The translations under genes were made by a program, and so were the position numbers. From contig CAKRIZ010000019.1 in the NCBI GenBank assembly GCA_934351445.1, forward strand, positions 1-34,640: a DNA stretch of 34,640 bases, in the 5' to 3' direction. The notes beneath the pieces were generated by a model that was given only the letters and a program-made list of their open reading frames with translations, made no database searches and was not told the DNA's origin. The stretch is from an uncultured Eubacterium sp. Lineage in GTDB: Bacteria; Bacillota; Clostridia; Lachnospirales; Lachnospiraceae. Shown here piece by piece: positions 1 to 34,640 of this stretch. How positions within the stretch are numbered: the stretch's first letter is position 1; each line of letters begins with the position of its first letter.

Positions 1-110
1 TAATCTCTGCGTAAGAATCCATATTTACCAAGCTGCTCCATCTGATCACCAGATTTGTAGGTAAGGTTCGGAATCAGATATCCATTTACATTCGTATAAG
101 TCAGTTCCAT
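1..110 (-). CDS. TnpV-type transposon-encoded protein, N-terminal part
   Basis: This gene runs off the left edge of the window, so only its first 36 codons are visible. The translation begins MELTYTNVNGYLIPNL and continues with YKSGDQMEQLGKYG, which I recognise as the start of TnpV, a small (~115-120 aa) protein of unknown biochemical role found in transposons and integrative elements of Clostridia. The start is supported by an AAAGGAGA ribosome-binding site about 9 bases upstream. It marks the beginning of a mobile-element segment that lies against a broken BREX gene. The identification rests on sequence recall over a short piece. Confidence 0.75.
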   Translation of the reverse strand, partial: MELTYTNVNGYLIPNLTYKSGDQMEQLGKYGFLRRD

Positions 111-430
111 TTTATTAGCACTCTCCTTTTTTCTCTGATTTTTTACACCAAATTTACACCATTTGCAATTCATTTGACGATATTCTACGATACCAGACAA
201 AATGACTGATTGCTCAGAAAGCCCGTAAAATAGGCATTTCTGCGATACACAAAGCAGGACAAAAATCGACTTCCATTATCAAGAGGTGAGTGCTAATTTT
301 TTGTGAAGAATTTGTGAACTCCACAAGCCATGTAAATATATAGGGCGACAGCCCGACAGCGAGGGAATTTATTCCCGCGCTGTGCATGGCGTATCTCACA
401 GCTTCACAGCGATTTTCTTGATTTGACCAC
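111..430. mobile_element. Non-coding terminal part of a mobile element (probable)
   Basis: About 320 bases between the TnpV start and the broken pglZ. No convincing gene is present. TTTACACCA occurs twice in direct orientation, at 142-150 and 153-161 (11-bp period), a pattern often seen at recombinase-recognised ends. The right-hand boundary is inferred from the point near 430-440 where similarity to PglZ stops. The element type is not determined: no terminal inverted repeats or target-site duplication could be identified with the left end outside the window. Confidence 0.4.
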
Positions 431-549
431 ATTTTTACGACAAATTCCTTATCTTCATCGTACCAGAAAATGATACGACGCTGGTAAAACTCAGGCAGAG
501 ATGCAGCAAACCTGCGATTCAAGTCCTGTATTACTTTGTCTGTATCCAT
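214..549 (-). pseudogene. 5' remnant of BREX phosphatase gene pglZ, fused to foreign sequence
   Basis: The first ~36 residues (MDTDKVIQDLNRRF, then LPEFYQRRIIFWYDEDKEF) match the N-terminus of PglZ type A, the alkaline-phosphatase-like core protein of BREX phage defence, normally 800 aa or more. Similarity ends abruptly near base 435. The remaining ~73 residues look like chance translation of mobile-element DNA, and the reading frame stops at 214. The start lies 6 bases after the stop of the AlbA_2/HATPase gene, which fits an ancestral operon. It cannot be functional as PglZ because the phosphatase domain is missing. The family call is from recall of the N-terminal motif; no other BREX gene is visible here. 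Confidence 0.65.
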
Positions 550-555
550 GCTGCA

Positions 556-2094
556 TTATCTCCCTTCCGTATTTTTTACATAAATAGTGCTTCGTGCCGC
601 ACCCTCTTTTCTCAAATAACCGTCCTTAACCATATTCAGCAAGACAGCTCTGGCTCTACGATGTTTTACATCTAAAATCTCTACTGTTTCAGCAGTAGTA
701 ATAGAGCCATTTTCCAATACATATTTATAGATTTGTTGTTCCTGTTCACTATCCGGCATTTTCTCAGTCTTATCTGGCACTTTGTTGGCACTATCCGGCA
801 TTTTTTTTATATTATCTGGCACTATTTCTGTTTTATCTGGCACTTCATTGCCACTATCAGGCATTTCATCAATAGTATCCGGCACTTTGACAGCGTTATT
901 GAAGTCAACAGTGCCGTCAACTTGACCTCGATAAATATTGATACGCAAATCAACTTCGCCACCAATAAACTCCGGCTCCTGCAGTCCGGCAGCTTTTACT
1001 TTGTCTATAATTCTCGGAATGCCGCTTCCCCAATGCTCGATCAGATTCATGTAAGCAAACGCATGAGCAAGGGCTTCATTTCTGATTTTAGAATAGCCTT
1101 CTTTCATACGCTCCATAGTTTGTCCCATTGGAAGTTTTCCTGGAGAAGTGATTTCCAATCGGTTGTCATATACCGCCACCTGTATCGTACCATGATCCAG
1201 ATAACTACGATGTACCATTGCATTGATAATCAACTCACGAATAGCATCCGGTGGAATCTCATAAATATCCTGCCGATAAATTCCCACAATAGTAGCACCC
1301 AAATGAATATTTCTCAAGACAAACTGAAATGCTTCGTCTATCTGCTCCCAAAGCGGACCGGTATATTCTCTACGGTCAACAAATACTGCTTTCGTTGTAC
1401 CTTTGAACACACCACATTGCGTTGCAACATGAAGTCCTCCGTTGCCAGTCAAAATAGCAAAAGCATTAGACGGATAATCTTTTCCATCACGCTCAATCAA
1501 AATGCCCCAGGAGCGCAACTGCTGTCTTCCCACATCTTTAATCGCTGCTTTCTGTTCCTCTGTACGGGCATTTTTAACAGCCTGTTCCTTCATAGCTTTA
1601 CAAAGGACATCAATATCTTCATCTGTAACATTTAACCCAGTACATAAAGCCTGATCGTAGTAACGATTACTTCCCTCAAACAATAATTCTTTTATCATAT
1701 ACTCATCAGCAAGACGTGTAGTTCCGGCAACACGGACATATACACCGCCATCTCTGCCAAGAGCTTTGATATAATATGGGCGCTGTCTGCCCTCAGAAAC
1801 CTCTACCACAATGACAGTCTTACCATCAACCGTCTGTAAAGTAATATCCGGGATGATTGCCGGTTCACAGCTGTCTGATACGGCATTGGCAATGGCATCC
1901 ATTTTCTTGAATACCTCTTCCTTGTCAAAGCCAACAACCTCTCTGGTTTTATCAGCAATTCCGAAAATGATTTTTCCTCCGATTCCATTTGCAAAGGCAA
2001 CCACAGACTTCATATATTTGATGCTTTTCTCCGGCAGATTCTCTTTAAACTCTACATTCTTCGATTCGCCTGCAAGAATTTCTTCTATGGTCAT
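556..2094 (-). CDS. AlbA_2 / HATPase_c_4 domain ATP-binding protein with C-terminal winged helix
   Basis: A 512-residue protein. Residues ~5-125 form an AlbA_2 (Schlafen-type) domain, with ESKNVEFKENLP at the start and FANGIGGKIIFGI. Residues ~280-385 resemble the HATPase_c_4 ATP-binding domain, with RELIINAMVHRSY (N-box) and EHWGSGIPRII. A repetitive linker (residues 404-452) follows, then a winged-helix segment around 455-505. Such proteins are usually called transcriptional regulators or ATP-binding proteins and are common accessory genes in defence islands. Its stop is 6 bases from the pglZ remnant start, so it was probably part of a BREX operon. The start has only a weak GAGG site about 7 bases upstream. 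Substrate and DNA target are unknown. Confidence 0.85.
   Translation of the reverse strand: MTIEEILAGESKNVEFKENLPEKSIKYMKSVVAFANGIGGKIIFGIADKTREVVGFDKEEVFKKMDAIANAVSDSCEPAIIPDITLQTVDGKTVIVVEVSEGRQRPYYIKALGRDGGVYVRVAGTTRLADEYMIKELLFEGSNRYYDQALCTGLNVTDEDIDVLCKAMKEQAVKNARTEEQKAAIKDVGRQQLRSWGILIERDGKDYPSNAFAILTGNGGLHVATQCGVFKGTTKAVFVDRREYTGPLWEQIDEAFQFVLRNIHLGATIVGIYRQDIYEIPPDAIRELIINAMVHRSYLDHGTIQVAVYDNRLEITSPGKLPMGQTMERMKEGYSKIRNEALAHAFAYMNLIEHWGSGIPRIIDKVKAAGLQEPEFIGGEVDLRINIYRGQVDGTVDFNNAVKVPDTIDEMPDSGNEVPDKTEIVPDNIKKMPDSANKVPDKTEKMPDSEQEQQIYKYVLENGSITTAETVEILDVKHRRARAVLLNMVKDGYLRKEGAARSTIYVKNTEGR
751..897 (-). repeat. Seven tandem 21-bp repeats encoding a [VM]PD-x4 heptapeptide
   Basis: On the plus strand an ATCYGGCA-type octamer (one unit ATCAGGCA) starts at 751, 772, 793, 814, 835, 856 and 877, a perfect 21-bp period. 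In the protein this gives seven consecutive 7-residue units beginning VPD or MPD, with mostly acidic and polar residues after. The array lies between the ATP-binding domain and the winged helix and keeps frame, so copy number can change without breaking the gene. Confidence 0.95.
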
Positions 2095-2207
2095 TGTAAC
2101 ACCTCGCTCTCAATTTGCTACGCAGAGCATAGCCTTTTTATATTGATTTTTTCCCTTTAAACACCTATAATAACATTAACTCATCTAACACGTTTTAGAA
2201 GGAGAAT

Positions 2208-2238
2208 CCGGTTTTCGTATTGCGATTACCGGTTTTTT
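2208..2238 (+). terminator. Possible intrinsic terminator (weak stem)
   Basis: Arms CCGGT (2208-2212) and ACCGG (2228-2232) with a 15-base loop are followed by six T residues. The stem is only 5 bp, with a further 3-bp TCG/CGA pairing in the loop, so efficiency is uncertain. Confidence 0.45.
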
Positions 2239-2355
2239 ATTTTGTCTCCCGAAATTGACAACTATCTTTTCATTTTACATACTGTAAATAGGTTTATAGA
2301 GCATCCTTTCTGGTATCTGTTTACAGATGCTATGTTGCCTGTATTCCAGCCGTCG

Positions 2356-2408
2356 AAGTCTCCGTGATGGTGTCTGCCTGCAGATGCTTGAATCACGGGG
2401 TCTTTTTT
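2356..2408 (+). terminator. Intrinsic terminator, plus orientation
   Basis: CCGTGAT (2362-2368) pairs with ATCACGG (2392-2398). The outer AAG/CTT pairs extend the stem across mismatches, and a run of six T follows. It points right and ends just before the convergent DUF3791 gene at 2418, so it does not terminate that minus-strand gene. Confidence 0.6.
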
Positions 2409-2417
2409 GCCCATACT

Positions 2418-2624
2418 TTAAATCATATATTCTAGTCTTAGTTCTTCTACCAGATACGCATCACTCATGCAGTGCATATCAGAAACACCGTCACGCATCA
2501 ACTGATAGACTTCAGAATGATAAAATAATCCCAATGCCTCATCCAATGAAAATCCCCACTGTTTAGCAAAGCACTCAATGACACGGGCATATTTTTTCTG
2601 AAGCAAAATCGGATTTGCTGTCAT
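2418..2624 (-). CDS. DUF3791 family protein
   Basis: A 68-residue protein with the DUF3791 pattern: an N-terminal helix, VIECFAKQWGFSLDEALGLF, and a C-terminal SDMHCMSDAYLVEELR. Family function is unknown. The gene overlaps the end of the truncated DUF3990 frame by 4 bases (ATGA), a translational-coupling arrangement. It is the second DUF3791 gene of the cluster. DUF3791/DUF3990 sets are common in Clostridia and have been thought toxin-antitoxin-like, which is an inference. Confidence 0.8.
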   Translation of the reverse strand: MTANPILLQKKYARVIECFAKQWGFSLDEALGLFYHSEVYQLMRDGVSDMHCMSDAYLVEELRLEYMI

Positions 2625-2887
2625 AGTGTTTCACTCCCTTCAAAATGCAACAGAGACAGTGCTTTCTCTGTGCGGAAACATATTTGCAGGTTCGGCTTTT
2701 CATAACGCAGGCGGTTGATAGCTTCCGTTTTATCAATCAGTCCGTCAAAGAAAAGCTCCACGGTATTGAACACTTTATCATTGGCGACACCGCCTACAAC
2801 AAGGTCATAATCCGTCAAATCTTTTCTACTGCGACAATTCAGAATAAAATCCAGCCATTCTTCGGAATAAGAATCAAATTTCCACAC
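2621..2887 (-). pseudogene. DUF3990 protein, N-terminal half missing
   Basis: The 88-residue frame matches only the C-terminal half of DUF3990 (about 150-160 aa normally): FDSYSEEWLDFILNCR, YDLVVGGVANDKVFNTVEL, then LQICFRTEKALSLLHF. The usual N-terminal region with its YHGS and GFY-type motifs is absent. The frame begins inside the last codons of the upstream DUF3791 gene, with a GTG and no ribosome-binding site, so a deletion appears to have fused the two. DUF3990 is thought to have an ADP-ribosyltransferase-like fold; if so, the missing half carries part of the active site and the protein is probably dead. Confidence 0.7.
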
Positions 2888-3113
2888 CCTTTTCTTTCAT
2901 CACATCAAGGAGGTCATCAACGATATATTCTCGGCTCTGGGTATGCAGCACTTCATATTCCGGCACGATATAACCATTCAGAATATCGCTTTGTTCGGTA
3001 AATGCCTGATAAACACACTCTGCATCCACCCCCAGCTTTGCCGCTACATTTTCAATGCAAAATACAGCAAACTCCAGCTCCTTGGAATTTTTGATTTTTT
3101 CATCCGTCATCAT
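2874..3113 (-). CDS. DUF3791 family protein
   Basis: A 79-residue protein containing KELEFAVFCIENVAAKLG, then VYQAFTEQSDILNGYIVPEYEVLHTQS and a C-terminal DVMKEKGVEI, typical of DUF3791. I place the start at ATG 3113, 7-8 bases after an AAGGGGG ribosome-binding site; an in-frame TTG six bases upstream is too close to it. It is the first gene of the DUF3791 / broken DUF3990 / DUF3791 cluster. Function unknown; possibly the partner (antitoxin-like) of DUF3990. Confidence 0.8.
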   Translation of the reverse strand: MMTDEKIKNSKELEFAVFCIENVAAKLGVDAECVYQAFTEQSDILNGYIVPEYEVLHTQSREYIVDDLLDVMKEKGVEI

Positions 3114-3317
3114 GTGCAAGCCCCCTTACTTTATTTTAAATTGTTCATTTAATATCGTCTCAATATCATAAACCGGAACATTCTTACACATCAGTAGCAT
3201 TTGCGTTATCTGCTTATATTCCTACTTTTTCTTAGTATAACATAAGAAAACTTTTTTACAACAAACGAAAAGATCTCCTGCAGCAATTTCTACAAAAGAC
3301 CTTTCCTTTTCGTTCAT

Positions 3318-3437
3318 TTAATTTTCAGCTGACTCTTTTCCTTTCGGCACATATGCTCCGGCTATCGCCACCCATATACAATTAATAGAATTCACAATCC
3401 AGGTACCAATACCGATATCCATACATTCCCATATCAT
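3318..3437 (-). CDS. Short unidentified ORF, possibly a C-terminal membrane-protein fragment
   Basis: A 39-residue frame after the hydrolase stop, with one hydrophobic stretch (GIGTWIVNSINCIWVAIAGA) followed by a charged tail. It has no clear ribosome-binding site (GGAAAAAG directly before ATG) and looks like the end of a membrane protein rather than a full gene. Otherwise the 3114-3461 interval is AT-rich. An AACGAAAAG/CTTTTCGTT inverted repeat spans about 3245-3315, but without a T-tract I do not call it a terminator. Confidence 0.25.
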   Translation of the reverse strand: MIWECMDIGIGTWIVNSINCIWVAIAGAYVPKGKESAEN

Positions 3438-3461
3438 ACTTTTTCCACTGTATATTTAATT

Positions 3462-4295
3462 TCATCCGGGCACTCCTTCCCTCTCTACCTCACTGATAAA
3501 TTTTTCTATAATTCTGTTTACTTCATCCGGCTGATCCGTATTGGAATTATGACCGGCATTCTTTATCCATTTAAACGGTAAACCTTCTCTCTGATGCCAT
3601 TTTTTATTGTAGCTTTTGGCTGATCCCGCTTTATCCTTTTCGCCACAGATAAGAAGTGCCGGACAACTGATACGATATGGCAGATCTGCTTTGATTGCCT
3701 CAGCAAGCATTCTGTAACCAAAACCGGCAAGCCTTGCATATTCTTTAGGATCTGGATCATAGGACATCATCATCTTTCGCATAAGCTTCTGTCCATATTC
3801 CGTCTCTGCGCATCCTCTTGAACCAGCCCTAAGAAGTGCTTTCCATGGATATATCTTATATAATTGCTCTGCTCTTTCAAGAAGCCATATTTCCATTGCT
3901 GTCATATAAGACTTTTGAAGTGGTGCAGAATCAATGGAGATAAAGCCTTTTATCTTATCCGGATATAATTCCATATACATTTGAGCCAGATATCCACCCA
4001 TAGACTGACCGATAATGATGGGATGATAAATTTCTTCTTTTGCTAAGATTTTATCAAGCCATTCTGCCATGTCTGATAAACTGTAATTATTCGTAAACGG
4101 TCTGGATAATGCATGTGATGGTGCATCCCATACAAACACATTCTGTTTTTTCTCAAAATATTCTATCTGTTTTTCAAAAAGCCTGTGATCTGCTGTAAGT
4201 CCCGGTAAAAACACTAACGTAATTTTCTGCTTGTCTATTATATTTACAAAATAATGGATGCAGCCACAGGGTGTCTTATAACTATTTTCTGTCAT
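3462..4295 (-). CDS. Alpha/beta hydrolase
   Basis: A 277-residue serine hydrolase of the alpha/beta fold. Visible features are the oxyanion-hole strand TLVFLPGLTADHRLF, the nucleophile elbow GQSMGG, the catalytic acid in CGEKDKAG and the catalytic His in NAGHNSN. No signal peptide is present, so it should be cytoplasmic. Substrate cannot be told from sequence. I choose ATG 4295 because an AAAGGGGA ribosome-binding site sits a few bases upstream; an in-frame ATG at 4313 has no such site. A short ORF in another frame overlaps its start, suggesting coupled translation. Confidence 0.85.
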   Translation of the reverse strand: MTENSYKTPCGCIHYFVNIIDKQKITLVFLPGLTADHRLFEKQIEYFEKKQNVFVWDAPSHALSRPFTNNYSLSDMAEWLDKILAKEEIYHPIIIGQSMGGYLAQMYMELYPDKIKGFISIDSAPLQKSYMTAMEIWLLERAEQLYKIYPWKALLRAGSRGCAETEYGQKLMRKMMMSYDPDPKEYARLAGFGYRMLAEAIKADLPYRISCPALLICGEKDKAGSAKSYNKKWHQREGLPFKWIKNAGHNSNTDQPDEVNRIIEKFISEVEREGVPG

Positions 4296-4398
4296 TTTCC
4301 GTCCCCTTTCCATAAACCATTTCCCAATGATTTATCATTTCCAGATATTCCTGCTCAAAAACAGCCACATCATAATTTCCTGTTCTGTTTCTTCCCAT
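4282..4398 (-). CDS. Small leader ORF overlapping the hydrolase start
   Basis: A 38-residue frame with a good ribosome-binding site (GGAAAGGA, 6 bases before ATG). Its sequence begins MGRNRTGNYDVAVFEQ and continues EYLEMINHWEMVYGKG, with no resemblance I recognise. It ends 14 bases inside the hydrolase gene, whose own ribosome-binding site lies within it. It may be a real small protein, a coupling leader, or the remnant of a larger upstream gene. Confidence 0.45.
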   Translation of the reverse strand: MGRNRTGNYDVAVFEQEYLEMINHWEMVYGKGTENDRK

Positions 4399-4503
4399 GA
4401 TTTTTCCTTTCCAAAAAAAAATTGATTTTTTTGTACCCTCAAATATCACTTTTCATTATACCTGCTATCGCTGTATATTGAAAGCAATACTTATGCCTGC
4501 AGA

Positions 4504-4538
4504 AGAAAGGAGTGCCACATTTTCTCGGCACTCCAAAC
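4504..4538 (-). terminator. Intrinsic terminator after the LuxR/hybrid-kinase operon
   Basis: Perfect 8-bp arms GGAGTGCC (4509-4516) and GGCACTCC (4527-4534), 10-base loop, followed on the minus strand by TTTCTT. It lies ~55 bases after the stop of the receiver protein at 4594 and should end the three-gene operon. Confidence 0.75.
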
Positions 4539-4593
4539 TCTATAAGCATCCATCTTACTTAAAAAAGACCATGTATTTCTACACAGTCCCTGT

Positions 4594-5352
4594 TTAGCCG
4601 ACATATTTCTCAATCATCTCCATGATACGTTCCGTTTTGGCAGGCTTTAAAACATATCCCTCCGGTTTTAGCTCCAAAAGCTCCTGAATATACTCCCGAT
4701 CCGCAACCGCAGACAGAAATATAACAGGCAGCCCGGCAAACTGCTGATTTGCACGGATCGCACGCAGGAACATTTTCCCATTTATCACCGGCATCTCATA
4801 GTCTAAAAAAATCAGATCCGGACAGTCCTTCTTCAAAATTTCAAATGCCTGGGCACCTGAAACTGCAATTGACACCCGATATCGGTCACTCACCAGTGCC
4901 TTCATATTACGCAGAAGCAGTGGATTATCATCTACGAATAATATATGCTTTCTTCTGTCTTCTTTTTCTAGTACCGCATTTTCATAATCCGTATAATCGA
5001 TTCCTACTCCATCGCAAAGAGCCCGGATAATCCCCTGACTTCCAACCGGACGTGTCAGCTTGCGAAACCGTCCGTCATCTGCTTCCAGATCATACTCCCG
5101 GAACTCATATTTACTACCGACAACCACAACCGGTATCTCCCTATTTGCCTTCAGAACGTTCCTCAGTCCCTTTACATCTGCATAACATCCATTTAAAAAG
5201 ATCAGTATAATGTCCGGTTCAAAGATCTGCACCAGTTTTCCAATCAAATTCTGGTCTGCCATGCTTAGCTGTACCTGAAAGTATGGCAGCATGGCTTCAT
5301 TCAAGCTCTTTGTTATCTCATTCATTTCAGCAATAAACAGTACCCGTTTCAT
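4594..5352 (-). CDS. Response-regulator protein: pseudo-receiver plus true receiver domain
   Basis: A 252-residue protein with two CheY-like domains and no output domain. The C-terminal domain (about 135-252) is complete: acidic pair in FVDDN (141-142), phospho-acceptor Asp184 in FLDYEMP, LSA and the conserved Lys in LKP. The N-terminal domain (1-115) keeps the fold pattern (PDIILIFLNG) but has Asn at the phospho-acceptor position, so it should not be phosphorylated. The start overlaps the kinase gene end by 26 bases. It probably receives phosphate from the kinase's Hpt domain and acts through protein contacts; this is inference from context. Confidence 0.85.
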   Translation of the reverse strand: MKRVLFIAEMNEITKSLNEAMLPYFQVQLSMADQNLIGKLVQIFEPDIILIFLNGCYADVKGLRNVLKANREIPVVVVGSKYEFREYDLEADDGRFRKLTRPVGSQGIIRALCDGVGIDYTDYENAVLEKEDRRKHILFVDDNPLLLRNMKALVSDRYRVSIAVSGAQAFEILKKDCPDLIFLDYEMPVINGKMFLRAIRANQQFAGLPVIFLSAVADREYIQELLELKPEGYVLKPAKTERIMEMIEKYVG

Positions 5353-7852
5353 ATGTATCCTCCTCTATCACCTGTATTAATCCTGTTCCAATCTCTACTG
5401 CCATCTGGTCATCCAGATTCCGGACAGCCTTCTGTATCTGATTTACCTGCTCTTGTATCTGCTCCGGATAACGATAGCTGCTCAATTTTTTCTCCAGTCT
5501 GTCCGCCTCATCAAAGTCCAGACTTCGCATATTATCTACCAGCAGCCTCACCAGAAGCAGAATCTGCTCCCGGTCTTCGCAAAGTGGCCGTTCTTCTTCC
5601 GAAAACTGTGCTGCCAGTTCTGTCTCCATCTGTTTCATCTCTTCGATCAGCAGCGGCAGAACCTGTTTTACCTTTCCGATATCACAATCTCTCGCCGCCA
5701 ATTCTGTCACTCTTGCCAGCCCAAAGATCGTCATAGCACCGACGGAAGCCGCCAGACTCTTTAGAGAATGTGCCTCGATACGAATAGCCGCCAGATCCAT
5801 CTCGGTTCCGGCATCATCTATTACATTGGTTCCTTTCTGTATATTTCTGTTCCACTCCTGTATCCGCTCCACCAGTGTCTGACGAAACCCCTTTAACAGC
5901 TCCCACAACATCTCATCATCGGAAATGTAAAGTCTCGCATATTCCCATCGAATACCATTCAGCTCAGGAAGCGGTCTGCCAGTTGGTTCTGATTTTAAAA
6001 CTTCGTCTCCTCCAAATCTCAGAATCCGATCTTCACTTAAAAATTGACAAATTATCGCCTCCAGTTTCTTTGGATCAATCGGCTTCGACAGATAACCGTC
6101 AAATCCTGCCCGCTCATATTCTTCCTTCGCACCTGCTATCGCATTGGCAGTTAACATGATAATCGGTGTCTTGGTATTTTTCCCCCATACATCCGCTCTC
6201 AACCGCTGCATGGTCTCAATTCCATCCATATCCGGCATCATATTGTCCATAAAGATCAGATCATACTTCTCTTCCCGCGCTTTTGTCAGACTCTCCTGTC
6301 CGCTGGCAGCTTCTGCCACCAAGATATCTGTTTGTTTTAAAAGTCCCCGGAATACTCTTCGGTTCATTTCGATATCATCCGTCACCAGCACCTGCACATC
6401 CGGGGCACGAAAGCCTGCCCGATGCACCTCCTGTCGTTTCTCATTCTGCAGACGCTCCTCCAGATTGCCGATCGGCTCCCGTTGTATTACCTTCTGTTTC
6501 AGACGAAAAGAGAAACATGAGCCCTCTCCGTATACACTCTCCACATGAAGCGTTGAGCCCATAAGAATGAGCAGCTGTTGTGTAATATTGATTCCAAGTC
6601 CGGTTCCTTCTATCGTCCGGTTTCTTTTTTCCTCAATCCGTTCAAATGCTTGAAACAGCTTCTGTATATCTTCCTCCCGGATTCCAATACCGGTATCCTT
6701 TACCTGAACCAACAGCTCACAGGTCTCATTCTGTACAGTTCCCGTAATGTCCAATGTAACGCTTCCGCTTTCTGTATATTTCACCGCATTGGTTAACAGA
6801 TTGGTTACTATCTGCTTTAACCGGATATCATCCCCATATAAGGTCGAAGGAAGAGACTCGTCTACATGAACCTGAAGCATCAGGTTTTTTTTCTCCGCCC
6901 GATCTGCAATCAGAAGATATATATCATGAATCAGACTGGAAAGCTGATAGGATACCGGCAGAATTTCCATTCTCCCGGACTCAATCTTTGAGAAATCCAG
7001 AATGCCGTTTACAATGCTCAGCAACGATCCTGCTGCCGAATGGATGTCCCCGGCATAGGATAGAATTGCATCTTCTTTGCTTTCCCGAAGAATCATCTCG
7101 CTCATTCCCACAACTGCATGGATCGGCGTCCGTATCTCATGAGACATACTGGCTAAGAATGTAGATTTTGCCCGATTAGCCCGGTCTGCCAGTTCCTTTT
7201 CTTCCTTCAGTTGTTCGATCAAATGAACATCGGGGCTTTCCATGGTCAGGAAAAATCCAAGATTCACCAGTGTAATTCCCAGACAGGAAATCAGGGATAG
7301 CGGAAAGATTGCCTGATAAGTCGATATTGCAACCTGAAAGATCACGGTAAGCATGATGATTTCCCGCTTCTTTTTCTCCATTTTCTTATAGTTTCTTATA
7401 AGTGAATACACCAGCATCACTGTGTATATCGCTACAGTGACATAGGTAACATACGCTGCCGGTCCATATGAATAATTTCCTTTTTTAGTTATCCGGTAAT
7501 ACAGAGGAAGCCCGCCCGCCGCTATAACCGATAGGATCAAAAGCACGAAGGAGCCTCTCCGTGTCGGACGTTCCTGAAAGATCATAAGCAATACATATCT
7601 GTATATCAGATAAATGCATGCTACCAGACTCATAAGAAAGCATCTGTGCATGATCTGGTTCCATAAAGCCGGAACTGTCTCGATATGATTGACGGTATAC
7701 ACAGTAACACGGTCAAACATCAAATATAAAGCGGATACTATCAGTAAAGCAGAATATACTTTATGTGATCTGGTTGAAATTCTCTTTACCGAAAAGTATA
7801 GAATCATAATAAAGCCTGTGATAATGAAACACCCTATCTGCAGCTTTCCCAT
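5327..7852 (-). CDS. Hybrid sensor histidine kinase (HisKA-HATPase-REC-Hpt)
   Basis: An 841-residue membrane kinase. Residues 1-205 contain about six to seven hydrophobic segments with no extracellular sensor domain. HisKA follows with phospho-acceptor His238 in SMSHEIRTP. HATPase has N-box NLLTNAVKYT (351-360), DTGIGI (386-391) and GTGLGI. A receiver at 486-605 has Asp536 in FMDNMMPDMDG and Lys590. A C-terminal Hpt domain has His695 in EAHSLKS. All phosphorelay residues are intact. The start has an AGGGAG site 5 bases upstream and lies 12 bases after the LuxR gene. The ligand is not evident; the membrane region resembles intramembrane or 7TM-type sensors. Confidence 0.93.
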   Translation of the reverse strand: MGKLQIGCFIITGFIMILYFSVKRISTRSHKVYSALLIVSALYLMFDRVTVYTVNHIETVPALWNQIMHRCFLMSLVACIYLIYRYVLLMIFQERPTRRGSFVLLILSVIAAGGLPLYYRITKKGNYSYGPAAYVTYVTVAIYTVMLVYSLIRNYKKMEKKKREIIMLTVIFQVAISTYQAIFPLSLISCLGITLVNLGFFLTMESPDVHLIEQLKEEKELADRANRAKSTFLASMSHEIRTPIHAVVGMSEMILRESKEDAILSYAGDIHSAAGSLLSIVNGILDFSKIESGRMEILPVSYQLSSLIHDIYLLIADRAEKKNLMLQVHVDESLPSTLYGDDIRLKQIVTNLLTNAVKYTESGSVTLDITGTVQNETCELLVQVKDTGIGIREEDIQKLFQAFERIEEKRNRTIEGTGLGINITQQLLILMGSTLHVESVYGEGSCFSFRLKQKVIQREPIGNLEERLQNEKRQEVHRAGFRAPDVQVLVTDDIEMNRRVFRGLLKQTDILVAEAASGQESLTKAREEKYDLIFMDNMMPDMDGIETMQRLRADVWGKNTKTPIIMLTANAIAGAKEEYERAGFDGYLSKPIDPKKLEAIICQFLSEDRILRFGGDEVLKSEPTGRPLPELNGIRWEYARLYISDDEMLWELLKGFRQTLVERIQEWNRNIQKGTNVIDDAGTEMDLAAIRIEAHSLKSLAASVGAMTIFGLARVTELAARDCDIGKVKQVLPLLIEEMKQMETELAAQFSEEERPLCEDREQILLLVRLLVDNMRSLDFDEADRLEKKLSSYRYPEQIQEQVNQIQKAVRNLDDQMAVEIGTGLIQVIEEDTYETGTVYC

Positions 7853-7864
7853 CTGTCTCCCTCT

Positions 7865-9331
7865 CTATCGTACTGAAATCAACCTGTTATCCTTTGCTAC
7901 CCGAACAGCCTGCTGTCTGGTTCTTACATGCAGCTTGGCATATATGTTCTTCGTATGAAACTTCACTGTATTAATACTAATGTCCATAAAGTCTGCAATC
8001 TCTGCATTGGACCGTTCATCTGCGATCAGATACAGAATCTCCTTCTCAGTTTCCGTTAACGGCGGATAATCCTCCTTTGCTTTTCGCAGGTAATCCGGAT
8101 ACAGCAGTGCCATTTTCTTTGATAGCTGAATCAACCGATTCAGATACTCGCTTTCCTTTTGCCGTTCCTTCTTATAATTTCGAAGCAGGAAGTAGACCTT
8201 TTCACCTTCATCTGCCACCAGACGGTCATATCTCCGTTCCTGAATTACCGGCAGAATCCTGTCTAATATGCTATACGCTTCCCCTGGCTTTCCGTCCAGA
8301 AAGTGACTAATCGCACACAGTAGATCCATTTCACACAGATCCATCGTACGCCCACCTTTTCTTAACGGTTCTCTCAGATATTCAGCCAGAGACAGCATCG
8401 CAAGATACCTCTCCTCCAGTATGTAAGCCCGCATTTTGATCATGTACTTATAGGTATCCAGCATGCAAAGCTCCCCCAGTTCATTGGGTGCTTCCTGTTC
8501 CATCCACTCTGATACGGTACGAACATCCCCATCATACATGAGTCCGTGTACCTTCATCGCACCGTAATTTTCTAACAGCCAACGGCTTTTCCCTGCATAC
8601 AAGCGCTGATAGATCTTATCCAACATCGGATAGACAACAGCGATCTGTCCGGTTGCAATCATAATCTTCATCTGCAGACTCAATGCAATAAACAGCACTG
8701 CAATCTCACCCTCTTTTTCGATAAACGGAATCGATCCAACCAGTGTTGTAATTGCCTCTAAGCACTCGTCTCTCTGGTAACAGACCTCTGCATATGCGAT
8801 CTCTGCCATGCCAACCGCACTGTCACCATAGAACTGCCACATGTACTGTTTTAATGGTTCCTTATTCTCCCGAACCCAGCTTCCATACATCGTAAAATCA
8901 CGAAATCCATTTACAAGCGTCAGCCTTCCTGCTGCCAACGGCAGATTCGGCAGAAACCCCTGTGTCCGCTGTAATGCTGCCAGCTTCCCTAACGCCCGCA
9001 TCACCCTTTCGTTATCCGTTCCCGGAATCATCACATCCAGATGAAGTTTCATGACCGGTTCACTTTCTACACAGGCGGCATACTGTTCTGCCCGTTCCAG
9101 ATTTCCATAAATGGCACTGATAACAGAAGCTGCCGTTGCCAGATAAGGGTTCTGAACAATTTCCTCCTCTGTGAATGCCTGCAGATACTTTCTGCAGTGT
9201 TTAAATCCGTTCAGACAGCACGGGCATGCCAATATCCGGTTCAACTGATCCTTTAAAGCATCCTTATTTCCTTCCTGCATCAGTTCATCAAGCTCTTCTT
9301 CGATAAAAAACTCATTATCCCGATTCTTCAT
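7865..9331 (-). CDS. LuxR-family transcriptional regulator with TPR-like N-terminus
   Basis: A 488-residue protein ending in a LuxR-type HTH (about 425-485: LTETEKEILYLIADERSNAE, then SINTVKFHTKNIYAKL). The preceding ~400 residues are all-helical with TPR-like spacing, resembling the C-terminal half of MalT-type regulators. The N-terminal NTPase domain of MalT is absent (no P-loop seen), so activity is probably controlled by protein-protein contact. It is the first gene of an operon with a hybrid kinase and a receiver protein. The ATG has an AAGGGGG site 5 bases upstream. Confidence 0.9.
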   Translation of the reverse strand: MKNRDNEFFIEEELDELMQEGNKDALKDQLNRILACPCCLNGFKHCRKYLQAFTEEEIVQNPYLATAASVISAIYGNLERAEQYAACVESEPVMKLHLDVMIPGTDNERVMRALGKLAALQRTQGFLPNLPLAAGRLTLVNGFRDFTMYGSWVRENKEPLKQYMWQFYGDSAVGMAEIAYAEVCYQRDECLEAITTLVGSIPFIEKEGEIAVLFIALSLQMKIMIATGQIAVVYPMLDKIYQRLYAGKSRWLLENYGAMKVHGLMYDGDVRTVSEWMEQEAPNELGELCMLDTYKYMIKMRAYILEERYLAMLSLAEYLREPLRKGGRTMDLCEMDLLCAISHFLDGKPGEAYSILDRILPVIQERRYDRLVADEGEKVYFLLRNYKKERQKESEYLNRLIQLSKKMALLYPDYLRKAKEDYPPLTETEKEILYLIADERSNAEIADFMDISINTVKFHTKNIYAKLHVRTRQQAVRVAKDNRLISVR

Positions 9332-9369
9332 ATTTCCCCCTTATATAGCACTCTTGTTTATCTATATGT

Positions 9370-9414
9370 ATCATAAAATGATTTATAATGGTTGTAAACT
9401 ACCCCCAAGGGTAG
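9370..9414 (-). promoter_or_regulatory. Promoter and inverted-repeat operator of the LuxR operon
   Basis: On the minus strand, -35 TTTACA (9393-9398) and -10 TATGAT (9370-9375) with a 17-bp spacer, about 40 bases before the LuxR start. Touching the -35 on its upstream side is a perfect inverted repeat CTACCC-N4-GGGTAG (9399-9414). Its position suits an activator, possibly autoregulation by the LuxR protein; this is inference. Confidence 0.7.
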
Positions 9415-9419
9415 GGATA

Positions 9420-9457
9420 CAAAAAAGCCCATCCCTTTGTCATCAAAGGAACGAGCT
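9420..9457 (-). terminator. Long-stem intrinsic terminator upstream of the LuxR operon
   Basis: A 14-bp stem (9426-9439 with 9444-9457, three G-T pairs in the RNA) with a 4-base loop, followed on the minus strand by a T run. The transcript it ends is unclear: phosphoketolase already has its own terminator 180 bases upstream. It may insulate the LuxR promoter or act as an attenuator for a short RNA made from 9458-9632. Confidence 0.7.
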
Positions 9458-9632
9458 ATCTGCTGATATTTGGGAAATTGGGATTTTCATGTATGGGAAT
9501 AAAATCACAATCAAGGATTGTCTGCGGCTGCTTGCAGCATATGTATTCTCATTAGTTTGTGCTGATTTACTGCTTGCTGTTCAGACCGTTGGCTATTTAG
9601 CAGCATGGATTCAGTTGCATGTCAGACGCACC
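9458..9632. other. Intergenic segment flanked by two terminators, no supported gene
   Basis: Between the two terminators no coding region is convincing. A plus-strand frame from ATG 9489 has a hydrophobic stretch (LLAAYVFSLVCADLLL) but no clear ribosome-binding site, and it runs through the phosphoketolase terminator. A small RNA is possible. Confidence 0.3.
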
Positions 9633-9672
9633 AAAAAACCCGGCACTGCATATAATGCAGTCCCGGGTTTTT
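9633..9672 (-). terminator. Intrinsic terminator of phosphoketolase (bidirectional shape)
   Basis: AAAAACCCGG-C-ACTGCA (9634-9650) pairs with TGCAGT-C-CCGGGTTTTT (9656-9672) around a 5-base loop, one C-C mismatch. It lies ~50 bases beyond the phosphoketolase stop. A/T tracts on both sides allow function in either direction. Confidence 0.85.
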
Positions 9673-9724
9673 ATGAAACAAGGGATGAAATTATCTCTAT
9701 TTTATTATCTACGATGATACCTGA

Positions 9725-12112
9725 TTACTTGTTATCCGGTGTATGCCACTGCCAGTCACGGATCTCCTCGAGATCCTGACCATACTCAGCGATATACTGC
9801 TTGTGCTCTACGAGCTTGTCATTCATCTTCTGGATGAGATAAGCACCGCGGTTTCCAAGCTTCGGAAGGTGCATAATTGCATCCTTTACGAGATTGAAAC
9901 GGTCGATCTCGTTCTGTACTCTCATATCGAACGGAGTCGTGATCGTACCCTCTTCCTGATATCCATGAACATGCATGTTCTGGTTATCACGACGATAGGT
10001 CAGCTCATGAATCAGGGTCGGATATCCGTGGAATGCGAAGATCACCGGCTTATCTGTCGTAAATAATGCATTGTACTCTGCATCACTTAATCCATGAGGA
10101 TGCTTGTGGTTTGACTCCAGTTTGAACAAGTCAACAACGTTTACAACACGTACCTTTAACTCAGGGAACTCATCACGTAAGATCGTGACAGCAGCCATTG
10201 TCTCCAGTGTCGGCGTATCACCGCAGCAAGCCATAACGATATCAGGTTCTTCACCATTGTCGTTGCTTGCCCACTCCCAGATGCCTACACCCTGTGTGCA
10301 GTGCTTTACAGCCTGATCCATGGTCAGCCACTGATAGCTGGGATGCTTGGAAGCTACGATTGCATTGACATAGTTCTTGCTCTTGATGCAGTGATCAAAG
10401 CATGATAACAGACAGTTGGTATCCGGCGGGAGATACATGCGGACTACGTCTGCTTTCTTATTGGCAATATGATCCAGGAATCCGGGATCCTGATGTGTGA
10501 ATCCGTTGTGATCCTGCTGCCATACATTGGATGTCAGGATGAAGTTCAAGGAAGCAATCGGACGTCTCCATGTCAGCTGGTTACATACCTTTAACCACTT
10601 TGCGTGCTGGGCTGCCATCGAATCTACGACACGGATGAATGCCTCGTAACTTGCGAAGAATCCATGACGTCCGGTCAGCAGATATCCCTCTAACCAGCCT
10701 TCACACATATGCTCACTCAGCATACCATCCATGATACGTCCGCCACGTGCCAGACAATCATCGGTAGGAAGGAGCTCTGCGTTCCAGTCTCTGTTCTCAG
10801 CCTCGAATACTTTGTACAGACGGTTAGACATACTCTCATCCGGTCCAAAGATACGGAAGTTCTTGCTATCTTTATTCAGATTGAAGATATCACGGATATA
10901 TCCACCCAGCTCGATCATATCCTGAGCCTTTGTCTTACCAGGATCTACTTCGATGCCGTATGTACGGAAATCCGGAAGTCTCAAGTCTTTCATTAACAGA
11001 CCACCGTTTGCATGCGGATTGGCACCCAGACGTGCAGCTCCCTTCGGTGCTAACTCTGCTAATTCAGGGATCAGACGGCCATTCTCATCAAACAGCTCCT
11101 CAGGATGATAGCTCTCTAACCACTCCTTCAACAGCTTCAGATGCTCTTCCGGCTTCTCCATAGAGATCGGCACCTGATGTGCACGGAATGATCCCTCGAT
11201 CTGCTGTCCGTCAACTACCTTCGGACCTGTCCAGCCCTTCGGTGTGCGCAGAACGATCATCGGCCACTGCGGACGCTCAGGATCATTCTCTGTTCTGGCA
11301 TGCTCCTGAATCGCCTTGATCTTCTCGATCGCGGTATCCATAGCTTCAGCCATCAGCTTATGCATGGTCATCGGATCATCGCCTTCTACGAAGATCGGCT
11401 CCCAGCCGCATCCTACGAAGTAGCTCTCGATCTCCTCATGTGAGATACGTGAGAAAATAGTCGGGTTGCTGATCTTATATCCATTCAGGTTTAATACCGG
11501 AAGTACGGCACCATCTGTAATCGGATTTAAGAATTTATTTGACTGCCAAGAGGTAGCCAGAGGTCCTGTCTCTGCCTCGCCATCGCCAACGATAACAGTC
11601 GCGATCAGATCCGGATTATCAAATACAGCACCAAATGCATGCGCGATAGAATAACCCAGCTCACCACCCTCGTTGATAGAACCCGGAGTCTCCGGTGCAC
11701 AGTGGCTCGGTACTCCACAAGGGAATGAGAACTGCTTGAACATCTTCTGCATACCCTCTTCATCTTGGCTGATGTTCGGGTAGATCTCGCTGTAGGTTCC
11801 CTCAAGGTATGTATTGGCGATCATGAAGTTTCCGCCATGTCCCGGACCGGAAAGCAGGATCATATCAAGATCATAACGCTTGATCGCACGGTTACAATGT
11901 ACGTAGACAAAGTTCTGTCCGGGTACGGTTCCCCAGTGACCAACGATTTTCTTTTTAATCTGATCCATGGTTAAAGGCTTCTTTAACAGCGGATTATCAA
12001 GCAGATACAACTGACCTGCAGATAAATAGTTTGCAGCACGCCAGTATGCATTCATTTTCTCTAACATTTCCTGGCAAAGCGGCTGCTTTTCAAGACAAGT
12101 ATTCTCTGACAT
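9725..12112 (-). CDS. xfp: Xylulose-5-phosphate/fructose-6-phosphate phosphoketolase
   Basis: A 795-residue thiamine-diphosphate enzyme of full family length. It cleaves xylulose 5-phosphate (and in many members fructose 6-phosphate) with phosphate to give acetyl phosphate plus glyceraldehyde 3-phosphate or erythrose 4-phosphate. Key stretches are [30 protein letters not shown] and the ThDP/Mg motif [19 protein letters not shown] near residue 180, with [13 protein letters not shown] later. It is cytoplasmic. The start has AGGAGG about 6 bases upstream. It stands alone with its own promoter and terminator; substrate preference cannot be read from sequence alone. Confidence 0.97.
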
Positions 12113-12154
12113 ATGTTCCTCCTATACGTTTTTCGTTAATTTTTTGACAAACGC

Positions 12155-12183
12155 ATCATAACATATTTTCTTTTATTCGTTAA
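12155..12183 (-). promoter_or_regulatory. Sigma-A-type promoter of phosphoketolase
   Basis: Minus-strand -35 TTAACG (12178-12183), 17-bp spacer, -10 TATGAT (12155-12160), about 45 bases before the start codon. The rest of the 12113-12369 intergenic region shows no gene and no clear terminator for the upstream lipoprotein gene. Confidence 0.6.
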
Positions 12184-12369
12184 ATCACTTATTTTTATCC
12201 TGCCCATATCAATTTGGTATGGATGTAGAAATCAATCCAATACTCGCTTTATTTCAATCCGCCGTTTTGGATCGTGTTGCTATCTATCAGAGACAGTGGC
12301 AGAAAAGTGTCATGATCTGTGGATTTTGTCAATCAACGATTTGTTTACCTCGCGTTAAAGCACGGTTTT

Positions 12370-12861
12370 TTAAGCCATTGGCTTCTCTAAAATACGAACT
12401 ACCTCTCCACCGTCCAGTTCCAGAAAAAACGGCATGCCCGGTTTCCCATCTGTATAAGTGTCCAGATATTTTTCAAATATTTTTTTATCTTTTGTGATCA
12501 CGCGGATATCTTCATCTGTTCCACCAAACTCCCTTGTCCAATCCAAAAAAGAATATTCTGTCTGCGCCGTTAATCTTACATTTTCAGTTTCTTCATCCTC
12601 ATTATACAGATAATAACCATCCGGCATATCATCATCCGTGTGTTTGTAACTTGCAAAACGGTCGCTGTCCTCAGCGCTGATGTATTCCACCGGATCAATC
12701 ACCAGTATGTCCCCTTCAACCGCTCTGATATAGGCACATACCTCGGTCACATCCGCCTGTGCATGTTCCATTGCCTCCCGGTTTTCTATGTCCTCTTTTC
12801 CGCATCCGACGAGCAAAAAAATTAAAATACCTATGATAACCATCATCCATTTTTTGTTCAT
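12370..12861 (-). CDS. Putative lipoprotein of unknown function
   Basis: A 163-residue protein beginning with a lipoprotein signal: MNKKWMM, a hydrophobic core and lipobox LVGCG, so it should be anchored to the outer face of the membrane. The mature part is acidic and matches no family I recognise; it ends FFLELDGGEVVRILEKPMA. The start at 12861 has an AAAGGAGGGG site 6 bases upstream; a longer frame to 12912 overlaps the previous gene and is not needed. It follows the sigma factor and DUF4367 protein (13-base gap) and is probably co-transcribed. Confidence 0.75.
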   Translation of the reverse strand: MNKKWMMVIIGILIFLLVGCGKEDIENREAMEHAQADVTEVCAYIRAVEGDILVIDPVEYISAEDSDRFASYKHTDDDMPDGYYLYNEDEETENVRLTAQTEYSFLDWTREFGGTDEDIRVITKDKKIFEKYLDTYTDGKPGMPFFLELDGGEVVRILEKPMA

Positions 12862-12874
12862 GCTGTCCCCTCCT

Positions 12875-13555
12875 TTACCAAATCCAATGTTTATATATTT
12901 TCTGTATTTCATCTGTTTTGATACTGTCTCCGGCTAAAATATAGATGCTGTTTCCATACTCACCATATGCCCAGAATGTATCATCCTGATACCAGTATAC
13001 CAGAACCGTCATCCCGTTGATTGTCATTCGCTCCATACGATCAAAGCTCATATCAAAAATCATTTTCTCACTTGAAATGATCTTTTGATTATGGATCAGG
13101 TGCCGGTTCGCTTTGCTGTATTCCAGAACCGTTGACGTAGCTGTATGGTTTTCATCTGTCAATTCATAACCATCCGGAATATAGCTCGGACGCAAAATCG
13201 TATCTGCCAGCTTCCCATCTGTGATCGCATACGATTCATAGGAATAAATACCTATTTTTCCGTCAAATATTGTTTTTATCGTGTGAAAAAGCTGCGACTG
13301 ATATGCTTTCACGCTCATTGGCACGGCGAGTGCTCCCAGAAACATTATTAGTACAATCACCGCTGCTCTCTGTGTGATTTTTTTAACCAGCTTCGCAGCA
13401 TCCATATATGTTTCTCTTTTTATCAGCCGATGCATCGCCTTTGTAAATTGATTTGAAAAAACATAGTCCTTGCCCACATGTTCTTCCAGCCGCTGTATGA
13501 TCGCTGCATCCACGATCGGCATTTTTTCGTAAAGCCATTCATCCGTTACCTGCAT
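12875..13555 (-). CDS. DUF4367 membrane protein, probable anti-sigma factor
   Basis: A 226-residue single-pass protein. The cytoplasmic ~63 residues would bind the sigma factor, a membrane segment spans about 64-84 (VIVLIMFLGALAVPMSV), and the extracellular part contains a DUF4367 domain (PSYIPDGYEL, then VLVYWYQDDTFWAYGEYG). Such proteins follow ECF sigma genes in Clostridia and are thought to hold the sigma factor at the membrane. I use ATG 13555 (AAGGGG about 8 bases upstream), which leaves a 19-base gap to the sigma gene. No zinc-binding HxxxCxxC motif is present. Confidence 0.8.
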   Translation of the reverse strand: MQVTDEWLYEKMPIVDAAIIQRLEEHVGKDYVFSNQFTKAMHRLIKRETYMDAAKLVKKITQRAAVIVLIMFLGALAVPMSVKAYQSQLFHTIKTIFDGKIGIYSYESYAITDGKLADTILRPSYIPDGYELTDENHTATSTVLEYSKANRHLIHNQKIISSEKMIFDMSFDRMERMTINGMTVLVYWYQDDTFWAYGEYGNSIYILAGDSIKTDEIQKIYKHWIW

Positions 13556-13574
13556 GTGATTTCCCCTTTCCTGC

Positions 13575-14108
13575 TCATTTAGGATCATCTTTCTGTAGTT
13601 CATGTTCAATCAGGCGCTTTCCCCTCGCCAGCCGCTGCCGGACTGTTCCCTCGCGGATGCTGCATACTCTCGCGATCTCTACATTTTCCAGATGTGCAGA
13701 ATATTTTAATAAAAAGATATCCCTGTACTTCGGAGGCAGATTTTTCAAAATATTGAGCACATCATAGTCCTCCTCCGGTGCCATATACGTGAGTGGCTTC
13801 TCATCATCCGGTAGTTCATCCATATAGATTTCCCGGCTGTGCAGTTTGTTCCTTTTTCGGTAGAGATCAATCGCCGCATGCTTCGCAATTGTAATCAGAT
13901 ACCGCTTGGTGGCATTTTCATCCGGCTGTCCGATCTGTTCCATATGCTTTGCCACCCGTACAAACGCTTCCTGCACCGCATCCTCTGCCAGCTGATAATC
14001 ATGCAGGATATCCACCGCCACCTTCAGCATCAGATACCGGTATGTTTCGTATAGGATCAAAAATTTTCGTTTCTCCTCCGGTTCATCCACTATCATAAGT
14101 ATCATCAT
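13575..14108 (-). CDS. ECF-type RNA polymerase sigma factor
   Basis: A 177-residue sigma-70 family protein with region 2 (about 20-90: AEDAVQEAFVRVAKH, AIDLYRK) and region 4 (about 115-170: LPPKYRDIFLLKY, then EIARVCSIREGTVRQRLARG as the HTH). It lacks regions 1 and 3, as in ECF sigmas. It directs RNA polymerase to a small regulon, presumably controlled by the downstream membrane protein. The start may be 14108 or the adjacent ATG at 14105; a GTGAGGAA site lies upstream. Confidence 0.92.
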   Translation of the reverse strand: MMILMIVDEPEEKRKFLILYETYRYLMLKVAVDILHDYQLAEDAVQEAFVRVAKHMEQIGQPDENATKRYLITIAKHAAIDLYRKRNKLHSREIYMDELPDDEKPLTYMAPEEDYDVLNILKNLPPKYRDIFLLKYSAHLENVEIARVCSIREGTVRQRLARGKRLIEHELQKDDPK

Positions 14109-14137
14109 GTGTGTTCCTCACTTTTGTTTCTCTATAA

Positions 14138-14170
14138 ATTATAACGAACATTTAAGGGCTTTTTGTTACA
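14138..14170 (-). promoter_or_regulatory. Candidate promoter of the sigma-factor operon
   Basis: A perfect TATAAT (14138-14143) lies 29 bases before the sigma start, but with no matching -35 at 17 bp. Overlapping it are an ECF-like TGTAAC (14165-14170) and CGT (14144-14146), 18 bp apart, so the operon may be autoregulated. Both readings are tentative. Confidence 0.35.
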
Positions 14171-14199
14171 AGAGAATAGGGAAAAACTCCCGCGGAGCG

Positions 14200-14232
14200 T
14201 TTTATGTGATAGGAATTTCCTATCACATAAAA
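14200..14232. repeat. 33-bp perfect palindrome
   Basis: Arms of 16 bases are perfectly complementary around a single central T at 14216; the core is ATAGGAA-T-TTCCTAT. It sits between the ktrA terminator and the sigma-factor promoter. Neither strand has a T-tract after it, so it is not an ordinary terminator. A degenerate relative sharing GGAATTTCCTAT is at 27228-27239. Confidence 0.9.
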
Positions 14233-14272
14233 AAGGCAGGTGTAAGCCATATTTCTATCACTTACATCTGCC
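14229..14272 (-). terminator. Intrinsic terminator of the ktr genes
   Basis: 12-bp arms at 14235-14246 and 14261-14272 (one G-T pair) with a 14-base loop, followed on the minus strand by six T. It lies ~80 bases past the ktrA stop. Confidence 0.85.
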
Positions 14273-14350
14273 CTTGTGCATATTCATTATTATACGCCAT
14301 CAATAGCTAATGATCAATTCAACTTCCACTCCGCAGCGGCCTCCAATATG

Positions 14351-14998
14351 CTAGATATGAAAACATTTCTGTATCTTTTTATACTCTCCCAGAACCAATA
14401 ACGTAATATTCGACGTCAAATAAGTGTCAGTAGAAATTGCTACGCTGATTTCTCCATTACTTTTGATTGCGATAATATTAATATTATATTTCTTGCGGAT
14501 ATCGAGCTCACCTACCGTCTTTCCAATCCACTCTTCCGGCACTTCTACCTCAAAAATTGCATTGGTGGCATCCAGTTCCATATAATCGAGAATATGGTCA
14601 GCGGCATATCTTATTGCTGCCCACTTTGCCACCTGCTTTTCCGGATAAACCACATGATCCGCTCCGTTACGCAGCAGGAATTTTTCCTGTACATCACGCT
14701 CAGCGCGGGAAATAACCACTTTCGCCCCCAACTCCTTAATCAATGAAGTGGTCTCCAGCGAATTCTGGAAATCACCTCCGATTGTGACAAAGCACATATC
14801 GTAATTTCCTACACCCAGAGATCGCAAAAACGTAGCATCTGTGCTGTCTCCGATCAATGCACTGGTAACATATGGCAACACATTGTTGACCCGTTCTTCA
14901 TTGATATCTACCGCCATGATCTCATGTCCAAGTTCACTAAGCTGCCTGGCAACATGCCTTCCAAATCGTCCCATTCCAATAATCAATACATTTTTCAT
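14351..14998 (-). CDS. ktrA: KtrA/TrkA-type potassium uptake regulatory subunit
   Basis: A 215-residue cytoplasmic RCK protein. The N-terminal Rossmann domain has the nucleotide-binding GMGRFGRHVA (residues 8-17) and acidic Asp in AVDINEERV. A C-terminal RCK_C domain (about 135-215) contains VPEEWIGKTVGELDIRKKY. The octameric ring binds ATP/ADP and c-di-AMP in related systems and gates the KtrB channel. It lies 28 bases downstream of ktrB in the same operon. Length is normal for KtrA/KtrC. Confidence 0.93.
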   Translation of the reverse strand: MKNVLIIGMGRFGRHVARQLSELGHEIMAVDINEERVNNVLPYVTSALIGDSTDATFLRSLGVGNYDMCFVTIGGDFQNSLETTSLIKELGAKVVISRAERDVQEKFLLRNGADHVVYPEKQVAKWAAIRYAADHILDYMELDATNAIFEVEVPEEWIGKTVGELDIRKKYNINIIAIKSNGEISVAISTDTYLTSNITLLVLGEYKKIQKCFHI

Positions 14999-15026
14999 CT
15001 TTTTTCCTTCCTGTGTTCTATCACAA

Positions 15027-16376
15027 TCAGCCTACAGTCATGTTCTCTGCCGGGAACTTCGCATTCATTGTACGTTTGTTCGAAAGCACGGCATAAATAA
15101 GCGTCAACCCTCCGACGCGTCCCAAAAACATCAAAACAATTAAGATCACCTGCGAGAACAGATGCAGCCCCGGGGTCAGCCCAAGCGTCAGCCCCACCGT
15201 TCCAACCGCAGAGGCTGATTCGAAGAAACACAACGACAACGGAAGTCCCTCGTAGACACTGATGGCTATTCCTCCGGCAAAAAACAACGTCAGATACATC
15301 ATAAGAATGGTAGCCGCAGTCCGAATCACCTGCGGATCCAGCCTTCGTCCGAACACTTCTACATTTTCCTGGTTTTTAAAGGTTGAACATGCATTCAGAA
15401 TCAATACTGCGACCGTTGTTGTCTTTAATCCGCCAGCCGTAGATCCCGGTGAACCTCCGATCAGCATCAGTGCGATCATGACCGCCTGCGAAGCTCCTGT
15501 CATCTGTGATAAATCTGCCGTATTAAAGCCTGCCGTTCTCGTCGTGACCGATTGGAATAGCGCTGCCAGCAGCCGCCTGCCAAATGACATTCCAGCAAAA
15601 TCATTCACAAAGAAAAACACCGCCGGAACAACCACGAGCAATGTGCTTGTGAACAGAATCACCTTGCTCTGCAGCCGATAGCGTTTGAAATGCCACCGGT
15701 TGGTACAGACATCCTCCCATGTCATAAAACCAATACCACCAACCACAATCAAAAGCATCAGCACAATATTTACAAGCGGATGGCCCACATACCGGGTCAT
15801 TGACACAAACGGCTGACTCACCGTTCCCATCAAATCAAAACCACCATTGCAAAACGCAGAGATGGAATGAAATACAGCCAGCCAGATCCCCCGTATGCCA
15901 AAGTCACGCAGAAACGCCGGCAGCAACAAAATAGCACCGGCCAGTTCAACCAGAAACGTTCCCTTTAAAATGAATTTGGTCATCCGCACGATCCCACCGA
16001 CCTGTGGAGCTGAGATCGCATCCTGCATCGTACTGCGCTGCATCAGCGATATTTTGCGTCCTGACAGCATAACTACCGATGTAGCGACTGTCACCACTCC
16101 CAGTCCTCCGATCTGTATCAGGAGCATTATCACGGTCTGCCCAAAGGCAGACCAATAACTCCCTGTATCCTGCACTGCAAGCCCTGTCACACACACCGCT
16201 GATGTTGCTGTAAAAAGTGTCTCATGAAAGGGCGTGACCACTCTCTCTGCCGACGCCACCGGCAGCATCAGAATCAATGCCCCCAATAATATCACACCGG
16301 CAAAGCCTGCGATAATTGTCTGAAAAGAGGTCAGATGCCTGTTTTTACGTAAATTAATCTGTAGTTTTCCCGACAT
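15027..16376 (-). CDS. ktrB: KtrB/TrkH-type potassium transporter membrane subunit
   Basis: A 449-residue integral membrane protein of the Trk/Ktr/HKT family with four pore-loop repeats, recognisable from selectivity-filter glycines in TSAVCVTGLAV, ISAFCNGGFDL, TRTAGFNTAD and SASAVGTVGLT. It conducts K+ (often Na+-dependent) into the cell with the ring protein encoded just downstream. It starts at ATG 16376 with MSGKLQINLRKNR as a short cytoplasmic lead. The 137-base gap upstream shows no gene. Confidence 0.94.
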   Translation of the reverse strand: MSGKLQINLRKNRHLTSFQTIIAGFAGVILLGALILMLPVASAERVVTPFHETLFTATSAVCVTGLAVQDTGSYWSAFGQTVIMLLIQIGGLGVVTVATSVVMLSGRKISLMQRSTMQDAISAPQVGGIVRMTKFILKGTFLVELAGAILLLPAFLRDFGIRGIWLAVFHSISAFCNGGFDLMGTVSQPFVSMTRYVGHPLVNIVLMLLIVVGGIGFMTWEDVCTNRWHFKRYRLQSKVILFTSTLLVVVPAVFFFVNDFAGMSFGRRLLAALFQSVTTRTAGFNTADLSQMTGASQAVMIALMLIGGSPGSTAGGLKTTTVAVLILNACSTFKNQENVEVFGRRLDPQVIRTAATILMMYLTLFFAGGIAISVYEGLPLSLCFFESASAVGTVGLTLGLTPGLHLFSQVILIVLMFLGRVGGLTLIYAVLSNKRTMNAKFPAENMTVG

Positions 16377-16513
16377 AGCTATTTCAAACTCCTGTATTCT
16401 TCACTGTTATTTTTAGATTCATAATTATTGTAAGTGTACTCCACATGTCAGAAAAAATCTACAAATAAAATCAGTTTCTTTTCTTCATTTGTAACAGTTC
16501 AGCCCGCGCGATG

Positions 16514-17005
16514 TTACGTGTCCAACGCACAGACATAGAGTGTGCTGTTTTCCGTGTCATAGATCCCCAGTGTAAAATTGAACGAGCTGCGGTGAAACAT
16601 ATCCGCACCACTTGCCATCCCCGGATCTGCTCCCCGGTCTATCAAAATATAATAACCTTCATTCACAGATGGCAGTAAAGAACGACCTTCACAATCCGTC
16701 AGATAATTCTCCAGTGTGCCCACAGGGGCAGGCAGACTCCCGCCTGCTGTCGCGGTAAACTGCTTCCACTGCGCATTTTCCTCAATCTGTCCAATCACCT
16801 GCTCTGCTGAAACCTTTAATACAATACGACTCGCACCATCTCCATGAAATCCACCATGATCATCATAATGTGACAGTTCCTGCGCATAAGCAATATGCAC
16901 TCCGAGCTGTCTTGAAATTGTACCTAAGGTGTCAAAAAAGCCATAGCTAGCCAGAACAAGCAGCAACGCAAGTATGATAACCAACATGCGATTTTTTGCT
17001 TTCAT
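16514..17005 (-). CDS. Anchored or secreted protein of unknown function
   Basis: A 163-residue protein with an N-terminal hydrophobic segment (about 7-24, VIILALLLVLASYGFF) after a basic start, so it is exported or membrane-anchored. The rest is soluble, His/Asp-rich near the membrane (HYDDHGGFHGDG), which could bind a metal. I recognise no family. A strong AAGGAGGT site precedes ATG 17005. It is likely monocistronic: a structured repeat lies upstream, and no terminator is obvious before ktrB. Confidence 0.7.
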   Translation of the reverse strand: MKAKNRMLVIILALLLVLASYGFFDTLGTISRQLGVHIAYAQELSHYDDHGGFHGDGASRIVLKVSAEQVIGQIEENAQWKQFTATAGGSLPAPVGTLENYLTDCEGRSLLPSVNEGYYILIDRGADPGMASGADMFHRSSFNFTLGIYDTENSTLYVCALDT

Positions 17006-17032
17006 CTGTATCTACCTCCTTCATATCGTCAT

Positions 17033-17100
17033 GTGCAAAACCAGCACATGATCAACATTCGTCACTCGTCAATCATGCAAGCATGTTGACTCGTTTGCAC
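17033..17100. repeat. Structured repeat, copy at 17 kb
   Basis: GTGCAAA (17033-17039) pairs with TTTGCAC (17094-17100), enclosing an inner hairpin GTCAA-T-CATGC / GCATG-TTGAC at 17068-17090. From 17044 the sequence closely matches 28105-28163 (GCACATGATC, CATNCGNCAC, GTCAATCATGC). It lies between the unknown exported protein and the divergent glucosidase. Confidence 0.65.
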
Positions 17101-17280
17101 TCATTGTATTGTGATTATATCATATTTGTGTAGAAATACATATCCATAGTTCCTTTTTTACTTAATTCTGCAACGGAATCATAAAAATGACAAAAAAGCT
17201 GGAAATCAGCTCTGCCCCCGCTGTATAATAGGCGAAGAAAATAAATAACCGGAAAGTGAAACTTGAGAGAGGTACTTACA

Positions 17281-18972
17281 ATGACAAAAAAATGGTGGCA
17301 TGACAAAGTCGCATATCAGATCTATCCGAAGAGCTTCTACGACAGTAACGGAGACGGTATCGGCGATCTGCGCGGCATTATTTCAAAATTAGATTATCTG
17401 AAGCAATTAGGCATCGATATAATCTGGCTCTCGCCGATCTACAAATCACCCTTCGTTGACCAGGGCTATGACATCTCCGACTATTATGCAATTGCAGAAG
17501 AATTCGGCACGATGGAAGAATTCGACGAATTACTCGCAGAAGCAAAAAAGCGTGACATGTACATTATCATGGATCTCGTGATCAACCACTGCTCCGACAA
17601 GCATGAATGGTTTCAGAAAGCTCTGGCTGACCCGGACGGTGAATACGCGGACTACTTCTATTTCCGTGAGGGAAAAGACGGCAATCCTCCCAGTAACTAC
17701 CGCTCCTATTTTGGCGGAAGCTGCTGGGAACCGGTGCCCGATACCAACAAATACTATTTTCACATGTTCGCCAAAGAGCAGCCGGATCTCAACTGGGAGA
17801 ATCCCACTGTACGGCAGAAGCTGTATGATATGGTCAACTGGTGGCTCGATAAAGGTCTGGCAGGGTTCCGCATCGATGCGATCATCAACATCAAAAAAGA
17901 TCTGGACTTTACCGATATAGAGCCGGATGGCTCCGATGGACTGGCAAGCTGCTTTAAGATGGTAGACCGTGTGACAGGCGTTGATGAGATGCTGGAGGAT
18001 CTAAAAATAAATACATTCCAGAAATACGATGCATTTACCGTCGCAGAAGTATTTAATATGAAAGAGGGCGATCTCGCCAAATTTATCGGTGAGAACGGCC
18101 ATTTTTCCACGATCTTTGATTTCAGTGCACATCTGCTCACCGAGCACGGTGAACACGGCTGGTATGATGCACCTGCACCGGACTTCAAAAAATGGCGCGA
18201 AACCATCTTTTACGCTCAGCGCGAAGCACAGGATTGTGGTTTCCGGGCAAATATTATCGAAAACCATGATGAACCGCGTGGTGCGTCACGCTATCTGCCG
18301 GAATATGCCCAGACTCCGGATGGTATCAAGATGCTTGGCACGGTGAGTATCCTGCTGCGTGGTATTCCGTTTATCTATCAGGGGCAGGAGATCGGCATGA
18401 AAAACGCCATCTGGGACAGTGTCGATGCGTTCAACGACATCAATACCAAGGATCAGTACCACATCGCACGTGAGGCAGGACTGAGCGACGCGCAGGCACT
18501 GGACGTGTGCAACCGGCTCAGCCGTGACAATGCAAGGACTCCGATGCAGTGGAGTGATGACGCCAATGCCGGATTTACGACCGGTACACCGTGGCTGCCG
18601 GTAAATGCCAATTATCAGACGACCAATGTCGCTGCACAGGAGACAGATGCACATTCGATCCTCAACTATTACCGGCAGCTGACCGCTGTCCGCAAATCTC
18701 CCGAATATAAGGATGTATTTACTTATGGCGAATTTGTACCCACATATGAGGATACCGATACAGTCATGGCTTATTACCGCAAAGACCGCGAATCAGGCCA
18801 GCGCATCCTCATAGCCGCCAACTTTGGTGCAGAGCCTGTGACCCTGACACCGGAATATCCGGCGCAGCGCGTGATCCTGTCTAACATGGGCCGCACGGAC
18901 TGCCCGGATCAGACTCTTGTACTGGAGAGTTGTGAAGTGATCGTGCTGGAGATGAGGCTCCCGCAATCGTAA
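17281..18972 (+). CDS. GH13 alpha-glucosidase (oligo-1,6-glucosidase type)
   Basis: A 563-residue cytoplasmic glycoside hydrolase family 13 enzyme, subfamily-31-like, hydrolysing alpha-glucosidic bonds of short oligosaccharides (isomaltose, maltose, possibly sucrose). The start reads VAYQIYPKSFYDSNGDGIGD. Catalytic residues are Asp199 (GFRIDA), Glu256 (VAEVFN) and Asp330 (ENHDEPR), with MDLVINHCS as the first conserved region. ATG 17281 is preferred, with GAGAGAGG upstream; an in-frame TTG at 17263 is possible. A TATAAT lies at 17224-17229, without a good -35. The last 92 bases overlap a convergent membrane-protein gene. Confidence 0.94.
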   Translation: MTKKWWHDKVAYQIYPKSFYDSNGDGIGDLRGIISKLDYLKQLGIDIIWLSPIYKSPFVDQGYDISDYYAIAEEFGTMEEFDELLAEAKKRDMYIIMDLVINHCSDKHEWFQKALADPDGEYADYFYFREGKDGNPPSNYRSYFGGSCWEPVPDTNKYYFHMFAKEQPDLNWENPTVRQKLYDMVNWWLDKGLAGFRIDAIINIKKDLDFTDIEPDGSDGLASCFKMVDRVTGVDEMLEDLKINTFQKYDAFTVAEVFNMKEGDLAKFIGENGHFSTIFDFSAHLLTEHGEHGWYDAPAPDFKKWRETIFYAQREAQDCGFRANIIENHDEPRGASRYLPEYAQTPDGIKMLGTVSILLRGIPFIYQGQEIGMKNAIWDSVDAFNDINTKDQYHIAREAGLSDAQALDVCNRLSRDNARTPMQWSDDANAGFTTGTPWLPVNANYQTTNVAAQETDAHSILNYYRQLTAVRKSPEYKDVFTYGEFVPTYEDTDTVMAYYRKDRESGQRILIAANFGAEPVTLTPEYPAQRVILSNMGRTDCPDQTLVLESCEVIVLEMRLPQS

Positions 18973-19972
18973 AATGCGCGACGATCGTGAGCAGCGCAGA
19001 TAATAATAGCTCGGTATAGTAGCTGAGACCCCTGCTGAGTACCATTCCGGGGAGTAGGAGTCTCGCTCCGAATACCGGAACAAATATTGTCAAAAACAGT
19101 TTTTCGCTGATGCCCATGCCACCCGGCAACGGCAGCATATCGACAGAAATCGAGATCACCGCCTGCAGCAGCATGATCGTCATCACTGAATACCCGTGTA
19201 ATCCAAATGCACGATACACAAAATAAGTCGATAAAAACAACGCAAACCGCTGTGCAAACGTGATCAGCAGCACATTCACTACCACATGCTTATGTGTCTT
19301 AAAATATTCTGCCGTCTCCCGATATTTCGTCATTCCATGTTCCAGCACTTCATGACGGCTCTTCTTATAACGCAGGAGATGTATCTTTTCCAAAAAACAC
19401 AATCCTCTGCCAAGGATCTTCCCCGCCAGAGTCGTGTGGAATACGAGCAGCATCATGAATCCGACGCATCCTACATTCAGCAGAATACCGAGCAGAAACA
19501 CCGGCATGATCCCGGTCAGATAAGCATGTATAAACGACTGCCCAAATACGAGCAGACCCAGCCCGACCAATACGAGCACTGCCTTATAGGTAATAGTGAT
19601 CACCATAAGAACGAGCGTTGCGACTGGAATCGGTATATCCTTTTTCTTCATATAATAGATCTGCGCAGGTTGTCCTCCGGTCGCTGAGGGCGTGATGCAG
19701 CTAAAGAAAAATCCCACCGATGAAAACAAAAAACAAGTCCATTTCTTCAGGCGGATACCCAATGTTCCCATCATGTAATATATGATGATCGACTCACCCC
19801 AGATAAAAAAGAGTACACAAAAAACAGCCGGAATCAGGTATCTCTTTTGCACCTGTCCGATGATCTGTATGCTCTGTCTCCAGTCCTCGCCATGAAACAC
19901 GCCATAGACCGTTCCGGCAAATACGACGACCAGAAACAATATTTCCCAAAGCAGTTTTTTCTTCTGTCTCAC
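18881..19972 (-). CDS. YbhN/UPF0104 membrane protein (MprF flippase-domain family)
   Basis: A 363-residue polytopic protein with about eight hydrophobic segments and the family landmarks FFSCITPSATGGQPAQIYYM (about 90-110) and VDMLPLPGGMGISEKLF (about 285). The family covers the lysylphosphatidylglycerol synthase/flippase membrane domain. The synthase half is absent, so lipid translocation is the plausible role. It starts with GTG at 19972, GGAG 6 bases upstream, 28 bases after the kinase gene. The last ~30 residues are hydrophilic and read antisense through the glucosidase 3' end, so they are probably a recently acquired tail. It ends the phospholipid/two-component operon. Confidence 0.85.
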   Translation of the reverse strand: MRQKKKLLWEILFLVVVFAGTVYGVFHGEDWRQSIQIIGQVQKRYLIPAVFCVLFFIWGESIIIYYMMGTLGIRLKKWTCFLFSSVGFFFSCITPSATGGQPAQIYYMKKKDIPIPVATLVLMVITITYKAVLVLVGLGLLVFGQSFIHAYLTGIMPVFLLGILLNVGCVGFMMLLVFHTTLAGKILGRGLCFLEKIHLLRYKKSRHEVLEHGMTKYRETAEYFKTHKHVVVNVLLITFAQRFALFLSTYFVYRAFGLHGYSVMTIMLLQAVISISVDMLPLPGGMGISEKLFLTIFVPVFGARLLLPGMVLSRGLSYYTELLLSALLTIVAHFTIAGASSPARSLHNSPVQESDPGSPCGPC

Positions 19973-20000
19973 ATTCTACTCCATTCCACGCATACTACAC

Positions 20001-21320
20001 CTAACACTTCGGAAACATCAACGTGATCATATATACGCTCTCCGTCTGCTCCACACTGCAGATTCCATGCATGCGGTTCATCATCGTCCGGATGCTTTCG
20101 ACACCGATGCCGTTACTCTCTATCACAGTCTCCGGCTCATCCTCCGGTGTACATACATTCAGCACAGAAAATCCACTATATCCGTCTGCATCGATCGAAT
20201 CGACCCTGATCTCGTCCACAGTCTTCGAATATTTTACGATGTTAGAAGCGATATTTTCAAGTATCCGGTGCATGTATTCTCTGTTGATCTGCACAAAACA
20301 GGGGCTCCATGACAAGTTCAGACATACCGCATATCCACGCGCCTGCAGCTCATCCCGAAAATCCCGCAACAGATCCATGACAGCCGGCTCCATGCGCATC
20401 GGCTCTGCCTGTTTTTCAGCAGTGTGCTCCAGCGAATACTCAAATAAATGATCGGAGATGACCTTCATGTGATGCGCCTTGGCAGCTATTTTTTCCAGAT
20501 AATCCTGTAATTCCTCCTCAGTTGTATAGCGGTGTGAACGCAGGATCTCCAGATACAGCATGATGCCGGTCAGCGGTGTGCGCAGATCATGGGACATCTC
20601 CGTGATCAGCTTCCGGTTCGCCAGATACAACTGCTGTTCGTTCTCCATCTGCTGCTGAAACGAGAGGCGCATCCGGTTCATACTGTTTGCCAGATCCGTA
20701 AGCTCATCATTGCCTTCTACCGACACCTCATACTCCAGATTGCCGCCTTCCAGGATCTGCACTTCATCATTCAGACGACAGATATAGCGGATCAGTTTCC
20801 GGTTGCTGTACAAAAAGATTAGCACAAATACGATCAATGAAATAAGGATCGCCATAACGGTCGTGACCGTATGGTAGCGGTAAGTAAAATCTGAGTACAG
20901 CACCGCCTGCACCGTCATATCCGCCAGCCTGATCTCTATGAGATCATCCAGTTCGTCCGGCTCATAATAGCCGCTCTCATTCTGCGTATTATATCCATCA
21001 TTATAAGAACTGTAGATACAATAATCTCCGTTATACAGTTCCAGCAGAATGATCGGCTGGCGTTTCTCCCATAGTTCTAATTGCGACAGATCTTCACTGG
21101 AAATATTGTTTTCGTCTATAAAATTCTGCAGGTTTTCCGCCTGCCGCTCGATATGTTTCTCCTTAAAATCCGACTGCGTAAAATAATCTGTCAGGCAATA
21201 ATCCGTGGTATAATACAGCCCCACAAACACGACCGCGCACGCAAGCGCCGAACATACCAATGTCAGCACAAACCGCACACGCAGTCCGTATGGTCTAAAA
21301 TTCAGTTTTTTCTGTCTCAT
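20001..21320 (-). CDS. Sensor histidine kinase
   Basis: A 439-residue two-pass kinase: membrane segments at about 16-38 and 152-172 flank an extracellular domain of ~110 residues rich in Asp, Glu and Tyr. A HAMP-like linker precedes HisKA with His244 in EMSHDLRTPLTG. The ATP-binding domain has the N-box NIASNIVKY but a shortened lid and no classical DxGxG (LNVCTPEDEP then NGIGVESI), a form seen in several Clostridia kinases. Its start overlaps the response-regulator gene by 26 bases, so they are a translationally coupled pair. The acidic sensor could read cationic peptides or divalent cations; that is inference only. Confidence 0.92.
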   Translation of the reverse strand: MRQKKLNFRPYGLRVRFVLTLVCSALACAVVFVGLYYTTDYCLTDYFTQSDFKEKHIERQAENLQNFIDENNISSEDLSQLELWEKRQPIILLELYNGDYCIYSSYNDGYNTQNESGYYEPDELDDLIEIRLADMTVQAVLYSDFTYRYHTVTTVMAILISLIVFVLIFLYSNRKLIRYICRLNDEVQILEGGNLEYEVSVEGNDELTDLANSMNRMRLSFQQQMENEQQLYLANRKLITEMSHDLRTPLTGIMLYLEILRSHRYTTEEELQDYLEKIAAKAHHMKVISDHLFEYSLEHTAEKQAEPMRMEPAVMDLLRDFRDELQARGYAVCLNLSWSPCFVQINREYMHRILENIASNIVKYSKTVDEIRVDSIDADGYSGFSVLNVCTPEDEPETVIESNGIGVESIRTMMNRMHGICSVEQTESVYMITLMFPKC

Positions 21321-22017
21321 AGCGGTATCCTTTTCCCCAGATATTTTTGATATACACAGGATTCTGCGGATCGTCCTCGATCTTTGTCCTCAGCTTTCTG
21401 ATATGCACCATGATCGTACTGTTCGCGCTGTAGGTATAAGTCTCTCCCCAAACGCTCTCATAGATCATATGTGTCGAAAAGACCCGCTGCGGATGCTGGA
21501 TCAACAGTGCCAGTATCTTATACTCGATCTCTGTCAGATCCAGCGGCATGCCATCTTTCCAGACCTCGTTGCGGTCAAGTGCAACTCTCAGACGCCCGGA
21601 TGTCAATATCTGATCCGTGTCCATCGACATCGCCTGTTTTTTTCCGCGATACACACAATATCTGCGCAGCTGCGCCTTCACACGCGCGATAAGCTCCGCA
21701 TAGGAGAACGGCTTGGCCAGATAGTCATCGCCTCCCGCCATCAGTCCGAGCGTCTTATCGGATTCCTGTGATTTTGCTGTCAGAAAAAGGATCGGCACGG
21801 TAGAGGTCTTCCGGATCTCTTCGCAGACCTTCAGACCTGATATTCCCGGCAGCATAATATCTAAAATGACCAGATCGACCGCCTCATTGATCTGTGCCAG
21901 CGCTTCCTCTCCGGTCGCCGCCTCCAGCACGACATATCCTTCTCCTCCCAGAAGGATTCGGATCCCTTCACGGATCGAAGGCTCATCCTCAACGACTAAT
22001 ATCACCTGTGAACTCAC
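21295..22017 (-). CDS. OmpR-family response regulator
   Basis: A 240-residue regulator. The receiver (1-120) has the acidic pair at 10-11 (VVEDEPS), phospho-acceptor Asp53 in ILDIMLPG, LTAKS and the Lys in DDYLAKPF. A winged-helix DNA-binding domain follows at about 140-235 (LDLTEIEYKILALLIQHP, then VHIRKLRTKIE). It starts with GTG 22017, with GAGAGGT upstream, 4 bases from the PAP2 gene stop. It most likely acts on its own operon, where tandem repeats precede pssA. Confidence 0.94.
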   Translation of the reverse strand: MSSQVILVVEDEPSIREGIRILLGGEGYVVLEAATGEEALAQINEAVDLVILDIMLPGISGLKVCEEIRKTSTVPILFLTAKSQESDKTLGLMAGGDDYLAKPFSYAELIARVKAQLRRYCVYRGKKQAMSMDTDQILTSGRLRVALDRNEVWKDGMPLDLTEIEYKILALLIQHPQRVFSTHMIYESVWGETYTYSANSTIMVHIRKLRTKIEDDPQNPVYIKNIWGKGYRYETEKTEF

Positions 22018-22021
22018 GTGA

Positions 22022-22678
22022 TTACCTCTCTTTTTTTATTTTACCCAGACCTGCCCTGTGCCTGCAGCCACCAATAGTTCCCGCGCACAGCCAGCTCACC
22101 TCTGCCAGTATGATTCCTGCCGCCACATCCGCGATCACATGCTGCTTAACTGTAAGCGTACTCACGCATACAGCCACCGTCATGACAAGCGAAGCTGCCT
22201 GATACCATCGGGGTATACGCCGGTTCCCTCTCACGCCGATCCAGCAGAGCCAGCTCACAAAACAATGGATCGACGGCAGGAGATTGTCCGCCGCATCGAC
22301 CGCATAGGTCAGCGCGACGAGTCTGCTCCAGATATCGTCTCCTGTGATCTGCGGCCGTACCATGGTGGTCGGATACAACACAAAAGTCAGAAAACACACC
22401 GTTTCTCCGATAAAATGCGCAAGGATCATCCGGCGTTCCCCGCGCTCGTCCCAGGCAACGCCCAGACAGTAATTGGCGATCCAGTACAGATAACATCCCC
22501 AGTATATGAGGATCATCCACGGCACAAACGGTATCGCATGATCAAGTGCCGTCGACAGATCTGCATGCACCCCGGCACCTGACAGGTACCGTCCCAGATT
22601 GTAAATCGAAAAATTATAGACTACTGCCGCGATCAGCCACAACAGATCCTTTTTTGTCAGGAAACAACGCTCATGCAT
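22022..22678 (-). CDS. PAP2-superfamily membrane protein (Aur1/inositolphosphotransferase-like)
   Basis: A 218-residue protein with about six membrane segments. PAP2 catalytic motifs are visible: FVLYPTTMVRP (motif 1 region), LLPSIHCFVSW (motif 2 with PSxH) and KQHVIADVAAG (motif 3, with the nucleophilic His and the Asp). The arrangement is closer to the Aur1-type PAP2 branch, which transfers phospho-headgroups, than to soluble acid phosphatases. It overlaps the psd stop by 8 bases. A role in removing or exchanging a phospholipid headgroup next to phosphatidylethanolamine synthesis is inferred from context. Confidence 0.8.
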   Translation of the reverse strand: MHERCFLTKKDLLWLIAAVVYNFSIYNLGRYLSGAGVHADLSTALDHAIPFVPWMILIYWGCYLYWIANYCLGVAWDERGERRMILAHFIGETVCFLTFVLYPTTMVRPQITGDDIWSRLVALTYAVDAADNLLPSIHCFVSWLCWIGVRGNRRIPRWYQAASLVMTVAVCVSTLTVKQHVIADVAAGIILAEVSWLCAGTIGGCRHRAGLGKIKKER

Positions 22679-23489
22679 GTCGTAACGCTCCTATGATCTC
22701 TCCCATTTTCACCGGGATCTCGATCCCTTTACCATAGCACATCCGAACCGGCAGTGACAGCTCCAGACGGTTTTTCGCCTCTTCCGGCAATAATAAAATG
22801 ATCGTCGAACCCGCCAGTTCAAAACGACCCATCTCCTGTCCTTTTTTGAGCGATCCGCATGTTTTGGCGAATGTCACACCCCCGACCAGCATCGCGCCCA
22901 CCTCGATCTGTACGGCTGTACCAAAATGCTCTGTCTCCAGAACACTCCACCATCTCCGGTTCAGACGGTATACGGGCACAGTCTCGCAGGCGATCGGCTG
23001 CACGCTGTGAAGCTGTCCCTGAATAAAATGTGCCTCTGACATAAAACAGTCATCAAAACTGCAAAAATGGTGGTAGTCACTCGCCTGCAGCCGGAAAACC
23101 AGACATAAGCCATCCCGGAACATCTCAGCCATTTTACGCTCCGGCAGCAGATCGGCCAGCCGGTAATATGAACCTTTCATCGACAGATTCATCCCCCTCG
23201 TGACCGGATAGACAGACAGCAGACCATCACACGGACTGATCAGGCAGCCCGGATCCGTATGTTCCACAGAGCCATCCCGAAATCTCGCGAAAAAATCCGC
23301 AAAAGACGCATACTGCTGACCACGAAAATCACGCATATCGATCTTATATTTTCGGATATAATGCGGTATCAAAAGACGGGACACCCGCGTGTGCAGCAAT
23401 CCTGCCGCGACACGAAACAGTCCCATATTCTGCAGGATCTTCAGGCCGGCTCGTCCGGCCGCCGTGCGGTAAAAAATATCTACACTCAT
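22671..23489 (-). CDS. psd: Phosphatidylserine decarboxylase proenzyme
   Basis: A 272-residue enzyme that converts phosphatidylserine to phosphatidylethanolamine at the membrane. It self-cleaves before Ser in the GST motif (FELAGSTIILLL, about residue 228), giving a small alpha chain with a pyruvoyl cofactor. Other conserved elements are SPCDG, the catalytic His region SDYHHFCSF, and EVGAMLVGGV. Start ATG 23489 has an AGGGG site ~8 bases upstream. It lies 12 bases after pssA. Confidence 0.94.
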   Translation of the reverse strand: MSVDIFYRTAAGRAGLKILQNMGLFRVAAGLLHTRVSRLLIPHYIRKYKIDMRDFRGQQYASFADFFARFRDGSVEHTDPGCLISPCDGLLSVYPVTRGMNLSMKGSYYRLADLLPERKMAEMFRDGLCLVFRLQASDYHHFCSFDDCFMSEAHFIQGQLHSVQPIACETVPVYRLNRRWWSVLETEHFGTAVQIEVGAMLVGGVTFAKTCGSLKKGQEMGRFELAGSTIILLLPEEAKNRLELSLPVRMCYGKGIEIPVKMGEIIGALRHA

Positions 23490-23501
23490 ATCATTTCCCC
23501 T

Positions 23502-24113
23502 CTAGCTTCTTACAAATAACTGGCCGATCAGACACAGCTTTGCGGTCAGCTGCGGCTTTTTGATCTGAAACGGCAGCAAAAACAACACAGCCATGACAGC
23601 CAGAACGCCCGCCATACCGACATAAGACTGTACGCCGAACCGGTTCGCCAGCCAGTAGATCACCGGTACAAACACTGCAGACAATGTGACCGGCATACCG
23701 TAATATACTTTTCTGCCCTCTGTTGTACTTTTCTGCCGTTCCTGCTCATCTACATTAAAATATGCCAGACGCATCAATGCACACAATACATAGACGGCAG
23801 CGACACCCAGAACCACACGGTTGTATTTATTCAGATTATATATGATCGATGCGGGCAGTACACCAAAACAGATCAGATCACTGAGCGAATCGATCTGAAT
23901 ACCAAAACATTTTTCACGGCTGTCTCTCTTTTTCGTCGATGCGATCGTTCCGTCGAACATATCACACACCCCTGCGATCATCAGACAGACCACTGCGCGC
24001 GTAATATTCTCTTCAAACGCATATACCACACCCAGAAATCCGGTCAGCATCCCTATGTAGGTCAGCACGACCGTGTAATTATAATACCCCAGCAATTTTT
24101 GTTCCTTATTCAT
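23502..24113 (-). CDS. pssA: CDP-diacylglycerol-serine O-phosphatidyltransferase
   Basis: A 203-residue integral membrane enzyme making phosphatidylserine from CDP-diacylglycerol and serine. The CDP-alcohol phosphotransferase motif is present: DMFDG (Asp51, Asp54) ... FGIQIDSLSD (Asp75, Asp79). The usual DGxxAR reads DGTIAS, and the spacing to the second half is a few residues longer than the common pattern. ATG 24113 is preferred, 8 bases from GGAG; a GTG two codons upstream is too close to it. It is the first gene of the pssA-psd-PAP2-RR-HK-flippase operon. Confidence 0.92.
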   Translation of the reverse strand: MNKEQKLLGYYNYTVVLTYIGMLTGFLGVVYAFEENITRAVVCLMIAGVCDMFDGTIASTKKRDSREKCFGIQIDSLSDLICFGVLPASIIYNLNKYNRVVLGVAAVYVLCALMRLAYFNVDEQERQKSTTEGRKVYYGMPVTLSAVFVPVIYWLANRFGVQSYVGMAGVLAVMAVLFLLPFQIKKPQLTAKLCLIGQLFVRS

Positions 24114-24168
24114 GTTCACTTCTCCTTCTGTTACGCTACTGATACATTTTTATCATCTGTACTCCTCT

Positions 24169-24225
24169 ATCATAACGATAAACGTGGAAAAAAACCCTCT
24201 TAAAATTCTTAAAAATTCTAAAGAG
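24169..24225 (-). promoter_or_regulatory. pssA promoter with three tandem response-regulator-type repeats
   Basis: Minus-strand -10 TATGAT is at 24169-24174, but the position 17 bp upstream (24192-24197, GGGTTT) does not resemble a -35. Immediately upstream, plus-strand units TCTTAAAA (24198), TCTTAAAA (24207) and TCTAAAG (24217) repeat at 9-10 bp, one helical turn. Such an array over a defective -35 is typical of OmpR-family activators and fits the regulator encoded in this operon. Confidence 0.55.
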
Positions 24226-24254
24226 TTGTTATTTCACCGCGTAAATGGTATAAT
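24226..24254 (+). promoter_or_regulatory. Sigma-A-type promoter of the HD-GYP gene
   Basis: -35 TTGTTA (24226-24231), 17-bp spacer, -10 TATAAT (24249-24254), 33 bases before the start codon. Its -35 abuts the tandem repeats of the divergent pssA promoter, so one regulator could affect both. Confidence 0.8.
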
Positions 24255-24287
24255 AGATAGAATTTTTGATGATCGGAGGAATCCTAT

Positions 24288-25505
24288 ATGAACATAGATG
24301 TCATGGGGCTGATCGGAGCATGCTCCTATGCACTGGACTGTGTCGAGGCAGAACTGACACAGGTCACCAATCAGCACTCCAAACGTGTCGCCTATCTGAG
24401 TGTCTGCATCGCGGAGCAGATGCACATTCCGGAACGCGAGTTACAGGATCTGGCAGTCTGTGCCCTGCTGCATGACAATGCGCTGACACAGTATATCCGC
24501 GAGGAGCTGCACGGCGATATTACTTCTACGGCACCTGCATCAGGCAGACCACTGATCGGTATTCACTGTTCCATGGGAGAATCGAATCTAAAGCACCTCC
24601 CATTTCTCACGGATGTCAAAGATGTCATTCTGTATCATCACGAGAACGCAGATGGCAGCGGCCCGTTTGGAAAAACATGGCAGGAGATCCCCCTGTTTGC
24701 ACGGATCATCCACCTGTGTGACCTGTTGGATGTCTATTGCCGTGTCAGGACGTTCACCGCTGACACCTGGCAGAAAACAAAACATTTTTTAAGCGAAAAC
24801 ACGGATACGCTCTTTGACGCGGCATGCATCCAGGCATTTTTTGCTGCGTTTACAGAGGCGCATTTCTGTTCACTCGGTGATGATGATCTGGAAAAACGCC
24901 TGTGGTCTAAGATCCCCCGGATCAGACAGGAGCTTAGCTTTTCACAGATTCAGGCGCTGGCAGACTTTTTTGCGCGCATCGTAGACTACAAATCCCCGTT
25001 CACGAGCACACATTCCATCGGGGTTGCCACGGATGCACAATTATTAGCGCGCTATATGGGATTTGATGAAGAAACGGTGGAAAAAATGTATCTGGCGGGG
25101 GCATTGCATGATATTGGGAAAGTAGCGATCGGCAATGAAATCCTCGAAAAACCGGATCGGCTGACAGATGAAGAATTTGCCGTAATGAAGCATCACGCCG
25201 CATATACTTATTATATTTTATCAGATGTGGAAGATTTCGAAGAAATCCGCGACTGGGCAGCCTTCCATCATGAGCGTCTGGACGGTAGCGGCTATCCGTT
25301 TAAAAAGACTGCTGCCGAGTTAAATACGCAGGAACGCATGATGGCTTGCGTCGATATCTATCAGGCGCTGACCGAAAGCCGCCCGTATAAAAAGGGCATG
25401 CCACATGAAAAAGCCAGCGCGATTCTGCATGATATGGCAGATCGCGGCTGGCTCGACCGTAAAATCGTCGCAAAGGTCGACGGCTGTTTTGGCACTGCAT
25501 CATAG
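24288..25505 (+). CDS. Double HD-domain protein, C-terminal HD-GYP
   Basis: A 405-residue cytoplasmic protein with two HD domains. The C-terminal one (about 225-400) is a full HD-GYP unit: HSIGVATDAQLLA, ALHDIGKVAI, KHHAAYTYYIL and HHERLDGSGYPF, the signature of cyclic di-GMP phosphodiesterases. The N-terminal one (about 20-160) is degenerate: HSKRVAYLS, LLHDNAL and HHENADGSGPFG, with GPF where GYP should be. It probably degrades or senses a cyclic dinucleotide, with the first domain regulatory. Start ATG has CGGAGGA upstream. It is divergent from pssA and convergent with the CinA gene, 19 bases apart, with no clear terminator. Confidence 0.88.
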   Translation: MNIDVMGLIGACSYALDCVEAELTQVTNQHSKRVAYLSVCIAEQMHIPERELQDLAVCALLHDNALTQYIREELHGDITSTAPASGRPLIGIHCSMGESNLKHLPFLTDVKDVILYHHENADGSGPFGKTWQEIPLFARIIHLCDLLDVYCRVRTFTADTWQKTKHFLSENTDTLFDAACIQAFFAAFTEAHFCSLGDDDLEKRLWSKIPRIRQELSFSQIQALADFFARIVDYKSPFTSTHSIGVATDAQLLARYMGFDEETVEKMYLAGALHDIGKVAIGNEILEKPDRLTDEEFAVMKHHAAYTYYILSDVEDFEEIRDWAAFHHERLDGSGYPFKKTAAELNTQERMMACVDIYQALTESRPYKKGMPHEKASAILHDMADRGWLDRKIVAKVDGCFGTAS

Positions 25506-25524
25506 ATTCTTCCGCAGCTTTTCA

Positions 25525-26010
25525 TTATACACCGATCAACTCCGCCAACGATGCAAACACCCGCTCCGCATACAGCCGCTTGATCTCATGGCGGCTCATG
25601 CCGGTGACATCTGCGTTGATCTCATATCCGTGCGCGATGTCACCTGCGGCAATACAATAATATGCTTTTCCCTGAACACTGTCCGCATTATTCGGATCAA
25701 CATTCCCGGTCGTACCGGTGATGCCGATGGCGATAGCGGTATTCAGATTTTTTTGTGCCGTGCGGGCCATCGCCTCGGCACATTCTGCAGAATAGACACC
25801 GTATTGCCTGATCACATCCGCATCGACACCGGCGAGTACCTTTGTCTCGTTTAAATATGTGATATAGCCGCCGGGATAGATCGCGGATGCACCTTCTGTA
25901 TCCGTAATCATCGACGCGATCAGACCGGACGTACAGCTCTCCATCGTGGATATGGTTGTCTGCGTATCAATCAATTTTTTTACGATCTGATTTCGTGTTT
26001 CCTGTTCCAT
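25525..26010 (-). CDS. CinA C-terminal-type nicotinamide-nucleotide amidase
   Basis: A 161-residue stand-alone CinA C-terminal domain, which converts NMN to nicotinate mononucleotide in pyridine-nucleotide salvage. Typical stretches are TMESCTSGLIASMITD, GGYITYLNETK, GVYSAECAEAMA and GITGTTGN. The N-terminal COG1058 domain of full CinA is absent, as in PncC/YgaD. ATG 26010 is chosen over an upstream ATG (26106) because family similarity begins at MEQETRNQIV and an AAAGGA site is nearby. Confidence 0.88.
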   Translation of the reverse strand: MEQETRNQIVKKLIDTQTTISTMESCTSGLIASMITDTEGASAIYPGGYITYLNETKVLAGVDADVIRQYGVYSAECAEAMARTAQKNLNTAIAIGITGTTGNVDPNNADSVQGKAYYCIAAGDIAHGYEINADVTGMSRHEIKRLYAERVFASLAELIGV

Positions 26011-26125
26011 CCTATCATTCCTTTTTTCTATAAATATACATTCTCCGTAACTGTTCCGTACCTTCACAGTTACCATTCTCCTTTGTAGGACCTCGATACC
26101 TCCCACACGGCTTACCCTGTACCTT

Positions 26126-26437
26126 TTATACGAGCTTTACCGCAGTTCCGTATGCGATCACTTCTGCCGCACCGGTCATCACCTGCGAAGAACCGTATTT
26201 CACGCCAATGACTGCATCAGCGCCCAGCTCCTTTGCCTCGTCCACCATCCGCTTCACGGCAATCTGGCGTGCTTCATTCAGCATCTCCGTATAACCGACG
26301 ATCTCTCCGCCGACCAGTGTTTTCATCCCCGCCATGAAATCGCGCCCGATATTTTTTGTCTGTACAACCGTTCCTTTTACCATTCCAAGTGCTTCGATCT
26401 CCTGACCCGGAATATATTCAATACTTAGCAGCTTCAT
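26126..26437 (-). CDS. YbjQ/UPF0145 family protein
   Basis: A 103-residue protein of the YbjQ family, small proteins forming a pentameric ring whose role is unknown (often named heavy-metal-binding domain proteins). Recognisable are EALGMVKGTVVQTKNIGRDF, MLNEARQIAVKRMVDEAKEL and GADAVIGVKYGSS. Its start lies 20 bases inside the MerR regulator gene, with GGAGGAGA as ribosome-binding site, so the two are coupled. Confidence 0.9.
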   Translation of the reverse strand: MKLLSIEYIPGQEIEALGMVKGTVVQTKNIGRDFMAGMKTLVGGEIVGYTEMLNEARQIAVKRMVDEAKELGADAVIGVKYGSSQVMTGAAEVIAYGTAVKLV

Positions 26438-27059
26438 CCTCTTCTCCTCCTTCGATCTCCTGTAGTCTGCTTCTCAGTGCAGCGATAACACCTGCCATCA
26501 CACCGACCGTAGCTACGATAAAAAATACCAGCAGTCCAACCGGCATCGAATCGGTACGGTTCATCCACAGCAATACACTCAGAATAAACAGCATCCATAC
26601 GAACACAACACCACCGCCTGCCACGGCTCCCAGTTTCTTTTTCATGCGAACGTCAACTTTGCTTAAATCCACAAAATCTATGCCCTCCTTTTCCATGTTT
26701 TCCATCTGATCCAGCCAGTCATCCGTGTTCAGGTTTCCGATCGTACATCCGGCTTTCATCATCCCGGCAGCAAGCTGCTGCATATTTGCCAGCTTGTCAC
26801 GTTCACTTTCCAGCAGATCAATATGCTGCTCCAGACACTCCCGCAGAACAGTCTGCTCATCCAGAACCGCCTTGATTTCTTCAACCGGAATATCCATCTT
26901 TCTCAAAAGTTTAATCTTCTTTAAAGTTTCGACTTCTTTCTCATGATACTCCCGATAACCGTTGTCCGCACGTTCCGGCTTGAGAAGTCCCTGGTCTTCA
27001 TAAAATCTGATATTCCTGCTTGTGATTCCGATCAGTTCTTCTACCTGTTTGATCTTCAT
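26418..27059 (-). CDS. MerR-family regulator with two C-terminal membrane segments
   Basis: A 213-residue protein. Residues 1-70 form a MerR winged HTH (VEELIGITSRNIRFYEDQGL, then NGYREYHEKEVE), followed by a dimerisation coiled coil at about 70-105. Unusually, two hydrophobic segments (about 144-166 and 173-195) follow, so it should be anchored in the membrane with its DNA-binding head in the cytoplasm. The tail is acidic (EIEGGEEDEAAKY). ATG 27059 has a GGAGG site 7 bases upstream. It overlaps ybjQ and probably controls both from the promoter at 27147-27177. Confidence 0.9.
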   Translation of the reverse strand: MKIKQVEELIGITSRNIRFYEDQGLLKPERADNGYREYHEKEVETLKKIKLLRKMDIPVEEIKAVLDEQTVLRECLEQHIDLLESERDKLANMQQLAAGMMKAGCTIGNLNTDDWLDQMENMEKEGIDFVDLSKVDVRMKKKLGAVAGGGVVFVWMLFILSVLLWMNRTDSMPVGLLVFFIVATVGVMAGVIAALRSRLQEIEGGEEDEAAKY

Positions 27060-27146
27060 GTGCCTGCCTCCGTTATCTTTTCTTTTTTCGGTTGGTTGAA
27101 TCATCAACCCACCGGTTTCCTAACCGGCTGCATCTGATGTGCCTTA

Positions 27147-27177
27147 TTTATACAGCTTCCACAAGGTGGAAGGTCAA
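27147..27177 (-). promoter_or_regulatory. MerR-type promoter/operator with 19-bp spacer
   Basis: Minus-strand -35 TTGACC (27172-27177) and -10 TATAAA (27147-27152) are 19 bp apart, and the spacer contains the palindrome CTTCCAC-CTT-GTGGAAG. An over-long spacer with the operator inside it is the hallmark of MerR-regulated promoters. It lies ~90 bases before the MerR gene, so autoregulation of MerR-ybjQ is expected. Confidence 0.88.
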
Positions 27178-27244
27178 TAGATTTTGTAAATTTTTTTATA
27201 AATGAGGAGCATTTTATATCACAGGAAGGAATTTCCTATGAATT

Positions 27245-27298
27245 AAAAAAGAGATTGTCTATCTGCTCGTTCAGTATAGCAAATTGACAGCCTCTTTT
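27245..27298 (-). terminator. Intrinsic terminator of the fructose PTS locus
   Basis: GAAAAGAGGCTGTC-type arm pairs with GACAATCTCTTTTTT on the minus strand (27292-27298 with 27247-27253, plus an inner TGTC/GACA), followed by T residues. It lies ~20 bases after the DeoR gene stop. Confidence 0.7.
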
Positions 27299-27317
27299 CA
27301 CCATTCTTCCGCAAAAT

Positions 27318-28067
27318 TTATTCTGCATCACACGCTATGATATTTTTGCACTCCCGATATCGCTCCGGACATGTTTCCGTCAGGATGACTGCATCGTCAA
27401 AGCTGGCGAATGTGACCGAACTGACCTTATCAAATTTTGAGGAATCACACAGAATATAGCCCTGCTTGCACTGTTCGAGCGCCGTCTGCTTGATCAGCGC
27501 CTCCCCCGCATCGGGTGTCGTCAGACCCTCCCTGCGGCTCGCGCCGTTTGTGCCGAAAAATCCCTTCGTAAAATGATAGCTGCGCAGGGTATTCATCGCC
27601 TGACTACCGACAACTGCTTCGGTAGAGCCTTTGAGTTCCCCGCCCACCAGATACACATGCATCCCATGGGCTGCCAGCCGCTGCGCATGCATGACTGCAT
27701 TTGTCACAAACGTAGCACTCGTCTCTGTGACCGCATCCAGCATAAAACCGGTCGTCGTCCCGGCATCCAGATAGACAAAATCCGACGGCTCGATCAGAGC
27801 TGCCGCATAGACAGCAATCTGTCTTTTTTCTTCAATGTTGCGGTCCATCTTCTGTTCTACCGTCGGTTCCCTCGATTCAAAATTCAGATCCGATGCAACT
27901 GCACCGCCAAAAACACGGACCAGACGCCCTGCCTGATCCAAGGCATTGATATCTCTTCTGGCAGTAGATTCAGAGATCCGGAATAATTCACAGATCTCTG
28001 CCACTGTCACGCTTTTTTTCTGCTCTACGAGCTTTAATATTTCTTCGTATCGTTGTTCTGTCAGCAT
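27318..28067 (-). CDS. DeoR-family regulator of the fructose PTS locus (FruR-like)
   Basis: A 249-residue DeoR/GlpR-type repressor. The N-terminal HTH is at 5-55 (RYEEILKLVEQKKSVTVAEI, then SESTARRDINALDQAGRL). The C-terminal DeoR sensor domain (about 75-235) has LDAGTTTGFM, VTNAVMHAQ, LVGGELKGSTEAVVG and GFFGTNGAS. Members bind phosphorylated sugars; by context the effector is probably fructose 1-phosphate, as in FruR of Firmicutes. It ends the fruK-fruA-HPr-EI-DeoR series. AAAGGA lies 6 bases before the ATG. Paired repeats upstream of fruK are the likely operators. Confidence 0.88.
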   Translation of the reverse strand: MLTEQRYEEILKLVEQKKSVTVAEICELFRISESTARRDINALDQAGRLVRVFGGAVASDLNFESREPTVEQKMDRNIEEKRQIAVYAAALIEPSDFVYLDAGTTTGFMLDAVTETSATFVTNAVMHAQRLAAHGMHVYLVGGELKGSTEAVVGSQAMNTLRSYHFTKGFFGTNGASRREGLTTPDAGEALIKQTALEQCKQGYILCDSSKFDKVSSVTFASFDDAVILTETCPERYRECKNIIACDAE

Positions 28068-28104
28068 ATGTATCCTTTACTATCCTATCACACGGGCAAC
28101 CCCG

Positions 28105-28163
28105 GCACATGATCCACATCCGCCACCTGTCAATCATGCAGGCATGTGACCGCCTGCACGCAT
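28105..28163. repeat. Structured repeat, copy at 28 kb
   Basis: Close relative of the 17044-17103 segment: GCACATGATC, CACATCCGCCACC, GTCAATCATGC and GGCATGTGAC in the same order and spacing. An imperfect hairpin forms around CATGC-AG-GCATG. It occupies most of the gap between ptsI and the DeoR gene. Confidence 0.65.
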
Positions 28164-28182
28164 TACATCCGAACGATGCCGA

Positions 28183-29814
28183 TCACACCCGGGATACATC
28201 TGTCTCCCGGATAATCTTGCGCAGCGTCAAAATACGTCCGGGGGATACAGATAATTCGTCCACACCCATCTTTAGAAATGTCTGTGTCAGCTCCGGATCT
28301 GCACCCAGTTCTCCACAGATGCCTGCCCAGATGCCTTTTTCATGCGCATGATCCACAACCATCTGTATCATGCGCAGGACTGCCGGGTGATGCGGGTCGA
28401 AAAATTCGTCCAGCTTTGTATTCTGACGGTCGATCGCCAGTGTATACTGCGTCAGATCATTCGTTCCTATACTGAAGAAATCTACCTCCTCAGCCAGCAG
28501 GTCACTAATCATAACAGCTGCAGGTGTCTCAATCATGATTCCCTGCTCGACCTCACCGTATGCAACGCCCTGTGCATCCAGTTCGGCACATACCTCTGCC
28601 ACGATCTCTTTGATGCGACGTACCTCTGACACACTCGTGATCATTGGATACATGACCGCCAGTTTGCCGAATGCGCTGGCACGGAATAACGCACGCAATT
28701 GTGTCTTGAAGATCTCCGGTCTGGTCAGGCAGATACGGATCGCACGGCATCCCATCGCCGGATTTTCTTCTTTTTCCATCTCAAAATAATCGCACTGTTT
28801 GTCAGCGCCGATGTCCAACGTCCGGATGATCACGCGCTTGCCAGCCATCGTCTGTGCGACCTGCTTGTAGATCTGGAACTGCTCCTCCTCGGTCGGAAAA
28901 TGGTCGCGCTCCAGATAAATGAACTCACTGCGGAACAATCCGATACCACCAGCATCATTCTGGATCACAGTCGCGAGATCCTTGCTGTTTCCGATATTCG
29001 CATAGAGCATGATCTTTTTGCCGTCCAGAGTGATATTTTCCTTGCCCTTGAGCGTCTCTAACAATTCCTTCTGCTCCTGGAATTCTTTCTTTTTCTGTTC
29101 CAGCATACCTGTGGTCTCTTCGTCCGGCTCGACATACAGTTTACCGGCTGCACCATCCACGACGGCATATCTGCCATCCAATGCGTCTGCTTCCGCGATG
29201 TCTGTTGCGACCAGTGCCGGTATGCCCATCGTGCGTGCAAGAATCGCTGTATGTGAATTGAGCGAACCATGCACAGTCACAAATGACAGTACTTTACTCT
29301 TATCCATCTGGACAGTCTCCGACGGTGCCAGATCATCCGCCACGATAATGACCGGCTCATCTGCTGCGATACCATCTGCTGCGGCACCATTTAGAATACC
29401 AATCATACGCTCAGAGATGTCACGCACATCCGCTGCGCGTCCCTGCATGTACTCATCGTCCATCGACGCAAACATTTGTGCGAAATTGTCTCCCGTCGAT
29501 GCAACTGCATACTCTGCATTGACCTGCTCTGTGCGGATGATATTCTCTACGGATTCGTTATAATCATCATCCTCGAGCATCATCTGGTGAACCTCAAAGA
29601 TCGCCGCATTTGTCTCACCGATCTCCTGCAAGGCTTTCTCATACAGTTGCTGCAGCTGCTGCATAGCAGTGTCACGCGCCTGCATATAGCGTGCAATCTC
29701 TGCCTCTGCATCCGTGACCTTCACTCGCTTTACCTGCTGTGCGTCTTTTTTATACACGCGGATCTTGCCCATGGCAATCCCGCCAAAAACACTCTTTCCC
29801 TCAAATATCTGCAT
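28183..29814 (-). CDS. ptsI: Phosphoenolpyruvate-protein phosphotransferase (PTS Enzyme I)
   Basis: A 543-residue soluble enzyme that takes phosphate from phosphoenolpyruvate and passes it to HPr. The active-site His is His188 (GSLNSHTAILARTMGIPALV). The PEP-binding half carries GGIGLFRSEFIYLERDHFPT, IMIETPAAVMI, GTNDLTQYTLAIDRQN and GICGELGADP, all as expected. The segment before the active-site His reads VHGSLNSH, slightly different from the common GGxTSH. It lies 48 bases downstream of the HPr gene. Confidence 0.96.
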   Translation of the reverse strand: MQIFEGKSVFGGIAMGKIRVYKKDAQQVKRVKVTDAEAEIARYMQARDTAMQQLQQLYEKALQEIGETNAAIFEVHQMMLEDDDYNESVENIIRTEQVNAEYAVASTGDNFAQMFASMDDEYMQGRAADVRDISERMIGILNGAAADGIAADEPVIIVADDLAPSETVQMDKSKVLSFVTVHGSLNSHTAILARTMGIPALVATDIAEADALDGRYAVVDGAAGKLYVEPDEETTGMLEQKKKEFQEQKELLETLKGKENITLDGKKIMLYANIGNSKDLATVIQNDAGGIGLFRSEFIYLERDHFPTEEEQFQIYKQVAQTMAGKRVIIRTLDIGADKQCDYFEMEKEENPAMGCRAIRICLTRPEIFKTQLRALFRASAFGKLAVMYPMITSVSEVRRIKEIVAEVCAELDAQGVAYGEVEQGIMIETPAAVMISDLLAEEVDFFSIGTNDLTQYTLAIDRQNTKLDEFFDPHHPAVLRMIQMVVDHAHEKGIWAGICGELGADPELTQTFLKMGVDELSVSPGRILTLRKIIRETDVSRV

Positions 29815-29862
29815 AGCTGTTCTCCTATCTGGTTTCTGTTCCGTTCATTCACAATAGCCTTG

Positions 29863-30120
29863 TTACAGGTTTTCCTTCATAAATGCCTCGATTGCCTCAC
29901 ATGCAGCGTCCTCATCCGCTCCCTCAAAGGACATGGTCACTTCATTGCCATTTTTTACTGCCAGTCCCATGATTCCGAAAATCTTCTTGCAGTCCCCGGT
30001 CTTGCCATCTTTGGTGAGCCTAACCGCACACTCATACTTTTTGGCTTCCTTTACGAGTTCTCCTGCGGGTCTCGCATGGATTCCCTCCGGATCTGTAATT
30101 ACATACTTAAATTCTCTCAT
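29863..30120 (-). CDS. HPr-like phosphocarrier protein lacking the regulatory Ser46
   Basis: An 85-residue HPr. The phospho-relay His15 is intact in GIHARPAGELV. At the position of Ser46, the target of HPr kinase/phosphorylase in Firmicutes, the sequence reads KKIFGIMGLAV where B. subtilis has KSIMGVMSLGI, so residue 46 is Lys. It should carry phosphate from Enzyme I to the fructose IIA domain but not serve as a Ser-P corepressor for CcpA. ATG 30120 has GGAGG 8 bases upstream. A structured repeat fills the region upstream, after fruA. Confidence 0.93.
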   Translation of the reverse strand: MREFKYVITDPEGIHARPAGELVKEAKKYECAVRLTKDGKTGDCKKIFGIMGLAVKNGNEVTMSFEGADEDAACEAIEAFMKENL

Positions 30121-30155
30121 GTTGCTGTCCTCCTTATATTTTATAAAAATCATAG

Positions 30156-30315
30156 GCGTTTGCGAAACTATTTTTGTCAGGTTTTGTGTCATGCAAGCAC
30201 ATGATCAAGAGTCCGCAGCTCCCGCAAGCTATGTGTGTGAGCAAAGCGAAAGACACATCGAGCCAAGGCTGAAGAGACAGCGAGACACCGCTGGGCAATC
30301 GGAGCAGCTTGATCA
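30156..30315. repeat. Structured repeat element upstream of HPr
   Basis: The first 74 bases (from GCGTTTGCGAAACTA) match 34409-34482 with 8 differences, the first 30 being identical. The following ~85 bases form several hairpins: ATGTGT/ACACAT (30231-30258), AGCC-AA-GGCT, and AGCG/CGCT. All are enclosed by TGATCAAG (30202-30209) pairing with CTTGATCA (30308-30315). No gene is seen in the 30121-30370 gap. It may be a transcribed leader of the HPr gene or an independent element. Confidence 0.7.
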
Positions 30316-30370
30316 GAATACTACTGTGCCCACAGCCAAGTAACCCGGATCATAAAATTTGTTATATTAA

Positions 30371-32278
30371 CTATACCACACTTTTCTTCAGAAATCCAAG
30401 TAGTAGAGTGGAAATTGCTGTACCAACGAGCAGTGCTGCCACGTACATCCAGGGATTGCCGACTACCATGAATACGAAGATACCTCCATGCGGTGCCATC
30501 AGTGTACACTGGGATGCCATAGAGATCGCTCCTGCGACTGCCGAACCTGCAATACAAGCCGGAAGCACGCGCAGTGGATCAGATGCCGCATAGGGAATCG
30601 CTCCCTCTGTGATGAATGCAAGTCCCATGATAAAGTTCGTCGGTCCTGCCTCACGCTCCTGCTTTGTGAATTTGTTTTTAAATAGCAGTGTCGCCAAAGC
30701 GATCGCACAGGGCGGTGTCATACCACCGATCATAACTGCCGCCATAATGTCATAATTACCAGCCGCAATCGAGCCTACACCAAATACATATGCTGCTTTA
30801 TTGAACGGGCCACCCATATCAATCGCCATCATACCACCGAGCACAAGGCCGAGTACGACTTTACTCGTCTGACCCATATTGGTAAGCATCGAATTCAGTC
30901 CGGTATTGATACCACCCATGACCGGCTCTACAATAAATGTCATGAGCAGACCGATCAAGAGTACACCAACTACCGGATACAGCAGGACTGGCGCGATCTT
31001 CTCAATCGCCTCGGGGAGTTTTTCAAATGCTTTCCGGAGTAAGCGGATAATAAATCCTGCCGCAAATCCGGCTACCAGTGCACCTAAAAATCCACTCTTT
31101 CCATTATATGCCATCATACCGCCAACAAAACCGAGCAGCAGCGCCGGACGATCACCGATCGCCATACCGATAAATCCTGCCAATACCGGCAGCATGAAGC
31201 CGAATGCGGTGCCACCGATTCCCTTGAGCAGTGCAGCAACCGGAGTGATCGTTCCAAAATCTCCCCGCTGGTCTGCGGGCAATACGGACAGATCTACGTT
31301 CAGACCATCGATCAGAAATGCAAGTGCGATCAGTATACCACCACCTACGACAAATGGCAGCATATGTGAGACACCGTTCATCAGCCAGGTGTAGACCTGA
31401 TGACCGGCTCCGCCGCCCTGCTTACCTGTCTGGGGTTCAGCACCCGCCGCATCATGGTACACAGGTACATCCCCGGAGATTGCCTGTGCAACCAGCTCAT
31501 CTGCCTTGCTGATACCATCGGATACCTGTCGGACAATGACCTTTTTGCCGTCAAAACGGCTCATAGGAACCTGTGCATCCGCTGCGATAATAATGCAATC
31601 CGCCTCATCGATCTCCTGCTGCGTCAGCACATTTTTCGCACCGCCGGAGCCTCTCGTCTCCACCTTGATATAACAGTTTTTCGCCTTTGCTGCCTTCTCG
31701 ATACCTTCGGCTGCCATATAGGTGTGTGCGATACCAGTCGGACACGAAGTGACTGCGAGCAGTCTGCAGGCTGCATCTGCCACCGCGCCTGTATCTGCCA
31801 GCCGCTCATCGATACCGTTTTTCTCTGCATCCGCCTTGTCAATGATCTCCAGAAACTCATCTACAGAAGCGGCATTTCTCAGTGCATTGGAAAAATCCTC
31901 GTCCATCATCAGCACAGACAACTTGCTGAGCACATCCAGATGCACATTATCCTCCGTATTTGGTGCCGCAATCAAAAAGATCAATGTAACCGGCTCATCA
32001 TCCAGTGCCTCAAAATCCACACCATTTTTTACGACCATTGCTGCGAGTCCCGGCTGTCTGACAGCGTCACATTTGCCGTGCGGAATCGCAATTCCCTCTC
32101 CGATGCCGGTCGTGCTCTCTTCCTCCCTGGCATAGACCTGTCTGCGATAACTCTCCACATCGCTGATCTTGCCACTGCGGGCCATCAGCTCTACCATCTG
32201 ATCCAATGCATCCTTTTTCCCTGTGGGTGCCCCATCCAGAGAGATACTGCGCCGATCGAGTAAATCTGTGATTCTCAT
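30371..32278 (-). CDS. fruA: Fructose-specific PTS transporter, EIIABC
   Basis: A 635-residue transporter importing fructose as fructose 1-phosphate. Domain order: IIA (1-150, phospho-His67 in GIAIPHGKC), IIB (about 172-270, phospho-Cys179 in VTSCPTGIAHTYMAAE), and IIC (about 295-630, eight to ten membrane segments, PVLAGFIGMAIGDRP and DMGGPFNKAAYVFG). All relay residues are present. ATG 32278 has GGAGGAG upstream, and the gene follows fruK after 34 bases. Length is typical for a fused IIABC. Confidence 0.96.
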   Translation of the reverse strand: MRITDLLDRRSISLDGAPTGKKDALDQMVELMARSGKISDVESYRRQVYAREEESTTGIGEGIAIPHGKCDAVRQPGLAAMVVKNGVDFEALDDEPVTLIFLIAAPNTEDNVHLDVLSKLSVLMMDEDFSNALRNAASVDEFLEIIDKADAEKNGIDERLADTGAVADAACRLLAVTSCPTGIAHTYMAAEGIEKAAKAKNCYIKVETRGSGGAKNVLTQQEIDEADCIIIAADAQVPMSRFDGKKVIVRQVSDGISKADELVAQAISGDVPVYHDAAGAEPQTGKQGGGAGHQVYTWLMNGVSHMLPFVVGGGILIALAFLIDGLNVDLSVLPADQRGDFGTITPVAALLKGIGGTAFGFMLPVLAGFIGMAIGDRPALLLGFVGGMMAYNGKSGFLGALVAGFAAGFIIRLLRKAFEKLPEAIEKIAPVLLYPVVGVLLIGLLMTFIVEPVMGGINTGLNSMLTNMGQTSKVVLGLVLGGMMAIDMGGPFNKAAYVFGVGSIAAGNYDIMAAVMIGGMTPPCAIALATLLFKNKFTKQEREAGPTNFIMGLAFITEGAIPYAASDPLRVLPACIAGSAVAGAISMASQCTLMAPHGGIFVFMVVGNPWMYVAALLVGTAISTLLLGFLKKSVV

Positions 32279-32312
32279 CGTCTCACTCCTCCATATGATT
32301 TTCTATAATTTT

Positions 32313-33230
32313 TTATTCCATATTTTCTGTCAATGCTTTGTATACTGCATCGACTTCCGGTCTTGTAGCGAGATATTCCGAAAACGCACTCGCGCTGCCT
32401 GTCGCGACTCCCATATAAAACGCATGCTTATATGCAGTCTGCTCCATCCATCCGGCGAGGAATCCTGCTACCATCGAATCTCCCGCTCCTACTCCGTTGA
32501 CCAGCTTGCCCTGCGGGGCCGGCGACGTAAAAATCTGTCCATCTGCAGTAACAAGTACCGCGCCCTCACCAGCCAGCGATACAAGGACATTTTGTGCGCC
32601 CATCTCCTGCAGCTTCTTTGCAAACGGAATACACGCCTCTCTTGTCTGTGGCTCTGCCCCAAAAATCTCTGCCAGCTCGTGATTGTTCGGTTTGATCAAA
32701 AAAGGATGGTATGGCAGCACATGTAACAGCAGATCCTGTGTCGCATCCACTACCGTCATGATTCCTTTTCCCGACAACCGCTCCATGATCGTGCTGTAGA
32801 TGTCATCCGGCATGGATGCCGGTATGCTCCCGGCTAACACAAGGATATCCCCCTCCTGCAGCCGTTCGAGCCGTTCCATCAACTGTGCGGTCATATCTTC
32901 GCTGATATCCGGCCCATTTCCGTTGATCTCTGTACCATCGATTGATTTCAGCTTCACATTGATTCGCGAACATCCCTCCGCGCTGTAGATGAAATCCGAC
33001 TTGATATGCATCTGCTCGACTCTGCGGACAATCTCGTCTCCGACAAATCCTGCCACGAATCCAAGCGCTGTACTTGGAATGCCCAGATTCCCGAGTACGG
33101 TCGATACGTTGATCCCCTTTCCACCCGGCAGCATGAGTTCAAAACTCGTGCGGTTTGTCATTCCAAGCTGAAAATCATCTACCGAAACAATGTAATCCAA
33201 TGAAGGATTAAATGTCACTGTATAGATCAT
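32313..33230 (-). CDS. fruK: 1-phosphofructokinase
   Basis: A 305-residue PfkB-family kinase that phosphorylates fructose 1-phosphate to fructose 1,6-bisphosphate. Signatures are MIYTVTFNPSLDYIV at the start, LPGGKGINVSTVL, and the catalytic GVGAGDSMVAGFLAG (Asp in GAGD as base). ATG 33230 is chosen because GGAGG lies 7 bases upstream and family similarity starts there; a frame extends to 33299 through the promoter. It is the first gene of the locus. Confidence 0.95.
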   Translation of the reverse strand: MIYTVTFNPSLDYIVSVDDFQLGMTNRTSFELMLPGGKGINVSTVLGNLGIPSTALGFVAGFVGDEIVRRVEQMHIKSDFIYSAEGCSRINVKLKSIDGTEINGNGPDISEDMTAQLMERLERLQEGDILVLAGSIPASMPDDIYSTIMERLSGKGIMTVVDATQDLLLHVLPYHPFLIKPNNHELAEIFGAEPQTREACIPFAKKLQEMGAQNVLVSLAGEGAVLVTADGQIFTSPAPQGKLVNGVGAGDSMVAGFLAGWMEQTAYKHAFYMGVATGSASAFSEYLATRPEVDAVYKALTENME

Positions 33231-33270
33231 AGTTTTTCCTCCGTTCTGTGCTCTCTCTTTTGATAAATCC

Positions 33271-33299
33271 ATTATAGATTCATATTCAGTCAAAATCAA
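33271..33299 (-). promoter_or_regulatory. fruK promoter
   Basis: Minus-strand -35 TTGATT (33294-33299), 17-bp spacer, -10 TATAAT (33271-33276), ~40 bases before fruK. The -35 lies inside the promoter-proximal operator candidate. Confidence 0.82.
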
Positions 33300-33378
33300 T
33301 CAAACTAATTCACAAAGTTATTTGAACGTTTTTGGCTACTTTGCACAATTTTTCTCCAAAATCAATCATAATCAGTCA
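33291..33378. promoter_or_regulatory. Paired DeoR/FruR operator candidates
   Basis: CAAAATCAATCA occurs at 33291-33302 and again at 33357-33368, exactly 66 bp apart, in the same orientation; each is followed or preceded by further TCA(A/G)T-type units (CAGTCA at 33287 and 33372). The first covers the fruK -35, the second overlaps the corA stop. Two sites at this distance suit a looping repressor such as the DeoR protein of this locus. Confidence 0.6.
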
Positions 33379-34314
33379 CATTATCTTCTTTTTCTTGAAA
33401 ATCCAAATACAAACGATCACGACAAGCACACTGATACCTGCCACATATGGATATCCGTGTGCCAGCTCCGGCATATGTTCAAAATTCATGCCATACCAGC
33501 CGGTAATGAGTGTGAGTGGGAAAAAGATTGTCGATACAACGGTGAGAAACTGCATATTCCGGTTCTGCAGTTCATCGACCTGCCCCTGATATACCTCTTT
33601 CACCTGCCCTGCATAATCGATCAGATTCAGGCATCGATGCAGCAGACGTTCCGCGCGTGCACTGCATGTCCCGAAATACCGCCTCTCGTTTTTCTCAAAC
33701 AGCTCGTTTTCATTTTCCTCCAGCTCGCGGCCGACCTCGATCATCTGCTCGTAATAGCCGCGCAGCAGCAACAGGCGTCTGCGCATGTGCAGCATATGCG
33801 TCATGAACAGTCCGGTCTGCCGGCACAGTGCTTCCTCCTCCAGGTGCATCAGCTCCTTCTCATATTTTTCCAGCAAACTGACATCCCCCACCAGCAGTTC
33901 TGTCAGAATCAGAAACAGCATCCGCCCAACCTGTGCCTGCACATCGATCGACTTTTGCTGTAACCGCTCGCAGATAGACTGCGCATATCCATCCTCGCCC
34001 ACGAGCAGCACACATCTTCGGTTGACAAAAAAGAGCATCCGACGCGGCTCTGCCAGCACATCCGCATGATCCGGCACCACAAGGGTGCCATGATAATAAT
34101 CCTGCTCTACTTCAACTTTGCAAAATGATGCCTCTTTTAACAGTTCCTTCCATACATGTACTTCGCCCTGCTCCCCAAAGCCCATCTGCCCCAGCACCGC
34201 CTGCGCATGCATGCAATCTGTGAGGATCAGCACTTTTTCTTCCTCCGCCAGATACGCTTCCTCTATTTTCTGTAAACCATGTATGCTCCCATACACCATA
34301 ACCGCTTGTTCCAT
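33376..34314 (-). CDS. corA: CorA-family magnesium/divalent cation transporter
   Basis: A 312-residue pentameric channel subunit. A large cytoplasmic N-terminal domain is followed by two membrane segments near the C-terminus; the first ends in the family signature YGMN (TLITGWYGMNFEHMPE) and the second is GISVLVVIVCIWIF with a basic end. The N-terminal half is divergent from E. coli CorA but length and topology fit. ATG 34314 has CAGGAGA upstream. Its stop overlaps the distal fru operator candidate, and no terminator separates it from fruK. Confidence 0.9.
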   Translation of the reverse strand: MEQAVMVYGSIHGLQKIEEAYLAEEEKVLILTDCMHAQAVLGQMGFGEQGEVHVWKELLKEASFCKVEVEQDYYHGTLVVPDHADVLAEPRRMLFFVNRRCVLLVGEDGYAQSICERLQQKSIDVQAQVGRMLFLILTELLVGDVSLLEKYEKELMHLEEEALCRQTGLFMTHMLHMRRRLLLLRGYYEQMIEVGRELEENENELFEKNERRYFGTCSARAERLLHRCLNLIDYAGQVKEVYQGQVDELQNRNMQFLTVVSTIFFPLTLITGWYGMNFEHMPELAHGYPYVAGISVLVVIVCIWIFKKKKIM

Positions 34315-34408
34315 TCATTCTCCTGCCAGTGACCGTCTCCACAGTCAGATTCGCCCATGAATCACATTTATTGTGTAGTATTCCCGTTTTTTTTAATTAT
34401 AAAATTAA

Positions 34409-34627
34409 GCGTTTGCGAAACTATTTTTGTCAGGTTTTTGGTCATGCAAGCACATTGTTAAGAGGTCGCAGCTCCTGCAAGCATGTCTGTTTTGCTTTCG
34501 TTGCACGAACCATTCCGAGGAGCCTCGGAAAAACCTAACTCGTGTTCAGCAGAGGCTTCCACGAGTTACGAGTCTCCTCTCCATCGTGCAAAGGCAGCAA
34601 AATCAGACACGCCTTTGCTCGCGCTGC
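34409..34627. repeat. Structured repeat element with large branched hairpin at the right edge
   Basis: Bases 34409-34482 match the 30156 element. The rest folds: GTCTG-TTTTGCT (34485-34496) and TTGCACGA (34501-34508) pair with TCGTGCAA (34584-34591) and AGCAAAATCAGAC (34596-34608). GCAGC and GCAA further out pair with TTTGC and GCTGC up to 34627. Inside are two perfect 8-bp hairpins, 34513-34530 (TTCCGAGG/CCTCGGAA) and 34537-34567 (AACTCGTG/CACGAGTT). No protein gene is supported in 34315-34640. The upstream piece 34315-34408 is AT-rich without clear features. Confidence 0.75.
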
Positions 34628-34640
34628 TACTTCCTCATCT

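Follow-up and report, generated by a model that had tools for sequence, protein, structure and literature searches.

The window, by which we mean the whole 34,640-nt stretch of contig CAKRIZ010000019.1 (an uncultured Eubacterium sp. of the Lachnospiraceae), carries six ORFs on the minus strand between 18881 and 24113, all of them where the initial annotation had put them, together with two candidate regulatory elements further upstream. In gene order, the features are:

24206..24222, minus strand: direct-repeat box TTWAGAW-N3-TTAAGAW, candidate response-regulator binding site, upstream of the span first annotated
24169..24174, minus strand: -10-like hexamer TATGAT, 31 nt downstream of the box
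23502..24113, minus strand: PssA-type CDP-diacylglycerol-serine phosphatidyltransferase (PSS); CDP-OH_P_transf, 51.5 bits
22671..23489, minus strand: Psd, phosphatidylserine decarboxylase (PSD); PS_Dcarbxylase, 136 bits
22022..22678, minus strand: PAP2 protein, SMSr/Aur1-like fold by resemblance; PAP2_3, 23.1 bits, and PAP2, 22.3 bits
21295..22017, minus strand: OmpR-family response regulator (RR); Response_reg and Trans_reg_C
20001..21320, minus strand: sensor histidine kinase (HK) with an acidic outside loop; HisKA and HAMP, weak ATPase match
18881..19972, minus strand: YbhN/LPG_synthase_TM protein, MprF flippase fold; LPG_synthase_TM, 120.6 bits, and TIGR00374, 62.5 bits

The successive junctions are a 12 bp gap, an 8 bp overlap, a 4 bp gap, a 26 bp overlap and a 28 bp gap. 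Because no gap exceeds 28 bp and two junctions overlap, the six genes are likely to share one transcript, and this tight packing bears out the operon-like anatomy first proposed. The PSS and PSD genes are adjacent, as in phosphatidylethanolamine (PE) operons of the pssA-petA-psd kind. Their assignment to PE synthesis agrees with the CDP-OH_P_transf and PS_Dcarbxylase matches, the activities being those predicted from the families; the pssA model gave 99.9 for 23502-24113, slightly below its cut-off of 107. A double HD (HD-GYP-like) protein is encoded at 24288-25505, divergent from the operon, and the box region is common to both.

The YbhN protein lies above the cut-offs of TIGR00374 (62.5 vs 43.2) and Pfam LPG_synthase_TM (120.6 vs 33.4), and a fold comparison gave the flippase-domain fold of MprF; a search of its sequence against solved structures found no match (E up to 1). 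LPG_synthase_TM is the sole match in its 363 residues, with no aminoacyl-PG synthase domain. The initial annotation had described it as the translocation half of MprF without the synthase, and both the fold and the missing domain agree with this, but the protein is better read as a stand-in for the DedA/VTT protein of such operons. The last 92 nt of its ORF (18881-18972) are antisense to a convergent trehalase-type gene (17263-18972). Since a database protein of equal length (P0121, representing 47 sequences) is 99% identical to it, and the relatives tested end earlier, the two 3' ends appear to be genuinely fused. At four loci (L120, L122, L125 and L136), a response-regulator gene (143-247 bits) has as its neighbour a YbhN of a different class.

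The PAP2 protein scored below the Pfam gathering thresholds (PAP2_3, 23.1 vs 27; PAP2, 22.3 vs 27.2) and its sequence had no match among solved structures (E up to 10). We found 233 relatives, many close ones carrying precomputed PAP2 domains, and the His-His-Asp residues H138, H180 and D184 are kept in 34 of 34 aligned sequences. A likeness to Aur1-type enzymes had been suggested at the outset; structural comparison returned the SMSr, IPC synthase and Aur1 phosphotransferases of the PAP2 superfamily as best matches over nearly the whole chain, but at only 10-13% identity. We tentatively propose that the protein has its site of action on the outer face, where it most likely removes the phosphoethanolamine headgroup from exported PE by transfer or cleavage. 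That it is instead an ordinary lipid phosphatase acting on PGP, PA or C55-PP is a plausible, if less than even, alternative. Five of 36 genomes with a PAP2 of the window's kind show no PSS match, which counts against a PE-operon explanation. A sphingolipid role was also considered, as the PAP2 gene of L014/L015 comes after a gene resembling serine palmitoyltransferase; NCBIfam identifies the L015 gene as a glycine C-acetyltransferase, next to threonine dehydrogenase, and the idea was therefore dropped.

In order to place the locus among its relatives, we searched the GTDB genome set with a PAP2-family profile, took the best 80 of 358 confirmed loci and classed their genes with profiles grown from the window proteins. 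The co-occurrence expected of the six genes held for sub-sets, PSS and PSD lying within 4.5 kb of PAP2 at 60 of these 80 loci, but not for the exact order, which was found at none of them; nor did any of the best 80 of 358 show YbhN downstream of HK. The block PSS-PSD-PAP2-RR-HK was found again at L001, L007 and L009, whose response regulators are 82-87% identical to that of the window. L067 and L069 show VTT-PSS-PSD-RR-HK with PAP2 on the opposite strand; at L026 and L075, VTT-PSS-PSD has a divergently oriented RR-HK pair as its neighbour. An extra gene, with a product often of about 190 residues, was common near PAP2 (39 loci in the first clustering of the best 80 of 358), and all five examples tested contain a VTT (DedA) domain. 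This gene is found ahead of PSS or between PAP2 and PSS. NCBIfam named none of the five VTT proteins tried, and "PetA-like" is our label by likeness. PetA is reportedly the subject of a 2023 paper by Roney and Rudner; the ybfM gene of Bacillus subtilis is presumably petA.

At ten of the best 80 of 358 loci a YbhN gene takes the place of VTT, and the order is PAP2-YbhN-PSS-PSD in seven with the whole core; within the window, no ORF near the operon encodes a VTT protein and none exceeds 150 bits. Two side observations concern the PSS gene: the genome G032 has a second, lone copy (L109:5328-5960) in addition to a full VTT-PSS-PSD-PAP2-RR-HK operon, and L184:541-7124 (L183 is similar) holds another PSS-PSD cluster with genes that by eye are UbiA-like, CDP-archaeol-synthase-like, diacylglycerol-kinase-like and PEP-synthase-like.

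With the window included, the best 80 of 358 loci gave 61 core clusters, of which 45 have VTT, 8 have YbhN and none has both; 8 have neither, which counts against an exchange of the two families. L080 and L069 were reassigned from "neither" to VTT after the initial classing, PAP2 and VTT forming a single ORF in L080. Outside the 61 are seven loci where just one of PSS and PSD lies near PAP2 (VTT 4, YbhN 2, neither 1) and 13 where PAP2 stands by itself (VTT 1, YbhN 1, neither 11). One of the latter 11, L053, has a fragment of YbhN where its contig ends. Two proteins join YbhN to PSS: P0226, of 554 residues, which represents one sequence only and so may be an assembly fault, and P0221, in which PSS is without its first part.

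Among 80 whole genomes, a PetA-like VTT was found in 54, a YbhN of the window's class in 12, both in two (G007 and G022, the VTT of G022 being broken) and neither in 16, at thresholds of at least 190 bits for VTT and at least 390 bits for YbhN that were fixed after the scores had been seen. Five of the 16 also have no PSS match; the Ligilactobacillus ruminis genomes (G016 and G018; L036 and L058) have PSS-PSD-PAP2 and, at these thresholds, neither translocase. In 61 relatives of G012, seven of 30 YbhN loci adjoin PSS/PSD or PAP2 (L114-L118, L123 and L130), and these YbhNs are 26-47% identical to that of the window. G030 contains YbhN-PSS-PSD with a distant YbhN (L105), and in G021 a YbhN adjoins a PSS fragment of 40 bits. 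Besides the L. ruminis genomes, two observations speak against exchange. Four genomes (G007, G164, G183 and G199), whose operon includes YbhN, also contain an orphan PetA-like VTT (L104:6579-7241 in G007), possibly left over or serving as an additional translocase, and in G012 and G092 the same-class YbhN sits outside the PE operon.

A tree of 70 PSS sequences places the window in a supported group of 13 (VTT 9, none 3, the window 1). As its PSS is nested among those of VTT-type operons, the window looks like a swap: the translocase of its lineage seems to have changed family, the newcomer standing at the operon end. L001, from the same group, has an operon without VTT in a genome with a YbhN 75% identical to that of the window. 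G092 has PSS-PSD-RR-HK without an adjoining VTT; its YbhN, encoded on another contig, shares 71% identity with that of the window. The YbhN label takes three changes on the tree, three being forced by supported branches, with a program warning that the YbhN part of the tree brings long branches together.

The kinase had been singled out as a sensor with a very acidic extracellular domain. Its predicted outside loop, 108 residues long in the window, is indeed acidic there (24 D+E and 6 K+R, net -18) but less so in three close homologues (net -10, -7 and -12). A candidate site for the response regulator is the direct-repeat box, whose longer form, with up to two mismatches, has a single match in the window (0.03 expected). 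In 1.125 Mb (the best 80 of 358 loci plus the window), TTWAGAW-N3-TTAAGAW has 12 exact matches, all at PE operon starts, against two for the reversed pattern as control. Eleven boxes lie 34-87 nt before the first called ORF, and that of L069 overlaps the called start. The RR-HK pair is present at six of the 12 loci and missing at six; among the eight loci that carry it, two (L026 and L075) show TTCAGA variants only. A matrix made from the 12 boxes placed 16 of 50 further matches (score of at least 13) upstream of operons, positions that make up 1.4% of the sequence, the loci being related. A hexamer matching TATAAT in at least five of six positions begins 30-32 nt past the box at 12 of 12 loci; this spacing was picked after viewing the 12 promoters, and matches in other places, in relatives of G037, served as a check, with 1 of 30 showing it. 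An OmpR-type activator would sit at such a distance upstream of a -10 element.

Across 11 genomes the box has 21 exact matches, 11 of them at the PE operon, and the reversed pattern has 10, so most of the 10 matches away from the operon may be due to chance; in 61 relatives of G037, a match occurs in 28, with similar control counts in several. G038 and G039, whose PE operons have no RR-HK, each show one more match beside an RR-HK pair, the RR being 51-52% identical to that of the window. In G039 this box lies between RR-HK and YfhO, GtrA and GT2 genes (Pfam), with the 31-nt spacing toward YfhO, and G038 is alike by eye. G037, from which L009 comes, has a single other match, 65 nt before dltA of dltABCD (NCBIfam) and again with the 31-nt spacing. 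A true DltA (at least 337 bits) was found in 5 of 25 genomes searched, and the box precedes dltA in one of the five, or in one of three that also have a close RR-HK pair. Since no good box was found at dltA in the other four true-DltA genomes of these 25, the dlt link comes from a single case; L. ruminis (L036 and L058) has a true dltA and no box. Of the 10 matches away from the operon in the 11 genomes, two lie upstream of a malic-enzyme-like gene, in G034 and G041 (L110:3161-3177; L098), and one upstream of an HlyD-like gene in G041, all named by eye. The inducible envelope theme of the initial annotation gains support from a box common to the RR/YfhO locus in two genomes and dltABCD in one.

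We consider it probable that the locus is a regulated PE synthesis-and-export operon in which YbhN replaces the VTT protein of the PetA kind and which is controlled by its own two-component system via the box. PssA and Psd, by their families, would make PE on the inner leaflet. YbhN would carry it to the outer leaflet, the presumed task of PetA-kind DedA/VTT proteins in most relatives, as the family exchange, the fusions and the fold suggest. There, the PAP2 protein could take or cleave off the headgroup. The two-component system would sense an envelope signal and activate transcription through the TTAAGA repeats upstream of the promoter, and the predicted outcome is a less negatively charged cell surface.

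An unlikely alternative would make YbhN a scramblase of broad range, or a carrier for some other lipid (PS, PG or the PAP2 product), which exchanges with VTT because both relieve the leaflet imbalance arising from one-sided bulk lipid synthesis. In vitro, P. aeruginosa MprF shows little preference among AlaPG, LysPG, PG, PC and PE, all of which it moves (PMC11980842); in PAP2-YbhN-PSS-PSD loci, the genes for PAP2 and the translocase overlap or are neighbours. Both facts are in keeping with this idea. Against it, the top YbhN class follows PSS and can be fused to it: in 117 relatives of G007, all eight YbhNs of at least 579 bits adjoin PE-operon genes (PSS in seven; PAP2, at a contig end, in L147), whereas none of the 22 weaker ones fetched (200-290 bits) has such genes within 1.5 kb. 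Two of the eight (G006 and G007) were already in the first set, and 21 still weaker matches were left out of the count. That the link between YbhN and PE genes is hitch-hiking in a few related lineages, with no bearing on function, is very improbable: most YbhN-type PSSs fall in one clade, so that the YbhN counts are not independent, and G012 and G092 carry the gene elsewhere, but the three changes on the tree, despite its long-branch warning, the several gene orders and the PE-operon neighbours of YbhNs as distant as 26-47% identity argue otherwise.

Building on the preferred reading of a PE synthesis-and-export operon, we put forward, as a speculation of rather low probability, that this YbhN class consists of dedicated PE exporters in Lachnospiraceae and relatives and has on more than one occasion displaced PetA, a DedA protein to which it is unrelated. 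Exported PE would then feed an outward-facing PAP2 phosphoethanolamine transferase, which would modify lipids or polymers of the surface, and the kinase, via the TTAAGA-repeat box, would co-ordinate this with dlt D-alanylation of teichoic acid and with the YfhO/GtrA glycosylation genes. Stand-alone MprF-type flippase domains are common and their cargo is mostly obscure; the gene neighbourhoods described here point to PE as a likely one. They also suggest that gut-type Clostridia possess the envelope-charge response known from Bacillus (PE plus dlt), run by a different switch and served by a different translocase; to this the operon adds a PAP2 enzyme with exported PE as its possible substrate.

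Among known systems, VanRS is similar in that VanR and VanS are the top NCBIfam models for the two-component pair; the scores are far below the curated cut-offs (VanR, 223 vs 350; VanS, 80.8 vs 400) and the target genes differ. Unlike MprF and stand-alone YbhN/TIGR00374 proteins, the window protein combines the missing synthase domain with a place among PE genes; PMC11980842 notes that E. coli YbhN lies near cardiolipin genes. The initial annotation knew of no description of the gene set as one system, and a literature search covering few subscription papers and preprints found no paper on a VTT/YbhN exchange or on the six-gene set. Yet a stress-regulated PE operon has been published, the pssA-ybfM-psd operon of B. 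subtilis, which PMC8144471 and PMC5063857 place, together with dltABCDE, under sigma-X/sigma-V. It resembles the window operon in joining PSS and PSD to a lipid-translocase gene under stress control, and the joint control of dlt finds a parallel in the box at dltABCD in one related genome. The window differs in its translocase family (YbhN, not VTT), in its PAP2 gene and in having a two-component system with an RR-type candidate box where B. subtilis uses an ECF sigma factor. The locus thus appears to belong to a PE operon type already described, with a non-homologous protein apparently substituted for the usual translocase and a two-component system apparently put in control.
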